DNA from: Acidicapsa ligni
GTDB taxonomy: Bacteria > Acidobacteriota > Terriglobia > Terriglobales > Acidobacteriaceae
Length of the DNA: 64,000 nucleotides
Direction: 5' to 3'
Assembly (NCBI RefSeq): GCF_025685655.1
Contig: NZ_JAGSYG010000002.1
Span: forward strand, 248,001 to 312,000
The position numbers and the translations under genes are program-made. Positions 1 to 64,000 of the stretch are shown piece after piece. Below the pieces are notes generated by a model. It did not search any database. It saw nothing but the letters and a program-made list of their open reading frames with translations, and was not told the DNA's origin. Positions within the stretch are counted from its first letter, which is position 1. The number at the start of each line of letters is the position of its first letter.

Positions 1-1
1 G

Positions 2-1501
2 TGGAACGAGAGGATTGAGTACAGAACCCGGCTGTATCGCCTGACGGGCGAGGAAGAGCAGTTGAATCGAGCGCGTTCAAGCGCCAATCTGCTTGAAAAT
101 TCTGTCATCACTCTTCGGGTATTGGTTGCGGACAATCCTTACCAGGTGACAAATGTGGAGAGCCTGGGGATTTGTTCCCAGAACCTGAGCCGGGTTGTGA
201 ACACTTTTAACATGCAATCTACTGTGCCAGAGCTGCCGATCCAGCGGTGCCAGCAGACGATCAACCGCATGTTGGATGAAGAGCAGTCGCGGCTGAAAGA
301 ACGAACTGCAGTGCGGCAACAGAGCTCTCTGGCCTCAACGATCGGTGAATTTGGTTATGTTGGCCTGTCCCTGGTGGGGCTTGTGGTGCTGTTTGGATTT
401 CTATTGCGGGATGCGGTGCTGCGACAGCGAGTGGGAAGGCAGATGCTGCTGACCAATGAGCGGCTTGCTTCGAGTGTGAATGCGCTGGAGGATAAGGCGA
501 ATGAGTCGGCGCTGCTTACGTTTTCGCGCGATGAGTTGCAACTCTGCGTGGATGTATCGCAGGTATATGAGTCTGCTGCCAGAAGCTTTTTACGATTGCT
601 GCCGATGTCGAGCGGATCGTTGTGCATCATCAATAATTCGCGGCAATTGGTGGAAGTAGTTTCGTCGTGGGGCGTGGCGGCGTTGGAGGATTTCAATCCG
701 CCAGAATCGTGTTGCGGGTTGCGATCGGGTCAACCACGCTGGCGTCAGCCGGGTGTTTCGGAGATTCACTGTACGCATTTTGTAGGTCATCTACCGGAGA
801 GATATCTGTGCCTGCCGATTGTGGCTCATGGCAATACGCTGGGCGTACTTTATGTGCAATGCAACACAGATGAAGATGTAGCAGCGGTGAATGCGCGATT
901 GGATGGTTTGCGGCAATTGCTGCAACTTACGGGTATGGCGGTTGCTTCGCTGAACCTGCGCACCAAGCTGGAAAGCCAGTCAATTCGCGACTCTTTGACG
1001 GGGCTGTTCAATCGGCACTTCATGCAGATTTCGCTGGAGAGGGAACTGGCGCGTGCGGCACGGCGCAAGCAGACGCTTGCTGTCTTTATGTTGGATGTCG
1101 ACCACTTCAAGCGCTTCAACGATACGCATGGCCATGCTGCGGGAGATACCGCGTTGCAGGCGATTGCGGATCTCTTCCGGACGAACATTCGGACGGACGA
1201 TATTGCGTGTCGTTACGGAGGCGAGGAGTTCACGATTATTCTTCCTGACGTGAGTGGCGCTACAGCGTATGACCGTGCGGAGACGGTTCGCAAATCGGTG
1301 ACCAGCCTTAAAGTTCCATTGGAAGATGAGACTTATGGAGAGTTTTCTCTATCGATTGGCATTGCTCTGTATCCGAGTGACGGCGAGACGGCGGACCTAC
1401 TGTTGCGGCGCGCAGACCAGGCGCTTTATCGCGCCAAGCGAGGCGGACGGAATCAAGTGGTTGTGTATGAGGCTGGATCTGCGGTTGCGGTACAGAGTTA
1501 G
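2..1501 (+). CDS. Membrane-bound GAF-GGDEF diguanylate cyclase (5' end cut by window)
   Basis: The frame is open from base 2, so the N-terminus lies outside the window. The visible part has an extracytoplasmic-type segment, one membrane helix around bases 340-415 (VGLSLVGLVVLFGF), a GAF-like region, and a C-terminal GGDEF domain of about 165 residues. The active-site motif is intact as RYGGEEF near base 1210, with the usual DSLTGLFNRHF start and DVDHFKRFND metal/nucleotide motif. The family makes cyclic di-GMP from two GTP. The upstream segment presumably senses a signal across the membrane. There is no obvious RxxD inhibitory site before the GGEEF. It converges with the acyltransferase gene on the opposite strand. 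GGDEF assignment is firm; the sensory ligand is unknown. Confidence 0.93.
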   Translation, partial: WNERIEYRTRLYRLTGEEEQLNRARSSANLLENSVITLRVLVADNPYQVTNVESLGICSQNLSRVVNTFNMQSTVPELPIQRCQQTINRMLDEEQSRLKERTAVRQQSSLASTIGEFGYVGLSLVGLVVLFGFLLRDAVLRQRVGRQMLLTNERLASSVNALEDKANESALLTFSRDELQLCVDVSQVYESAARSFLRLLPMSSGSLCIINNSRQLVEVVSSWGVAALEDFNPPESCCGLRSGQPRWRQPGVSEIHCTHFVGHLPERYLCLPIVAHGNTLGVLYVQCNTDEDVAAVNARLDGLRQLLQLTGMAVASLNLRTKLESQSIRDSLTGLFNRHFMQISLERELARAARRKQTLAVFMLDVDHFKRFNDTHGHAAGDTALQAIADLFRTNIRTDDIACRYGGEEFTIILPDVSGATAYDRAETVRKSVTSLKVPLEDETYGEFSLSIGIALYPSDGETADLLLRRADQALYRAKRGGRNQVVVYEAGSAVAVQS

Positions 1502-1621
1502 TCTTATTTTGAGATTGTTATAGATCTTGTATCGGCTAATTTAGAGCTATGGCATGGAAGCTATGCCTGATTCCCAGGGTGGTGTGTTCGATGTGGATCA
1601 GGCTTGCAGGTTCGGGTATGT

Positions 1622-1650
1622 GGGGCTATAGAACTGGATCTATAAGCCCA
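1622..1650. terminator. Hairpin between convergent genes
   Basis: GGGCTATAGA and TCTATAAGCCC pair with a single bulge around a short loop. The hairpin lies in the gap between two convergent genes. It lacks a good U-tract on either strand, so it is a weak or bidirectional terminator candidate. Confidence 0.4.
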
Positions 1651-1671
1651 TATCGGATTGATCGGGAGTGC

Positions 1672-2751
1672 CTATTTGCTGTGGGCTTCTACTGCGGTAT
1701 GGGTTGGCAGAGCGGCTTCTACTTCTGCAGCCTTGACTCTTCTGTTTCCACCGTGCAGCAAGGGCTTTTCCATGAGGTACCAGGATAGAGTCGCGTACAG
1801 TGTGCTGCCGGCGAAGGCGATAACGGCAATAACATAACGCTGATGCAGGTAGCGCTCGGCTAAGACCAACATGCCGTCGTGGATGAGATAGAAGGAATAA
1901 CTGATCCTGCCGAGGAAGAGCATGGGTGGCGTGGACAAGATCCATGTGTATCTGCCGCCCAGTGCCCAGAGGAAAACTCCGGTAGCAGCGAGGAGAGATA
2001 TTTCCAGGGTGATGACGTTGCCGCGGATGGTGCCGTCTGCGGTCGAGAAGCCGGGGTGATACTTGTTGAGATAGATCATCAACGGTGGGGTGAGGATCGT
2101 TAGAATGAGCGCGAGATAGCCGTATTTCTTGATTTTTTCGCTGTGACTACGCCAGAGAAAAGTGATGAGAGCGCCAGTGGCGAGGCAGTCCATGCGGAAC
2201 GGTGTTGATTTGTAGACGAACCAGCGGGAGGCATTCCAGGGTACGTGATCGGTCCACGGTGTCAGGACTCCGCGAAGTAAAGGAGCTGCAATAATCATCG
2301 CGACGAGAAGGGCTGGGAGTCGCTTGGGCTTCAAGAAAAAAACAGCGAGTGGCCAGACAATATAGAACTGTTCTTCAACGCCGAGTGACCATAGAGGGCT
2401 GAATGCGGGTAGCTGGCGATCTTTATAGAAATAGCCTACGTAATTGGTGAGGCCGATGAACATGTACCAGTGCTGCATCCAATAAACGCCGAAAACCAGC
2501 GATGCTACGAGGAGGAGTAGCAGGTAAGGAGGCACAATCCTGCGAACGCGGCGCGCATAGAACTGAGCAATGAAGGATTTGAAGTTATCCTTTTGCATGT
2601 CCAGAAGGATGCCGGTGATGAGGAATCCTGAGAGTACAAAGAAAATATCCACGCCCATCCAAAGCATTCGAATGTCGAGGGCATGGCGCAGAAACACCGC
2701 GATAATCGCGACTGCGCGCAGTCCATCCAACTGCATAATTCTTTTACTCAT
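1672..2751 (-). CDS. Acyltransferase 3 family membrane protein
   Basis: A 359-residue polytopic membrane protein of the acyltransferase_3 (OafA/YrhL/NodX-like) family. It opens with QLDGLRAVAIIAVFLRHA, containing the family's R and H near TM1, followed by VDIFFVLSGFLITGIL and SPLWSLGVEEQFYIVWPL, which are hallmark segments. About ten membrane helices can be seen. Family members transfer acetyl or other acyl groups to exported polysaccharides, lipid A, peptidoglycan or small molecules. Nothing nearby indicates the acceptor. Its length is normal for a stand-alone membrane domain without a C-terminal SGNH domain. The 5' end has no strong ribosome binding site. Confidence 0.9.
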   Translation of the reverse strand: MSKRIMQLDGLRAVAIIAVFLRHALDIRMLWMGVDIFFVLSGFLITGILLDMQKDNFKSFIAQFYARRVRRIVPPYLLLLLVASLVFGVYWMQHWYMFIGLTNYVGYFYKDRQLPAFSPLWSLGVEEQFYIVWPLAVFFLKPKRLPALLVAMIIAAPLLRGVLTPWTDHVPWNASRWFVYKSTPFRMDCLATGALITFLWRSHSEKIKKYGYLALILTILTPPLMIYLNKYHPGFSTADGTIRGNVITLEISLLAATGVFLWALGGRYTWILSTPPMLFLGRISYSFYLIHDGMLVLAERYLHQRYVIAVIAFAGSTLYATLSWYLMEKPLLHGGNRRVKAAEVEAALPTHTAVEAHSK

Positions 2752-2920
2752 ACTCGAAGAATATATGAAGCGAGCAGGTGAAGCTAGTGGGATTTAACGT
2801 AGTTTAACTTAGCTTGGTTTCGTGTTTCATTTCATGGTTTGGCAGAAGGCTGTGTTGCTTGAGGGAGGTAAAACTGGGTGTGGTTGGTTTGGGGTGATTG
2901 TGTTTTTGTTGGGGTGGAGA

Positions 2921-3095
2921 GGGAGATTCCCTTCGGGAATGACGGACAGAAGGGCAAGGGCAACGGCTAACAGCAACGGCAACGGCTAACAGCAGATTCC
3001 CTTCGGGAATGACAGACAGAACTGCAACGGCAACAGCAACGGCAAAAGATAAGGGTAAAAGCAAAGGCTAGGGCTAGGGCTAGGCTAAGAGCAAG
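2921..3095. repeat. Intergenic hairpin repeats plus CAACGGCAA/GGGCTA tracts
   Basis: Two copies of ATTCCCTTCGGGAAT, each followed by GAC[GA]GACAGA, lie at 2926-2950 and 2996-3020, 70 bp apart. Each forms a 6-bp stem with a TTC loop. Between and after them run degenerate CAACGG(C)AA and AAGGCTAGGGCTAGGG tracts, up to about 3095. No gene is visible between 2752 and 3201. I recall similar units between genes of other Terriglobia, but I cannot check this here. Confidence 0.75.
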
Positions 3096-3201
3096 AACAT
3101 CGTTCTGAACTTTGATGCTGTATGTGAGTTGATCCATTACTTAAAACTGGTGCGGTTATGGATTCGGGCGGTGGGATGGTACACTCGCTGCAATTTCCCA
3201 A

Positions 3202-4761
3202 ATGTTAGCTAAAGTTTTGAGTGCTGCAGTTTATGGCATCGATGCGAATCTTATCGATGTTGAGGTGGACCTGAGCGGAACTATTGCTGAGGAAGATCGG
3301 TTTCATACGGTTGGGCTGCCGGATGCGGCAGTACGGGAGAGCCGCGACCGTGTGCGGGCGGCGATGAAGAATTCGGGGTATTTGATACCGCCGACGCACA
3401 TTACGATCAACCTGGCTCCTGCGGATATCAAGAAGGAAGGCGCGGGATTTGACCTGCCTATCGCTATCGCTATTCTGAGCGCGTACGGGGCGCTGCACTT
3501 GAAGGATCTAAGCCCGTTTTTGCTGGTGGGCGAGCTGGGCTTGGACGGTAGTTTGCGACCGGTGCCGGGGGTGCTTTCGATTGCTGTGCTGGCGCGTGCG
3601 CGAGGTATCGCCAACCTGATACTGCCTGCGGTGAATGCAGCGGAAGCTGCGGTGGTTGAAGGCGTGAATGTTTACCCGGTTGCGACTCTTGCCGAGGTGA
3701 TCGAGTTACTGAATTCGACATTGATGGGAGAGGTGCAGAGGCAGCCGTTTCGCGTGGCGACGGACGAGTTGCTGAACGAATTGCATCACTATGCAGCTGA
3801 CTTCAGCGATGTGCGTGGACAGCAGACAGCGAAGCGTGCGCTGGAGGTTGCTGCAGCGGGTGGGCACAACATTCTGATGATTGGGCCGCCGGGGTCGGGC
3901 AAGACGATGCTGGCGAAGCGGCTGCCTTCGATTCTGACGCCATTGACTTTTGACGAAGCGCTGGAGACGACGAAGATTCATTCGGTGGCGGGAGTGCTGG
4001 ACGCGGCGCAAGGTTTGGTGGCGCAGAGGCCGTTTCGGGCTCCGCATCATACGATTTCGGATGCCGGGCTGATTGGAGGCGGAGCTGTGCCGCGGCCGGG
4101 CGAGGTTTCGCTGGCGCACAATGGGTTGCTGTTTTTGGATGAGCTGCCTGAGTTTCCGCGCAACGTGCTTGAGGTGATGCGGCAGCCGCTGGAGGATCAC
4201 ACGGTGACGATCGCCAGGGCGTCGATGTCGCTGACTTTTCCGGCGCGGTTCATGTTGGCTGCGGCGATGAATCCGTGTCCCTGCGGGTATTTCAATGACA
4301 AGTCGCGGGAGTGCAATTGCACTCCGCCGATGATTCAGCGCTATGTGGCCAAGGTTTCGGGGCCGCTGCTGGATCGAATCGATATTCATATCGAGGTTCC
4401 GGCGGTGCAGTACAAGGAGTTGCGTGGTGGGGCAGCGGCGGAGGGTTCCGCACAGATTCGCGACCGGGTTATGCGCGCCAGGGAGCGGCAGCGTGAGCGG
4501 TTTCAGGAGGCGGGAGAACGCATCTTTGCCAATGCGCAGATGGGGACACGGCAGATTCGGGCTTACTGCGAGCTGGGCGCGGATGCGGAACGACTGTTGG
4601 AGCGGGCGATGCAGCAACAGGGATTGAGCGCGAGGGCGCATGACCGAATTCTCAAAGTGGCACGGACTATTGCTGATCTGGAGGGTGCTGCGGGGCTGGC
4701 GGTGAGCCACTTGGCGGAGGCGATCCAGTATCGGACGCTGGATCGAAGTTATTGGGCGTAG
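3202..4761 (+). CDS. comM: YifB/ComM-family Mg-chelatase-like AAA+ ATPase
   Basis: 519 residues, full length for the family. The N-terminal ChlI-like domain (about 1-180) begins [22 protein letters not shown]. The AAA+ core has Walker A GPPGSGKT near residue 229, Walker [11 protein letters not shown] near 312, and the CPCGYF element. It ends with the Mg_chelatase_C domain ([19 protein letters not shown]). ComM homologues are hexameric branch-migration helicases that widen tracts of integrated DNA in natural transformation; many genomes carry the gene without known competence. It stands alone, with no recognisable dprA beside it. Function is by family inference. Confidence 0.93.
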
Positions 4762-4950
4762 ATCGGTTCCGGGCCATGATCGGGTCGTGCCAGGACCTAT
4801 CGAGCCATGATCGGTATTGGGTCATGATCTCGTTACTTAGGGTGTAGTTCATGGCTCGGGAGTCGTATTTTGCGTCGTTTCTATGCGTGATAACTTGTGT
4901 TGAATTCGATGTACAGGTTTTCAGTATCTTTGCGGAAAAGGTTGATAGAT

Positions 4951-5166
4951 ATGACGATGATTCAATCCAATTCAGACGCGCTCCTGGTGGCGATTCCGAT
5001 GATCGGTATATTGCTTGGGGGCTATTTCAGGCTGGATGAGATGCTGATCAGGCCGAAACAGCAGGTCGAACAGAGGCGGCAGTTTTCCGCTCTCAATGAG
5101 CATGGGCAGCCGGTATGTATCGATCCGGACGGCAGGATTTACGAGGGAAAACGCAGGAATTATTGA
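4951..5166 (+). CDS. Small membrane-anchored protein of unknown function
   Basis: A 71-residue protein. The N-terminal hydrophobic stretch ALLVAIPMIGILLGGYF suggests a single membrane anchor. It is followed by a charged RPKQQVEQRR segment and the short tail HGQPVCIDPDGRIYE, which looks like a compact folded motif. The ATG at 4951 is preferred over the in-frame ATG at 4897, because the hydrophobic segment then begins near the N-terminus. It sits 190 bp after the yifB-like gene in the same orientation. I recall similar short proteins in Terriglobia but cannot name a function. Confidence 0.6.
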   Translation: MTMIQSNSDALLVAIPMIGILLGGYFRLDEMLIRPKQQVEQRRQFSALNEHGQPVCIDPDGRIYEGKRRNY

Positions 5167-5834
5167 TCGCGCGTCTTGTGGAAGATACTCAGAAATGGCG
5201 AATGGCTGGTATTTGGGCCACTATTATATGTAGGGCCGACGCGCAGAAATCGTTGCAAGAAGGACAAAAGGGAAGAGCGTTCCCAAATTTGACAGGTAAA
5301 CTCTAAAGTAGGGCTGGCTGGAGATGGCAGTTTCATAGGATAAGCTTCTTGTTTTCTATGGAAATCTTCAGGAATAGAGGGTAGGCCGCATAAATGTGCT
5401 ATAAAAAAGGGTTGACCTAGGAGCACTGTGGGTATAGATTCATGAGTGCTAACCAACAAGGCAGACATCGCGTAGACCTGTAGGGGATGCGCTCTGCGTC
5501 GCTTTGATTCCGCGTCATCTTATGTTGCGGTTCACCGGGAGTATCGGTGCGACCGATAGTGTGTTTATCCGGTAGTTGTTGGATATTGCCGGATTTGATT
5601 GGCAGGCTGGATTCAATTGATCCAGATTGAACATTGCAGTTTCTGCGGTAGCAATATCGTGGGAGTGAATTATGAGAAGGGTGTCAAAAATGAGTTATCA
5701 GAATAGCAGCAACTTTTTGAACTCTATCCCCTTTTTTTGCGTCTAACAAATGTCTGTAAACAAAAAGGGCGTGCCGCTCAACGGGCGTCCTCTGCACCGG
5801 TCAAGCCGGGCAGTGATCACCACAAAGGAGAACG
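5167..5834. other. 668-bp gap without a recognisable gene
   Basis: No convincing reading frame on either strand. A weak promoter-like pair occurs at 5412-5438 (TTGACC, 15-bp spacer, TATAGA). The last bases carry the AAAGGAG ribosome binding site of the following gene. Confidence 0.5.
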
Positions 5835-6062
5835 ATGCATATGCGCTCGGAACTGATTTTTGGGGCACTTACTCACGTGTCCAACCGCTACCAGTTGTGC
5901 CAACTGGCGAGCAAGGCAACCCGTAAGTTGCACAAGCCGAACAGCCGGCTGCAGGATACGACGAACGAAGTTCTTTACCGCTTTCGTAATGCCAATCCTG
6001 GTATGTCGGCGCCGATCACGGAACCGGAAGCTCAGCCAGTAGAGCAGCGCCGCGCAGCTTAA
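5835..6062 (+). CDS. rpoZ: RNA polymerase omega subunit-like small protein
   Basis: 75 residues. The core VSNRYQLCQLASKATRKLHKP resembles the conserved omega/Rpb6 segment (NRF-L-AA--RA-QL in E. coli), followed by a short C-terminal tail. Omega helps assemble and stabilise the beta-prime subunit. An AAAGGAG site at 5824-5830 precedes two possible starts, ATG 5835 (spacing 4) and ATG 5841 (spacing 10, giving MRSELIF); the choice is open. It lies 100 bp upstream of rho in the same direction, so two transcription genes may be co-transcribed. The usual gmk neighbour is absent. Identification rests on this short motif. Confidence 0.6.
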   Translation: MHMRSELIFGALTHVSNRYQLCQLASKATRKLHKPNSRLQDTTNEVLYRFRNANPGMSAPITEPEAQPVEQRRAA

Positions 6063-6162
6063 GCGCGGCCTGCAAGGCCTGCCGTAACCACAACCCCGCC
6101 TTTTATTTCCCCGGAGTTCCCTCCAATCCATCCCCCTCCTATCCTCCTAGTCGCAGGTATCC

Positions 6163-7413
6163 ATGACCATTGCTGAGTTAAAAGAGAAAAACATCACCGA
6201 ATTGAGCCGCATTGCGCGCACACTGGACATTCCCGGCGCTAGCGGTCTCCGCAAACAAGACCTTATCTTTAAGATTCTGCAGGCGCAGAGCGAAAAAGAG
6301 GGGCATATTTTTGCCGAGGGCGTCCTCGAAATCCTGCCTGACGGTTATGGTTTTCTCCGTTCTCCGGATTACAACTATTTGCCCGGCCCGGATGATATTT
6401 ATGTCTCCCCGTCCCAGATTCGCAAGTTTGACCTCAAGACCGGCGACACGATCAGCGGCAATGTTCGTCCGCCACATGAGGGCGAGAAGTACTTCGCACT
6501 GGTTAAGATTGAAGCGATCAACTTCGAGTCTCCTGAGGAGACGCGCAACAAGATTCTTTTCGACAATCTGACGCCGCTTTATCCACAGGAACGCATCAAG
6601 ATGGAGACTGTTCGCGAGCAGACGAGTGGCCGCGTGATGGATCTGTTGACGCCGGTGGGCAAGGGGCAGCGCGGTTTGATCGTAGCTCCGCCTCGTACAG
6701 GCAAAACGATGCTGTTGCAGTCGATTGCCAACTCGGTGACGACCAACCATCCTGAGGTTGTGCTGATCGTACTGCTGATTGATGAGCGTCCGGAAGAAGT
6801 CACGGATATGCAGCGGTCGGTGAAGGGCGAAGTCATCAGCTCCACCTTTGATGAGCCGGCGGCGCGCCACGTACAGGTCGCCGAAATGGTGATTGAGAAG
6901 GCCAAGCGCCTGGTGGAGCACAAGCGTGATGTGGTGATCCTTCTGGACTCCATTACGCGTCTTGCCAGGGCTTACAACACGATTGTGCCGCCTTCGGGCA
7001 AGGTACTCTCGGGCGGTGTGGATTCAAATGCGCTGCAGCGGCCGAAGCGGTTCTTTGGCGCGGCTCGCAATATTGAAGAAGGCGGGTCTTTGACGATCAT
7101 TGCGACGGCTCTTGTCGATACTGGTTCGCGTATGGACGAGGTCATCTTTGAAGAGTTCAAGGGCACGGGCAATATGGAAGTGATTCTGGATCGCAAGCTG
7201 GTTGATAAGCGAGTGTTTCCGGCAATCGACATTCAGCGCTCGGGCACCCGTAAGGAAGAGCTGCTTATTCCCAAGGAGGATTTGCAGCGTATCTGGGTTC
7301 TGCGCAAGGTGCTGAATCCGCTGTCTCCTGTGGAAGCGATGGAACTGCTGGTGAGCCGCCTTGAAAAGGTGCGCAACAACGCAGAATTCCTGCAGAACAT
7401 GAACCATCTGTAG
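6163..7413 (+). CDS. rho: Transcription termination factor Rho
   Basis: 416 residues, typical length. The Rho_N helical domain ([18 protein letters not shown]) is followed by the cold-shock RNA-binding domain with [22 protein letters not shown], about residues 45-115. The RecA-like hexameric motor has Walker [10 protein letters not shown] near residue 175, Walker [18 protein letters not shown], and the Q/R-loop region. All key elements are intact. There is no long N-terminal insertion of the kind found in some Actinobacteria and Bacteroidota. Rho terminates transcription and limits antisense and horizontally acquired transcription. Confidence 0.98.
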
Positions 7414-7454
7414 AGTTCTCTCTAGGGTTCAAGGCGGGAAGGGGAGTTTGCTTC

Positions 7455-7485
7455 CAGGTGCATGCAAGGCTTTCCACTGCACCTG
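7455..7485 (+). terminator. Hairpin after rho
   Basis: CAGGTGCA (7455-7462) and TGCACCTG (7478-7485) form a perfect 8-bp stem with a 15-nt loop, 42 bp after the rho stop codon. Only a short TTTG tail follows, so this is a moderate terminator candidate. Its right arm abuts the -35 box of the tRNA promoter. Confidence 0.5.
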
Positions 7486-7486
7486 T

Positions 7487-7514
7487 TTGCGGATTTCCCT
7501 CTCGCTGATAGAAT
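7487..7514 (+). promoter_or_regulatory. Sigma-70-like promoter for tRNA-Ala
   Basis: TTGCGG, a 16-bp spacer, then TAGAAT, ending 22 bp before the tRNA. The position and fit suit a housekeeping promoter. Confidence 0.5.
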
Positions 7515-7535
7515 AGAAAAGTTGTTTCCCAATGT

Positions 7536-7611
7536 GGGGCTGTAGCTCAGCTGGGAGAGCGCCTCGTTCGCAACGAGGAGGCCAGCGGTTCGATCCCGCT
7601 CAGCTCCACCA
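7536..7611 (+). tRNA. tRNA-Ala (anticodon CGC)
   Basis: A complete cloverleaf can be drawn. The 7-bp acceptor stem carries the G3-U70 pair that marks alanine tRNAs, and the D-arm GTAGCTCAGCTGGGAGAGC is canonical. The anticodon arm is CCTCG-TTCGCAA-CGAGG with anticodon CGC, and the T-arm GGTTCGATCC is normal. The CCA end is encoded in the DNA. It reads GCG codons. Confidence 0.97.
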
Positions 7612-8192
7612 AATAAATATCAAATTTATAATTCGAAAACCTGGGGCCAACTTGTCCTCATTCAATACCAGAATTGAGAAATCGGATACTTATCCGATTT
7701 GGCGACTACTCGGACAGGCGCAGGATCAGTTGTCGGCGACGACAGGAGAAGCATCCGGATGCTTCTCGAATGTCCAACTCTCCCAAAGCCAATGGGGACG
7801 TGCGGTCACCCGTGCAGTTGCCTGATACGAAAGCATTGACCGATACCATCGTTCAATAGATTCTCCTCTATACGTCTGCATTCATGACAATTGTGCGGCG
7901 CCTCGGAATTAAGCGAAAAAGCACTGCGCTTTGGAATTGCGAGCTGAAGAAGTTCGATGTGCATCTTCGGATCGAAAGTGTCGGACCAGAGGTGCGTGCC
8001 CGAATTCGTACGGAACTGCTGTGCCTGATACTCCGTATCAACGGCATATCAGATTCGAGGATATTGCTTTGCCTCTGCGACTGCGCCCACATCGCTCTGC
8101 AAACTGCCTACGAATATGCGGATCTGGATTGGTCTATTCCGAATACCGTCGACAGAGGGTCTCGATATGATGGCTCGAGCTTGAGGTTTGCG
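7612..8192. other. Gap after tRNA-Ala without a supported gene
   Basis: About 580 bp with no convincing gene on either strand. tRNA 3' ends are common integration sites, but no second copy of the tRNA 3' end was found in the window, so there is no sign of an integrated element. Confidence 0.5.
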
Positions 8193-11100
8193 TTACTGCA
8201 CGTCGAGCGTAATGGTGGCGGATTGTTGGATATTGCCGCTGGTCGCCGTTACTTTCAGGGTATACGTCTCCGGCGGTGGCGAGGAGCCTCGGCTGTGACC
8301 GCCGCATCCTGTAAGAACAGCGGCCACAGGCACACAAATCAGAGCGAGCGATAACAGCCTCAGCATCTGGTTCATCCTGCGTCTGGATTTGCGCATTCCT
8401 CCGGCAGCGAAAAATGGAAGAAACAGAAGAGCAAGTGTTATTGGCGGCAGCTTTCTTCCTAAAGCAGGAGCAGGCTGTATCGCGGCGGAGGCGGGTGCCT
8501 GGATGGTCAGGGTGACAGTCTGTTTTCCTGCGTTAGCTGCGACTGTAGCGGGCGAAAAGGTTGCCGTCGCCCGGGGCGGAAGTCCACTGATGGAAAAATT
8601 TACCGGACCCGCATAGGAGCCATAGAGCGGATCCAGGTTGAACGGATAACTAACCGAACTTCCTGGAGTAACGGTCAGAGTGGTCGGTCCCGATATGGTG
8701 AGACTGAAACCGAGCGGAGCTACGGTCACGGTTGTGCCTGCGGAGGCATTGCTGCCTGCGAAGTTTGTGTCACCACTGTAGGCAGCAGTCAATGTGTGGG
8801 TCGTTCCGGCCGCAAGGGATATGGTGGCATAACTGGCTGTGCCTGCAGAAAGAGTCGCGGTGTTTAGCAGGGATGTGCCGTCGTAAAAGCTTATGGTGCC
8901 GGTCGGCGTGCCGGATGTAGCAGAACTAACCTGCGCGGTCAGAGTCACGCTCTGGCCTGGAGTGGTTGAAGTGCTGCTGACCTTCAACGCGGTCGTTGAA
9001 GAAGCCTGAGTGATATTCAAAGCCCCATTTGTGATCGCCGCTGCGTAATCAGAGAGATTGGTTCCGGTTACGCTCGGGACGATCGGATACGTTCCGGCGT
9101 TGGAGGTGATGGTAGCGGTGGTGCTGAAGGTTTCGATGAAGGTGTCTCCATCTTGCGCGCCAGTTACCTTGCCGCTGAAAGCCGGATTGGGGGTGCCGTA
9201 GACCCTGGTTGCATTGTTGGCGGTGATCGTCAGGGCTGGTCGATTGACGATCAGGGTTTGCGTGACCTGGAGCGCAGGCGGATATGTTGTATTCCCGGCC
9301 TGGTTTGCGGCCACTATGATCGTGCCTGCCCCGCCCACGACCATTGTGTTGCCGCTGATTGTGCCGGGGCCTGAAACGACACTGAAGCTGACGGGGAGGC
9401 CTGACGTAGCGGTAGCGGACAGCACAATGGGAGCAACGCCATAATTTACAGGACTGGCGAGAGTGAAGCTGATGGTTTGTGACGATTGCGCAGGAGATAC
9501 ATTGAAGGCATTGCCTGGAGGCGACGAGATGGCAATCGATCCATTGAGAGTCAAATTCGCAGTAAGGGTATCGCCGGTGCCTGTTGCGCTTACGCTCAGG
9601 GCGGAATACGTGGCGATGCCGTTGCTGGGGGAAGTTGCAGCCGATCCGCCGGAAAGCTTGCCATTGCCGGTCAGCGACAGAGGGATCGTCACCGAGCCAC
9701 CAGTGAAGCCGTTGCCGCTTTCGTCGAGTTGCACGGTGGGAGCCGGACTCATAGATTTGTTTTCCGTCACTGCCGACGGTTGTTGCACGAAGGCCATAGA
9801 GTAGTTGGTCTGCACCGCACCCGCATCCTGACAGGTGTTGCTGCCGTAAACAGTCGTACGCGGCAGACCTCGCTGGTCAGTTCCGGCAGCGCTTGAAGGA
9901 TTGATGGCGCAGATCGCCACGCTGCCCGGCAACGGAATCATTGTCTGCGTAGGGCCACCATAATTGCCCAATGCCGACAGGTTGGCTGCTATTCCGACGA
10001 TGTTGCCTAAGACGCCATTTGCAGGGCAGTTGCCGTTGCCGCCGGGGTAGATCATGCATTCTGCGCCGGTGTCTCCGGTCAGGATGCTGTTAAAGACCTC
10101 AAGGGTGCCATAGTTTGCGATGGTTTCGTCGCCTGAGTTGCTGGTGAAAGTGCTCCCGTTCACGTCGAGCTCGCCGCCGTAATTAAAGATTACGGGCTGG
10201 CCGTTGGGTGCGGTATTCCCGAAAACAGTACTGTTGTTCAGACTCACTGTGACAACGTTGAAGAGGATGCTGGCAGAGCCTGAACTGTTCCCGGATAGAG
10301 TGCTGCTATTCACCGTGAGATTACCGGAGTTGTTAATCGCGCTACCTTGCTCTGATTTATTGTTTGAGAGCGTGCTGGCGTTTATGGTCAGAGAACCATC
10401 GTTCGTAATGAGTCCGCCCGAGCCGCCATTGGTGATGATCAAAGAGGTAATGGACGTATTACCGCCGGACACGGTGAAGATAGATTCCTGGCTATTTGCT
10501 CCTCCTCCACCAGATACAGTTACGAGATTGGTAAGCTGCGATCCACTTCCTGAGGTCCTGCCGATGATCGAGGTATTGCCGGGGATGGTGAACGTCCCGG
10601 CGCTGCCAAGCAGGATTGTTTTCGCAGCGGCAAAGAGTGTTGCATCGAAGGTGATTTTTCCTGCGACATCGTTGGCTGCATAGAGCAGCGCGTCGCGCAG
10701 GCTGCATGCGGCGTCAGTGCCCTTATCCGGATTAGCCTGCGGCGTGCAATTGGCCTTGTTACCGGCATCATCGCTGCTGGTGGTTACGACGAGGTTCGGC
10801 GTAGACGCCGCGGAGACAACGATGCCACTGGAGACGCCGATCAAAGTGTTATTGATGGTATCGGTTGCCGTGATTGTCTGTGATCCTGTGGTTCTCAAGG
10901 TCGCGGTGTAGGTTCCTGTCCCATTTGTAAGTGGGCTGTCTGCGGGCAATGTCGCGGCTGTGTCGTTACTGGTGAAGTGAAGCGTGGTTGAGTAGTTTGT
11001 GACGGGAGCATTGCTTGCATCCAAAGCCTGGACGGTGAAAGAGACAGGTGTTCCTACCGTGGCTGTAGCCGGCGCCGAGACTTCAAGATGTGTCACGGGT

Positions 11101-14100
11101 AAAGCAGCGACAGTGATGCTTGCCGAAGCGGAATTTCCGCGGGCCTGCGCAGTGATGACCTGGCTGCTTGTATCCACCACTGAACCGGCTGCGATTCCGG
11201 TCACACTCACCGACAGCACGCAGGAGGAAGCCTTCGGGATCGTTCCCGCGGTCAACGTGATCGAAGACGAACCTGCTGTCGCGGTTGCCGTTCCGCCACA
11301 GCTGTTGGACAGGCTGTTCGGTGTTGTCACGACCAGGCCTGCAGGCAGCGTGTCACTGAAGGCGGTAGTGGTCAACGCTACGCTTGCGTTGGGATTGTTC
11401 AGGGTGAAGGTCAGCGTGGTGGCGCCTCTGAAGGGAATAGACGCAGCGCCAAATGCCATTTGCAGGACTGGCGCGGAAACGGGGTTCGCGGATACGGTGA
11501 GCATGGCGTCTGGATCTGTGGCGATGGAATAGGCAGGCGCAACCTGGATTGTGGCCGAGAGAGTATCGGTGCCGGGAGCGGAGACCGACAGACTGCTGAA
11601 AGATGCTCCGATGCCGCTGACGGTGGTTACCGGACCTAATCCGGTTGCAGCGCCGGTTCCGGCGAATGTGAGAGTGACCGGTACACCACCTGTGTTTTGT
11701 CCACTTTCCGTGACGGAGACGATCGGTGTTGGGCTGGGGCCGGTGGGCTGATTTGTCACGGCGTTGTAGCCGGAGCCTGCATTGGTGAATTGCACCGACT
11801 GGAAATTAGTCTGGACAGCGCCTAGATCCACGCATGGATGGCTACCGGAGAAACCGGTGTACGTGGTATTGAGACGAGGAAATCCACGCTGATCCGTCGT
11901 GATGCCCACGGGTATAAGTGCGGGGGAACCTGCGCAGATCGCTGCGCCGCCTGGCAAGGGAAGCATGGTCGGGGTTGGGCCGCCGAAGTTGCCGATAGAC
12001 TCGAGCGGCGCATTGATAACGTTGTTTGGAGTGCTGATCAGGTTGTACATGCTCTGCGTGCCGCAGCCGTCGCAGTCGTCACCAGCGGCGGGGGCTGTGT
12101 TGCCAGCTACAATCGTGTTCGTCATCGTCAACCGGGCCGGGCAGCTATAGTAGAAACCCTGGTTGTTGTAGATGCCGCCACCTTGACCTTGGGCCGTATT
12201 GCCGCTAATAGTGCTGTTGTTGATGGTTATCGTGCCGCAGAGGTTGTGAAGAGCGCCACCGTCACCGGCAAGAGCGGTGCCGCCGTCCCCTGGCGGGGAG
12301 GCCATGTTGCCGAAGAACGTGCTGTTATTCAGGATCACGGTTCCGTTGTTGAAGATCGCCCCGCCGCTGCCAGACAGCGTATCCTCAGCGTCGGAATTGC
12401 CGAAAGCACCATTGCCGGTGAAGGCGCTGCTGTTCACAGTCAACGTTCCACCGTTGTAGATGGCTCCGCCGTCGGCGAAGATAGGGCTGCCGTTTGGTTT
12501 GTATTGCCCTGAGGCGTTATTGCCGGTGAAGATGCAATTGCTGATTGTGAGAGTGCCCTCGTTATCAATGCCGCCGCCGGAGCCAGCACTTCCGTTCGCA
12601 ATCGCAAGTCCGGAAAGGATGACGGACCCTGGACCGCTGACAATCAAGATGCCCACCACGCCCGCGCCGGAGACGGTAACCACATTCGCTCCCGGTCCTT
12701 GAATCGTCATGCCTTGGCTTACGGTCAGCGGCGCTGTCAGGCTGATCGTGTTTTGGGCCGCGGAATTCGAGGACGCGAAGATCTTCGAATCGAAAGTGAT
12801 CACGCCCCCGCTTGCATTGTTTACATAGGTGATCGCATCGCGCAGACTGCAAGCCTTGTCTGTCCCAATGCCCGGCTTGCTTTGAATCGTGCAATTGGCG
12901 GCATTGCCAGCGTCATCGGCAGCCGTGGTCACCACCAGATTGAAAGGTGCATCCACGACGATGCCGCCGGAGACGCCGGTCAGACTCGCGTTCTGGGTAT
13001 CGGTGGCTGTGATGGTCTGCGTCCCAAGCGTTATCAGAGTCGCGACAAAGGAGCCACTGCTTTGAAACAACGTGCTGTCTGCGGGCAACGTCGAGGCAGC
13101 GTCGGTACTGGTGAAATGCACCGTTCCCGAGTAACCCGAGGTCACGTTGCCGTTGATGTCGTAAGCCGTGACCGTCAGGTTGATCGGTGTTCCGGTGACA
13201 GCTGTGGGAGGCGCGGAAACGACGAACCTGGCTGCCGGTCCGGCAGCCACACCGATCGGGGTGGTGCCGGTGATGGTCGCGTGCATCGTATCCGTGACGG
13301 TAATAGTCTGGTTTACGGCTGTAAGCAGCGTGACGGTGAACGTACCTACTCCACTGCTCACGGAGGCATTGGCGGGTAAGATGGCCGCCGGATCGCTGCC
13401 GGTGAAATGTACTGTGCCGCTATAACCGGTCGCCGTTTGATTGTTCGCATCCTGCGCTGTCACTGTAATGCTGAAGGGAATGCCCGCAGTCACGTTACCT
13501 GGCCCCGTGATCGCGAAGTGCGTCGCTGGATTGCCTGCAACCGTGGTTACGTTGAAGGGGCTGCTTGTGGCTGTCAGCGTATCTTCAGGCACGATGAGCA
13601 GACTTGTGGACAGAGTGTCCCCCGTTCCTGCCTGATTCACAATCAGGTTGCCAAACGTGGCGACGCCGCCACTGGAAATCTGCGTCGTTGTGCCCTCCAG
13701 CGCGCCCGTACCGTGAAATGTAACCGTGACGGGAATGTCATTCACTGCATCGGTGTTGTTGGGTGCGGGGAGGTCCGGGTTTGTCTCCAACACCTGCAGG
13801 GAGGGAGCAGGCGTGATCGCCTCGCCTGCCGCGCTATTTGTCGGTTGTTGAACGAAATTGACTGAAGTGTAGTGGGTCTGTACGGCGCCGGCGTCCAAGC
13901 AGGGACTGCTGCTGTATCCGGTATAGGTGGTGTTGAGACGCGGAAAGCCCCGTTGATCGTTGATAAGACTGCCGGGAAGAAGCGCCGGGGAACCCGCGCA
14001 GATGGCCGCACTGCCGGGTGCGGGAATCATGGTGGCCGTAGTGCCGCCGTGGCTACCCAAAGTCGAAAGTGAAATATTGCTCACCCCAACCACATTGCCG

Positions 14101-16199
14101 TTGATGCCATTTTGAGGGCATCCATCGCCGTTGCAATCTCCGCCACTGTCATTGACCAGGACGCTGTTGGTCATGGTGAGCGTGCTGCCGAAGTTGGCGA
14201 CACCGCCGGCGGAGGTGCTGACCTGGGAGCTATTGGAAGAGAACGTACTGCTGGTTACGTTCAATGTACTGCCGTTATAGATTGCTCCACCACCAAATCC
14301 GAATCCGGAGCCGCTGCCAGTATTCCGTACCAGGTTGGCATAAAAGCTGCTGTTGATAACCGTCAGGACATTGTTATTGGAGATTGCGCCGCCGTTGGTG
14401 TCTGAGAAATTTCCAGAGAAAGTGCTGTTAAGGACTGTTGATGTGCCGTCGTTATAGATTGCGCCGCCGGCCCCCTCCGCATAATTGTTAGAGAGGCTAT
14501 CGCTATTCATTACGAGGGTGCCGGTGTTTTGAATGCCTCCGCCGTTGCCGAAAGACTGGGAGCCGGAGATTGTACTGTCTGTGACAAGAGCTGTACCGGA
14601 GTTGCTGACAGCGCTGGAACCACTGGAGAGACTGCTGTCGCTCACAATCAGCGTGCCTGAGTTGACGATGCCGGTGGCATTGGCGCCAGAAACGGTGCTA
14701 TTGCTCAGCGACAATGTGCCGGAGTTGACGATGCCCTGGGATTGATTGACCGCCTCTCCTCCACTTGGATTGATGGTGACTCCGGAGAAGACGGCATCCG
14801 CTCCGGCGTTCACCGTAAGCATGCTGCCGGAGAGGACAGTCGCGTTTTCGCCAGCGATTGTCAGCTCATTCGCACCCGGCCCGCTGAGATTCAGATGCCC
14901 CGAGATGGCCGGGAGCTGACCGATCAGCATGATAGTGCCAGAGGAAGTTGAGTTGACCAGGCCTGCTTTAAAGACGATATCTGCCGAGCCACCTGTGGCG
15001 ACCGTTGTGAGAGCAGCGCGCAGAGTGCAGGTGCTTCCGCAGGACCCCGACGTACTGTCCGAGAGCGTAGTTACAGTGAGGTATCGGGTTTGTATCGCGC
15101 CCAGATCAATCTGAGCGTTTGCCGAGGAAGGACGATTGAAGCCGCGTTGATCCGCAGCCAGCTCCCCGATTTGATAGCTTCCCGCGCCGATCACCGGGCT
15201 GCCCGGCATCGGAATCATCGTTTGTGTGGGGCCACCATTCCAGCCCAATGCACCAAGCTGAGGCGCGCCGCCGATGAGGTTGCTTGAGCTTTGCGCGCCG
15301 CAATTGTCGCAATCGTCCGACCCAAGTACGCCGCCTGTGGTATTTCCAGCGACGATGGTGTTGATGGCGGTGATCGTGGGCGCAGGCGAATCGGACAAGT
15401 TGTTGAAGATGCCGCTACCGCTTGTGCCCGCAGAATTGCCGGAGACGGTGGTGTTGTTCAGCACAATTGTGCCACTGTTGTTATCGATGCCGCCTCCGCT
15501 GGCTCCTGCGGAATTACCGGAAAAGGTACTGTTCGTCACTGTGAGCGCGCCACTATTCTGGATTCCGCCGCCGAGAGTGCTCGCCGAATTGCCCGTGAAG
15601 GTGCTGTTGTTTACGGTCAGATTGCCGGCGTTGTCGATGGCGCCCCCGTTGGTTGCGGAATTGGTGGAAAATACGCAGGCTGTGAATATAACCGCGCCAC
15701 CTGAGATCAGGACGCCGCCTCCCGCCCCGTTCGTTGCGGCGCGGCCATTGGCGATGGTCAAGCCTGAGATCGCGACAGCGCTGGAGTTGATGGAGAACAC
15801 AGTCGCGCTGTTGCTGCCCGAGATGGTCAGCAGGTTTGCGCCCGGGCCCTGAATCGCGATGTTCGTACTGATTGAGAGTGTTCCGCCGGTCAGGGCAATA
15901 ACCTGTCCATCCAGGGAGTTGGCGAAGGTGACAGTGTCCCCGGATTTCGCATGGTTGATTGCATACCGCACCGAGTTGGAGTCAGATGGGCTATCTGTCG
16001 TGTCAGACACCGTCCACGTGGTCGCGCCAGCACTCGATGCGAACAGACCAAAGCAGAGCAATACCGCAATCAAGCCGGGCAGACGAAGTGTTGTTCCGTC
16101 TTGACTGGGCTCCGTAATTCTTCGCATCAACCAGTAAGTAGCTCTGGGAAGAAAACTAAGAAGCATTCCACTTGTATGCGCAGACCTGGCTTTGGCCAT
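8193..16199 (-). CDS. Giant secreted beta-helix/Ig-like surface protein
   Basis: 2668 residues. GGAGG lies 8 bp upstream of the ATG at 16199, giving a long signal peptide ending LFASSAGA near residue 59. Four right-handed beta-helix modules follow, rich in NNSGTLTVNNSTFSGNSA-like coils. Each opens with a CSLRDA-type motif or variant (near residues 390, 1116 and 1833; the first module begins VRYAINHA). Between them lie Ig-like modules (AGIPFSITVTAQDANN, about four copies), a DUF11-like domain, an MBG domain (NATRVYGTPNPAFSG) and an Ig-like repeat (GTISFYDG). The C-terminus has a hydrophobic helix, a RKSRRR patch, a second helix ending LTGC at residue 2632, and a VTATSGN strand. Probably an adhesin or cell-surface scaffold; no enzyme domain seen. 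Confidence 0.9.
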   Translation of the reverse strand: MAKARSAHTSGMLLSFLPRATYWLMRRITEPSQDGTTLRLPGLIAVLLCFGLFASSAGATTWTVSDTTDSPSDSNSVRYAINHAKSGDTVTFANSLDGQVIALTGGTLSISTNIAIQGPGANLLTISGSNSATVFSINSSAVAISGLTIANGRAATNGAGGGVLISGGAVIFTACVFSTNSATNGGAIDNAGNLTVNNSTFTGNSASTLGGGIQNSGALTVTNSTFSGNSAGASGGGIDNNSGTIVLNNTTVSGNSAGTSGSGIFNNLSDSPAPTITAINTIVAGNTTGGVLGSDDCDNCGAQSSSNLIGGAPQLGALGWNGGPTQTMIPMPGSPVIGAGSYQIGELAADQRGFNRPSSANAQIDLGAIQTRYLTVTTLSDSTSGSCGSTCTLRAALTTVATGGSADIVFKAGLVNSTSSGTIMLIGQLPAISGHLNLSGPGANELTIAGENATVLSGSMLTVNAGADAVFSGVTINPSGGEAVNQSQGIVNSGTLSLSNSTVSGANATGIVNSGTLIVSDSSLSSGSSAVSNSGTALVTDSTISGSQSFGNGGGIQNTGTLVMNSDSLSNNYAEGAGGAIYNDGTSTVLNSTFSGNFSDTNGGAISNNNVLTVINSSFYANLVRNTGSGSGFGFGGGAIYNGSTLNVTSSTFSSNSSQVSTSAGGVANFGSTLTMTNSVLVNDSGGDCNGDGCPQNGINGNVVGVSNISLSTLGSHGGTTATMIPAPGSAAICAGSPALLPGSLINDQRGFPRLNTTYTGYSSSPCLDAGAVQTHYTSVNFVQQPTNSAAGEAITPAPSLQVLETNPDLPAPNNTDAVNDIPVTVTFHGTGALEGTTTQISSGGVATFGNLIVNQAGTGDTLSTSLLIVPEDTLTATSSPFNVTTVAGNPATHFAITGPGNVTAGIPFSITVTAQDANNQTATGYSGTVHFTGSDPAAILPANASVSSGVGTFTVTLLTAVNQTITVTDTMHATITGTTPIGVAAGPAARFVVSAPPTAVTGTPINLTVTAYDINGNVTSGYSGTVHFTSTDAASTLPADSTLFQSSGSFVATLITLGTQTITATDTQNASLTGVSGGIVVDAPFNLVVTTAADDAGNAANCTIQSKPGIGTDKACSLRDAITYVNNASGGVITFDSKIFASSNSAAQNTISLTAPLTVSQGMTIQGPGANVVTVSGAGVVGILIVSGPGSVILSGLAIANGSAGSGGGIDNEGTLTISNCIFTGNNASGQYKPNGSPIFADGGAIYNGGTLTVNSSAFTGNGAFGNSDAEDTLSGSGGAIFNNGTVILNNSTFFGNMASPPGDGGTALAGDGGALHNLCGTITINNSTISGNTAQGQGGGIYNNQGFYYSCPARLTMTNTIVAGNTAPAAGDDCDGCGTQSMYNLISTPNNVINAPLESIGNFGGPTPTMLPLPGGAAICAGSPALIPVGITTDQRGFPRLNTTYTGFSGSHPCVDLGAVQTNFQSVQFTNAGSGYNAVTNQPTGPSPTPIVSVTESGQNTGGVPVTLTFAGTGAATGLGPVTTVSGIGASFSSLSVSAPGTDTLSATIQVAPAYSIATDPDAMLTVSANPVSAPVLQMAFGAASIPFRGATTLTFTLNNPNASVALTTTAFSDTLPAGLVVTTPNSLSNSCGGTATATAGSSSITLTAGTIPKASSCVLSVSVTGIAAGSVVDTSSQVITAQARGNSASASITVAALPVTHLEVSAPATATVGTPVSFTVQALDASNAPVTNYSTTLHFTSNDTAATLPADSPLTNGTGTYTATLRTTGSQTITATDTINNTLIGVSSGIVVSAASTPNLVVTTSSDDAGNKANCTPQANPDKGTDAACSLRDALLYAANDVAGKITFDATLFAAAKTILLGSAGTFTIPGNTSIIGRTSGSGSQLTNLVTVSGGGGANSQESIFTVSGGNTSITSLIITNGGSGGLITNDGSLTINASTLSNNKSEQGSAINNSGNLTVNSSTLSGNSSGSASILFNVVTVSLNNSTVFGNTAPNGQPVIFNYGGELDVNGSTFTSNSGDETIANYGTLEVFNSILTGDTGAECMIYPGGNGNCPANGVLGNIVGIAANLSALGNYGGPTQTMIPLPGSVAICAINPSSAAGTDQRGLPRTTVYGSNTCQDAGAVQTNYSMAFVQQPSAVTENKSMSPAPTVQLDESGNGFTGGSVTIPLSLTGNGKLSGGSAATSPSNGIATYSALSVSATGTGDTLTANLTLNGSIAISSPPGNAFNVSPAQSSQTISFTLASPVNYGVAPIVLSATATSGLPVSFSVVSGPGTISGNTMVVGGAGTIIVAANQAGNTTYPPALQVTQTLIVNRPALTITANNATRVYGTPNPAFSGKVTGAQDGDTFIETFSTTATITSNAGTYPIVPSVTGTNLSDYAAAITNGALNITQASSTTALKVSSTSTTPGQSVTLTAQVSSATSGTPTGTISFYDGTSLLNTATLSAGTASYATISLAAGTTHTLTAAYSGDTNFAGSNASAGTTVTVAPLGFSLTISGPTTLTVTPGSSVSYPFNLDPLYGSYAGPVNFSISGLPPRATATFSPATVAANAGKQTVTLTIQAPASAAIQPAPALGRKLPPITLALLFLPFFAAGGMRKSRRRMNQMLRLLSLALICVPVAAVLTGCGGHSRGSSPPPETYTLKVTATSGNIQQSATITLDVQ

Positions 16200-16349
16200 A
16201 ACGATAACCTCCAGAACCGCTTGAGAGAGCCATGAACAGAATCGTGGAAGGACGCAACCAGAAAAGTTGCAATCGTTGATGTGGAAGTATTTATTCCAAA
16301 AAACAATGCTGAGTCAAGACCTATTTATGCCACACTGCAACGTCCGCCA

Positions 16350-16647
16350 GTTTTAGCGGAGGCGTTTCAAGTTATCGCATCCTCGCCGAATCAGCGCGCC
16401 GAGCGAAATCGGCATGAAGCAGGGAATGTAAGAGTCCTACGAAAAAAGTAGTAGCGAGCTGACCACTCGCGAGCAGGAGATGATGGAATTGGTGGTCGAC
16501 GGTCTGCAGAAGAAACAGGCAGTTGGAAAGCTTGGAATCAGGGAGATAACGTTGCAGATCCATCACGGGAAAGTTGAGCGTTTCAGGCAGTGTGACAAGG
16601 GCCCTGAGCTGTTTAGTTTCAGGAAGGTATTTGCTAATCATGGATAG
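16350..16647 (+). pseudogene. Relic of a FixJ/LuxR-type response regulator
   Basis: From 16459 the plus strand reads LTTREQEMMELVVDGL..KKQAVGKLGIREITLQIHHGKV, clearly a degraded LuxR-type helix-turn-helix (family norm LTPREREVM...NKQIA..LGISEITVKVHRG). Upstream, in another frame, VLAEAFQVIASSPNQRAERN resembles the end of a FixJ receiver and its linker. An in-frame stop at 16429-16431, a frame change, and loss of most of the receiver show it is dead. A remnant of a two-component regulator; its target is unknown. Confidence 0.65.
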
Positions 16648-16865
16648 AGATAACAGATACATTCTGGAATGAAGGCTCACGTCACCATTCGCACAAAATT
16701 ACTACTACTCAACACATGCAGACATTCATTACTGATTGGTCAACGAATTGGCGATTTATGTTTGATTGGTTGAGTGCTGGGACACGATCTGTGCCAGCTT
16801 TCCATGACACCGTTTTCGCAAACGAGGCCCTGCTATCATTTCCGGAGAACTGAGGGCCTTACATC

Positions 16866-17944
16866 GTGACCGTCTCAACTACTCCGACTGCCATGCGTCA
16901 CCGCGGCTTCGACCTCTTGCGCGTTATCGCAATTTATATGGTCATGCAGATCCACACCGGTGAGTTCGAATACATAGCGCCAAACGGCACGGTGCTGCAC
17001 ACGGCGGGATCCTGGGCTGTGGGGTGGACAAACTCGCTCCTCCGCGTCTGTGTGCCGCTCTTTGTCATGATTACCGGATTCTTCTTGTTCCCAATCGGAG
17101 ATGAGCGCAAATTCTTCCGTAAACGCTTCACTCGCGTATTGATCCCATTCTTGATCTGGTGCGCGGTTTACTCATTTTATTACTACGGGCAAGGAGCGAT
17201 CTCTATACAGACCGCGTTGCTCAACATTGCCAAGATTCCCGTCAACTACGGCACTGAAGTAGGCCATCTGTGGTTTGTCTATATGCTGATGGCGATCTAT
17301 CTCATCGCGCCTGTATTCTCGCCGTGGATCGTTTCGGCAAGCCGAAAGAGCATGGAACTCTTCCTGGCGTTGTGGGGCGTGACCTTATTGCTGCCCTTCA
17401 TTCATCTATTCTCAGAGGTGTGGGGCGAGTGTTATTGGAATGCAACGCCACCCTCTACTACTTCTCCGGCTTTATGGGCTATGCGGTGCTAGCTGCTTAT
17501 ATCAAGAGATTCTGGATGGCGCCGTCATTGCGTATCGACTGGCTCGCCGCCGGCTTGATCGTTGTGGGTTACGCAGCTACCGCCGGAGGGTTTCTTTACC
17601 GGCTTGGTCACGAGCACGAAGTAAAGAATCTCGAGTTGACCTGGAACTTTACCGTGCTGAACGTTGCGCTCATGACGGCGGGTCTATTCCTCCTCTTCCG
17701 AAACATTCATGCGAATCGCAGCAACAGCCGCGGATGGCGGTTGATCGACGATGTTTCGCGTATGAGCTATGGCATGTATCTGGCGCACATCATCGTACTC
17801 AATTCGATTCACTCTCTATTGGCGCCTATGCTTGGAAATGCTTTTTTGCGTATACCAACAATTGCGCTGACTACGTTCGTCATCACTTATCTTGGAGTCA
17901 AGCTGATATCGCTAGTGCCGGGGAGCAAATATGTAATCGGCTAA
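16866..17944 (+). pseudogene. Frameshifted acyltransferase 3 family membrane protein
   Basis: Begins MRHRGFDLLRVIAIYMVMQIHTG, an acyltransferase_3 start with the family R and H, and continues through VGHLWFVYMLMAIYLIAPVF. Around 17430-17450 the reading frame breaks. The first frame runs into a short nonsense tail ending at 17492. The conserved continuation (TLYYFSGFMGYAVLAAYIKRF ... MSYGMYLAHIIVLNSIHSLL) resumes in the frame one base back and ends at 17944. A single missing base near GCAACGCCACCC explains this. Joined, it gives a normal-length protein of about 359 residues of the WecH/OatA-like type. It is either a recent pseudogene or a sequencing error. Neighbouring decay favours a pseudogene. 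Confidence 0.8.
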
Positions 17945-18157
17945 GACTTCCAATCCAAGAGAGGCCTTACCAGCCGTTGTCGGCAGGGGGATGACATCCT
18001 CTATAAAGGCAGGATTGGGCTCGTCATTACGATGGCTTGCAACGAACGGTGCTACTTACAAGCGAGTGGTGGCAGTAAGATGCCGTGACGATGAAGGTGT
18101 AACCGTCAATGCAAGCATATTGAACCGGAGAACTAGATGGTTCTCCAAGTTTTCGAA

Positions 18158-19048
18158 CTACTGTTCGATCGCTATCTCAATCTTGCGCAAAATGTAGTGG
18201 CGTGTGGAAACTCCGCATTTCGTAAGCGCCTCATCTTCGCAGGCGCGCTCAATCGTGGTCACCGGATTCTCCATCGTCGCGCGCACAATGTGTCCATCCT
18301 TCAGGCTTACGGTCATGTCCACAGTAAATGTCTCGATGCCCACGCCTGCTTCGTACTTGCCGTGCGCATTCTTGGCAATCTGCACCCAATTATTTACGCC
18401 TGCGCTCACCGGCTCTTGCATCCAGGCAGCCTTTAGCGGTACTGCCGGGTCATGTGGCGGCACGTGCTTCACTTCCACCGTGGCAGTCCCACCGATGGCA
18501 TCCACTGACTTCAGAGTCATGTCAAAATCGATTGCGTCCTCGCCCACTATCACACGGGTACCATCCGCCCATGATGACGGCGGCATAGGGTTCTTGAAAT
18601 AAAAATGATCACCAGCTTTTTTCAGCACACCCACCTTACTGGCGAGCCATAGGTCTGTGTAGAAGGTCAACATGTCGGTAACGGGGCCAATCATCTTTGG
18701 GTCCAATTTAGTCAGATCCGGCGCTGATGGATTCTGTTCAGGATCGAGTGTCAACTTCTGTCGAAAGTCCGCAGACGACAAAGCTATGGACGTAGGTTGC
18801 CCAGCGCTTGTCATGTGTATCCACTGGTACTCTTCGAAGAATCGTCCCGCATTGTCCTTCTTAACTACGCCTTCTGCGTCGATCTCGTAGTGCCAGGTTT
18901 CGTTGACGCCTTTCATGTGATACACCAACCTTTCGCCGTCCCGATACTGCCGGTGGAGCGGGTTCGCTATCGCAAAGCCGGCCTGGGCGTTCGAGCATGA
19001 AGGCCACCCGCACAGTGCCAAGAGGGTGAAAGCAACTTGCAATTTCAT
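18158..19048 (-). CDS. Secreted protein of unknown function (DUF3108-like appearance)
   Basis: 296 residues from the ATG at 19048, chosen because MKLQVAFTLLALCGWPSCSNAQA is then a clean signal peptide; an upstream ATG at 19078 would add ten residues. The mature part is a beta-rich sequence starting with YRDGERLVYHMKGVNETWHYEIDAEG, reminiscent of periplasmic lipocalin-like or DUF3108 domains. It contains no catalytic motif I recognise. Two late cysteines (CEDEALTKCG) could form a disulfide. It stands alone between degraded genes. The gene appears intact; the function is unknown. Confidence 0.6.
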   Translation of the reverse strand: MKLQVAFTLLALCGWPSCSNAQAGFAIANPLHRQYRDGERLVYHMKGVNETWHYEIDAEGVVKKDNAGRFFEEYQWIHMTSAGQPTSIALSSADFRQKLTLDPEQNPSAPDLTKLDPKMIGPVTDMLTFYTDLWLASKVGVLKKAGDHFYFKNPMPPSSWADGTRVIVGEDAIDFDMTLKSVDAIGGTATVEVKHVPPHDPAVPLKAAWMQEPVSAGVNNWVQIAKNAHGKYEAGVGIETFTVDMTVSLKDGHIVRATMENPVTTIERACEDEALTKCGVSTRHYILRKIEIAIEQ

Positions 19049-19378
19049 ACCGGCTCCTTGAGCGAAGAGGAAGTGCACTAGCTTTTTTGTAAGCGATGCA
19101 ATAATACGCGAGCCGATCTAACACCGGACACGAGCCCGTTGGGCCTATTGATTGTTGCGGTAGGATCGTCGGCAATTCGGAAATTACCTTTCAGTAACGT
19201 CCAGGTTGCGGGTGATTCGCCTGCAGCGCATTCAAGCACGCTTGAAACTTCTCGAAAACTTACCAATGAATGCATTTGCGATTTGGCACTAACTGAGAGC
19301 TCTAATCCCTTCATGTCTTTATCGATGGCCAAGCCATGAACTTCCTTCACCAGGGATACCAATCACACTAATTCTGAG

Positions 19379-20017
19379 GTGAACATTTCATTATTTTTCG
19401 CAACTGCTCAGAACCTCCGGGGTTTTAATTTGATCTCCACGAACGCCGACGGTATTCACTTCGTTCTGAGCGGGCCGGACAATCACATTCGCAACAGCTT
19501 CGTCACTCGCACTCTCGATGATGCCCTGGCCATCGACTCCATCGATCTCGCCACCGAAGTCAGTAAGAGTGGACCAAGGCAACTCACGGTGCAACGCAGC
19601 TTTTATCGACGCTTTCCGAATGGCACCGCCGTAAACTTTGTCGATCCCTCGACGGCTGAGGAACTGGCTGGCGCTGCGATCGTCTCGCAGAGCCCTGCCG
19701 GTTCCAGTTCGCCCACGCTCAACGGAACCGTCGATCTCACCTTTGACCGCGATCTTCCAACCACCATCGCGGCAGGCTATGGAATGGTCTTCGCCAAGGC
19801 AGAGGATCGCGGCGCCGGATCGAGCATCGAGGGAAATGAAGTCAAGGAAATATCCTTTGGCCGCGGCGTTTATATCGCTGGCGCGGAAGGAGTGAGCGTC
19901 GAACGTAATCGTATCGAGCACAGCAGCAACGCTGGCATCGGGGTTTTTCAAAACGTCACGTCTTATCCTGGCCCTCCAGCCCACGACATCATGATCGCAA
20001 CCTTCAGCGCTCAATAG
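19379..20017 (+). pseudogene. Fragment of a secreted parallel beta-helix protein
   Basis: The reading frame translates as beta-helix coils: GFNLISTNADGIHFVLSGPDNHIRN, then TLDDALAIDS (a GH28/pectate-lyase-like D-D-A turn), and later SFGRGVYIAGAEGVSVERNRIEHSSNAGIGV. There is no signal peptide, and the N-terminal start and C-terminal end of such proteins are missing. The stop comes straight after a coil. Related proteins are secreted polysaccharide-active or dextranase-like enzymes. I read this as the surviving middle of a decayed gene. Confidence 0.55.
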
Positions 20018-20054
20018 GTGCAAACGAGAACTCTCGTCCCTTGACAAGAGCGCG

Positions 20055-20357
20055 TTGACTCTTTTAATGGCGCGTGGCGATGCACGGAATTTCTCTCAAA
20101 TGGACTACGTCTATTTCGATCCAGCTACGGGCGGGGAACTGGCACTGTGGAATCGAGGAATCAACAACACATGGGACGGAAGATTTGTCTTCTGGCTGAG
20201 CCCATTGCATTTCGGATATGACTGGGAACTTGCGATCAAAATCTCTGGGCCGCGCTCTGCCTCTTCTGTCGATTACAGGAGTGCGTATGTATTGGAACCG
20301 ATACCTTGGCAAGAAGTGGAAACGGATCAAAGACCGAACGTATTCGTCGGGAGATAA
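20055..20357 (+). other. Protein-like reading frame, unassigned, possibly a gene remnant
   Basis: About 100 codons translate to a sequence with natural protein composition (NFSQMDYVYFDPATGGEL, WNRGINNTWDGRFVFWLSP) but no start with a ribosome binding site. It follows the beta-helix fragment in another frame. It may be a relic of the same or a neighbouring gene. No family recognised. Confidence 0.3.
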
Positions 20358-20483
20358 CGCTGTACTGGACTGATTTCTGTTGTTTGAGTAAGTCGGGTAG
20401 TGCGGACTTTGTTGAAGAAGAACTTCCTTCGATAGATACTGGGGGCTTTCCGCTATCATTAGGCAGTCGTCAGCCTCCGGGTT

Positions 20484-20537
20484 GTCGATCTCCGGCCTCC
20501 TTCGGTGCTTCGCCAAAAAGACTACCGGGGGAGGCCG
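20484..20537 (-). ncRNA. Structured RNA motif, copy C (minus strand)
   Basis: Read on the minus strand: outer stem CGGCCTCC/GGAGGCCG (8 bp), inner stem CGGT/ACCG, apical loop AGTCTTTTTGGCGAAGC (17 nt), then GAGATCGAC directly after the outer stem. It shares loop and 3' block with copies A and B, while both stems differ in sequence but keep pairing. It points away from the S4 gene, towards degraded sequence, so its partner gene may be lost. Confidence 0.65.
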
Positions 20538-20630
20538 TCTACCCTCTTCTCCCTCCTCAATTCTTAATCGGTACAGTTCGCTGATTGCCACTTGACGTAA
20601 ATATACGACCAAAGTAGTCTGCATTTAAAG

Positions 20631-20683
20631 CAGAGAGCCGTGGAGTCTTTTGGCGAAGCGCCGCGGCCACTCTGGAGATCGAT
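20631..20683 (+). ncRNA. Structured RNA motif, copy A, in the leader of the S4 paralogue
   Basis: Outer stem CAGAG/CTCTG, additional GCC/GGC pairs, inner stem GTGG/CCGC, apical loop AGTCTTTTGGCGAAGCG (17 nt), followed at once by GAGATCGAT. It ends 46 bp before the ATG of the S4 paralogue. The position in a 5' leader suggests a cis-regulatory RNA. It matches no riboswitch class I know. Confidence 0.7.
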
Positions 20684-20729
20684 ACGACGGTGTGTTTCAG
20701 CACATCGACCAGAAGGATGAAACGACGAT

Positions 20730-21353
20730 ATGAGTCAACGAAAGAAGTGGAAGATTCAGCGTGCGCTGGGTCTGGAACTACCAGGTCTGGGCAAGCCCGG
20801 TGCACTCGAAAAACGGAACTACCCTCCAGGGCAGCACGGCAAAGCCCGCAAGCCTAAGCTGTCGCAGTTCGGCGCACAGCTTCGCGAAAAACAGAAACTG
20901 ATCTTCCACTATGGCATTCGCGAGGAGCAGTTGCGACGGTTCGTTCGGAAGGCGAAGAGTCTCCAGCCCAAGAATTGGATCGAGGCCCTGGTTGGTCTTC
21001 TTGAGCGGCGTCTCGACAATATTGTGTTCCGGCTGGGCTTTGCTCGCAGCATGGCGGCAGCGCGGCAGTTGGTCTCTCATGGCCACATCCTGGTGAACGG
21101 TCGAAGAGAGACTATCGGCTCGATGCTGCTTCATCCTGGAGCGGTCATCGAACTCAGTGAGAGAGCCAACCTGTGGGAGACGACACAGAGCGCCCGCAAG
21201 GCTCCGCGGCTGCCGTTGCCATCCTTCCTGCAATTCGAGAGCCCAGAGGGCATGGAACGAGGTGTGCTGCTCTCCATCCCTGATTCACGTCATATTCCAT
21301 TCGAGTTCAACACGAGTCAAGTTGCGGAGTATTACGCAAAGCGCGGCGTTTGA
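20730..21353 (+). CDS. rpsD: Ribosomal protein S4 paralogue lacking all cysteines
   Basis: 207 residues, normal S4 length. The N-terminal S4 domain ([16 protein letters not shown] ... [28 protein letters not shown]) and the S4 RNA-binding domain ([31 protein letters not shown]) are intact. The N-terminus lacks the CxxC...C metal site of cysteine-bearing S4 forms; there is no cysteine in the whole protein. The gene is not in the usual rpsM-rpsK-rpoA operon but sits before a TonB receptor and an exported CbiX-like protein. Cysteine-free ribosomal paralogues often replace zinc-binding ones under metal limitation. That reading is inference; the main rpsD is not in this window. An AAGGA lies 12 bp before the ATG. 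Confidence 0.92.
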
Positions 21354-21373
21354 CGTAGTTGAGATAGGTACAG

Positions 21374-21460
21374 CAGTCCGATGGGGAGTCTTTTGGCGAA
21401 GCGCCCCTGAAGGATTGGAGATCGACAACCAGGCGGGGTGGTCCGCAATGGACGACCGCC
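21374..21460 (+). ncRNA. Structured RNA motif, copy B, in the leader of the BtuB-like gene
   Basis: Outer stem CAGTCC/GGATTG (21374-21379 with 21412-21417), inner stem GGGG/CCCC, apical loop AGTCTTTTGGCGAAGCG, then GAGATCGAC (21418-21426). A second strong hairpin follows at 21432-21460, with arms GGTGGTCC/GGACGACC (one mismatch) around GCAAT, ending 21 bp before the receptor's ATG. That second hairpin could act as an expression platform. Confidence 0.7.
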
Positions 21461-21481
21461 GCAACCGCGAAAGGTGAGGCG

Positions 21482-23755
21482 ATGCGAAGCGCTGTTTTTC
21501 TTGTTCTATTCATGCCTTTTCTTGCGAACGCACAGAGTGCATCGCAGCACGTGGATGGTCATGTTCTTGACCCCCACGGTTCCGCAATATCTCACGCAGC
21601 CGTTACACTGCGCAACTCGTTAAACGGGGCTGCACAACAAACTGAAACCAATGCCACGGGAGAGTACAGCTTCAACACTGTCTCTCCAGGCGAATATATC
21701 CTTACGGCTTCAGCAACCGGGCTGGCGGCTGCAGTTCGTACAGTGCAAATCAGACAGGGCATCGAGGCAACATCAGCCGACGTTTCTCTCACCGTAGCGA
21801 CGGTGGAGCAGAATGTGACCGTGGTCTCCGCGTCGCGTGTAGAGGAACTGCAGCAGGATTCTCCGCTGCCTGTCGATGTGATCACGCGAGAGCGGATTCA
21901 ACGGACGGGGTTTGAGAATGTAGCCGATGTTCTGAGTGAGTTGCCGGGTGTAGTTACGCGCAACAACGCGTCTTACTCCGGTTCGTCGCAGGAGCAGATC
22001 GACGGCATCGCTTCGCAGGATGTGTTAGTGCTGCAGGATGGTCTGCCGCTGGTTGGAGCTCGGGGGATCAACAGCGGCATCATCGATCTCGACGAGCAGA
22101 ATATCGGGAGGCTGGATCGGGTCGAAGTGGTTCGCGGTGCAGCTTCTTCTCTGTACGGAACAGATGCTATCGGTGGAGTCATCAACCTGATTACGCATGA
22201 GCCGACGCATCCTTTTGAAGGCGGCCTGCGTGTTTCAGGCGGCACCCTCGGCGCTTTCGATGGGGATCTCGATGTGGGCTCGCAATGGAAGAAGCTTACG
22301 GCATTCACCGATCTTGAACTACATCGCATCAACTCATATCCGCTGGTTCCTGGCGATGAAAGCACTATAGGTGCTAACAATCAACGCTACGACGGCCTGG
22401 TGAAACTGGCGTACAGCTTCAACCCGCGTGCTTCGATTGCCTATAGCGGCAATGCTTATCACAACACGGCGGATGGCAAGAGCGCGGATATTACCGGTAC
22501 GGCTGGATCGGGATACGATTACGCCGAGAGCCAGGACAGCACGCAGACGCACGCGCTGATCGGAAATTTCCTTCCTACATCGACGACAGCGGTGCAGGCG
22601 CGAGTGTATGAGGCGCGCTTCGATTCGAACTCGTACTCGAATCCAATCAATGCGGACGGTACTCATGGTGCGCAGTTTGACTACGGCAATCTCTATGAGC
22701 GCTATCACCGCGCAGATGCGACTGCTTCACAACAGATGGGTTCGTGGAACTTTCTTCAGGGTGGGGACGAGTGGGTTCAAGACTCTTATCGCGGCCTTAA
22801 CAGGATCGTTGGTAATGACAACGGCCAACAGATCACGACCAACGATGTATGGCTTCAGGATCGGATTCAGCCGTGGAAGAAGCTCATCATCAACGTGGGG
22901 GGACGGTATGATCACCACTCGCTTTACGGTAATCATGTTGTCCCGAAGATTGGACTTGTCTACAAGATCGACGATCACTGGACTGTTCGTACTGCATACG
23001 GAAAGGGTTTCCGTTCTCCAACCATCGGCGAACTGTATTACCTGCTGCTTCATCCCGAGTACGGTTATCAGGTGATTGGAAATCCGACGTTGCAGCCGGA
23101 ACGCAGCGAGAGCTATTCCGTGGGCGTTGATTACCAGGTGAACCGCTATAGCTTTGGGGTATCACTCTACCGAAACAATCTGAATCACCTGATCAACTAT
23201 GTCATTGCCGGTGCGCCCGCGACGCAAGCGGATCTTGATACGTTGCTTGCACAGTATGGCATTCCGGCATCGTTTGGCGCGGAGCCCGGACTTTATACCT
23301 ATGTGTACACCAATGTCGATCAGGCCTACACGCAAGGGATCAACCTCAAAGGAAGCGTGCTGCTTAACCACAATCTGCGCGTGGATGGCTTCTATGCATA
23401 CCTCGATCCCTACGACGTGACTGACAAACAAACTCTCACGGAACGCAGTCGTAACGCCGGCTACTTTCGCACGGAGTATATTGCTCGACGCCTGGGACTT
23501 ATCGCTAACATCCGAGGTAACTTCTACGGGCGCTGGTTGATTGATGCCGATAGCGGAACACATGAACAGGCTTATGCTTTGTGGAACTTCTACGCCTCGA
23601 AGGATATTACACACGGTATTCAGGCGTATGGAACCATCGACAATCTCGCCAACAGTCGCGACAGCCTTCTCAGGCAAACGTCACCATCGTATGACCGCAC
23701 CGATTACGGAAGAACCTTTCGCATCGGGATGCGCTACACCTTTCCCCACGAATAA
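21482..23755 (+). CDS. BtuB-like TonB-dependent outer-membrane receptor
   Basis: 757 residues. Signal peptide FLVLFMPFLANAQS, then a carboxypeptidase-like Ig domain (VDGHVLDPHGSAISHAAVTLRN, about 20-100). The plug domain starts VTVVSASRVEELQQDSPLPVDVITRERIQRTG and contains VADVLSELPGV and VEVVRGAASSLYGTDAIGGVINLIT. A 22-strand barrel ends in the expected aromatic-rich strand (FRIGMRYTFPHE). Plug and size resemble vitamin B12/metal-chelate receptors such as BtuB rather than Oar-type giants. Energy would come from TonB-ExbBD, not encoded here. Placed after the S4 paralogue and RNA copy B, and before a small protein and a CbiX-like gene, it probably imports a corrinoid or metal chelate. Confidence 0.88.
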   Translation: MRSAVFLVLFMPFLANAQSASQHVDGHVLDPHGSAISHAAVTLRNSLNGAAQQTETNATGEYSFNTVSPGEYILTASATGLAAAVRTVQIRQGIEATSADVSLTVATVEQNVTVVSASRVEELQQDSPLPVDVITRERIQRTGFENVADVLSELPGVVTRNNASYSGSSQEQIDGIASQDVLVLQDGLPLVGARGINSGIIDLDEQNIGRLDRVEVVRGAASSLYGTDAIGGVINLITHEPTHPFEGGLRVSGGTLGAFDGDLDVGSQWKKLTAFTDLELHRINSYPLVPGDESTIGANNQRYDGLVKLAYSFNPRASIAYSGNAYHNTADGKSADITGTAGSGYDYAESQDSTQTHALIGNFLPTSTTAVQARVYEARFDSNSYSNPINADGTHGAQFDYGNLYERYHRADATASQQMGSWNFLQGGDEWVQDSYRGLNRIVGNDNGQQITTNDVWLQDRIQPWKKLIINVGGRYDHHSLYGNHVVPKIGLVYKIDDHWTVRTAYGKGFRSPTIGELYYLLLHPEYGYQVIGNPTLQPERSESYSVGVDYQVNRYSFGVSLYRNNLNHLINYVIAGAPATQADLDTLLAQYGIPASFGAEPGLYTYVYTNVDQAYTQGINLKGSVLLNHNLRVDGFYAYLDPYDVTDKQTLTERSRNAGYFRTEYIARRLGLIANIRGNFYGRWLIDADSGTHEQAYALWNFYASKDITHGIQAYGTIDNLANSRDSLLRQTSPSYDRTDYGRTFRIGMRYTFPHE

Positions 23756-23783
23756 CCGCCTTTAAAGGTTGAAGGGAGCAGCT

Positions 23784-24005
23784 ATGAGCGACATCAACGT
23801 AATTCTTGCGGAGCGAACCGGGACCGGGGCTATTCGGCTTTGCGGTAGCGACTGCATTCACTTAAGCATCGGGCCGGTGACGATTAACATGGCGCCGGAG
23901 TTGTTCGCTCAGGCCGCGGTTCTTGTGAAGCAGGCGATGGAATCGTTATTGGTCATCATGGCCTCCGGAGATCTGAACCAACCACAAAGCTCATTGCCTA
24001 ACTGA
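23784..24005 (+). CDS. Small conserved-looking protein in the metal locus
   Basis: 73 residues from the ATG at 23784, preceded by AAGGGAG. The core GAIRLCGSDCIHLSIGPVTINMAPELFAQAAVLVKQAM has CxxxC followed by H, a possible metal ligand set, then an amphipathic helix. No membrane segment. It lies 28 bp after the receptor gene and 57 bp before the CbiX-like gene, so it is very likely co-transcribed. I do not recognise the family. A role in metal binding or delivery is a guess from ligands and neighbours. Confidence 0.6.
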   Translation: MSDINVILAERTGTGAIRLCGSDCIHLSIGPVTINMAPELFAQAAVLVKQAMESLLVIMASGDLNQPQSSLPN

Positions 24006-24062
24006 AAGCCCAGGGCCTAACTGAAATCTCAATGTCCAATTGAAAGATCGGAGCGTATTACC

Positions 24063-25046
24063 GTGCGGAAAATATTCTTGTTTGTCTTCGTACTATTCTG
24101 CTGCTTTGAGTTAAGCAAGGCTCAGGCGCAGAGTCCTTCTGTACCGGCTGCTGGTGAACCTCATGCGCGTGTCGGAGTTCTGCTCCTGGCGCATGGGGGC
24201 AGCGCCCAGGAATGGAACGAAGAGGTGCGACACGTTGCAGACCAGGTGGACCTTGTGATGCCGACCGAGATTGCTTTCGGCATGGCGACGAGATCTTCAA
24301 TGCAGGCGGCTGTTGACCGTCTGGTGGCTCGTAAGGTCACTGCGATTGTGGCGGTGCCGCTGTTTGTCAGTTCGCACAGCTCTGTGATCGATAGCATCTC
24401 GTATCTACTCGGTTCCCGTTCGGCGGAGCCTGAGGATTTGAAGATGTTTGCGGAGATGGATCATGGCAGTGGCGGCATGGTGATGGACCACGGATCGATA
24501 CGATCAATGCCGCATGATCCGAGCATGACCGCGGAAGCTAGAAAGCCGATTTCTTCACCGGTCCCTATTCGGCTGGCGTCCGCACTCGATCACCATCGGA
24601 TAGTTGCCGACATACTTCGTGACAGAGCTGCCTCTGTCAGCCGTGATCCAGCGCATGAGGTCGTTGTGCTTGTGGCTCACGGCCCGGTTCCGGACAGTGA
24701 GAACAAATTGTGGCTTGACGATATGGCTTTACTGGCAAGCGAGATGGGGCAGCAGAGCCATTACGTTGGAATCGAATGCCTGACACTGCGCGATGATGCA
24801 GATGATCCAGTGCGCAGTGCTGCAACGGAACAGCTCCGCAAGAGAGTCGAGCAGATTAGCAAAGGCGGAAACACGGTGTTGTTGGTTCCGCTGTTGCTCT
24901 CGTATGGCGGCATCGAAGGTGGGCTTCGCAAGCGGTTGGATGGCCTGAGCTATAGGATGCCTTCGCAGGCACTGCTACCGGATAAGCGGATCGTGGATTG
25001 GGTGATCGACACGGCGGCTCTCTCGTCTACGAAGACAGTGCAGTAG
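24063..25046 (+). CDS. Exported CbiX-like (sirohydrochlorin chelatase family) protein
   Basis: 327 residues from GTG 24063, with GGAG upstream. An N-terminal signal peptide (IFLFVFVLFCCFELSKAQA) is unusual, because classical CbiX/SirB work in the cytoplasm. Two CbiX-like halves follow: LLLAHGGSAQEWN with the second conserved histidine in LFVSSHSSV, and LVAHGPVPDSENKLW with a C-terminal LLSYGGIEGGLRKR. Between them, near residues 131-157, lies a His/Met-rich loop (MDHGSGGMVMDHG, then MPHDPSM). The family inserts Co, Ni or Fe into sirohydrochlorin or binds metal. In the periplasm it more likely binds or loads metal or a corrinoid delivered by the adjacent receptor. A terminator-like hairpin follows. 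Confidence 0.82.
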   Translation: MRKIFLFVFVLFCCFELSKAQAQSPSVPAAGEPHARVGVLLLAHGGSAQEWNEEVRHVADQVDLVMPTEIAFGMATRSSMQAAVDRLVARKVTAIVAVPLFVSSHSSVIDSISYLLGSRSAEPEDLKMFAEMDHGSGGMVMDHGSIRSMPHDPSMTAEARKPISSPVPIRLASALDHHRIVADILRDRAASVSRDPAHEVVVLVAHGPVPDSENKLWLDDMALLASEMGQQSHYVGIECLTLRDDADDPVRSAATEQLRKRVEQISKGGNTVLLVPLLLSYGGIEGGLRKRLDGLSYRMPSQALLPDKRIVDWVIDTAALSSTKTVQ

Positions 25047-25114
25047 GAGAGCTATTCCCTGTCTTGAGCGTAGAGGCAGCCTAACCGCGTCGGATCGATT
25101 TATCTTGGAAAAGG

Positions 25115-25148
25115 CTTCCCGCTTGGCCGGGAGGGTTGGGTTTCTTTT
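25115..25148 (+). terminator. Rho-independent terminator after the metal locus
   Basis: CTTCCCG (25115-25121) pairs with CGGGAGG (25128-25134), including one G-T pair, around a 6-nt loop. It is followed by GTTGGGTTTCTTTT. Located 69 bp after the CbiX-like stop codon. Confidence 0.65.
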
Positions 25149-25198
25149 AGCTGAACCCCTGTAATCTGGAGCCGATTGTTCTGGCCAATGGTTTCCGT

Positions 25199-25225
25199 CA
25201 CCCCATTCCTGTAGGGTATGGGGTG
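25199..25225. promoter_or_regulatory. Perfect inverted repeat upstream of the enhancer-binding protein gene
   Basis: CACCCCAT and ATGGGGTG form an 8-bp perfect dyad with an 11-bp spacer, 177 bp before the regulator gene. It could be a transcript hairpin or a protein site; there is no U-tract. Confidence 0.35.
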
Positions 25226-25401
25226 AGCTGCCCGATTGGGGAAATAGCTGGTCGAAGAAACGTACGAATAGGCCACTTAAGTTCCTTTGAGGTGATCTGG
25301 CCATCCCTATCTTGGTCGTAACGGACAAGTGCTGCGTCAATCTCGGACTACAATTTATCCATACGTTCTCCATGCGGAGAGGCGTTGAGAAATGAGAACT
25401 G

Positions 25402-27531
25402 ATGGAGTATGTAACACAATCTGCTTCGAAGCTGGTATCGAGCACCGTGGATGCGCAGAACGCTCCAGGCCTGCTCTCTTCAAAAGCAGTGCTCGATATT
25501 CTGCGGCTAATCCTCGCGGGAGCTCCTTTGGCGGAGGTGCTCACAATCATTGCCCGGCTGGTTGAATCGCCGGACGACGGGACTTTGTGCACTATCTGGC
25601 TCCCCCATGAGGATGGGAAGCAGCTTTTTTGCGCGGCCGCACCCAGTCTTCCGGGGTTTATCTCTGGTGCTGGATCGATGGCGATCGGTCCAAAGGGTGG
25701 ATCCTGTGGTACTGCCGTTTATCGCAAGGAACCGGTCTATGTAAACGACGTTCTCACTGATCCGGTTTGGGATATCTATCGTCATCGGCTCTTGCCTTTT
25801 GGGATTCGAGCAGTGTGGTCGCGGCCCTTGTTTACGAGCGAAGGCCGGGTTCTTGGGACGTTCGCCATTCATTATCGTGAACCGCGAAGCCCTGACGCCG
25901 CCGATCTGCAATTGATCGAGAACGCCGGGCATATCGCGGGAATTGCGATAGAGCGTCATGTCAATGAGGAGAGATTGCGGCTCGAAAGCGATCGACTACG
26001 GCTGCTTCTGGAAATAACGAACAGCATGACGTCGAAGTTAGATATGCATCGTTTAGTAGAGACGTTATCTACGGATCTGCTGAGAGTGATGCGATGTGAC
26101 TTTTGCGCTTTGCTGCTGCCTGATCGCGACAGTGACGGATTGCGCGTAACCACGCTGTACAACCCGGAGCCGCGTGGAGTGCTGTCGGACGGAACGAGCA
26201 TACCCCATGCCGGTTTTATATGCGGCAAAGCTTTTCGGATCGGCAAGAGTCCACATGTCAACCAATTTGAGAAAGGTTGCTATGACCTGGAAAGCTTCGT
26301 CGATGGAGCAGGTCAGAGTATCCACCGTCTGATCACGGCTGAGGGCTTGGTGTCGGGTTGCGGCCTCCCATTGATTGGCAGGAGCGGTGTCATCGGCGTG
26401 CTGACAGCGCTGAATCGGTCAGAGAGAGTTTTGGAGCAAGCTGACGTTACGTTTCTCGAACAAGCTGCCCTTCAGGTTGCCATTGCTGTTGAGAACGCGT
26501 TGGATTATGAGAAGGCGATAAGGGATCGCGACAAGGAGACGAAGCGAAGGCTGTATCTCGAAGAAGAGCTTCGCGCTGAGTTTGGGTCGATTGTAGGCGA
26601 TAGCTCCGCGTTGAAGAGCGCGTTGCATTTGGTGTCGGTCGTGGCGCCGACCGATTCTAGTGTGTTGATTCAAGGCGAGACGGGTACTGGCAAGGAATTG
26701 ATTGCCCGGGCTATTCACAATTTGAGCAGCCGCCGAGACCGCGCGTTTGTTAAGTTGAACTGCGCCGCGATTCCGCTTGGTCTCCTTGAAAGCGAATTGT
26801 TCGGTCACGAGAAGGGGGCATTTACTGGTGCTGTTGCACAGAAGACGGGGCGCTTTGAACTGGCCCACAAAGGAACGCTCTTCCTGGACGAAGTCGGCGA
26901 TATTCCCCTGGAACTCCAGGCAAAACTGCTTCGAGTGTTGCAAGAGCAGGAATTCGAGAGGCTAGGGAGCAACCGGACTCACAAGGTAGATGTCCGTCTC
27001 GTTGCGGCGACGCATCGTGATTTGACTCTGATGATAAAGCAGATGACTTTCCGTGAAGATCTCTACTATCGGTTGAAAGTATTCCCGATCCATGTTCCAA
27101 CTTTGCGGCAACGTGTGGAGGATATACCGAAGCTGGTCTGGCACTTTACAGAGCTGTATGCACGACGCATGAACAAGAGGATTGACACTATTCCTGCGGA
27201 GACAATGGATGCTCTCGTGCGATATCAGTGGCCGGGAAATGTTCGTGAGCTGCAGAATTTCATCGAGCGCGCAGTGATCCTTTCTCCTCATACTGTTTTG
27301 CGAGCACCCAGCTCAGAGCTTGAGCCTTTCAGCGCCGCAAGACCAGCGAACGCGCCAATGACGGGTCTGGAAGAAGTCGAACGAGATCACATCCTTCGCG
27401 CTCTTGAGGCCAGCAATTGGGTTGTAGGGGGTCGGAGCGGCGCGGCCGAACGGTTGGGAATGAAGCGCACCTCTTTTGTGTACAAGATGAGGAAGCATCG
27501 TATTGTTCGCCCTATTTCCTCCCGCGCATAG
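25402..27531 (+). CDS. Sigma-54-dependent enhancer-binding protein with two GAF domains
   Basis: 709 residues. Two GAF-type sensory domains (about 40-180, with CGTAVYRKEPVYVNDV, and 205-360) precede the sigma-54 AAA+ domain. That domain has Walker A GETGTGKE near 425, the sigma-54 contact loop GAFTGA near 472, Walker B GTLFLDEVGDIP, and the sensor region. A Fis-type helix-turn-helix closes the protein (GGRSGAAERLGMKRTSFVYKMRK). The layout is like FhlA/NorR. It should activate -24/-12 promoters from upstream sites; three such promoters with a shared dyad lie within 8 kb downstream. No receiver domain, so the signal is likely a small ligand or redox cue bound by a GAF domain. Confidence 0.95.
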   Translation: MEYVTQSASKLVSSTVDAQNAPGLLSSKAVLDILRLILAGAPLAEVLTIIARLVESPDDGTLCTIWLPHEDGKQLFCAAAPSLPGFISGAGSMAIGPKGGSCGTAVYRKEPVYVNDVLTDPVWDIYRHRLLPFGIRAVWSRPLFTSEGRVLGTFAIHYREPRSPDAADLQLIENAGHIAGIAIERHVNEERLRLESDRLRLLLEITNSMTSKLDMHRLVETLSTDLLRVMRCDFCALLLPDRDSDGLRVTTLYNPEPRGVLSDGTSIPHAGFICGKAFRIGKSPHVNQFEKGCYDLESFVDGAGQSIHRLITAEGLVSGCGLPLIGRSGVIGVLTALNRSERVLEQADVTFLEQAALQVAIAVENALDYEKAIRDRDKETKRRLYLEEELRAEFGSIVGDSSALKSALHLVSVVAPTDSSVLIQGETGTGKELIARAIHNLSSRRDRAFVKLNCAAIPLGLLESELFGHEKGAFTGAVAQKTGRFELAHKGTLFLDEVGDIPLELQAKLLRVLQEQEFERLGSNRTHKVDVRLVAATHRDLTLMIKQMTFREDLYYRLKVFPIHVPTLRQRVEDIPKLVWHFTELYARRMNKRIDTIPAETMDALVRYQWPGNVRELQNFIERAVILSPHTVLRAPSSELEPFSAARPANAPMTGLEEVERDHILRALEASNWVVGGRSGAAERLGMKRTSFVYKMRKHRIVRPISSRA

Positions 27532-27658
27532 TTTGGGCTGACGCCCTGCGATGAAGTTGAAGCACTCTTCCTTTGCCGCAGTGAATTATGGAAGCCCAGA
27601 TTCCCGACGGCGTGGGTACGATGGCGAATCGCTCACGCGACAAATCCTGCGACTAACT

Positions 27659-27673
27659 TCCGTCACTGTTGGA
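27659..27673. promoter_or_regulatory. Putative enhancer (UAS) 1
   Basis: TCCGTCACTGTTGGA, near-palindromic on the pattern TCCGnCAnTGnCGGA. It ends 116 bp upstream of the -24/-12 promoter at 27789 and is preceded by GCGACTAAC, as is UAS 2. Confidence 0.65.
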
Positions 27674-27788
27674 TATTCGTCTCATCTTGGTCAGCGAGCG
27701 ATGAACCCTTTTTGCCTTCGCATTGCCTATCTTGCGGGAAGACAAGGGGTTAGCTTTGCGCTTAAGGGCGGCTCAACAGTTCGGGTTT

Positions 27789-27804
27789 TGGCACTGCGAG
27801 TGCA
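27789..27804 (+). promoter_or_regulatory. Sigma-54 promoter for the hydrolase-SDR operon
   Basis: TGGCAC-N5-GTGCA, one mismatch from TGGCAC-N5-TTGCA. GG to GC spacing is the required 12 bp. About 90 nt of leader precede the ATG at 27904, which argues against the in-frame ATG at 27805. Confidence 0.65.
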
Positions 27805-27903
27805 ATGAGAAATCCACGGGTGCTCGCTAGTTCCAGGAGAAAACCCAATCAAAGCGGAGATGCAACAGAAACTCGTCCACACCAACTAGAGAGAAGAGGC
27901 TTT

Positions 27904-28800
27904 ATGAGTGCTGTCCTTGCCAAGTTCACGATACCGTTGACATCCGTTCATACAGTTGAAGCAGATGGAGTTGAGGTTTTCTACAGGACGGCCGGTGACC
28001 CCGATGCACCGGTTGTGCTTCTGCTCCATGGATTTCCCACATCGTCCTTCATGTTTCGCGAGCTTATTCCACGCCTGGCTGACCAGTTTAGAGTGATCGC
28101 GCCAGACCTGCCCGGTTTTGGGTTTACAAGAGTGCCTGAGACACGAGCCTATGCCTACTCGTTCGATGCGCTGGCACATACATTGGAGGCGTTCACGGAT
28201 GCTCTCGGTTTAGAGCACTACGCGATTTACGTGTTCGATTACGGTGCTCCCACAGGCTTTCGCCTGGCGATGAGGCACCCCGAACGAATCACCGCGATCG
28301 TTTCACAGAATGGCAATGCGTATGAAGAGGGTCTTGGCGACGCGTGGGCGCCCATTCGAAAATACTGGTCTGAACCGACCGGAGAAAACAGGGAAGTCAT
28401 TCGTCAAAACATCCTGAACTTTGAAGGAACTCGTTGGCAATACACGCACGGAGTAGCGAATCCGGAAGGCGTGACGCCTGAGTCGTACACCCTGGATGCC
28501 GCTTTGCTCGAACGACAGGGAAACAAAGATATCCAGCTCGACTTGTTCCTGGACTACGCATCGAACGTGAAGCTTTATCCGCAGTTTCAGGACTATCTTC
28601 GCAAATCAAAACCGCCTTTACTGGCGATATGGGGCAAGAACGATCCATTCTTCATTCCAGCGGGCGCTGAGGCGTTTCGTAAAGACCTGCCTAATGCACA
28701 GGTCCAGTTCCTGGATACAGGTCACTTCGCTATTGAAACGCACGTCGTAGAGATCGCTTCGGCGATGAAGGCGTTTCTTGCGAAGGAGGTTTCACGATGA
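27904..28800 (+). CDS. Alpha/beta hydrolase, Asp-nucleophile (dehalogenase/epoxide hydrolase-like)
   Basis: 298 residues from ATG 27904, after a GAGAAGAGG site. The oxyanion motif HGFPTS is at 42-47. The nucleophile elbow is VFDYGAPTG with Asp112, as in haloalkane dehalogenases and epoxide hydrolases rather than Ser esterases. The acid lies in WGKNDPFF and the base in DTGHFAIE. The family opens C-halogen or epoxide bonds through an ester intermediate; the true substrate is unknown. It is first in an operon driven by a sigma-54 promoter and overlaps the next gene by 4 bp (ATGA). The context (RclA/RclC-like genes under the same dyad) suggests detoxification of electrophiles. Confidence 0.88.
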   Translation: MSAVLAKFTIPLTSVHTVEADGVEVFYRTAGDPDAPVVLLLHGFPTSSFMFRELIPRLADQFRVIAPDLPGFGFTRVPETRAYAYSFDALAHTLEAFTDALGLEHYAIYVFDYGAPTGFRLAMRHPERITAIVSQNGNAYEEGLGDAWAPIRKYWSEPTGENREVIRQNILNFEGTRWQYTHGVANPEGVTPESYTLDAALLERQGNKDIQLDLFLDYASNVKLYPQFQDYLRKSKPPLLAIWGKNDPFFIPAGAEAFRKDLPNAQVQFLDTGHFAIETHVVEIASAMKAFLAKEVSR

Positions 28801-29498
28801 GTTCCTCTTCTCCAATGGGCACAGCCGTGCTGGTTCATGGAGCCTGGGCTGACGGATCTTGCTGGAGTAACGTCATTTTGCCATTGAGGAACAAGGGATT
28901 CAATGTGACGACGGCGCCAATTCCTCTTACAACGCTTTCGGAGGATGCGGCTGCTCTTCGCCGCGTGATCGAAAGAACTACTGGCCCCGTGATCCTTGTG
29001 GGACATGCGTATGCGGGTGCCGTGATCGATGCGGTTGAAGACGAGCGAGTGAAATCACTGGTGTACATCGCGGCGCTGGCGCCTGATGAGGGGGAGACTG
29101 TCGCGGATCTCTTTTATCGGACGTCTCCTCATCCCAAGGCTCCCCAATTGGCTCCCGATTCGTATGGGTTGATCTGGATGCCGGAGGAAGGATTTGGCGA
29201 TGCGGTAGCTCACGAGGCAGCTCCGGCGCAGTTAGCCATCATGGCCGCAGTGCAGCGGCCAATCTCGGTCAACTGCATCCAGGAGAAGGCACCTGCTCCG
29301 GCATGGAAGACGAAGCCTTCGTGGTTTCTTCTTGCCGAAGAGGACCGGATGATCAACCCTGCGACCCAGAAGTTCATGGCTGAGCGCATGGGAGCAAACA
29401 TTCGTTCGCACAAGGTGGACCACACCCCGATGCATACGGCGCCGGAGCTCGTAATGGACATCATTCTGGAAGCTGCGCAGAGCACGTCAGCAAAATAA
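28797..29498 (+). CDS. Alpha/beta hydrolase fold protein with Ala at the nucleophile position
   Basis: 233 residues, close in layout to EstC/MES-like small esterases: VLVHGAWADGSCW (oxyanion region), LVGHAYAGAVI (nucleophile elbow), EEDRMI (acid) and DHTPMHTAPE (base). The elbow reads G-H-A-Y-A-G where GHSYGG is expected, so the catalytic serine is replaced by Ala71 while Asp and His remain. The protein may be a pseudoenzyme, a lyase-type catalyst or a binding protein. Start overlaps the previous stop by 4 bp, so translation is coupled. An SDR gene follows after 88 bp. Confidence 0.85.
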   Translation: MSSSSPMGTAVLVHGAWADGSCWSNVILPLRNKGFNVTTAPIPLTTLSEDAAALRRVIERTTGPVILVGHAYAGAVIDAVEDERVKSLVYIAALAPDEGETVADLFYRTSPHPKAPQLAPDSYGLIWMPEEGFGDAVAHEAAPAQLAIMAAVQRPISVNCIQEKAPAPAWKTKPSWFLLAEEDRMINPATQKFMAERMGANIRSHKVDHTPMHTAPELVMDIILEAAQSTSAK

Positions 29499-29586
29499 AC
29501 CTTTGAGCCGCGAGGGTCGCTGTAAGTCATAGAAACGGTCCTCGCGGATCATCTTAGAGCTACAAGGTCAGTTAAGAAGGATATTC

Positions 29587-30360
29587 ATGGCAGTCAAATC
29601 CGTTGCTGTTGTAACCGGCGCAAGTCAGGGAATTGGTCGTGCCACTGCTTTACGGTTAGCGTGTGACTTCTCGGCGGTTGTAGTCGTAGCTCGAAATAAA
29701 GATGAATTGGAGAAGACCGCTGCCGCGATCAATTCAGCCGGTGCGGAATCACTTATTTACGCGCTCGATCTACGTGAGCCTCAGTCGCCGGAAGTTATCG
29801 TCAATGGAACGCTTAATCGCTTTGGGAGAATTGATGCCCTGGTAAACATTGCTGGCGCGGTGCCACAGATTGATTTGTTTGAGATGACAGATGCGCAGTG
29901 GGATGACGGCATGTCACTCAAGCTTCATGGTGCACGTCGCCTCACGGTCCAGGCCTGGGCTGCACTGAAGGCTTCGAGCGGCTCTGTTGTTTTAATCTCT
30001 GGAAGCGCGGCACTGGATCCGAAGCCGGGTTTTGCAGCGGTGGCGACCATCAACGCTGCCATCATTGCGCTTGCGAAGGCCTTTGCCGAACAGGGCATCA
30101 AAGATGGGGTTCAGGTTAACAGCGTAGTTCCGGGCGCAGTTATGACTGGTCGTCGTCGCTCCTTTATAGGGCACTGGGCTCCGGAGCACGGCATGAGTGT
30201 TGAAGAGGCCACGAAGCTGTTTCCTGAAAAAGCCGGTATAGCTCGCTATGGGACACCGGAAGAAATTGCGGACTTGATGGCCTACCTGGTGTCACCTGCA
30301 GCAAAGTGGATGACTGGCACCTCTGTGCGCATGGATGGTGGTGAGATCAAAGGTATCTAG
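29587..30360 (+). CDS. Short-chain dehydrogenase/reductase
   Basis: 257 residues, classical SDR. The cofactor motif is VVTGASQGIGRATALRL (TGxxxGxG), and NIAGAVP stands in place of the NAG motif. The usual catalytic Ser is in LISGSAAL. The YxxxK motif is not clear: where Y-x3-K is expected the sequence reads FAAVATINAAIIALAKA, so Tyr is replaced although a Lys (ALAK) follows. The C-terminus GTSVRMDGGEIKG is typical of SDRs. AAGGA lies just before the ATG. Probably the third gene of the sigma-54 operon. The altered catalytic Tyr means activity is uncertain. Confidence 0.87.
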   Translation: MAVKSVAVVTGASQGIGRATALRLACDFSAVVVVARNKDELEKTAAAINSAGAESLIYALDLREPQSPEVIVNGTLNRFGRIDALVNIAGAVPQIDLFEMTDAQWDDGMSLKLHGARRLTVQAWAALKASSGSVVLISGSAALDPKPGFAAVATINAAIIALAKAFAEQGIKDGVQVNSVVPGAVMTGRRRSFIGHWAPEHGMSVEEATKLFPEKAGIARYGTPEEIADLMAYLVSPAAKWMTGTSVRMDGGEIKGI

Positions 30361-30394
30361 TGCTGGAAGATCAAAATCTTCGAATCGCTGCACA

Positions 30395-30531
30395 GGAGTA
30401 TTTTGCTTCCGTACATCTGAGGATGTGTGCTTCAACGAAGAGCAACGGTTGAGCACTTGAGTCATTTTCAGGTGGAGTATTTTCAGTCATCCTTACCATC
30501 ATGGTTCCCTAGTTGGAGTATCCTGAGCATC
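30395..30531. repeat. GGAGTAT direct repeats before the histidine kinase gene
   Basis: GGAGTATTTTGCTTC at 30395, then two longer related copies, TGGAGTATTTTCAGTCATC at 30473 and TGGAGTATCCTGAGCATC at 30514, spaced about 40 bp. The 258-bp gap between the SDR and kinase genes holds no other feature I can support. They could be regulator sites on one helix face (about four turns). Confidence 0.4.
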
Positions 30532-30650
30532 TAACTTTTTGCAGGGTGCGCTGAGTCACGTAGCGAACCAGATTGCTCAACGTCCAGGCGATGCTGAATC
30601 GACAATGAGCAATACCAATGATGGAACAGATGCATTGGAAGGTTGAATCC

Positions 30651-32078
30651 ATGTTCCTTGAGAAGCGCGTTGGAGAGATCGTATCTGCTTTGCGCACTAT
30701 CGAAGATCTGAAGGGGCTGACCGAAGAGGAGTTCACATGGCTCGCGATCCATGGTACCGAGAGGCTTGGTGACGATGGAGATCTTATTTTTAGCCAGGGA
30801 ACTCCACCTCATCATCTGATGTTCATCCTCAGTGGCGAGGTACTTGTTCATCGTCACTCATCCAGTCCGGTATCTGTCCTGATTGGGCAAACGGGGCGCA
30901 TCACAGGCAAGACTCCCTTCTCGCGCATCAAGGCGTGGAACGCGGACGGCAGGTCCTCTGGGAAGACGTGGATACTGGAGCTTCACGACAGCTATTTTTC
31001 AGAACTCCTCAATGCAATACCGTCGATGACACAACGAATTGTCCGCGTATTGCTTGATCGGAACCGGGAATATACACGAGCGGAAGAGCAGATCGGTAAG
31101 CTGGCCGCTCTGAATAAGCTGGCCGCAAACCTCGCGCACGAGCTAAACAATCCTGCGTCGGCTGCCAAGAGTGCGGCCTCGCAATTACTGAGCATGTCTG
31201 ACGCCGATCATGAGAAAACTCGGTATCGAGTTGGAATGGCTTTAGGTGCAGAAGACAAACTCAATGCGTACCTAGACTGGCTATCGAAATTACGTTCACA
31301 GGTTTCCTTCTCGCGTCACAGTGCGACGGAGAATGCTTTTGCGGAAAGTGCGTTGCTTGAAGACTCACTGACATCCTGGTTGGAATCGAAAGGTTTCGCA
31401 GAGGCATGGAAACTTGCCCCGATACTTGTTGAGTCCGGTGTGCCTCTATCTTTACTTCAGGAGCTGGAGCAGCTAGTGCCGACGCAGTCGCTTTGCCTTG
31501 TAATCTGCGACGTGCAGGAGACCGTTGCCTCTTACAAGGCGATGCTTTCGGTGGCCGATGCCGCTGACAGGATCTTCCGCCTTGTCACCGCAGTAAAAGA
31601 CTATTCGTATATGGATCGACAGCCGGTTCAGGATGTCAATATCTCCGCGTCGTTAGATATCGTTCTGAAGCTCACGCAGCCTAAACTGACTGGCATCACA
31701 GTCAGACGTTTCTATAGCCCCGATGTACCTTTGCTCAAAGCTTTTGGGAGCGAATTAAATCAAGTTTGGGCAGCGCTTATAGAGAACTCACTGGACGCGA
31801 TGGCTGGCTCCGGAACACTTACACTGTCGACGAGATTGCAGGGAAACACGGTGCTGGTCGAAGTTACAGATACGGGCCAGGGAATCCCTCCGGAGTGCGC
31901 TAACCGGGTCTTTGAACCGTTCTTTACTACGAAGCCTTTCGGGACCGGCCTGGGGCTGAGGCTTGATACGGTCCAGCGAGTTGTTCAAAAGCATTTCGGG
32001 TCCGTCGCTTTCGATTCGCAACCAAACAAGACAACTTTCCAGGTGCGATTGCCGATTGATCGGACAGAGGTTTATTGA
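30651..32078 (+). CDS. Cyclic-nucleotide-domain sensor histidine kinase
   Basis: 475 residues from ATG 30651, chosen for GGAAGG 7 bp upstream; ATG 30618 has no such site. A Crp-like cNMP-binding domain (about 1-130, with GDLIFSQGTPPHHLMFILSGEVLVHRH) is followed by a short helical linker. Then comes an atypical HisKA with phosphoacceptor His163 in NLAHELNNPASA, and an HATPase_c domain with N box SLDAMAG-type region (NSLDAM), G1 VTDTGQGIPP and G2 FGTGLGLRLDTV. No membrane segments, so it is cytoplasmic. No response regulator is adjacent. In other bacteria such kinases sit beside thioredoxin-reductase-like flavoproteins. Here an RclA/MerA-like flavoprotein lies 1.2 kb away, suggesting a redox role. 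Confidence 0.9.
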   Translation: MFLEKRVGEIVSALRTIEDLKGLTEEEFTWLAIHGTERLGDDGDLIFSQGTPPHHLMFILSGEVLVHRHSSSPVSVLIGQTGRITGKTPFSRIKAWNADGRSSGKTWILELHDSYFSELLNAIPSMTQRIVRVLLDRNREYTRAEEQIGKLAALNKLAANLAHELNNPASAAKSAASQLLSMSDADHEKTRYRVGMALGAEDKLNAYLDWLSKLRSQVSFSRHSATENAFAESALLEDSLTSWLESKGFAEAWKLAPILVESGVPLSLLQELEQLVPTQSLCLVICDVQETVASYKAMLSVADAADRIFRLVTAVKDYSYMDRQPVQDVNISASLDIVLKLTQPKLTGITVRRFYSPDVPLLKAFGSELNQVWAALIENSLDAMAGSGTLTLSTRLQGNTVLVEVTDTGQGIPPECANRVFEPFFTTKPFGTGLGLRLDTVQRVVQKHFGSVAFDSQPNKTTFQVRLPIDRTEVY

Positions 32079-32157
32079 AGCAGCCGAGTTACATTTATAA
32101 GTCCGCGGCCGGTATGGCCGTATAGATTTTGTACCGAGACGAATCGCGCGACTAACA

Positions 32158-32172
32158 TCCGTCAGTGTCGGA
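32158..32172. promoter_or_regulatory. Putative enhancer (UAS) 2
   Basis: TCCGTCAGTGTCGGA, an almost perfect dyad (TCCG-n-CA-n-TG-n-CGGA), preceded by GCGACTAAC as in UAS 1. It ends 117 bp upstream of the -24/-12 promoter at 32289. Confidence 0.7.
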
Positions 32173-32288
32173 AATACGTCGCAACTTCATCAGATAGGTA
32201 TTCGAGACGAGATGAAGTTTCCCATTGATTCTGGGCGCAGAAGAGAAGTAATTGGATAATCTCCCCGAAAAGAATGGTCGGCTGCGTT

Positions 32289-32304
32289 TGGCGCTTCGAT
32301 TGCA
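32289..32304 (+). promoter_or_regulatory. Sigma-54 promoter for the RclC-like gene
   Basis: TGGCGC-TTCGA-TTGCA, with intact GG and GC at 12-bp spacing. About 50 nt before the ATG at 32364. Confidence 0.75.
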
Positions 32305-32363
32305 AATAAACATTCTGGATTACATTGCGTAGGATTTTACGAAAGCGACGGAAGGTTACAAAA

Positions 32364-32891
32364 ATGAAGATTTCAGAACAAGGTGCAGCTTCTCATGCAC
32401 AAGCCAAGAGCAGGTTAACTCAATTAGCGGCATGGATAGATGATCGTAATATTTCATTCCTGGTCACCAGTCTGGGCTTGATCGTGATGCTGCTCTGGGC
32501 CGGAGCTTATAAGATGACTGCTCCAGGCGCCGAGGGCATCATTCCCCTGGTTTCCAATAGTCCGCTGATCAGTTGGCATTTCAAATTATTCGGACCCTAT
32601 GTCGGTTCCGATTTGATTGGTCTTACGGAGTGGATCGCGGCTGTATTGTTTGCGATCGGCTATCTGAAGCCCAAGGCTGGTATCTTAGGCGGCTTCGTCG
32701 CAACGTTCATGTTCTTTACGACCAGCACGATGATTCTTACTACGCCGGGCACGACGAGAGTGGTTCACGGAATAAGTTACATGAGCTTCCTGGGCCTGTT
32801 TCTCTTCAAGGATGTTATCTCTCTCGGAGCGTCTCTTTATCTAATCAGTTATTTTGGAAGAAAAGCCATTCTATCGGAAGACAAAAACTAA
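32364..32891 (+). CDS. RclC/YkgB-like (DUF417) inner-membrane protein
   Basis: 175 residues from ATG 32364 with GGAAGG upstream. Four membrane helices. The conserved pattern LIVMLLWAGAYKMTAPGAEGIIPLVSNSPLISW matches the DUF417 family (WFG-LKF---EA-GI-PLV--SP). In E. coli the homologue RclC belongs to the rclABC operon against reactive chlorine species, with flavoprotein RclA. Here an RclA/MerA-like gene lies convergently 415 bp away under the same type of promoter. The biochemical role of RclC is not established. It is probably expressed alone. Confidence 0.85.
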   Translation: MKISEQGAASHAQAKSRLTQLAAWIDDRNISFLVTSLGLIVMLLWAGAYKMTAPGAEGIIPLVSNSPLISWHFKLFGPYVGSDLIGLTEWIAAVLFAIGYLKPKAGILGGFVATFMFFTTSTMILTTPGTTRVVHGISYMSFLGLFLFKDVISLGASLYLISYFGRKAILSEDKN

Positions 32892-32960
32892 TCATCAAAG
32901 CAGACGGTATTTTGGTAGAGGTTCCGTATGCTTTCGAGCACGAAGCTGGAATGTAACTGA

Positions 32961-33290
32961 TCAGGTTGTGGTGAGTTCAACAGATCGAGCTCGGCTGGGC
33001 CGTTCTCCTCTAAATCCGTATAGAGCTGCAAAGCCTAATAGTGTCTGTATCGAGGCGAAGATAGCTAGCGCAGTGCTGAAACCGAATGCGAGAGTCGATA
33101 CACCATAGGGAATCAGGTAGCCTGCGATGAGCCAACCCAGTTGATAGGCAGGTGCTGCAAACTCCTTCAAAAACGCGGGGAGGAGCGGCGCGACCATGTA
33201 GTTGCTATAGAAGATGGCGAACGCGAGAGTTGCCATCACCCAAAGCTGAACCTGATTGTTCAAAGCAAGGGGTTCGATCACGAGTTCCAT
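32961..33290 (-). pseudogene. Internally deleted MFS transporter gene
   Basis: 109 codons. The N-terminus (VMATLAFAIFYSNYMVAPLLPAFL then LGWLIAGYLIPYGVSTLAFG) is the start of a 12-helix MFS transporter. Directly after STLAFG it continues FSTALAIFASIQTLLGFAALYGFRG, which looks like the last helix and C-terminal tail of such a protein. About nine helices are missing, in frame. It lies 16 bp after the RclA/MerA-like gene in the same direction, so it was likely an efflux partner in that operon. It cannot transport as it stands. Confidence 0.7.
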
Positions 33291-33306
33291 AGTGTCGGCG
33301 TAAACC

Positions 33307-34758
33307 TTAAGAGATTGCCGGCAGGGTGGGCTCGGAGGAGAACAGGGGAGTTAACCCTTCGACAAGTGTTGGATGTGCCCATATGGCATCGCGGAGTGCG
33401 GTATACGGAAGCCCGGCTATCATCGCAGTCTGTACGGATGCCATAATCTCGCCGGCATCGACAGCGAAGGCGGTAAAGCCAAGAATGAGATCGTTGTCGA
33501 TACCTACTAACGCTTTCAAGAACCCGCGTGTCTCCGAGAGAGTATGAGCTCGCAGCACTCGCTCCATTGGGATTTTGAACAAGCGATAGGCTATGTTTTG
33601 CTCTTTGGCTTCCTTCTCCGTCAGCCCGATTCTTGCAAGTTCAGGATCTGTGAAAAGGGTGTAGGGAATTAGGCGCCATGTTGTAACGTGATTGCCGCCT
33701 GCGAGGTTGTCGCGGACAACGCGGAAGTCGTCAACACTGACATGTGTGAACTGAGGGGTTCCGGCTACCTCGCCGATGGCCCATACGCCTGGCGCGGTTG
33801 TCTCAAGCCGTCCGTTGACCTTGATGTAACCGCGATCATTCAACTCGACCCCAGCCAGATCGAGGCCTATATTTTCTGTGTTTGGACGTCGGCCTGCCGC
33901 CACAAGCAGGTGAGTGCCCACGAGAGTTTTTTCTCTTCCTCCCTGGTCGAGAACGACGGTTACCGCAGTGCCTGATCTACCGGAGATATGTTTCACTTTT
34001 GCATTCAGAATCGTGTCGATGCCTTCGTATGTGAACAAGCTGGCAAGACCGCTGGTTACATCCTCATCTTCCAAGTGGAGCAAGCGGTCATTTCGATCGA
34101 TGACGGTGACCTTGCTACCGAACCGGCTCATCGCCTGCGATAGTTCCAGTCCGACATAGCCTCCGCCAATTACGATGAGGTGACCTGGGACCACATCCAG
34201 TTCGAGCGCCTCGATGTGTGTTAGTGGTTGTGCATCCGACAGCCCGGGAATTGGTTCCGAAGCAGCTCGCGTACCCGTGCTGACGATCACATTGGTTCCG
34301 TGGAGTCGGCGAGTTGTCCCGTCTGGAAGCGTGACTTCAAGAGCTCTCGGCCCGATGAAGCGTCCTGCTCCAAGGATGAACTCAGCCCCAGTCTGCCTGA
34401 AGTTTTCGCGATACATGTCATTTAATCCCAATACCATCGAGCGCTTGCGGTTTCGCACCGTGGGCATGTCGATGTCGAAGCTATCTGTCATGGCACCGAA
34501 CTCTTTGCCTCGACGGAAGTAGGACGCAACCCTTGCACTCTGGACAATGTTCTTGCTGGGGAGACAGGCAATGTTCGGGCATGAGCCGCCTATGTACTTT
34601 CGCTCAATCACCGCAACACGCTGTCCTTGAGCAGCGAATGTCCATGCGGCGAGCGTTGCTCCTGTCCCGTCCCCCAGGATGACAAGGTCATAACCTTCCG
34701 AAGGGAGACTGTTCGTTGCGATGTTTGACGGAGACTCGATGTTTTCAAGTAAGCCCAT
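33307..34758 (-). CDS. RclA/mercuric-reductase-like flavoprotein disulfide reductase
   Basis: 483 residues, class I pyridine nucleotide-disulfide oxidoreductase. FAD-binding DLVILGDGTGATLAAW, redox-active pair Cys60/Cys65 in GGSCPNIACLPSK (CX4C), NAD(P)-binding VIGGGYVGLELSQAM, and the dimerisation domain with His in AHPTLVEGL are all present. No N-terminal HMA domain and no C-terminal vicinal cysteines, so it is not a classical MerA. RclA-type enzymes reduce Cu(II) and protect against HOCl. A consensus sigma-54 promoter lies so close that the predicted transcript starts about 3 nt before the ATG. No alternative start is apparent downstream before the FAD motif. Confidence 0.9.
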   Translation of the reverse strand: MGLLENIESPSNIATNSLPSEGYDLVILGDGTGATLAAWTFAAQGQRVAVIERKYIGGSCPNIACLPSKNIVQSARVASYFRRGKEFGAMTDSFDIDMPTVRNRKRSMVLGLNDMYRENFRQTGAEFILGAGRFIGPRALEVTLPDGTTRRLHGTNVIVSTGTRAASEPIPGLSDAQPLTHIEALELDVVPGHLIVIGGGYVGLELSQAMSRFGSKVTVIDRNDRLLHLEDEDVTSGLASLFTYEGIDTILNAKVKHISGRSGTAVTVVLDQGGREKTLVGTHLLVAAGRRPNTENIGLDLAGVELNDRGYIKVNGRLETTAPGVWAIGEVAGTPQFTHVSVDDFRVVRDNLAGGNHVTTWRLIPYTLFTDPELARIGLTEKEAKEQNIAYRLFKIPMERVLRAHTLSETRGFLKALVGIDNDLILGFTAFAVDAGEIMASVQTAMIAGLPYTALRDAIWAHPTLVEGLTPLFSSEPTLPAIS

Positions 34759-34770
34759 GCCACGAATCTA

Positions 34771-34786
34771 TGCAACCGAAGTGCCA
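34771..34786 (-). promoter_or_regulatory. Sigma-54 promoter for the RclA/MerA-like gene
   Basis: On the minus strand TGGCAC-TTCGG-TTGCA, a perfect match to the core consensus. The predicted start site falls around 34761, practically at the ATG (34758). Confidence 0.8.
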
Positions 34787-34902
34787 CTGAGGCTGGAGTC
34801 GGTTGATTGAGGCACTTATGCTCTAAGTGTTCTATATACGTCAGTTAAAACAGGAGTTTGATGAAGGAAGTTAAGTATTGCGTGGCAAATTAGCGACTGA
34901 TT

Positions 34903-34917
34903 CCTGACAGTGGCGGT
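34903..34917. promoter_or_regulatory. Putative enhancer (UAS) 3
   Basis: CCTGACAGTGGCGGT, a weaker version of the TCCGnCAnTGnCGGA dyad, preceded on the plus strand by GCGACTGAT (compare GCGACTAAC). It starts 117 bp from the upstream edge of the promoter at 34786, the same spacing as UAS 1 and 2. Confidence 0.55.
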
Positions 34918-35109
34918 CGGCGAACGCAGCGACCGTCACCAGACAGTCGCAGTTCACCCATGATTGGGTTCGCTGGATATGTCTCGTACTCGAAGCTTAG
35001 GTCACACAATCTTTTGCGCTCTGGCAGACCACAGCTATGACAGAAAAGTAAGGCCCCGGAGAGATTCTGGGGCCTGATCTTTGAGCCATCCTGGTAGTCA
35101 AATCTTTCG

Positions 35110-36000
35110 TCAGAAGTACTTCATATTGGTCAGATCTTCGATCAAGCCAGGTCCAATCGGCTCCCAACCCAGTGCCTTGCGGGTCCACTCGCTCGAAGCC
35201 GGCATATCTGTCCCCGCAAAGTGCGCGAGCCAGCCGAAGTGCTCACCAGCTTTTTCCGGCGTTATGGAAACCACTGGCACCTTCAGCCCTTGTCCGATCG
35301 TCTCTGCGATCTCCCGCATGGATACGCCTTCTTCCTGCACCGCGTGATACACCGATACGCCTTCGCCAGTTTTCTCGACAACCAGCCGGTAGAGGTGCGC
35401 GACATCATGAAGTTGGGCCGCGGCCCAACGATTGGAGCCATCGCCCACGTACACCGACATGCCCTTCTCACGCGCAGCCTGTGTGACGAGCGGCACCAAT
35501 CCCTGCTTGCGCGTGTCATGCACCTGCGGCAACCGCACAACCGCCAGATGAAGACCTCGCTCTGCCGCTACCTCGCGTGCGGCTTTTTCCGGCCGCCGCG
35601 GGATCGATGGCAAGTCCACCGGCGGGTCGCTCTCCATGCGCAGATGGCCCGGGCCGCCGCTTGCCAGCCCTGTACCTGAGGTGACTACCAACAGCTTGCC
35701 CGGCTCAAGCGCCGATCCCAGGGCTTTGATTGCCTTGATTTCGTCTTCGGCATTCTTCGCGAAGTTTTCGAAATCGTGGCTGAACGCCAGGTTCACCACC
35801 ACATCCATGCCCGCCACGCCGCTGCGGAGGCTGTCCAGATCTGTCAGGTTGCCGCGATGCACTTCCGCGCCTGCTGCCTTCAACTGCTCCGCACCCTCAT
35901 CGCTGCGTGTGAGCCCACGCACCTGGTGCCCTGCTGCAATCAACTCTTTCACGAACTCTGTTCCAATGAATCCTGTCGCTCCGGTCACAAATACTCGCAT
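35110..36000 (-). CDS. NAD(P)-dependent SDR/epimerase-type oxidoreductase
   Basis: 296 residues from ATG 36000, chosen because AGGAG lies 7 bp upstream; ATG 36006 directly abuts the site. An extended/atypical SDR: cofactor motif MRVFVTGATGFIGTEFVKEL, GNLTDLDSLRSGVAGMDVVVNLAF, and a C-terminal segment (SVYHAVQEEGVSMREIAETIG) as in NmrA/epimerase-like proteins. The YxxxK catalytic pair is not evident in the usual place (PRRPEKAAREVA is found instead), so reductase activity is uncertain. Divergent to a TetR gene with two operator-like dyads between, which implies direct repression. Confidence 0.87.
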   Translation of the reverse strand: MRVFVTGATGFIGTEFVKELIAAGHQVRGLTRSDEGAEQLKAAGAEVHRGNLTDLDSLRSGVAGMDVVVNLAFSHDFENFAKNAEDEIKAIKALGSALEPGKLLVVTSGTGLASGGPGHLRMESDPPVDLPSIPRRPEKAAREVAAERGLHLAVVRLPQVHDTRKQGLVPLVTQAAREKGMSVYVGDGSNRWAAAQLHDVAHLYRLVVEKTGEGVSVYHAVQEEGVSMREIAETIGQGLKVPVVSITPEKAGEHFGWLAHFAGTDMPASSEWTRKALGWEPIGPGLIEDLTNMKYF

Positions 36001-36073
36001 AGTCATTCTCCTGTTGTTGGGCGCTCCCTGTGATGATCGCGCCGATTGACTTCTGCGTCTCCGTCGGCTAAAA

Positions 36074-36117
36074 CGGAAACAGTCCCCGGATAATAAGATA
36101 AACGGGGATACTCCCCG
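36074..36117. promoter_or_regulatory. Tandem TetR operator candidates
   Basis: CGGGGATACTCCCCG (36103-36117) is a perfect dyad with 6-bp arms. A degenerate copy, CGGAAACAGTCCCCG, lies at 36074-36088, 29 bp apart centre to centre. Both sit between the divergent SDR and TetR genes. Confidence 0.65.
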
Positions 36118-36145
36118 GTTGCAGAAAATTTTAGCCTTTCGTCCT

Positions 36146-36736
36146 ATGTCCAAAAGCAAGCTTCCGCCATCCCCGCCTGTCCGCAAACCTCGCGCCGACG
36201 CGATGCGTAATCGTGAGCGCATCCTTGAGGTAGCTAAGGAAGTTTTTACCCAAGATGGTGCGGCTGCGAGTCTTGACGAGATCGCACGGCAATCCGGCAT
36301 CGGCAACGCGACGCTGTATCGTCACTTTCCAACTCGTGACGCGCTTATCGAAGCTGTGTACCGCAGTGAGGTTGAAAGACTTGCCGGTGCTGCTGCACGC
36401 TTTGCTGCGACACTGCCGCCGCTTGACGCCCTCCGCGCCTGGATGAATCTCTTCATAGACCATGTTGCACACAAGATGCTCATTGTGCCTGCGATGGAAA
36501 CCGTCGCTGGCGGCTCTTCGCGCCTGATCATGGGGTCACGTGGCCTCATCCGCGCCGCATTCGCCGGCCTCGCCGAACGAGCCATCGCCAATGGCGATCT
36601 CCGCCACGATACAGATCCCGATGATCTTATTCGTGCTCTTGTAGGTGTCTTTCACACGGCTTATGAACCCGGCTGGGAGCAAACAGCTCGCCGTCTCGTC
36701 GACATTCTCATCGTCGGTTCGCGCCCAACAATTTAA
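36146..36736 (+). CDS. TetR family transcriptional regulator
   Basis: 196 residues from ATG 36146. The N-terminal helix-turn-helix reads RERILEVAKEVFTQDGAAASLDEIARQSGIGNATLYRHFPTRDALIEAVY, a textbook TetR domain. The C-terminal ligand-binding domain resembles the SbtR/TetR_C_33 type (AFAGLAERAIANGDLRHDTDPDDLIRALVGVF). It probably represses the divergent SDR gene and itself through the dyads at 36074-36117. Ligand unknown. Confidence 0.93.
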   Translation: MSKSKLPPSPPVRKPRADAMRNRERILEVAKEVFTQDGAAASLDEIARQSGIGNATLYRHFPTRDALIEAVYRSEVERLAGAAARFAATLPPLDALRAWMNLFIDHVAHKMLIVPAMETVAGGSSRLIMGSRGLIRAAFAGLAERAIANGDLRHDTDPDDLIRALVGVFHTAYEPGWEQTARRLVDILIVGSRPTI

Positions 36737-36766
36737 CGGGTCAAGCTGCGTCCATTACGCATAGGC

Positions 36767-38074
36767 CTACGATGCTGTTGGTTCACCAGGTGTGCGAACC
36801 AGCAAGATCAGGCATGCTGTTGCAAGCAGAGGCAAGAGCCCAGCCATCATGAATGCGGGAGCATAGGAAAAGCGATCGACCAGAATCCCGACGACAAATG
36901 TAAAACCCACACCGACCAGGCCCGCAGCCAGTCCACTCAATCCAGTTACGGTAGCTACGACATCCTGCGGAAACAGATCAGAGGGTAGAGTGAGGCCCAT
37001 CGTCGACCAGCTCGCATAGCCCCACAGGGCGAAACAAATCAGTGCCAGCGCGGCATACACGCTATGCACACTCACGGCAGGGATGCCCGCAAGGATGGGC
37101 AGGCAACTGATGAGGCATACTCCAGTGCGCGCTCGTACGACGGAAATGCCGCGGCGAATGCAGTAGCCGGAGATCAGGCCGCCGGTGAAGTTGCCAAGGT
37201 CGGCGGCGATAAACGGCATCCATGCAAAGAGTGCGATGCGCTGCAGGCTAAACCCACGAGCGTCGCTGAGATATTGCGGCAGCCAAAATACGTAGAACCA
37301 CCAGATGGGGTCGGTCAGCGCGCGTCCGAGAACGATGCCCCAGACATTCCTGTCCCTGAGCAGCTTGATCCAACGTTGAGGGCCACGTACCGGGGAGATC
37401 TGGGCAATCTCCTGGCCTGCGCGAATGAATGCAACCTCTTCCTGCGTTACGCGTGGATGGCGGTCGATCGGATGGTACACGCGTAGCCAAACGAACAGCC
37501 AGACAAACCCTAGCAACCCGGATGCGACAAAGGCCATTCGCCAGCCAAATTTCAATGCAATGAGGGGTATCGCGAGCGCTGCGACGGCACCTCCGATGCT
37601 GGAGCCGCTATCGAAGATTGCTACGGCGAGGCTGCGTTCTTCGCTGGGAAACCACTCGGCGACCGTCTTGCTGGCCCCCGGCCAATTGAAGCCCTCGCCT
37701 ATTCCCAGAAGAAATCGGAAGGAAGCAAAGCTGAAGACGGACGTTGCGAAGCCGGTGAAGATGTTGACGACAGACCAGAAGACCACGGCGATGGCCAACC
37801 CTATACGCGTTCCTACAGCGTCGAGGAAGATGCCGCCTAGAAGCCAGGTCACTGCGTAGGAGAGTTGGAATGCGCCCAGGATTTTAGCCAGGTCGGTGTG
37901 CGTTAAATGATATTGAGCGGTGATCATCGGAGCCAGCACGGAAAAGCTCTGGCGGCTGATGTAGTTGGTCACCGTCGAGAAGAACAGCGTCCAGACAATC
38001 CACCATCGTACGCGTCCTGAACTGCGGATGCTGGATGGCTTGCGCGTACTCTCGGCAACATTCAATGCACTCAT
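36767..38074 (-). CDS. MFS transporter, anion:cation symporter type (ExuT-like)
   Basis: 435 residues from ATG 38074, one base after the stop of the upstream esterase gene, so probably translationally coupled. An in-frame ATG at 38098 is possible. Twelve helices. Motifs FFSTVTNYISRQSFSVLAPMI and FLLGIGEGFNWPGASKTVAEWFP are typical of the ACS family (hexuronate, glucarate and related acids). It is last in the nagB cluster and likely imports the sugar or sugar acid that the cluster degrades. A TetR gene converges from the other side with a 30-bp gap. Confidence 0.88.
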   Translation of the reverse strand: MSALNVAESTRKPSSIRSSGRVRWWIVWTLFFSTVTNYISRQSFSVLAPMITAQYHLTHTDLAKILGAFQLSYAVTWLLGGIFLDAVGTRIGLAIAVVFWSVVNIFTGFATSVFSFASFRFLLGIGEGFNWPGASKTVAEWFPSEERSLAVAIFDSGSSIGGAVAALAIPLIALKFGWRMAFVASGLLGFVWLFVWLRVYHPIDRHPRVTQEEVAFIRAGQEIAQISPVRGPQRWIKLLRDRNVWGIVLGRALTDPIWWFYVFWLPQYLSDARGFSLQRIALFAWMPFIAADLGNFTGGLISGYCIRRGISVVRARTGVCLISCLPILAGIPAVSVHSVYAALALICFALWGYASWSTMGLTLPSDLFPQDVVATVTGLSGLAAGLVGVGFTFVVGILVDRFSYAPAFMMAGLLPLLATACLILLVRTPGEPTAS

Positions 38075-38075
38075 C

Positions 38076-40082
38076 CTACTTTGTTGCTCCGTCTGCATCC
38101 TTTGGCTGGCTCTCGATCTCCGCAATATTTGTGACCTTGGTCGGAGCGGCGATGGTGGTGATCGAGTCGACATCGAAGTACTTATACAGATCGAGACAGA
38201 AGAGATCGGGTGCATTGCGAAACGCGACTGGAGTGTCGAGAAGGTAGCGCAGGCTCTTCATCCCATGGTGGGTGGTGATTACATCGAATGCGTTGGGTTC
38301 GAGTGCTGCCGCGACCTCCGCTATCACGCTGGAGCGGATGCCGTCAGTCTCGATCTGAATCTGGTTGTGCGCGCCGTTGTCGCGAAGCCAATGGGCAATG
38401 CCGAGTAACTGTGATACTTCGAGGCCAAGCGGGCGATCACCGGCACTCGAAACAAGAGTTTCCCAATCTGTTGAATCGGGAGTTTGCGGACGTGTGAAGC
38501 CATTGAAGATCAGGTCGAGAGAGAGTACCTGTTCGCCGTGATTGACATGGCGGGAGACTGCTTCGCTGGATGCTTCATAGCCACTGTCGTTGAGAATGAT
38601 TGTCGCAGGACTGTTGTCTCCTGCGTCGTTGGCCTTGAGCCAGATTCCTGTAGCGCTGAGTCCGTTTGAGAGATCGAACCGATACGATATGGTTCGCATC
38701 GCCATATGCTTGGTGGCCGTGATTCTCCATGCGTTCTCTACTGCAACCGGCGAAAAGCGAATCACGTCTTTCAGCTTCTGTCGTTGTGTGATGCTCCACG
38801 AGGCACGGTCGCTGCCGGTGGATGGAATCGCTGGCCTGGTGATGTTGGCGGCGAGCTTTCGCGCCAAACCAGTTATGGTGAGGTTGTTGGCTGGAATGCC
38901 TGAAGTTAGTTCTTCCGGCGTTCTAATTTCAGTGGAGCTTGGAATCTCTTCGGTGATGGCAGGCAAATGAAATTGCTCGGCGAAGAAGCTATATGCATGC
39001 AGACGGTTCACTAACTGATAGTTATGCGTGCCGGGATCGCTGCTTTCATACCAGGCCAACGCGTCGGCCTTGCCGTACAGGTTGAAGTAAGGCTTGATCC
39101 TATCGTAGTTATCCGGCTTGACGAGCGCTGCGCGGAAGCAGCAATCATCTTCAGCATTGTGGATCAAAAGTGTTGGGCGTGGCGCACGCATGGCGGTGAG
39201 AAAAGTGTAGTCCGAGCCTTGGTTGAGATCGGTGGCGTTTTCTTCGATCTCATCAGCATCGCGCGCATGTGCAATGTTGAACGCGAAGGATCCGAAGCCT
39301 GCCACCTCTGCGCTCACTGCAATGCGAGGGTCCGTGGCGCTCAGCACAATCGTTTGCCATCCACCGCCGGACAGGCCGGTCATGCCCAGGCGTGTAGGGT
39401 CCACCTGCGGCAAGGAAGCCAGATAATCGAGGCCACGACGCATGCCCAGGTAGAAGAAGCCCAGAGCATTGGAGCCAACCAGATCGAGCGCTGCGGCGTC
39501 ATCGTGGTCGTCTTCTTTGATACGCATCTCGCCGAAGCCAACCCATCCAAGACTTAGCGCGATAATGCCTCGCTTGGCGAAGTTGATGCTGCGCTTCTGT
39601 TCATACTCGGCCGCATTGCCCATCGGCTCATGGCCGATTACGTTCAGGATCGCAGGCACGTGACCCTCGATCTTTTCCGGCACGTAGAGCACGGCAGGCG
39701 CGTAGAATCCGGGCACAATCTCGTAACGAAATCTGCTTACGCGATACCCATCGCGTGTTTCTGTGGAGCCCTCCTGCTGAAAGATTGGCGCTGAATGTAC
39801 CCAGTCGGCGGGCCAGCCATGAAAGGCGATGTCATCGAGAATATGTTTGCGCAGTTGCTGTTGCCGAGCAGTCCAATCGTTCGCATTTGTTGGCGCAGGC
39901 AGGGGAGTAATGCGGTGGCTTAGATACTGCTGCAGTTGAAAGGCAGTAACATCCGTTGTCTGCACCGGCTGTGCAAGCAGGCTCTTCAGCGATTCAGCGG
40001 TCGTCTGCCCATAGCCGATTCCCGCAATCAAAACACATACGGCCGCAATGGCCATCCCATAGATTCGTCCAGCCACTCTCAT
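38076..40082 (-). CDS. Secreted alpha/beta hydrolase, acetyl xylan esterase-like
   Basis: 668 residues with signal peptide (MAIAAVCVLIAGIGYGQ). The catalytic domain of AXE1/dienelactone-type has nucleophile Ser in GLSGGGWQT, acid in HNAEDDCC, and His in DPGTHNY; the region VPAILNVIGHEPMGNAAEYEQKRSINFAKRG is typical of Planctomycete/Acidobacterial acetyl xylan esterase-like proteins. A second, C-terminal region of about 270 residues also looks like a hydrolase fold but without an obvious nucleophile. It likely de-esterifies polysaccharide in the periplasm or outside. One base separates it from the MFS gene. Confidence 0.82.
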   Translation of the reverse strand: MRVAGRIYGMAIAAVCVLIAGIGYGQTTAESLKSLLAQPVQTTDVTAFQLQQYLSHRITPLPAPTNANDWTARQQQLRKHILDDIAFHGWPADWVHSAPIFQQEGSTETRDGYRVSRFRYEIVPGFYAPAVLYVPEKIEGHVPAILNVIGHEPMGNAAEYEQKRSINFAKRGIIALSLGWVGFGEMRIKEDDHDDAAALDLVGSNALGFFYLGMRRGLDYLASLPQVDPTRLGMTGLSGGGWQTIVLSATDPRIAVSAEVAGFGSFAFNIAHARDADEIEENATDLNQGSDYTFLTAMRAPRPTLLIHNAEDDCCFRAALVKPDNYDRIKPYFNLYGKADALAWYESSDPGTHNYQLVNRLHAYSFFAEQFHLPAITEEIPSSTEIRTPEELTSGIPANNLTITGLARKLAANITRPAIPSTGSDRASWSITQRQKLKDVIRFSPVAVENAWRITATKHMAMRTISYRFDLSNGLSATGIWLKANDAGDNSPATIILNDSGYEASSEAVSRHVNHGEQVLSLDLIFNGFTRPQTPDSTDWETLVSSAGDRPLGLEVSQLLGIAHWLRDNGAHNQIQIETDGIRSSVIAEVAAALEPNAFDVITTHHGMKSLRYLLDTPVAFRNAPDLFCLDLYKYFDVDSITTIAAPTKVTNIAEIESQPKDADGATK

Positions 40083-40210
40083 TTGCCAGCCCCCATAGAA
40101 GGTTCATGATGTATAGCAACCTGGCGGCGAACAATAACATCGCCGCCACAATCAATGCTGTGGATTCGTGTGCCCGAAGATGTGAACGAGCTACGCCCCA
40201 GTTCGGATGA

Positions 40211-41680
40211 TCAGACTGGATGGTCCAGAATCTGCTCGTTGTGCGGATCCCAATAGAGTCTCTTGCCGCTCCAGTAGGATTGCGCTGCCATGATGCAGAC
40301 CAGAGAATGCGAGAAGCCGTGATCCACCGTGGCATTTGGCTGGGTGCGATTTTGCATTGCCTGCAGCCAGTTCGTCAGATGAACCACATCATCGTCGTTG
40401 GGGCCGAGTGAATCTGGTGGAGGGGCGCCAGGAACTTTGAGAATTTCGCCACGATCTTTTGCAGGGCCGACAATCGGGACACTGTTGTAGACCGGGCCGG
40501 CATCCTGTGGATCGAACTCCTGCCGTCCACCTTCCTGCGTGACCCAAAACAGAGATGCACCTTCGCCGCCATAGTTTTCAATGGTGCCATCGCGACCCTG
40601 AATCCTGGAGAAACTTCTATAACTGTTCCCGAAGATCGTCTTATAGGTGTAGAGAAATCCTTTCGGATAGGTGATTGCAGTAACGCATGTATCGGGATTT
40701 TCTCGCCCATCTTTCCACGTGAAAATTCCGCCGTTGGACACTACGCTTTCCGGATACGCCTGGTCTGTCCAAAGATGAACCATATCGCTGCCGTGGCTGA
40801 GCCATTGATCGAAGATTCCTGAAGAGAAATCCTTGTAGAGGCGGAACTCGAGATACACATGCGGGTCGAACGGACGATCTGGTTTGCCGAGCAGCCAGCG
40901 CTTCCAGTCGGTATCTTCTTCGCGAAGCATCGATGTCCTGCCATAGAGCCATTGCTTCCACTCGACGTGGATGTCCATCAGCATCTCTCGATTGAGGCCG
41001 GTATCCTCGGGCTTGAATCGCCATCGTCCTTCGTTCACATTCCATTCCTGCTCGATGTGGACCACATCGCCGATTCGTCCTGCGCGAATGAGATCCCTCA
41101 CTGCCAGCGGGTAGGGCTGGCTGCGATGCTGCGTGCCCATCTGCACGATCTGCTTCGATTGCTTAACCGCATTACGCGCCTCGATGGCCTCGGACAACAC
41201 GTTGGCAAACGGCTTCTCGACGTAACAGTCTTTGCCTGCCTTCACCACTTCGGTGCATAGCTTGGCATGTTGAAAGTCACCGGTTGCAATCATGACGCCA
41301 TCAATATCCTTGAGCGCCAGCATCTCCTCGGAGTACTTAAACTTCTGCGGCTCCAGGTTGAAAGCCTTCTTTACCTGCGCCGCCCGATGTTCGCGCGCTT
41401 CGCTCCACAAGTCACAGACCGCGACGGTTTCGACGGGCATCTGCTTAGAGGCAAGCTGCACCATGCGCACATGTCCTTCGCTACGGTCGCCGCATCCAAG
41501 TTGAGCCAACCGAATGCGATCATTGGCGCCCAGAACGCGTGCGTACGACTTGGCGGTGAGTCCTGTCGCGAGGACTGCACCGCCTGCCTGTTTTACGAAC
41601 GTACGACGGTCGATTCCCGGCTTGCTCTCTTCAGCCATTGCATTCTCTCCCATCTCAGCCATTGCCTGCTGCTCGATCAT
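40211..41680 (-). CDS. Exported Gfo/Idh/MocA family oxidoreductase (Tat signal)
   Basis: 489 residues. The N-terminal Tat signal DRRTFVKQAGGAVLATGLTAKSYA indicates export folded with NAD(P) bound. The Rossmann part (IRLAQLGCGDRSEGHVRM) contains the family EKP motif (CYVEKPFANVLSEA) and a large C-terminal sheet domain. Similar proteins include GH109-type alpha-N-acetylgalactosaminidases, which cleave glycosides by a transient NAD oxidation; assignment to that activity is not proven. Start and nagB stop overlap by 4 bp (ATGA). The context suits release of amino sugars from a polymer or glycoprotein. Confidence 0.85.
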   Translation of the reverse strand: MIEQQAMAEMGENAMAEESKPGIDRRTFVKQAGGAVLATGLTAKSYARVLGANDRIRLAQLGCGDRSEGHVRMVQLASKQMPVETVAVCDLWSEAREHRAAQVKKAFNLEPQKFKYSEEMLALKDIDGVMIATGDFQHAKLCTEVVKAGKDCYVEKPFANVLSEAIEARNAVKQSKQIVQMGTQHRSQPYPLAVRDLIRAGRIGDVVHIEQEWNVNEGRWRFKPEDTGLNREMLMDIHVEWKQWLYGRTSMLREEDTDWKRWLLGKPDRPFDPHVYLEFRLYKDFSSGIFDQWLSHGSDMVHLWTDQAYPESVVSNGGIFTWKDGRENPDTCVTAITYPKGFLYTYKTIFGNSYRSFSRIQGRDGTIENYGGEGASLFWVTQEGGRQEFDPQDAGPVYNSVPIVGPAKDRGEILKVPGAPPPDSLGPNDDDVVHLTNWLQAMQNRTQPNATVDHGFSHSLVCIMAAQSYWSGKRLYWDPHNEQILDHPV

Positions 41681-42480
41681 TTCGTTGACAGATGTACATC
41701 GCTCAATTCGGATGCGGACTCGGCATCCAGATAGATCGTGACGTCCGGATGCGTGCGAAGAAGCGTCGAGGGGCAGTCCGTCGTAATTGGATCTTCGAGT
41801 GTACGCCGGACTGCAGTAGCCTTGCGGATGCCGGGGACTGAAGCAATCAGCTTTGGCACTCGGAACAACGTGGGAATGGTAAGCGTGAGAGCCTGCTGCG
41901 GTACTTCATCCAGGCTGGCGAACCACCCCTCCGACACTTGTTGCTGCTGGCACGCATTGTCCAGAGTTACCACCTTCATGGGCAGAGGATCGTAGAAATC
42001 GGCCTCGGATGGGTCGTTGAATGCCAGGTGCCCATTCTCGCCGATTCCGAGCAGGCAAAGCTGCGGATTCATAGCTTCAAGAATGTGAGCATATTCCTGT
42101 TCATACTTTTCGATGTCCGCGGCATTGCCATCGATCTCGAAGAACCTGCGCATCGCCACACGGCTAGTCAACTTTTCGCGCAGATAATGGCGAAAGGATG
42201 CAGGATGATTTTCGCTCAGACCTACATACTCATCCAGATGAAAGCCCAGCACATTCTGCCAGGGCAGGCCGGGAATCGATGTTAGCACTTCGAGGGTGTC
42301 CAGTTGTGAAGCGCCGGTGGCAAAGATCACGGCTATCTCTTTGCCCAGCCGGTCGAGGCGGCGAAGCTCTTCTGCTGCTGCTTGTGCTGCGGCTTCGCCG
42401 GCAGCTTTTCCGTTGCGATGAATCTCCAACTTAATAGTTCCTGCGTTGAAGCGTGTGACATCCTGACTTGGTGAATTCAT
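41677..42480 (-). CDS. nagB: Glucosamine-6-phosphate deaminase
   Basis: 267 residues, normal length. The substrate-binding segment FATGASQLDTLEVL, the catalytic Asp region FHLDEYVGLSENHPASFRHYL, and LLGIGENGHLAFNDP with the ring-opening His/Glu loop identify the NagB/SUGAR isomerase family. It converts glucosamine-6-phosphate to fructose-6-phosphate and ammonia. It is second in the minus-strand cluster, after the TonB receptor, with AGGAAAGG before the ATG. nagA and a kinase are not in the window. Confidence 0.93.
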   Translation of the reverse strand: MNSPSQDVTRFNAGTIKLEIHRNGKAAGEAAAQAAAEELRRLDRLGKEIAVIFATGASQLDTLEVLTSIPGLPWQNVLGFHLDEYVGLSENHPASFRHYLREKLTSRVAMRRFFEIDGNAADIEKYEQEYAHILEAMNPQLCLLGIGENGHLAFNDPSEADFYDPLPMKVVTLDNACQQQQVSEGWFASLDEVPQQALTLTIPTLFRVPKLIASVPGIRKATAVRRTLEDPITTDCPSTLLRTHPDVTIYLDAESASELSDVHLSTK

Positions 42481-42574
42481 ATATCCTTTCCTGCAAATGT
42501 TCTAAGCGGATAGTTATACGGTGAGCGAATCAGGGGGAGATGATTCGCATAAGAGTGCAAATGTGGTGGTCGGA

Positions 42575-45500
42575 TCAGAAGAGTATCTTGAGCGAGAACT
42601 GCATGATACGCGGGCTCAAGGAGGAGGTTAGCTGTCCAAAGGCGCTGTCGGTCAGGCCCGAATCCGGCATGCCGAAATTGACGTTGTTGAAGGCGTTATA
42701 GAATTCGGCTCGGAATTGTGCCGATATGCCTTCCTTGATCGGGGTGTTCTTAAGCAAGGCCACGTCGGCATCGAAATATCGCGGTCCGCGCAGCACGTTC
42801 TTGCCGGAGTTTCCAAACGTTCCAATTGCATTTGCTGTAAAGGCGCTGGTGTTGAACCACTGCTGCACCAGTTGGGTGTGAGGCCGTCCTGTACTGAGAA
42901 TTGCTTTGCCGATGGTTGGCACAGTGAGGTCGGCGCGATCGTTGCCGATTCCGCTGAAGGCATTGTCGTCGTCGGCGTAGATGGTGAATGGGAAGCCGCT
43001 CAGCTCAGTCGCGATTCCACTCAGCTCCCACCCATTGACCAGTCTTCCCAGAGCTCCTGTCAGATTTGCGGTCGGAGGCCGGTAGCTTCCCGATAGTTTG
43101 AAGGTCTTGCTGATATCTCCCGTGTCGGGGCCATAGTCGAAGAAGCGGCCACAGGTACAGGTATTGCTGCCGGTTGGATTCTGATGACCGCCTGAGCCTC
43201 CGGGTCCAAAATCATCCAGCGTCTTGGCCCATGTGAAATTTGAGAGGAAGGCAAAGCCTTGCGAGAAGCGTTTCTCCAGCGTCAACTGAAGCGCGTTGTA
43301 GTTGCTGTGTACTTCTGAATCGAGTTCATACAGCGGGCCGAAGTTCGGATAAGGGCGGCGTTGCTGCGTGTTTGCCTCTGTGGATTGGCCCGGAATATAG
43401 GTGGCGGGATTCATGGCCAGCAACCCGGCCTCCTGATCGCCGGTTCCATTCAGGTGCGTGCCCTCGCTGCCCATGTAGGCCACGCGAGCCAGCCAGCTTT
43501 GGCCGAAGCCGTGTTCCAGCGTCAGGTTTTGAGTAAGCACCATGGGAAGACGGAAGTGCAAAGAGAAATAAGGATAGAGGGAGATGTCCTGCGGGAAGGT
43601 TGCGTTTGGCCCTGGATTGGACGGCCCGAACTCTGCGGGGAAGGGATTGGCGATGCCCGCGCTTCCGTATGGGTCGGATAGGTTCACATCCGTCAGACTT
43701 ACGATCGGAGCGAAGGGCGGAATGCCCACTACATCCTGAAATGCGACTGTGTTGGGCGATTCGTAGTAATAGCCGGCTCCGCCGCGCAGACTGGTCTTTC
43801 CATCCTGCGTAACTTTCAGCGCGAAGCCTAAACGCGGTCCGAAGTTCCAGGCATTATCGTCCATAGACGATTTGGGGCAGCCTGCGTCATGATGGCTGCC
43901 GCCGAAGAGCAGCCCGGCAGGCGCATTGGGAAAGCGCGTCGACTGCGCACCTGGCTGGAAGCAAGCAACACGTCCTTCGCTATCCGTGTAAGGAATGAAG
44001 GGATCCCAACGGAAGCCAGCGCTGATCGTAAGCCGAGAGTTGGCTCGCCAATCGTCCTGAACAAAGGCGCTCCAGTTGATACCGGTGAAGTTCAGATAGA
44101 GCCCGCCACCCTGATTCAGGGACGACAGAGCGCCGAGCAGGAAATCGGCCGTGTTGTCGCCTGAGAGACTGTTGGAGAATCCGAAGCTGCCATCTTCGGA
44201 GTACTCGTTCTGCATGGGGGTGTGAATGCGCAATGCTTCGCCGCCGAACTGGATTGCGTGCTTACCGCGAATCAGCGTAGCGGTTTCGCGCAGGGATTCG
44301 TCACCGCGCGTGAAGTTGCCGTAATGGCTGCCGTCAATGGCAAAGCCGCCGGATACGCTGAAGTCGATTCCGGGTCCCACACCTCCTCCGGAACTTGGAG
44401 GTTGGGCGATGTTTACTCCTGCCTGGTTCATGTTGAACGGGATGTTGGAGAGACTCTTGCCCACCTGGCTGGTGTAACCGAAATAACTGCTCATGAAGAA
44501 AGTGGGACTGATCGTATAAAGATCGACTACTCCCACGTTCTTGAGTGTCAGCTTCTGGGCGGGATTGGTATCGATTTCGAGCACGTTGCCGGAGGGCGGC
44601 GAAAAGATGGGGACGTTGAAGTCGGTTTCGAAATAGCGGGCGCTCAGGTGATGCTTGCCTACGTTGTAGTCCACCTTGGCCAGATACTCATTCGTATTCT
44701 GCACCAGGGGAGATCCGTTGAACGTCAGTTGTCGGCCGGGGCCATTGGGAAGAGGAATATGCTGCAACAGGTAGTTGGCGACCGGACTCAGACGGGACAG
44801 AGGAATCTGATTGTTGGCAAAGGGCGTTCCTGTTACGGGGTCGACTAACTGCGTGCCTGGTAACAAGTCAGAGAAGTCGCCTTGACGTTCGGCAAGCGTA
44901 GGCACAAATTGCACCTGGCCGTTATTGGTCGTGCTGGTTCGCGTGCCCTGGTACGATCCGAAATAAAATAGCCTGTTCTTCAGAATCGGACCGCCGATGC
45001 TGCCACCGAACTGATTTTGCTTCAATGGATCGGGCGACGTCGCGAAGTAGTTGCTCGCATCCAGAGCATAGTTGCGCAGGTATTCGAATGCGCTCCCATG
45101 AATCTTGTCCGTTCCGGATTTGCTCACGACATTGACGATCCCGCCAATCGCATTTCCATACGCCGCACTCATATTGTTGGTGTCGACATTGAACTCCTGC
45201 ACCGCGTCTGGATTGGGGAAGGGCAGATTGGCATTGATATACGGGTCGTTGAAATCTACGCCATCCAGCAGGTAGGAGACGCCGTTGGCTCCGCCGCCGT
45301 TGACCTTGGCATATTGCTCGCCTGGAAATGTGCCGCCTTCGCAACTCGCACCACAATTTTGCGTGCTGACATTGGTCGCACCGGGGATGAGAAAGACGAG
45401 TTGCTGCACCTGGCGCCCATTCAGGGGCAGGGAAGAAACATTCTGCTGGTTGATAAGCTGGCCTACGGTCGCAGACTCCGTTGTCACCAGGGATGCATCG

Positions 45501-45895
45501 GCGGTCACCGTCACCTGATCGCTCGCCGAACCCACCTGCAATTCGAAGTCGCTGGTTGCCGCCTGGCCGACCGCCAATACGATTCCCTTCTGCACGTAGG
45601 AAGAGTAACCCGCCATGCTAACGGTGATGTTGTAACTGCCCACCGGCAGACTGGGCAAGAGATACTGGCCAGAAGTCCCGGTCTTCACCGTCTGCTTATA
45701 GCCGGTCTGCACTTCCTGTGCCATTACGACGGCGCCTACAAGGGCTGCGCCGGACTTATCCAGAACTGTGCCGCTAAGGCGGGCTGTGGTGTACTGGGCC
45801 GTCGCGTGGATACTGCACAGAAACATCACGACGAGCACTGCGACAGTCATAGAAATGAAACCAGTAGAAAGCCGGTTTTTGTTGATCGCTATCAT
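42575..45895 (-). CDS. Oar-like TonB-dependent receptor with carboxypeptidase-like domain
   Basis: 1106 residues from ATG 45895, chosen for GGAGG 5 bp upstream and the signal peptide VAVLVVMFLCSIHATAQ. Then a CarboxypepD_reg-like domain (ARLSGTVLDKSGAALVGAVVMAQ, about 30-110), a plug with SSLPLNGRQVQQLVFLIPG and GVSYLLDGVDFNDPY, and a large barrel ending SPRIMQFSLKILF. This SusC-like/Oar class is abundant in Acidobacteria and imports glycans or other large substrates. First gene of the nagB cluster and divergent to a LacI regulator, so it is the likely outer-membrane importer for that amino sugar. Confidence 0.92.
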   Translation of the reverse strand: MIAINKNRLSTGFISMTVAVLVVMFLCSIHATAQYTTARLSGTVLDKSGAALVGAVVMAQEVQTGYKQTVKTGTSGQYLLPSLPVGSYNITVSMAGYSSYVQKGIVLAVGQAATSDFELQVGSASDQVTVTADASLVTTESATVGQLINQQNVSSLPLNGRQVQQLVFLIPGATNVSTQNCGASCEGGTFPGEQYAKVNGGGANGVSYLLDGVDFNDPYINANLPFPNPDAVQEFNVDTNNMSAAYGNAIGGIVNVVSKSGTDKIHGSAFEYLRNYALDASNYFATSPDPLKQNQFGGSIGGPILKNRLFYFGSYQGTRTSTTNNGQVQFVPTLAERQGDFSDLLPGTQLVDPVTGTPFANNQIPLSRLSPVANYLLQHIPLPNGPGRQLTFNGSPLVQNTNEYLAKVDYNVGKHHLSARYFETDFNVPIFSPPSGNVLEIDTNPAQKLTLKNVGVVDLYTISPTFFMSSYFGYTSQVGKSLSNIPFNMNQAGVNIAQPPSSGGGVGPGIDFSVSGGFAIDGSHYGNFTRGDESLRETATLIRGKHAIQFGGEALRIHTPMQNEYSEDGSFGFSNSLSGDNTADFLLGALSSLNQGGGLYLNFTGINWSAFVQDDWRANSRLTISAGFRWDPFIPYTDSEGRVACFQPGAQSTRFPNAPAGLLFGGSHHDAGCPKSSMDDNAWNFGPRLGFALKVTQDGKTSLRGGAGYYYESPNTVAFQDVVGIPPFAPIVSLTDVNLSDPYGSAGIANPFPAEFGPSNPGPNATFPQDISLYPYFSLHFRLPMVLTQNLTLEHGFGQSWLARVAYMGSEGTHLNGTGDQEAGLLAMNPATYIPGQSTEANTQQRRPYPNFGPLYELDSEVHSNYNALQLTLEKRFSQGFAFLSNFTWAKTLDDFGPGGSGGHQNPTGSNTCTCGRFFDYGPDTGDISKTFKLSGSYRPPTANLTGALGRLVNGWELSGIATELSGFPFTIYADDDNAFSGIGNDRADLTVPTIGKAILSTGRPHTQLVQQWFNTSAFTANAIGTFGNSGKNVLRGPRYFDADVALLKNTPIKEGISAQFRAEFYNAFNNVNFGMPDSGLTDSAFGQLTSSLSPRIMQFSLKILF

Positions 45896-46193
45896 CTTTG
45901 CCTCCGAAGGATATGTTTCCTGCAAGTTCTTACTGCTTTCGCCACAGTCATCAGCGAGCGGTGAGACAAAAGCTCTCCCTGCGCGCAGGCGTACTGCTTT
46001 GCGCGTCAACAATTACGTCAAATGACCTAATGCCCGGCGGGCTGGATTTCAGCACCGCTTATTCGGTCGATGGATATGGATCTGCGATGAGTATGAAAAC
46101 GAAAACTGCGTCCCGGGAGATGGGAAATTAGTGCGTGGAGTCTTGCAATGAACGGAGATTAGCACGGAAAATTACAGAATTGCAATGAAATAT

Positions 46194-46232
46194 TTTCTTA
46201 ATTGTAAGAAATTTTTCTCAAATATTTCTTAC
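46194..46232. promoter_or_regulatory. AT-rich inverted repeats between the TonB and LacI genes
   Basis: GTAAGAAAT (46204-46212) and ATTTCTTAC (46224-46232) form a perfect 9-bp dyad. A third half-site, TTTCTTA (46194-46200), also pairs with TAAGAAA (46205-46211). They lie in the 682-bp gap between the divergent genes and are candidate operators, though short-spaced LacI palindromes usually have CG at the centre. Nothing else was found in 45906-46577. Confidence 0.45.
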
Positions 46233-46577
46233 TCAGTCCCGACGTTCAAGGCAAAGGAAAACTATTATCCTGGAATCTTTCATTCCCACAATCCGTTTGC
46301 GGATTGTTCCTTCAACTTGTAAAGCATTCTTTTAATTCATCTTATCGGATAATTTCATTGCGTCCGCAGAGGCTTACTGACAATTCGCTTGAGGCCGACG
46401 GGACCGGGATGAGGCAATCATTGCCTGTCGTGAAAATTTTCTGTATGGTGGAGGCTGCAGTGTTGAGTGCGTCCGAAACGGTGGATTTTACCCGTGCTTG
46501 TATCCGGATGGTTGGGTATGGGAGAAAAATCGGCCGAGTCGAATCGAAATGAGACCGTTGCAGGGATACAGACCTGA

Positions 46578-47654
46578 ATGACTGATAAAGATTCCCGAAA
46601 AAGCAAATTAGGTCTCAAGGAGATTGCCTCTACTGCGCAGGTCAGCATCGCTACCGTCTCCCGCGTTCTAAATGGAAGCAATCGCGTCGATCCTGCCATT
46701 CGCAAAAGCGTGCTGGCTGCAGCCGCAGAACTAGACATCGACCTGACGGAACGAAACAAGACCAAGGCCCTGGCGTTTTTGCTCAGCAACCGGCCTACCC
46801 AGCACGTTTTCCACTCGAATATTCTTCTTGGCGCCGAAGCTTATTGTGGTTCAAGCGGGTGGGAACTGGTCTTTCAATCCTCGCATTATCCGAATCAGAT
46901 TCCGGGAAAAGAGCTCCACTTGCCGAAGGTAGTGCAGCGCCGGGACATCGTGCGCGGCGTGATTCTGGCGGGCACGAACTCTCCCAATCTACTTGAATTG
47001 CTGACCTCGCAACGGATTCCCTTTGTCGTGCTGGGCAACAACGTGATGGGCGAGCTGGAGCAGCCTCAATACGATGTAGTTTTCTCGGACGACATTTGCG
47101 GCGGACAGGATATGACCCGCTACCTGATCAGCCTGGGGCATCGTCACATCTGGTTTGTGGGCAATATTCGACTTCCCTGGTTTGCGCGCTGCTACGAAGG
47201 TTATTGCCGGGCTATGGATGAGGCTGGATTGCAAGCCCGCTTCAGCACCATCGACTCGGAAGATGAAACCGACATTGGATATCTGGGCACCAAGTCGCTC
47301 CTCGCCAAAGGCGAGCCGGTGACTGCCATCTTCGCCGGTAACGACCCCACGGCGCATGGTGTCTATAAAGCGCTACGCGATAGCGGCCGGGAGATTCCGG
47401 ACGATGTTAGCGTGGTGGGCTGTGACGATACTGTCGGGTGCTGGTTGTATCCTGCCCTGACAACTATCCGGGAGTTCCCTGAACAACTGGGCAGGAAGAT
47501 GGTTGAATTGCTCATCAATCGGATTCTCGATCCGAATCAAGACCGGCAGCAGGTGATTCTTCCTACTGAGATCGTCAAGCGGGATTCGTGCCGTCCAATT
47601 TCCCCCACTGAAAATGTTTCCGCAGAGCCCCGTCTTCAGGACACGATGATTTAG
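46578..47654 (+). CDS. LacI family transcriptional regulator
   Basis: 358 residues. The N-terminal helix-turn-helix is GLKEIASTAQVSIATVSRVLNGSNRVDPAIRKSVLAAA, typical of LacI/GalR. The periplasmic-binding-protein-like sensor domain carries FAGNDPTAHGVYKALRDSGREIPDDVSVVGCDD. It is divergent from the TonB-nagB-Gfo-esterase-MFS cluster and very probably controls it, with a phosphorylated or free amino sugar as effector. The C-terminal tail extends about 20 residues past the usual end. Confidence 0.92.
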   Translation: MTDKDSRKSKLGLKEIASTAQVSIATVSRVLNGSNRVDPAIRKSVLAAAAELDIDLTERNKTKALAFLLSNRPTQHVFHSNILLGAEAYCGSSGWELVFQSSHYPNQIPGKELHLPKVVQRRDIVRGVILAGTNSPNLLELLTSQRIPFVVLGNNVMGELEQPQYDVVFSDDICGGQDMTRYLISLGHRHIWFVGNIRLPWFARCYEGYCRAMDEAGLQARFSTIDSEDETDIGYLGTKSLLAKGEPVTAIFAGNDPTAHGVYKALRDSGREIPDDVSVVGCDDTVGCWLYPALTTIREFPEQLGRKMVELLINRILDPNQDRQQVILPTEIVKRDSCRPISPTENVSAEPRLQDTMI

Positions 47655-48191
47655 ATTTAGGCTGCATCAACCCTAGAGTTCCCCTGCCAAGCGGTGTCTA
47701 TGAAGGCGCCAAGGCCTCATTCTTACCCTCTTCGCTTCAACTCGTCCACCGCCAGTCGTCATCGTGGCGAACAGCAGATACGAGTGCGTCTGCCATGCGA
47801 CGGGGATCTCCATTGTTTAGCTCGTGTACGAGTTAAGACCGAGTGAAGACTGGAGGTTCGCGATAAATCCTCTTGCTACTCATCTCCCGCATTCTTTCGT
47901 GTCTCGGTAGACTAACGCAGAAAAGATACCTTTCCGTTCTGTGGCGTGGTGAAACTGGCAACCGGTCACGGTGATCTCGCGAGCGCTTTCGGTCGGAGAC
48001 TTTCCGGCCCGTCGTCACTTCCACCGCGCTGACTGTTAATTGCAAGGTCCGCCCAGCGGAGGAATTACTGACGATGACGGCGTTTATCGGTACTTACTTT
48101 TAGGACACACGACTCCGCGTCATTAGCGGCTCGTCGCATCGTATATTCACGAGCTTTTGAGAACGGCGCACGCTATCGTATTCTTCCGAGT
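47655..48191. other. Gap without a supported gene
   Basis: About 540 bp with no convincing gene. At 48071-48097 it holds the motif GACGATGACGGCGTTTATCG and following bases, repeated in similar form at 49094 upstream of the NIPSNAP gene. Confidence 0.45.
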
Positions 48192-48986
48192 ATGCGTTTG
48201 AAGGCTTTACTTCCCATGATGGCAACGCTGCTTTCTGCGGTTTGTTACGGGCAGGTAGTCTCCAATGGAGACAGGCAGATTGTTAGCTCGGCTCGTGCTC
48301 GGTACTACAACCTTGAGGCAGCTGGGTTCCAATCACTCTCCTGTGCTGTGAATTTTGATTTCTCTACAGTACCCCAGATACCTTCGGCCAATGACGAAGC
48401 TACGCGGAAGCTCATTCAGCAAACGAGCTTCAGTTTGACCCTAGACAGAAATGGCCCAAGGGTTGAGCACAAATTTCCCGCCGGTTCACCAGAAGCGGCA
48501 AAGCAACAGGCGGCACCAGCCACCAATCTTCTGACTTCGCTAATTGGAGGCATCTTTCAGACGTGGCCTACAAAAGGCTTGCACGGTCCCATTCCACCAT
48601 TTGACTCTCAGATAGCAAGCGTCGCTCGAACGCCTGACGGCTACCTTTTTGGTCTCAGGGTGCCCGGGGCACCTATTCAAGTCTCGACGGACAAAAATTA
48701 TCTAGTGACGACGATCACTAGCATTGGCGGAAAGATCACAGAGCATCCTGACTACGCGCCTAGCCCCGATGGGATGGTGTTTGTCGGAAACGATGCAACA
48801 GACGACTCTGAGCCCTATGGGCAAGTTGCAGTAAAGTACGAACTTGGCCTCTCCGTCATCAATGGACTGAGGTTGCCAACGTCTGTAAGGCTGCGAGTGA
48901 ACGAAAACATCGATGTGAAGTTTGTTCTGGCAGACTGTTCAGTTAAAAAAGCGATGGTCGTGCCTGTTCTTCCTCCACCGTCTTGA
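48192..48986 (+). CDS. Secreted protein of unknown function
   Basis: 264 residues with signal peptide (ALLPMMATLLSAVCYGQ). The mature sequence starts SARARYYNLEAAGFQSLSCAVNFDF and continues as mixed alpha/beta without motifs I know. Two cysteines (SLSCAV, LADCSV) could form a disulfide. It ends in a proline-rich VVPVLPPPS. No close partner; the NIPSNAP gene follows 174 bp later. Intact gene, unknown role. Confidence 0.6.
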   Translation: MRLKALLPMMATLLSAVCYGQVVSNGDRQIVSSARARYYNLEAAGFQSLSCAVNFDFSTVPQIPSANDEATRKLIQQTSFSLTLDRNGPRVEHKFPAGSPEAAKQQAAPATNLLTSLIGGIFQTWPTKGLHGPIPPFDSQIASVARTPDGYLFGLRVPGAPIQVSTDKNYLVTTITSIGGKITEHPDYAPSPDGMVFVGNDATDDSEPYGQVAVKYELGLSVINGLRLPTSVRLRVNENIDVKFVLADCSVKKAMVVPVLPPPS

Positions 48987-49160
48987 TAGGGCGGTTAGAG
49001 GCCTTCATCTCTTGAAAGGATGGATACGATTAGCGTCGACGCCCGTTTCACTATTCCTCATAAGTCTACTTATCGTCAATCATCGGCCAACCGACGGGAA
49101 CGGCGTTTATCGTTACTTGAGGCTCAATTTCTCAGAAGGTGTACGACCGGGGATTTTAAT

Positions 49161-49640
49161 GTGAATAAGATAAACGTTTCGGTGCGCCATTGGTGCGCTA
49201 CTGTGCTTCGTTTCGTGTCCGTGGCATCTCTTTTCTTCCTTGCGGGGATGGCGTTCCAATCCAACCGTTCGAGTGCTCATTCCGTCGAGGCCGCTTCAAC
49301 ACATCTTTACGAGCTCATGGTGTACCACGCACTTCCGGGCAAAGCATCAGACCTCGAATCTGTCTTTAAGGGCGTTTCCGGACTGCAAGACAAACATGGC
49401 TTGAGAGCTGTTGGCTATTGGATTCCGAAGTCCGAAGATCCTGCATGGCAGAACACCTTTGTGTATCTGCTGGATCACTCAGACCGTGAGTCTGCAGAGA
49501 AGAACTGGCAGGCTCTCCATGCCGATCCTCTCTTTACTCCCTTCCGTCAAGCTGCTATCCCGCTGATCCGCCAAAAAGATGGCGAATATTTAGTGGACGA
49601 GGTGTACATGAGCCCCACATCGTACTCCGCATCGAAATGA
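49161..49640 (+). CDS. NIPSNAP family protein with N-terminal membrane anchor/signal
   Basis: 159 residues from GTG 49161; longer in-frame starts upstream would bury the hydrophobic segment FVSVASLFFLAGMAF. The NIPSNAP (dimeric alpha-beta barrel) domain reads LYELMVYHALPGKASDLESVFKG, GLRAVGYWIPKSEDPAWQNTFVYLLDH and NWQALHADPLFTPFR. Function of bacterial NIPSNAP proteins is not settled; small-molecule binding or oxidation is proposed for the fold. Stop and the next start overlap (ATGA), so it is coupled to an SGNH hydrolase. Confidence 0.8.
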   Translation: MNKINVSVRHWCATVLRFVSVASLFFLAGMAFQSNRSSAHSVEAASTHLYELMVYHALPGKASDLESVFKGVSGLQDKHGLRAVGYWIPKSEDPAWQNTFVYLLDHSDRESAEKNWQALHADPLFTPFRQAAIPLIRQKDGEYLVDEVYMSPTSYSASK

Positions 49641-50950
49641 AGATCAGCCGTCGAACCTTCTTTTCCAGTCAAAGCATGACTCTGGCAAGGGCAGCGGCAG
49701 CGGCTTTGCTCGTGTTGAACACATATTCAGCTACCTGTCAGCATCGCGATTGGATCGCGACCTGGACGGCAAGTCCTGAAGCCGCGGACCCCGATCCTGA
49801 CGATGCGTTGCTCAATCTGAACGACCAGACGGTCAGAGAGCGAGCGCGCGTCTCCGTCGGCGGTCGGCAAGTCCGAATTGTGCTTTCCAATGAATATGGA
49901 AGCGCTCCGCTCATGTTGGGCCGTGTCAGTGTTGGCATTGCACGCAACAAAGCTGCAGTAGTCTCCAGATCGCTTCGAGGAGTCACATTCGATGGCAAAG
50001 ACAAAATCAGTATCGCGGCAGGAGCGACCGCAACGAGTGACCCCGTGGACCTGCGCGTGGAGAGTGACACAGAACTTGTCGTCAGTCTGTACATTCCTGA
50101 GCCGGTTATAGGGGTTACCTGGCATTCGCTGGCCATGAAGCAGGCAGCCATCTCGAAGCATGGCGATCACACGCGGGATACGATTGTGGAGACGAACAAA
50201 ACTTCCGATAGTTCGGTCTTTCTCAAACAGGTATTGGTTCCCAGCCACCCACGACTAAAAGTTATTGTTGCGTTTGGCGACTCGATCGTCGACGGCGATA
50301 AAAGCACTCCCGAAGAGGACAATGGCTGGCCGCACGACCTGTTCAAGCGGCTTCTTGCGAGCGGCGACATGCATTACTCGGTAGTCAATGAGGGCATCGC
50401 CGGTAACCGGCTTTTGAAAGACGGCCCCTTCGCTAGTCTTGGCGCCTCCGGTCTCTCTCGCTTTCAGCGGGATGCCCTGGATGTGCCGGGCGTTACAGAT
50501 ATCGTGCTCTTGGAAGGTACTAACGACATTGGATTTCCAGAGGCGAAACTACATGACCTCCTTCTAGCCCCCGCTAAGGACGCCCCGACAGCGGAAGACA
50601 TCATCCGTGCGTACAGGCAGATCATTGCAGAATCACATGCTCGGGGAATCCGGGTGATCGGTTGCACCATCATGCCAACAGAAGGTGCCGCCATTGCCAA
50701 CTATCATACGGACACCAAGGAGCATACTCGCCAAGCTATCAATGATTGGATTCGGACCAGCAGAGCGTTCGATGCAGTGATCGATTTCGATGCTGTAATG
50801 CGCGACCCGGAGCAACCGATCCGCTTGAATCCGCGTTTTGCATCTGACGACCATCTTCATCCAAATGCTATGGGCTATCAAAAGATGGCGGACGCTATCG
50901 ACCTTTCCCTGTTGAGACGAGGCGGAAGAAGTATCGCGGCGGATAGGTAA
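49637..50950 (+). CDS. Secreted SGNH/GDSL hydrolase
   Basis: 437 residues. An RR-type N-terminus (KISRRTFFSSQSMTLARAAAAALLV) suggests a Tat or Sec signal. A beta-rich domain (about 40-195) precedes the SGNH domain with block I FGDSIVDGDKS, block II Gly in NEGIAGNRLL, block III GTNDIG, and block V DDHLHPNAMGY; the catalytic Ser, Gly, Asn and His are all present. Such enzymes deacetylate or de-esterify polysaccharides or lipids. Coupled to the NIPSNAP gene by a 4-bp overlap. Confidence 0.92.
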   Translation: MKISRRTFFSSQSMTLARAAAAALLVLNTYSATCQHRDWIATWTASPEAADPDPDDALLNLNDQTVRERARVSVGGRQVRIVLSNEYGSAPLMLGRVSVGIARNKAAVVSRSLRGVTFDGKDKISIAAGATATSDPVDLRVESDTELVVSLYIPEPVIGVTWHSLAMKQAAISKHGDHTRDTIVETNKTSDSSVFLKQVLVPSHPRLKVIVAFGDSIVDGDKSTPEEDNGWPHDLFKRLLASGDMHYSVVNEGIAGNRLLKDGPFASLGASGLSRFQRDALDVPGVTDIVLLEGTNDIGFPEAKLHDLLLAPAKDAPTAEDIIRAYRQIIAESHARGIRVIGCTIMPTEGAAIANYHTDTKEHTRQAINDWIRTSRAFDAVIDFDAVMRDPEQPIRLNPRFASDDHLHPNAMGYQKMADAIDLSLLRRGGRSIAADR

Positions 50951-51176
50951 CGATAATGTATGGTCCGCCGCAGGACTGCAAGGGAAAAGCTGCGAGCGAG
51001 AAGACGAGTCTGCGGCAATGTATTCGGCCTTTGGTTGGAGATATCTCTCCTGGCCATGATGAGTTCCGCTGCGTGCCTGTCCTTATAAGTCGGTCGGTCG
51101 TTGGAGACCATTCTCGGTACCAGGTTGAAGGCACGCCGTTGTGACTGTTCTTTCGTCGTTGCTGTTCCTGTGCAGA

Positions 51177-52367
51177 CTTCGGTGGGTAAGCTCTAAATCT
51201 GTCGGTGTAGCGCCGTTACCGGCCCGTTCAAACTACTGAGACGCTCGGTTGTGGCCTGTAGTCTTGTCCGCTCGATAGAACGGCCCATGCGATGCGTGCC
51301 AGCTTGTTCGCCATGGCAACCACGACGACGTTCTTAGGCGCTCTGGCGTCCAATCGATCCAGCCAGGGTCCGATGGGCGCTCGATCTCGCTTGATCCTCA
51401 ACACCGCAGCTCGTGCGCCATGGATCAGAACCTTGCGCAGATAGACGTTGCCCCGCTTGCTGATGCCGAGCAGCTTCGCCTTGCCTCCGGTGGAATACTG
51501 CCGGGGTACGACACCGAGCCATGCAGCGAAATCTCGTCCTTTACGGAAAGCAGTTCCGTTGCCGATAGCCGCCACAATGGCTGTTGCCACGATCGGCCCG
51601 ATGCCCGGAATCTGACGGATGCGAGTGCAACCCGCGTCTGCATCGGAGATGCGCTCCAACTGCTTGGTAAGTTCCAAGACCTGCAGTTCAACCGTCTTCC
51701 ACTCACTCCACAGCATGTCGATGAGGTGGCGCATCTGCGGTGTCAGATCTGCTTCTGCGTTCTCGAGGATGTCTGCCATGGCGGCCTTGAGCTTCGCTGG
51801 CGTCTGGGCAAACACCATCCCGCGTTCGAGCAGGAAGGCCCTCAACTGGTTGATGACGGCCGTGCGTCGCGAGATCAGCCGGTCGCGCACGCGGTGGATC
51901 GCCTGAAGGTCTAGCTGGTCGTCCGTCTTGATCGGAACGAACCGCATGTTCTTGCGTTCGACGGCTTCAGCGATGGCCTCGGCGTCCACGAAGTCGTTCT
52001 TGTTGGACTTCACGAAGGGCTTCACAAACTGCGCAGGAATCAGGCGCACATCGTGGCCTTGCTTCCGCAAGGCCCTCCCGAGAAAGTGCGCTCCGGAACA
52101 AGCTTCCAGACCGATCAGAGAAGTCTGCATGTTCGCCGTGTATGTCAGCAACTGGCGTTGTGTGAACTTCTTCTTCACAAGCACCTTGCCCGCTGCGCCG
52201 AGCGCCACAAGGTGAAAGGTAGTCTTGCCCAGGTCGATGCCAACGGAATGTATCTGCATAGCGATGATCCTCCTTGTCAGAAGCTGCTTCTACGATCCTC
52301 CTGCTCACGCAGGAGAATCAAGCGGCGGACCATCTCATTGGTCGGCTTGTCGGTGGTGGGCTCTAAC
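51177..52367 (-). mobile_element. IS110-family insertion sequence
   Basis: One transposase gene flanked by similar direct 20-bp blocks, CTTCGGTGGGTAAGCTCTAA at 51177-51196 and CTTGTCGGTGGTGGGCTCTAA at 52347-52367. These may mark the element ends. IS110 elements lack long inverted repeats and target duplications and use a guide (bridge) RNA encoded in a non-coding end. The roughly 110 bp (or more) before the transposase start hold a CTCCTGC-GTGA-GCAGGAG hairpin (52299-52316), a possible part of such RNA. Exact ends are uncertain. Confidence 0.7.
51228..52259 (-). CDS. IS110-family transposase (DEDD plus Ser)
   Basis: 343 residues. The RuvC-like DEDD domain shows Asp9 (VGIDLGK), Glu52 (GLEACSG), Asp89 and Asp92 (NDFVDAEAIAEA). 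The C-terminal Tnp_20 domain has IPGIGPIVATAIVAAIG and the catalytic serine in RQYSTGGKAKLLGISKRGN. All catalytic positions are intact and the frame is open, so it may be active. The family catalyses RNA-guided recombination of a circular intermediate into a target site. Confidence 0.95.
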   Translation of the reverse strand: MQIHSVGIDLGKTTFHLVALGAAGKVLVKKKFTQRQLLTYTANMQTSLIGLEACSGAHFLGRALRKQGHDVRLIPAQFVKPFVKSNKNDFVDAEAIAEAVERKNMRFVPIKTDDQLDLQAIHRVRDRLISRRTAVINQLRAFLLERGMVFAQTPAKLKAAMADILENAEADLTPQMRHLIDMLWSEWKTVELQVLELTKQLERISDADAGCTRIRQIPGIGPIVATAIVAAIGNGTAFRKGRDFAAWLGVVPRQYSTGGKAKLLGISKRGNVYLRKVLIHGARAAVLRIKRDRAPIGPWLDRLDARAPKNVVVVAMANKLARIAWAVLSSGQDYRPQPSVSVV

Positions 52368-52490
52368 TGACGACCAGTGCGTTTGTTGGCGCTTTGATTA
52401 CGACTTTGATCTGATGTTGGCGATCTGATCTTGATATCTATGAATGGGATTTTGAGGCATATGGGCGGTTCGGCTGATTCGATGTTGGAT

Positions 52491-52519
52491 GGCCAGGTCT
52501 TCGCGAGGAAGACCTGGCC
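52491..52519. terminator. Strong hairpin downstream of the SBBP giant gene
   Basis: GGCCAGGTCTTC and GAAGACCTGGCC form a perfect 12-bp stem with loop GCGAG. On the plus strand it is followed by ATTATTTT. It lies between the IS element and the 3' end of the minus-strand surface-protein gene (46 bp past its stop). Confidence 0.65.
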
Positions 52520-52564
52520 ATTATTTTGGTGTGAGGCGCGTTCTTGCGGGTCTGGACTGGAAGG

Positions 52565-55500
52565 TCAGGGTTGGAGAGTCAGGGTTAGGTTGTGGCTGAT
52601 GTTTCCGCTGGTGGCTGTGACGGTGAAGACTACTGCGGGTTTGCTGCTTGAGCATCCCAGGAGTGCCGATGTTGCTAGTGCTACGACTATAAGAATTGCT
52701 GCAATTCGTACGCGGTAGTTCTTTAGCTTTTTGCGGAAGCCGAGGAAGAACGCCATGCAGCAGGCGAGTACTGGCAGTGTGGTCGTTCCGCTAAACGGTT
52801 TCCGATTGAGGGCCGCAGGCGTGGGCTGGCTGAGCGTCATCGTGGTGCTGACTGTGCCTCCATTCGGAGTCACGGTGGATGGCGTGAAGACCGGAGTTCC
52901 ATACGAGGGGTCGAGACCGGTCACCTTGAACGTGATCGGCTGATGGAAGCCGATGCTTGCAGTCAGTGGTGCGACATCGATTGCCCATGTCGGGTTGGAG
53001 CCGCCCTGTGATGGGGATGCTGAGGAGAGGACGAAGTCCGAAGGATTGGTGCCGCCGCTGAGCGTTACGTTCTCAGTGCCCGTGTTGAGAACGATCTGGA
53101 GGTTGGCACTGAATTCGTTCCCTGTTGCAAGAGGCTTGAAGTAGACGGAGATCTGGCAGTTGCCATTTTTGTTCAGGTTTGCGGGGCAGTTGTTGGTCTG
53201 GGTGAAGGCTGTAGGGTTTGTGCCGTTGATGCTGATGCCAGCGATAGCAAACGGCGAGTCACCCTGATTGGTCACGTTGACGATCTGGGCCGCACTGGTT
53301 ACACCGTTCGCCGTGGCGGGGAATTGAAGCGACGTTGGACTGACGACAGGGGTTGGCGGCGAAAGGGTGTTCGCGGTGAGGGCTGTCGCTAGGTAGTGTA
53401 GCTGCGTGTCGCCGGAGTAGGTCCAGCTAAGTTGGAACTGTGCGTTGTAGGTGGTATCTGGCGTAGAGATTCCGGTGGGATCGAAGACGATGTCGATGAT
53501 GCAACTGGTGTTGGGAGCCAGAGTGATGTTGGCGTGGCCATCTGTCGAGATGGGGCAGAAGAAGGGTTGTCCTACCTGCTGGTTGAAGAAGCTGCTGCCC
53601 GCTCCGGCGATGATGCGCTGTGTTCCCAGAACTTCAATGGTCTGTGAAGTCTGGTTCGCGAAGGTGAGCTGCTGCTCAGGGGACGAGCTGGAGCCCTGAC
53701 CCAGGACGACATTCTGGAAGTTCACGGCAGACGGGGAGAGACGAACATCGTCGGCAGTCGGCGGCTGGATACCTGTTCCGGTCAACGCTACCGAGGGGTT
53801 TGACGATCCATCTGTGACGGTAAAGGTGCCCTGCACCGTGCCGACGGCGAAGGGGATGAAGCTCAAGGTGTAGGTGCAGGAGGATCCGGCAGCAACTGGC
53901 TGTGTGATGCAGGTTGTTGTGACGATATGGAAGACCTGTCCGGTGATGGTGGCTGCCGAAAACGTGACCGCCCCCGGACCGTTGTTGGTAAAGGTGACGA
54001 CCTGCTGAGCGGTGGTGCTGTCGTAGACATTGCCGAAGTTCACGGTAGCAGGCAACAGCGTCTCCGAACCCTTGGCTTGTGCGCCGGTGGCTGTGAGCTG
54101 CACGATCTGCGTTCCAAGGCTATCGGTTACAGTCAATGTGCCTGTGTAGGGGCTCTCGGCTGTAGGAGACGCGGTGATGCCGAACTGGCACGTTGCACCG
54201 GCGGCGATGGAGGCTCCGCAACCATTGCTGGTCAACGAAAATCCTGTGCCGGTTACGACTGCGCTGGTGATGGGGAGCGCTGCACTGGAGGAGTTTGTAA
54301 GCGTGACAGACTGTGTCACGCTTGTTCCGTCCGTGACGGAGCCGAAGGCGAGCGTGGTGGGAGAAAGCGTTGCCGCTGCTGCGTTGGCGGTTCCGGTGAG
54401 CGTAATTGTGAGCCGGGTCGCCGGGTTGTCGAGGTCGCCGGTGGTGTAGGTCGAAGTCAGTGTTCCGGACGTTTGTGGCTTGAAGGTGAAGGTCACCGTG
54501 CAACTGGCTTGCGGAGACAGAATGCCGTTGCAGTTATCGCTCTGGGTGAAGTCCTTGCTGTCGGTAAGTGTGCTCTGGATCAGGTAGATGGACTGGGTAG
54601 TTCCGTTGAGGAGCGTTGCGGTCATCGCGGCGCTGGTTGATCCGACGCTGGTCGCCGGGAAGGTGATGGTGGTCGGTGTCAGGGTGAGGGAGCTGGACTG
54701 AATAGCGGCGATGAAGCCGTCTGTAGCTCCGCCGCCACTAGCCGGCTGATAAGCGTTGGCGATCGGAACGTCCGTTGCATTGGTCTCGCCTACGATCAGG
54801 ATCTGGCCGGTGTCGGCGAGATACACGCGCTGCGGCAGCGTGGTGCCGGTGGTTGTGCCCAGGTAAGACGAGATCAGCAACGAGTTGTCGAAGGACTGGG
54901 TGGTGTCGATCAGGCCAAACACAGCGTCGTAATTATTCGCTCCAATCGGCATGGTCTGCAGGTTGTTCTGAACGGGAAAGCCCGATCCGGCGACGCCGGT
55001 AAAGGCCAGCTGGCCTTTTGTCGAGACTGCAATCTCGGCGCTCACCGGCAGGAAGGTGGAATAGAGCAGGGTCGTGCCATCCGGGCTGAGCTTGCTGGCG
55101 TAACCGGCGTAATAGCCGTCGATGGCGAGAGAGTAACCGTTCAAGGTGGGGAAATCGCCCTGATTGGTATAGCCCGAGACATAGATGTTATCGGAAGGAT
55201 CGATCACGATGTCACGAGGCGTAACTACGGTGTCGGAAGCACCGTTGGTTCCTCCGAGGTACGTGGCATAGGGGATTGAGGCGCCTGTGGGATCAATCTC
55301 CATCAGGAAGCTGGCAACGCAGGGGGTAGACCTGCATTGAGGCTCCAGTGCGTTGGCGGTTGCGACCGGAAACGTGTTGTCACTGGTTTGGCCGTAGAGC
55401 CAGACATCCCCCTTGGAATCGAGTGCCAGGGATGCAAGCTGGGCGACTTTCGTGCCGTCGACGCTGTCGCCTACGCAGGTCGCATAGACAACAGAATCCG

Positions 55501-56968
55501 TTCCGGTTTTGGTGGTGTCGAGCTTGGCGAGAAAGTCCTGACCGAGCATGAAGAGAGGGTTTTTCTGCCAGATGAAATTTAAATCCGCAACGTCGGATTG
55601 CCCGATCAGATAGACGATACCGTTGTTCGCGGTGACCATGACGGGCGGAGCGAAGCTCGCAGACGGGCTACCGTAGCCGATGAACGTGGAGTAGAGGATC
55701 GTGGAACCGTCCGCGGAGAGCTTGGTCAGCGTACCGGAGGGTTTGCCTCCTACGACAGGTGTGCCACCGGGATAGCCGTTGACGATGGGGAAGTTGGTGC
55801 TATGCGTGGCGCCTGCCACGTAGACGCTGCCGTCCGTATCCAGTGCAAGGTTGTAGGCCTGGTCGTTGTCGCTGCCGCCGAGGTATGTCGCGAAGAGCAG
55901 CGTCTGGAAGGTGCTGTCGAGTTTGGCGATGTACATGTCCGGTTGGGTGAAAGCGCCTGCGTCTGCATTGGCCGGGCCGCACTCTCCGACGCAGGCTCCG
56001 GTGGTCGCGCCGACCGTCTTCAAGTCTGTCGAATCCGTGGTCAGCAGCAGGTAAAGGCTGCCGTCGCTGCCCACTTTGAGATCGACGATCGAGTCGTTAA
56101 ACTTGCCGCCGAAGTAGCTGCCGTAGACAATCACGGGGTCGATGACGACTGCCTGCCGATGATCGTAGACACCGAGGGCAAAGCCGTAGCCGCCGTCGGC
56201 CAGGGGACGATAGCGGACGGGGATGGGTGTTTTCGCCCCATTCGCCGCCTGCTGGTAGGCCACGGGCTTCAGCAGGCGCAGCGCCTCGTTTGGTGTGCCG
56301 GTGCTTGCCGTCTGGCGCAGGATCAGGTCGCCGGTGCTGTCGTCGTTTACGGTCGCCGCGCCTTGAAAGCGCATTCGGATCAGGGATGGATCGGCGTTGG
56401 GTGCTAACTGGTAATCGTGCTCCAGTTGATTGCCGTTACCGTAGTAGACGAGATCGATACCGGGGTAAACGGCCGGTACGCGAACGCGGCTGAACTGGCT
56501 GACGCCGGTCCGCCACAGTGCAGGATCGTTGCCCAGGAGGTAATTGCTGCGGCCGGGGAGGGTCTCTTCGCCCGTGGGCTTCGCTGCTGTACGGGCACCA
56601 TCGAGCACCATGGAAATGGCCGTCTTTCCTGGGGCGGAGAACTGTGCTTTTCCAGCGGCGTCGAGGCGCATTGTTCCTGCGGGAGACCGGCGGGTCATGG
56701 CACCGTCTGCGGCTGGCTCGAAGTAGAGGGGCTGGCGCAACAGGGTTTGCCGGATCTGGTCGTGGGAGGGAACGGCTGCGGACTGGCTACGGGATTTGGG
56801 CTGGGCTTGAGTCGTGGCTTGAGCTTGGGCTTGAACTGCACGGTGCGTTGCGGTCTGGGGCAGCGTTGCCGCCTTTGCCACGCCGATGGAAAGAAGCGTC
56901 AGCAGAACGAGAATCGAGGCCGTCATTGATACCCGGGGGGATTGCCTCAAACGAAGATCGAGGGACAT
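52565..56968 (-). CDS. Giant secreted SBBP/choice-of-anchor D surface protein
   Basis: 1467 residues, AGGAG 8 bp before the ATG, signal peptide SILVLLTLLSIGVAKA. An N-terminal DUF7948-like module (RSNYLLGNDPALWRTGV, IDLVYYGNGNQLEHDYQLAPNADPSLI) leads into SBBP beta-propeller repeats (YIAKLDSTFQTLLFATYLGGSDNDQAYNLALDTDGSVYVAG and relatives, about 290-760). Choice-of-anchor D/ASH-like Ig domains follow (LSPTTLAFGSVTDGTSVTQSVTLTN, about five copies). The C-terminus mirrors the 8193-16199 protein: a hydrophobic helix, GFRKKLK, a second helix ending ALLGC (Cys1439), and FTVTATSGN. Likely a cell-surface structural or adhesion protein. It lies downstream of a small gene and a divergent wHTH-TPR regulator. 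Confidence 0.9.
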   Translation of the reverse strand: MSLDLRLRQSPRVSMTASILVLLTLLSIGVAKAATLPQTATHRAVQAQAQATTQAQPKSRSQSAAVPSHDQIRQTLLRQPLYFEPAADGAMTRRSPAGTMRLDAAGKAQFSAPGKTAISMVLDGARTAAKPTGEETLPGRSNYLLGNDPALWRTGVSQFSRVRVPAVYPGIDLVYYGNGNQLEHDYQLAPNADPSLIRMRFQGAATVNDDSTGDLILRQTASTGTPNEALRLLKPVAYQQAANGAKTPIPVRYRPLADGGYGFALGVYDHRQAVVIDPVIVYGSYFGGKFNDSIVDLKVGSDGSLYLLLTTDSTDLKTVGATTGACVGECGPANADAGAFTQPDMYIAKLDSTFQTLLFATYLGGSDNDQAYNLALDTDGSVYVAGATHSTNFPIVNGYPGGTPVVGGKPSGTLTKLSADGSTILYSTFIGYGSPSASFAPPVMVTANNGIVYLIGQSDVADLNFIWQKNPLFMLGQDFLAKLDTTKTGTDSVVYATCVGDSVDGTKVAQLASLALDSKGDVWLYGQTSDNTFPVATANALEPQCRSTPCVASFLMEIDPTGASIPYATYLGGTNGASDTVVTPRDIVIDPSDNIYVSGYTNQGDFPTLNGYSLAIDGYYAGYASKLSPDGTTLLYSTFLPVSAEIAVSTKGQLAFTGVAGSGFPVQNNLQTMPIGANNYDAVFGLIDTTQSFDNSLLISSYLGTTTGTTLPQRVYLADTGQILIVGETNATDVPIANAYQPASGGGATDGFIAAIQSSSLTLTPTTITFPATSVGSTSAAMTATLLNGTTQSIYLIQSTLTDSKDFTQSDNCNGILSPQASCTVTFTFKPQTSGTLTSTYTTGDLDNPATRLTITLTGTANAAAATLSPTTLAFGSVTDGTSVTQSVTLTNSSSAALPITSAVVTGTGFSLTSNGCGASIAAGATCQFGITASPTAESPYTGTLTVTDSLGTQIVQLTATGAQAKGSETLLPATVNFGNVYDSTTAQQVVTFTNNGPGAVTFSAATITGQVFHIVTTTCITQPVAAGSSCTYTLSFIPFAVGTVQGTFTVTDGSSNPSVALTGTGIQPPTADDVRLSPSAVNFQNVVLGQGSSSSPEQQLTFANQTSQTIEVLGTQRIIAGAGSSFFNQQVGQPFFCPISTDGHANITLAPNTSCIIDIVFDPTGISTPDTTYNAQFQLSWTYSGDTQLHYLATALTANTLSPPTPVVSPTSLQFPATANGVTSAAQIVNVTNQGDSPFAIAGISINGTNPTAFTQTNNCPANLNKNGNCQISVYFKPLATGNEFSANLQIVLNTGTENVTLSGGTNPSDFVLSSASPSQGGSNPTWAIDVAPLTASIGFHQPITFKVTGLDPSYGTPVFTPSTVTPNGGTVSTTMTLSQPTPAALNRKPFSGTTTLPVLACCMAFFLGFRKKLKNYRVRIAAILIVVALATSALLGCSSSKPAVVFTVTATSGNISHNLTLTLQP

Positions 56969-57089
56969 GGTGAGCTCCTAAAAGTGAAATCAGAAATTCT
57001 GAAGCAGAGAAATCGGAGGCTGATCGGAGACTGAAAGAGCTGGCCGATGATGGGGAAAGACATCGGTCATTGGAGTGTCCTAGGGAAGG

Positions 57090-57437
57090 TCATTCGCGCT
57101 TGCCCGTAAGCTGCTCCAGGGAGTAGCGGCAGATCCAGATCTGGCCGTCGGGCTGCCGCTGGAAGTGAACGCCGCTGTTCGCAAGCGCGGATTGCAGGAG
57201 AACGGCAGCGATATGTCCTTGACGGAGGGCCTCTTCGACACTCAAAAAGGACAGTCCATTACAGGCAGGGCAGGGTGCCGAAGGCTGGGTGTTGTTCGTT
57301 GGCCCGGTGTCAGATCCGGAGCCAAAGTCGCTGGGCATCGCTCCGGACATCACTTCGGGCATTGCTTCGGTTTGTGTCATCGACACAGAGATCTCGCGGT
57401 GCTCGATGCTGATGGAGATCCGGCGGACGCGCTTCAT
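57090..57437 (-). CDS. Small protein with CxxC motif, unknown function
   Basis: 115 residues. A Ser/Thr/Pro-rich N-terminal half is followed by PCPACNGLSFLSVEEALRQGHIAAVLLQSALANSGVHFQRQPDGQIWICRYSLEQL, a compact region with CPAC and a later Cys. The CxxC could bind zinc or be redox-active. No signal peptide. It lies 121 bp upstream of the SBBP giant in the same direction and divergent to the wHTH-TPR regulator, so it may share its control. Start uncertain; no clear ribosome binding site. Confidence 0.55.
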   Translation of the reverse strand: MKRVRRISISIEHREISVSMTQTEAMPEVMSGAMPSDFGSGSDTGPTNNTQPSAPCPACNGLSFLSVEEALRQGHIAAVLLQSALANSGVHFQRQPDGQIWICRYSLEQLTGKRE

Positions 57438-57629
57438 AGGCTGGCCCCGAAAAATAGAGCAAGCGATGGTCGTCGAGTCTTCGCCGAGGCTTTGCTATGC
57501 TTCAGGCAAGGTATCGGTTGGCATTCTCTGCTAGGCGTCGGTTGCATGGTTCGGTTATCCCATCGGACTTGTGGTTTCGTCCTCAACTGCGGATCAAGGC
57601 TCTCTCAATTTCAGATCAAGTAGGCTATC

Positions 57630-60098
57630 TTGCTGGAAATAAAAAGCTCCATTCGATTCGAAGGCTATGTAATTGATCGTCAAGGCTGGAGCATGCGCTG
57701 GTCGGAAGAGCCGATTGCGCTCAATCGCAAGAGCTTTGACGTGCTGCTTTACCTCATCGATCATCGGGATCGCGTGGTCAGCAAGAGCGAGCTGCTCGAG
57801 AAGATCTGGGAGGGTCAGTTCGTGGAGGAGAGCAATCTTGCGCAACAGGTCTTCCTGCTGCGCAAGGCTCTGTCCCGGCACGATTCGCGGAGCAAGATCA
57901 TCGAAACGATTCCGGGTCGCGGCTATCGCTTTACCGCTCCGATCAAGGAATGGGTCGAGGCACCGGTTGGGGAACCGGAGACTCGCATTGAGCGGATCGT
58001 GCTGAGCGCTACGGAATCGATCACCAGGATTACCGTGGAAGAGGAAGAGGAGGATGATTCGCCGTCTTCGCCGTCTCTCGCTCCTGATACATCTGTGATT
58101 GATGCCACGACTAGAACCGGTGTCCACGAGCAGGAAAATGGGCAGGGGCTGTCGGTTCAAACAGGGGCGGATCAGGGCGTCCGTGGCGTCCGAATAAGAA
58201 TAGGCTGGCGCTGGGTGCTGGCCGCATCGTTCGTGGTCCTGGTGCTAAGTATTGCTGGTTGGTTTGGCTGGCAACGTTGGCTCGACAGGGAAAGCGGAGC
58301 GCCGGTGGACGTTGTTATTGCCCCGATGGCTGGAAGCACGGGCGATGCGGTGCTGGACCAGGCATTGGTCGTCGCTCTGCGCACGGATCTCTCACAGAGT
58401 CCATTCGTCTCCATAGTAACTCCGGCCAGGATTCGCGAAACCTTGAGGGAGATGAAGCAAAAGCCTGACGCCGAGATGACCTCCTCAATTGCAAGAGATG
58501 TCTGCGAGCGCACCAATAGCCAGGCGGTTCTATTTGGCAATATTGCTCGGTTGGGGCAGCACTTTCTGCTGACTGAAGAGGCGACGAGCTGCGTCAACGG
58601 CGCGATGCTCGCCAATGCGAAGTATGAAGCATCGACAACAGAAGACCTGCCCCACGGCATCGATAAACTTGCTGAAGGTCTAAGGCATGGGCTGGGTGAA
58701 TCCAGGCGCAGTATCGCTCGATTCGACGTTCCGCTCTTTGTTTCTATAAATACATCATCGCTGGAAGCATTGAAGGAATATACTCTGGGCGCGACGCTGG
58801 CGGATCAGGGCAAGTATGAAGACGCTACCAACCTGATGAAAAAGGCGATTGCCGCAGATCCTGATTTTGCAGAGGCTTATTACGGTCTTGCGGCCGGTCT
58901 TAGAGCTTTGCATGATCCTGTTGCGGAGAAGGATGCAATTCTCAAAGCGTACAGTTTGCGCGACTCCGCCAACGAGTCGACGCGGCTGGCGATCATTGCT
59001 CTGTATCACTACGGAGCGACACAGGACCTTTATGAGGCGGAGCGGAACTACCGTACCTGGACAGAGCTCTATCCGCGCGCTGGCGCGGCATGGAATAATC
59101 TGTCGGCTATAGAGCGTGATCTTGGCCATCATGCGGAAACACTCGCCGCCGCCAGGCACGCACTGGAATTGAGGCCCGACGTAACGATCGTCTATGGGAA
59201 CGTGGCCTATGGGCAGTTAGAGACAGGCGATATGCGGGGGGCACTTAGCACTTGTGAAAGCGCCATTGCCACAGGCCATGATTCAGATCATCTGCGTGGA
59301 TACTGCTTTGAATCCGCTTACGCTCTGCATGATGCGGCGCTCGTTCAGAAACAGCGAGACTGGGCTGCTGCACATCCCGATGCGATCTTGATCCGGCAGA
59401 ATGAAGTCGATATCGCGGTTGCAGAGGGAAGATTTTCTGACGCAAGGCGTCTTTTTCCGCAACTCGAGGCGATCATACGTCATAGAGGGGTGGCTGCACC
59501 GGCCGATGAAATTGTTCGCGCTGAAAGCATCGATCTGATCGATGCAGGGGAGGTGGAAGAAGGACGCAGGCTCTTCCGCAGCGTTCCTGTCGATCCGAAA
59601 AGCCAGTACAGCATCCTTGGCCTGGCCAGTGTGGGAGATTCTGAAGCAGCTGCATCCGATTTGCGCGCAATGCAGACCGAGTTTCCTCAAGGGACTATCT
59701 GGAACGATTATCTTGGCCCTGAGGTGCAGGCAATCAATGCCATGACGAATCACAAGCCTGACGAAGCCATCGCCGCACTGGAACGGATTCGACCGTTGGA
59801 AGGGCGTGATCCGCTTATCACCATGATGCGGGCAGATGCCTATCTAGCCAAGGGAGAGGCTGGCCTCGCAGAAAAGGAGTATCGCCGGGTGATCGACAGC
59901 CCAGTGCAAGATCCGATCATTACGGCGGTGCCGCTCTCCTGGCTTGGCTTAGGCCGTGCGCTTGCTGCTGAAGGCAATCGTACCTCGGCAATCGAAGCCT
60001 ATAAGCATTTCTTCATGCTTTGGGCACATGCGGATCCCGATGCAAGGTTTCTTGTCCAGGCGAAAGGCGAGTTCAACGCGCTCCACGCACAGCTTTAG
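57630..60098 (+). CDS. CadC-like winged-helix regulator with membrane helix and TPR domain
   Basis: 822 residues from TTG 57630 (MLEIKSSIRFEGYVIDRQGWSMRW). An OmpR-type winged helix (about 20-110: LNRKSFDVLLYLIDHRDRVVSKSELLEKIWEGQFVEESNLAQQVFLLRKAL ... IETIPGRGYRF) is cytoplasmic. A linker and one membrane helix near 190-215 (WVLAASFVVLVLSIAGWFGW) follow. The periplasmic part has a TolB-N/FlgO-like segment and many TPR-type helices (ALKEYTLGATLADQGKYEDATNLMKKAIAADPDFAEAYYGLA). One-component membrane regulators of this type are abundant in Acidobacteria. The divergent small gene and giant surface-protein gene are the natural targets. Confidence 0.9.
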   Translation: MLEIKSSIRFEGYVIDRQGWSMRWSEEPIALNRKSFDVLLYLIDHRDRVVSKSELLEKIWEGQFVEESNLAQQVFLLRKALSRHDSRSKIIETIPGRGYRFTAPIKEWVEAPVGEPETRIERIVLSATESITRITVEEEEEDDSPSSPSLAPDTSVIDATTRTGVHEQENGQGLSVQTGADQGVRGVRIRIGWRWVLAASFVVLVLSIAGWFGWQRWLDRESGAPVDVVIAPMAGSTGDAVLDQALVVALRTDLSQSPFVSIVTPARIRETLREMKQKPDAEMTSSIARDVCERTNSQAVLFGNIARLGQHFLLTEEATSCVNGAMLANAKYEASTTEDLPHGIDKLAEGLRHGLGESRRSIARFDVPLFVSINTSSLEALKEYTLGATLADQGKYEDATNLMKKAIAADPDFAEAYYGLAAGLRALHDPVAEKDAILKAYSLRDSANESTRLAIIALYHYGATQDLYEAERNYRTWTELYPRAGAAWNNLSAIERDLGHHAETLAAARHALELRPDVTIVYGNVAYGQLETGDMRGALSTCESAIATGHDSDHLRGYCFESAYALHDAALVQKQRDWAAAHPDAILIRQNEVDIAVAEGRFSDARRLFPQLEAIIRHRGVAAPADEIVRAESIDLIDAGEVEEGRRLFRSVPVDPKSQYSILGLASVGDSEAAASDLRAMQTEFPQGTIWNDYLGPEVQAINAMTNHKPDEAIAALERIRPLEGRDPLITMMRADAYLAKGEAGLAEKEYRRVIDSPVQDPIITAVPLSWLGLGRALAAEGNRTSAIEAYKHFFMLWAHADPDARFLVQAKGEFNALHAQL

Positions 60099-60582
60099 TG
60101 GAGTGACTGTTTTGGTTAGCGCTTTCCGTGCGCAACGCCGCAAGGCAGCGCGTGTGTTGTGGAAGCAGTTGTCGTTATCCGTCACCGAGTAGGATGAAGC
60201 TGCTTCGAGCGGAGTTATATGTTTGCGGTGTGGAGCGCAGTTGGGCACTCAAGTTGCCTGGTCGCGAATGGCGCAGAGGAATTTAATGTCGGTGTAATAT
60301 GCTTTTGCGAACGGTCCTGTAAAACATCAATTGTACCCACCCATATGTTGTGTTGAGCGCATCTATGCGTACGCGCCGATGTGTGTTTATCTCGTTCTTC
60401 CCTCCTACAAAAATCCCACTGTAAAACAATTTCAAAAAATAAACAGCATCTCCTCGTTGAGAACAGATACCTCCAAAAGTCATTTTCTGTAGAGGGGCTT
60501 ATGCTCCGTCTCATTTGCCCGCGGTGCAGTTTATGAGCCGCTGGGGACAAATGGGAAGCAGGCTGTATTTCTTGGAGGGTTT
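60099..60582. other. Gap upstream of the repeat lipoprotein
   Basis: 484 bp without a supported gene. It includes an AT-rich tract (AAAACAATTTCAAAAAATAAA near 60423) likely to be promoter DNA, and ends in the GGAGGG ribosome binding site at 60574-60579. Confidence 0.5.
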
Positions 60583-63500
60583 GTGCGAATTCTGTCGAAG
60601 ATTGTTGGTAGCCGGCTGGCGGCAGCGGGCATAGCGCTGGTGGGAGCACTCATGATGGTGGGCTGCGGTGGCGGTTCATCGTCATCCTCCCCGGGCAATG
60701 CAACCGCAACACCGAGTTTCAGTCCTGCCGCGGGAAGCTACACAACGTCGCAGAGGGTCACCATTTCAGATACGACAGTTGGAGCGGTGCTCTATTGCAC
60801 GACGGATGGGACGACGCCAACGACATCCTCTCCGAAGTGCGCCCAGCCTTCTACGGTCTTCCAGACGGAATTTCTCCAGGCTCTTGCGGTTGCGCCGGGA
60901 AGCAGTCCCAGCGCGGTTGCGTCGGCGGGTTACACGATTAACCTGAACGCCGTGGCGACACCGACCTTCTCTCCTGCCGGGGCTACGTATGCATCACCGC
61001 AGATGGTGACCATTGCCGATGCGACTCCCGGTGCGAACATTTATTACACCACCGATGGAAGTGTGCCAACTACCTCTTCGTCGGTGTACGGGGCTCCTAT
61101 CAACGTTTCTACTTCAGAGACGCTTACTGCAATCGCCATGGCGAGCGGCTTAAGCAACAGTGAAGTTGCAAGCGCTGCTTACACGATCGGCCAGGGTGGC
61201 GCTTCGACTGCTGCGGCAACGCCGACATTTTCTCCTGCTGCGGGGACATACTCGTCTTCGCAAACAGTGACCATCAGCGATACATCCGCTGGCGTGAGCA
61301 TTCATTACACGATCGATGGCAGTACGCCGACGGATTCTTCCGCGACGTACAGCGGTCCGATTACAGTTTCGACGACAGAGACGATCAATGCGATTGCAAC
61401 GGGCGGCGGTTTCACTGACAGCACGGTTGCCAGTGCGGCGTACACGATCGCTCCTGTTGCTTCGAATCCTGCTGTGGCGCCGACGTTCTCGCCTGCGGCC
61501 GGTACCTTCACGTCTGCGCAGACGGTGAGCATCAGCGATGCTTCTGCCGGCGTGAGCATTCATTACACGGTCGATGGCAGTACGCCGACGGATTCTTCCG
61601 CGACGTACAGCAGTCCGATTGCGGTTTCCAAGACGGAGACGATCAAGGCTATCGCAACGGGCGGTGGTTTCACTGACAGCACGGCTGCGAGCGCTACATA
61701 TACCATCAGCTCCGGACCGGCAGCGACGCCGACGTTCTCGCCTGCGGCTGGCTCTTACGCATCCGCGCAGACGGTGACTATCAGCGACGCGACTTCAGGT
61801 GTGACGATCCACTACACGATCGATGGCAGCAACCCGACGGATTCTTCCGCGACTTACAGCGGTCCGATTACGGTTTCGTCAACGGAGACTGTCCAGGCAA
61901 TCGCAACGGGTAACAGCTATACCGACAGCCCGGTTGCGAGCGCTGCGTACTCTATCACCTCCGGCCCTGCGGCAATGCCGACGTTCTCGCCGGTGGGCGG
62001 AACCTACACGACTACTCAGACGGTGAGCATCGCGGACGCATCCGTGGGTTCAATCATCCACTACACAATCGATGGCAGTACGCCGACGGATTCTTCTGCG
62101 ACTTACAGTGGTCCGATTACGGTCTCCTCAACGGAGACCGTCAAAGCAATCGCAACGGGCAACGGCTACACCGACAGTTCGGTTGCAAGTGTGACATACA
62201 CGATCAGCGCTGGTCCTGCCATAACGCCGACGTTCTCTCCTGTGGCGGGTACTTATGCCTCCACGCAGACGGTGACTATTGCGGACGCATCTCCCGGTGT
62301 GAGCATTCACTACACGATCGACGGCAGCACACCGACAGACACCTCCATGTTGTACAGCGGCCCGGTTACGGTTTCCGCAACGGAGGTGATCAAGGCGCTC
62401 GCGACGGGCAATAACTATACCGACAGCCCGATCGCTCTTGCTGCTTACACCATCAACACAGGCCCAGCGGCGAGCCCGACCTTCACTCCGACTGGAGGCT
62501 CATTTACTACTTCTCCGCAGGTGGTGACGCTTGCCACGACATCCACTGGCGCGAGTATTTACTACACGCTCAACAGCACTGCGCCGGGCAACCCGCCGAC
62601 GCACGGATCACAGCTCTATACCGGGCCGATCACATTGCCGGCGACGACGACTATCAATGCCATTGCGGGTGGCGACGGCTTTAGCGACAGTCCGGCCTCG
62701 ACGCAGACGTTCGCTCTCAACGTAGGAACCGCTGCTATGCCGACGATTACGCCTGGCACCGGCAACTTTACTTCCACGCAGACAGTGACCATCACTGGAA
62801 CGAGCCCTAACTCAGTCATTTACTACACGCTCGACGGCAGTGCGCCGTCTTCAGTGCCTAATCCGGCTATTCCGTACTCCGCCTCTATCTACAACGGTCC
62901 ATTCACGATCCCATCGACGGCAACCGTCAAAGCGATCGAGGGGGGCAATGGCTATGTAGACAGCGCTGTGGCCAGCTCGACGCTTACCATTACCAGCTCT
63001 GCCGTAGCCGCGCCAATATTCATTCCAGGCCCCGGCATACTGCATGCAGTGTCGTCGAATATCAACTTTGGTTCCGCAACGCCTGGTGCCACCATTTATT
63101 GCACCTTTGACGGCAGCACACCGCAGGCGATCCCGGCGGATGCGTGCGGGAGAAGTCTCTATCCGGGTAACCCAGCCACTTCGAACAACAACATCGTTGA
63201 TCTGACAAATGCTCCGTTCACCCTCAAGGCTATCGCGGTAGTCACCGGGCAGCCTCCAAGCGAGGAGACAGACGGTACCTATACCTACGAGTTAGGAACT
63301 GCGGACGTACCCACGTTCTCGCCGAACCCTACAACCGGCTTGTATACAAACCCGATAACCGTCTCCCTCACCCAGGATCAGGGTCCGCTGCCGGTGATGT
63401 ACTACACGACCGACGGAAGCACACCGACTACTTCTTCACCAATGTACATTTCAATTTTTCAAGCAGGTGGAGGGATCCCGATCTCCTCTACTACGACCAT

Positions 63501-64000
63501 CAAGGTGCTCACTGTGGGCAATGGCTACGATGCTGCCCCGGTGGTAACGGGGAACTTTGTCTTCAACCAGGCAGTCGCGGCAACGCCTGTCATTACGCCA
63601 GCGACGGGAACCTACGCCGGATCGCAGACGATAACCATTATCGATCCGACTCCCGGAGCCACGATTTACTACACCGACGACGGTACTGCGCCGACGACCG
63701 GCTCATCGGTATATAGCGGCCCCATCACCGTGTCTTCGACGGAGACTATCCAGGCTATCGCAGTAGTTCCCACCTTCGCCAACAGCTCGACTGCCTCGGC
63801 TACCATCACCATCTCGGCAGGTGGATCGGTGGCGCTCACGGGCAAGGTGCTTAGCGGTACGGCGGCTGTTTCAGGTTCACAGGTGCAGCTATACCAGGCA
63901 AGCCAGGCCAACTATGGCGCAACAGGTAGCCCATTGGGTGCTTCCGTCAGTACGGGTGCTGATGGCACCTTCAGCATTTCCTATACCTGCCCGGCCAACC
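60583..64000 (+). CDS. Lipoprotein with about twelve chitobiase/HEX C-terminal-type repeats (3' end cut)
   Basis: Open from GTG 60583 to the window end (1139 codons). GGAGGG lies just upstream. The signal peptide ends LMMVGC, a lipobox-like site, so the protein is probably a lipoprotein, followed by a Gly/Ser spacer. About twelve repeats of 75-95 residues of the CHB_HEX_C type follow (ATPTFSP..GTYASAQTVTISDATSGVTIHYTIDGSTPTDSS pattern). They are almost identical between 61200 and 62450 and more diverged later. At the end a CarboxypepD-like Ig domain begins (VALTGKVLSGTAAVSGSQVQL). These modules are stalks or carbohydrate-associated domains; the functional domain probably lies beyond the window. 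Confidence 0.88.
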   Translation, partial: MRILSKIVGSRLAAAGIALVGALMMVGCGGGSSSSSPGNATATPSFSPAAGSYTTSQRVTISDTTVGAVLYCTTDGTTPTTSSPKCAQPSTVFQTEFLQALAVAPGSSPSAVASAGYTINLNAVATPTFSPAGATYASPQMVTIADATPGANIYYTTDGSVPTTSSSVYGAPINVSTSETLTAIAMASGLSNSEVASAAYTIGQGGASTAAATPTFSPAAGTYSSSQTVTISDTSAGVSIHYTIDGSTPTDSSATYSGPITVSTTETINAIATGGGFTDSTVASAAYTIAPVASNPAVAPTFSPAAGTFTSAQTVSISDASAGVSIHYTVDGSTPTDSSATYSSPIAVSKTETIKAIATGGGFTDSTAASATYTISSGPAATPTFSPAAGSYASAQTVTISDATSGVTIHYTIDGSNPTDSSATYSGPITVSSTETVQAIATGNSYTDSPVASAAYSITSGPAAMPTFSPVGGTYTTTQTVSIADASVGSIIHYTIDGSTPTDSSATYSGPITVSSTETVKAIATGNGYTDSSVASVTYTISAGPAITPTFSPVAGTYASTQTVTIADASPGVSIHYTIDGSTPTDTSMLYSGPVTVSATEVIKALATGNNYTDSPIALAAYTINTGPAASPTFTPTGGSFTTSPQVVTLATTSTGASIYYTLNSTAPGNPPTHGSQLYTGPITLPATTTINAIAGGDGFSDSPASTQTFALNVGTAAMPTITPGTGNFTSTQTVTITGTSPNSVIYYTLDGSAPSSVPNPAIPYSASIYNGPFTIPSTATVKAIEGGNGYVDSAVASSTLTITSSAVAAPIFIPGPGILHAVSSNINFGSATPGATIYCTFDGSTPQAIPADACGRSLYPGNPATSNNNIVDLTNAPFTLKAIAVVTGQPPSEETDGTYTYELGTADVPTFSPNPTTGLYTNPITVSLTQDQGPLPVMYYTTDGSTPTTSSPMYISIFQAGGGIPISSTTTIKVLTVGNGYDAAPVVTGNFVFNQAVAATPVITPATGTYAGSQTITIIDPTPGATIYYTDDGTAPTTGSSVYSGPITVSSTETIQAIAVVPTFANSSTASATITISAGGSVALTGKVLSGTAAVSGSQVQLYQASQANYGATGSPLGASVSTGADGTFSISYTCPAN

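What the first reader, a model, noticed from the sequence alone, without database searches (positions are those of the whole stretch)
20484..21460. Three-copy structured RNA motif around an S4 paralogue and a BtuB-like receptor
Three 53-54 nt elements (20484-20537 minus, 20631-20683 plus, 21374-21426 plus) share one architecture. Each has an outer stem, a 4-bp inner stem, a 17-nt apical loop AGTCTTTT(T)GGCGAAGC(G), and GAGATCGAY immediately 3' of the outer stem. The loop and 3' block are conserved. The stems differ yet remain paired: outer CAGAG/CTCTG, CAGTCC/GGATTG, CGGCCTCC/GGAGGCCG; inner GTGG/CCGC, GGGG/CCCC, CGGT/ACCG. Compensatory changes in both stems inside one kilobase are strong evidence of a selected RNA fold. 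Two copies are in 5' leaders of genes that fit a metal or corrinoid response, and copy B is followed by a second hairpin just before the start codon. It does not fit the cobalamin, NiCo, Moco or other riboswitch consensus I know. A ligand-binding or protein-binding cis-regulator is inferred.
Basis: partly seen in the sequence, partly recalled or inferred. Interest (0 to 1): 0.9.

Follow-up and report, generated by a model that had tools for sequence, protein, structure and literature searches.

The report
Iron-regulon leader RNA in Acidobacteriaceae
Three copies of a small folded RNA sit near the starts of genes for metal uptake and for a zinc-free ribosomal protein in a soil bacterium; relatives carry many more copies in front of iron-related genes, so it looks like an undescribed RNA switch or docking site for iron control.

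Summary
In detail: all three hairpins are where stated, with varied but paired stems, a fixed apical loop and GAGAUCGA. Rfam gives no match over threshold. A covariance model gives 154 matches in the loci fetched, 45 of 398 genomes in the family and 8 of 396 in the phylum, all 8 in that family. Stem covariation is strong. The matches mostly head TonB/Oar-type receptors, cysteine-free uS4 paralogues, PepSY_TM proteins and sigma factors, with FTR1, SIP and Fur genes among the neighbours: an iron regulon, with no support for corrinoid or cobalt. A GAC-N7-GTC palindrome lies upstream in 84 of 153 cases against 5 of 3609 control windows. It resembles the site of the Fe-S repressor RisR (PMC9973013, passages), and the window genome has an Rrf2 gene beside iscS with such a site. 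So the element lies in leaders under probable Fe-S-type transcriptional control and may add translational control. Its partner (ligand, protein or sRNA) is unknown. Twenty-four copies without an assigned gene keep the covariation.

The parts
20484..20537 (-). Copy A: hairpin 1 plus GAGATCGAC; no recognisable gene follows
   Evidence: R2 score 70.1 bits; following ORFs without Pfam match over cut-off
20449..20483 (-). Copy A 3' extension AACCCGGAGGCTGACGACT...ATGATAGCGG, the long-form block shared with many receptor, sigma and PepSY leaders
20592..20620 (+). Predicted promoter of the uS4 paralogue: TTGACG, N17, TAGTCT
   Evidence: by eye; the simple scan lists only the minus-strand site, so inferred
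20601..20625 (.). RisR-like palindrome ATATACGACCAAAGTAGTCTGCATT (GAC-N7-GTC) between divergent copies A and B; scores 13 of 20, just at the threshold used
   Evidence: site form from PMC9973013
20600..20629 (-). Minus-strand promoter-like site (TTTAAA, 18, TATATT) that would transcribe copy A
   Evidence: 9 of 12 matches; 0.4 expected in shuffles
20631..20683 (+). Copy B: hairpin 1 plus GAGATCGAT, 5' leader of the uS4 paralogue
   Evidence: R2 score 56.7 bits
20711..20716 (+). Shine-Dalgarno AGAAGG of the uS4 paralogue, complementary to the apical loop
20730..21353 (+). uS4 paralogue without cysteines (207 aa); the zinc-ribbon uS4 is at G000:C2:15822-16355
21374..21426 (+). Copy C: hairpin 1 plus GAGATCGAC, between the uS4 paralogue and the receptor gene
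   Evidence: R2 score 57.1 bits
21432..21461 (+). Second hairpin of copy C (GGCGG...CCGCC); not part of the fixed core
21469..21474 (+). Shine-Dalgarno GAAAGG, the form favoured in these leaders
   Evidence: 56 of 103 leaders against 14 of 491 control genes
21482..23755 (+). TonB-dependent receptor (757 aa), substrate unassigned
   Evidence: Pfam Plug and TonB_dep_Rec_b-barrel; the 25 best NCBIfam models shown all below cut-off
24063..25046 (+). CbiX-domain protein behind the receptor; in L048 a similar protein (by eye) is followed by FTR1 and SIP-type genes

Best explanation
A new cis-acting leader RNA of an iron regulon of Acidobacteriaceae. Shown by sequence: a hairpin with covarying stems, a nearly invariant apical loop (G)UCUUUUGGCGAAGC and a GAGAUCGA tail, mostly just upstream of the start codons of iron-related genes, often behind a RisR-like GAC-N7-GTC palindrome, and also kept where no gene could be assigned. 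Inferred: the RNA adds a post-transcriptional layer to Fe-S-dependent transcription. In the closed state the UCUUUUGG loop pairs with the Shine-Dalgarno sequence (GAAAGG, or AAGGAGAC in uS4 leaders) and slows translation initiation. A regulon-wide partner that reads loop plus GAGAUCGA (an RNA-binding protein or small RNA, less likely a small ligand) shifts it. Copies without a gene would then act as decoys. None of the steps after 'Inferred' is shown.
For: Covariation on alignments not fitted to the structure (48 sequences, 24 unassigned copies: 51 double-change cells against 17.7 in shuffles, 0 of 500 as high). 154 matches grouped by the following ORF: 61 receptor cluster, 26 uS4-like, 17 PepSY, 8+2 sigma, 5+2 outer-membrane, 2 flavodoxin, 31 unassigned. 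Iron neighbours FTR1, SIP, FUR. Palindrome upstream in 84 of 153 against 5 of 3609 control windows; by class PepSY 17 of 17, sigma 8 of 8, uS4 19 of 25, receptors 29 of 61, unassigned 12 of 31. Rrf2 gene beside iscS with its own such site. GAAAGG in 56 of 103 leaders against 14 of 491 controls; loop:SD energy -6.15 against -4.78 kcal/mol, different after allowing for anti-SD strength (t = -4.7); 1 of 60 shuffled loops did as well.
Against: The loop hardly varies, so loop:SD pairing cannot be tested by covariation; SD and U-rich sequences pair easily; leaders are related, so the SD counts are not independent. No palindrome was found upstream of the 5+2 outer-membrane, 2 flavodoxin and 2 minor sigma copies, and its consensus was read from these same upstream regions. 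Hairpin 2 is variable or absent. About a fifth of stem cells do not pair. No expression data, no identified partner.
Confidence: 0.55

Rival explanations
1. A riboswitch: the conserved loop, GAGAUCGACAACCC and GGCUGACGAC...UAUAGAC blocks form an aptamer for Fe2+ or an iron-linked small molecule, and binding masks or frees the Shine-Dalgarno sequence.
For: About 100 nt of conserved, largely unpaired sequence in the long form; placement just before the SD; one gene set with one likely signal.
Against: The shortest leaders keep only hairpin 1, GAGAUCGA and the SD (L148_7373, a weak 20.9-bit match, L150_7169, L154_7732), little for an aptamer. Found in one family only. Copies without an assigned gene.
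Confidence: 0.27
2. A passive 5'-end hairpin that protects iron-regulon mRNAs from decay; the loop is kept for stability alone.
For: In uS4-type leaders the predicted +1 falls almost at the base of the hairpin (by eye).
Against: Simple protection does not need a fixed 15-nt loop and 3' tail; copies that appear to lie inside operons (C; L042 behind fur) are not at a 5' end.
Confidence: 0.1
3. An operator for the uS4 paralogue itself: the cysteine-free uS4 binds the leaders as a moonlighting regulator.
For: Paralogue and element co-occur: 31 genomes hold both, of 45 and 41 in 398, about 4.6 expected. Two diverged S4-domain proteins also follow a copy (L048, L160; and the sequence tested).
Against: 14 of 45 element genomes lack a paralogue at the E cut-off used, including strong single copies (G031, G033); no similarity to own 16S beyond shuffles.
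Confidence: 0.06
4. A mobile or palindromic DNA repeat.
For: Several copies per genome, up to 14.
Against: Stems covary while the loop is fixed; 103 of 123 leaders given a start have it within 90 nt on the same strand; flanks differ between copies; a palindrome often lies upstream.
Confidence: 0.02

Closest known systems
RisR / IscR (Rrf2) regulons with GAC-N7-GTC operators (PMC9973013, passages read)
   Same: Operator form; an Rrf2 gene beside iscS with its own site; iron and Fe-S logic
   Different: The passages describe transcriptional control only; here a conserved RNA follows the palindrome. The window's Rrf2 protein is over the Rrf2 superfamily cut-off but below the IscR, RirA and SUF-regulator equivalog cut-offs
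Metal riboswitches (NiCo/czcD, Mn yybP-ykoY, Moco; recalled)
   Same: 5'-leader RNAs of metal genes with a conserved unpaired core
   Different: No Rfam match; one hairpin plus tail; copies without an assigned gene; ligand unknown
Iron-responsive element and CsrA-type protein-bound hairpins (recalled)
   Same: Small hairpin with a fixed loop shared across a regulon near the SD or start codon, with free copies as possible decoys
   Different: Different loop; no binding protein known
   Same: Cysteine-free uS4 beside a zinc-ribbon uS4 elsewhere in the genome
   Different: That paper found no Zur site near such paralogues in the 26 genomes it searched; here the 12 paralogues inspected, of 42 found, have a RisR-like palindrome scoring 12 to 18 of 20

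Membership tests
Known Rfam class (cobalamin, NiCo, Moco, NAD+-I, Acido-1 and others) | Score at or above the family's gathering threshold | tested here: not met
   Window: only a tRNA. Element region at E up to 10: four eukaryotic or viral families far below threshold, two of them overlapping copy A (mir-9242 E 0.77, flavi_FSE E 4.3). L006, L007, L010: none.
Cis-acting structured leader RNA | Covarying helix, same-strand position shortly before start codons | tested here: met
Riboswitch | Direct ligand binding changes structure and expression | not testable with these tools
   needs probing
RisR/IscR-type regulon | GAC-N7-GTC palindrome flanked by A/T overlapping the promoter | tested here: met
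   84 of 153 upstream regions against 5 of 3609 controls (consensus read from the same regions); overlap with -35/-10 by eye
RisR/IscR-type regulon | Rrf2 protein with three cysteines beside Fe-S assembly genes, itself preceded by the site | tested here: met
   translation; IscS and Rrf2 over cut-off; site
RisR/IscR-type regulon | Assignment of that Rrf2 protein to a named IscR, RirA or SUF-regulator equivalog | tested here: not met
   99.7 of 110.65 (SUF regulator), 76.2 of 207.55 (IscR), 72.4 of 193 (RirA); no RisR model in that list
RisR/IscR-type regulon | Binding of the protein to the site | not testable with these tools
   needs EMSA or ChIP
Mobile DNA repeat | Insertion irrespective of gene starts | tested here: not met
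BtuB vitamin B12 receptor (window receptor) | Score over the TonB-B12 cut-off | tested here: not met
   167.8 of 599.7 bits

The most novel reading that the evidence does not exclude
A dedicated iron-sensing RNA class: one compact RNA module, used both as the leader of many iron-starvation genes and as free RNA, that reads iron or Fe-S status directly and gives a second, translational tier beneath an Rrf2 Fe-S repressor, and that also helps switch a zinc-free uS4 into ribosomes when iron runs low.
Probability: 0.2. Interest if true: 0.92.

Novelty: new variant of a known kind. Interest (0 to 1): 0.73.

Why it matters
It adds an RNA family not found in Rfam, with about 150 model matches in soil bacteria that include named genera (Granulicella, Edaphobacter, Terriglobus, Silvibacterium), and ties it to one likely signal, iron. 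It suggests two-tier iron control. It also gives a testable idea of what controls zinc-free uS4 paralogues: a RisR-like site and an RNA leader, where an earlier study found no Zur site (PMC3087516, passages).

Tried and rejected
Model R1 (six sequences) gave 136 of 250 family genomes at E up to 0.01. Many weak matches of about 58 nt are likely coding sequence: the three loci looked at (L066, L070, L071) read as uS3, one confirmed (L066). I dropped those three loci, rebuilt the model (R2) and do not use the 136. Of the first pattern hits, L002-L005 lack stem and GATCGA (by eye). The Aquabacter hit (1 of 57 stretches) lacks the stem (by eye).

16S mimicry was no better than shuffles. Loop pairing with the downstream UAUAGAC or CCGAAGG blocks was weighed by eye; variants contradict it. 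The apical mini-stem CUU/AAG has one supporting double change (CUC/GAG in a diverged copy in L230 found by eye, missed by the model) and one contrary case (GUCUCUUGGCGAAG in L059). RNAalifold on 50 long forms found little beyond hairpin 1. No structure prediction was run.

Literature: listings; passages of PMC9973013, PMC2864571 and PMC3087516; term searches in PMC11109978 (no occurrence) and PMC8632094 (one occurrence, in the reference list). Nothing I saw there describes this element; supplements could not be searched.

Full report
What was checked. The three hairpins are at the stated coordinates with the stated stems, loop and 3' block. In the window the loop word is matched without mismatch only there. 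Rfam 15 has no match to them at gathering thresholds, only four sub-threshold eukaryotic or viral families at E up to 10 in the element region, and none at E up to 10 in three homologous loci.

It is a family. A pattern search over 61 genomes gave a fourth copy in the window's own genome and copies with stem and GATCGA in two relatives (L006, L007, L010). Model R1 (six sequences) and then R2 (48 of the 70 hits then known) were built. R2 finds the element in 45 of 398 genomes of the family at E up to 1e-4, up to 14 matches each, and in 8 of 396 genomes of the phylum, all 8 in that family (stricter filters, weak matches lost). The loci fetched hold 154 matches at E up to 0.01 (71 in 49 sources; 83 in 50 sources), down to 20.9 bits. 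In named genomes an exact pattern lies in 57 stretches, 56 of them with Acidobacteriota titles; the 57th (Aquabacter) lacks the stem.

It is RNA. On the MAFFT alignment of 48 sequences, not fitted to the structure, 80.5% of stem cells pair (shuffles 61.6%) and 118 cells change on both sides (shuffles 44.3), each reached by 0 of 500 shuffles; slid controls fall to at most 58.3%. That 11 of 11 pairs have some double change is reached by 129 of 500 shuffles and carries no weight. The structure was read from individual sequences, which favours it somewhat. The loop is nearly invariant. By class, mean z-scores are -1.4 to -3.3 for hairpin 1 and +0.2 to -3.1 for the region behind GAUCGA (uS4 -2.0, receptors -1.6, unassigned -0.7).

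Where it sits. By the ORF that follows the 154 matches split into 61 in a receptor cluster, 26 uS4-like, 17 PepSY_TM, 8+2 ECF sigma, 5+2 outer-membrane, 2 flavodoxin and 31 unassigned. Clusters are BLAST single-linkage; families were tested on representatives only, the two minor sigma copies and the larger outer-membrane group not at all. The flavodoxin start is well over 100 nt away in one of its two cases. Neighbouring genes that were tested include FTR1, siderophore-interacting proteins, Fur, AraC and a multicopper oxidase. In 103 of the 123 leaders given a start, it lies within 90 nt.

The palindrome. Reading upstream showed ATATAGGACTAAATTAGTCSTATAT overlapping a -35/-10 pair. With a fixed N7 spacer it scores 13 of 20 or better upstream of 84 of 153 copies (one of 154 had no anchor) against 5 of 3609 control windows of the same loci. 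With other spacers allowed it was 85 of 153 against 10 of 3060 mononucleotide shuffles. The consensus was read from these upstream regions, so the enrichment is partly built in. By class: PepSY 17 of 17, sigma 8 of 8, uS4 19 of 25, receptors 29 of 61, unassigned 12 of 31, and none in outer-membrane (5 and 2), flavodoxin (2) or minor sigma (2). Some copies without it lie inside operons: window copy C behind the uS4 paralogue, and L042 behind fur, which has a palindrome at its start. Independent support: Myxococcus RisR, an Rrf2 [Fe-S] repressor whose subgroup includes Acidobacteria, protects Tt/gGAC-N7-GTCCt/a (PMC9973013, passages). The window genome has four Rrf2 matches; the best carries three cysteines, lies beside iscS (over cut-off) and has GGACCGAACGGGTCC before it. 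It is below the IscR, RirA and SUF-regulator cut-offs, so 'RisR-like' rests on the site form and the iscS neighbour. A strict scan of that genome found three places (the window's own palindrome has too many mismatches to be listed): copy D; an outer-membrane/cytochrome c pair without the hairpin; and a TonB receptor whose leader has a diverged fifth copy that the model misses.

The uS4 paralogue. The canonical uS4 has a zinc ribbon; the paralogue at 20730-21353 has no cysteine. Element and paralogue co-occur (31 genomes hold both, of 45 and 41 in 398; Fisher p about 9e-27, not corrected for kinship), but 14 element genomes lack it and 10 paralogue genomes lack a detected element. I inspected 12 of the 42 paralogues: all have the palindrome, scoring 12 to 18 of 20 (one below the threshold of 13); five have the element, six have none apparent and one (L218) has a diverged hairpin. 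So the paralogue looks like a member of this regulon and is not an obligatory partner of the RNA.

Mechanism. Leaders favour GAAAGG as SD (56 of 103 against 14 of 491 control genes). The loop AGUCUUUUGG pairs with leader SD regions better than with control ones (-6.15 against -4.78 kcal/mol; t = -4.7 after allowing for anti-SD strength; 1 of 60 shuffled loops did as well). Leaders are related and starts were chosen by SD strength in both sets, so these figures overstate independence. uS4 leaders often use AAGGAGAC, which matches GUCUUU. This supports but does not prove a loop:SD pseudoknot. The partner that reads loop and tail is unknown: narrow range, very short leaders and gene-less copies lean to a protein or small RNA; the long conserved unpaired blocks lean to an aptamer.

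Copies without a gene. Of the 31 unassigned copies, 7 were left out (some with a gene on a second look, some poorly matched) and 24 aligned afresh. They covary like the leaders: 83.5% paired against 67.5% in shuffles, 51 double-change cells against 17.7, 12 of 12 pairs with none of 500 shuffles as high, so as a set they are not decaying. In 11 of the 24 the nearest listed downstream ORF is convergent, in L178 and L180 the aconitase gene acnA; others have same-strand ORFs further off, so 'stand-alone' is not settled for each. Window copy A is one of the 24. A decoy or small-RNA role is inferred.

Verdict. A real leader RNA family, absent from Rfam, of an iron regulon.

Noticed in passing
L212, L213, L214, L215 (upstream of the uS4 paralogue): Without the element, the uS4-paralogue leader can form another hairpin (for example GUUGAGGGACCCUC...GGAGGGGUCCUCAAC in L213) that masks the Shine-Dalgarno sequence just behind the RisR-like palindrome (by eye).
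   Followed up: no
L048:13203-13883, L160:5805-6596: Diverged S4-domain proteins without the ribosomal S4/S9 N-terminal domain follow a copy of the element; possible RNA-binding regulators.
   Followed up: partly
L178:4368-4422, L180:4462-4516: Copies without a gene of their own end about 44 nt from the 3' end of convergent acnA (aconitase, over cut-off).
   Followed up: partly
L230:1570-1680: Diverged fifth copy in the window genome before a TonB receptor, loop CUC-UUGGCG-GAG; the model does not find it.
   Followed up: partly
L218: uS4-paralogue leader with a diverged hairpin, loop AGUCUUUGGCCGAAGC, but without GAGAUCGA.
   Followed up: no
window 19379-20357 (+): Two short ORFs convergent with copy A; the first has a sub-threshold right-handed beta-helix match. 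They may be remnants of one gene.
   Followed up: partly
window 8193-16199 (-): One ORF of 2668 aa with repeated blocks, adhesin-like by eye.
   Followed up: no
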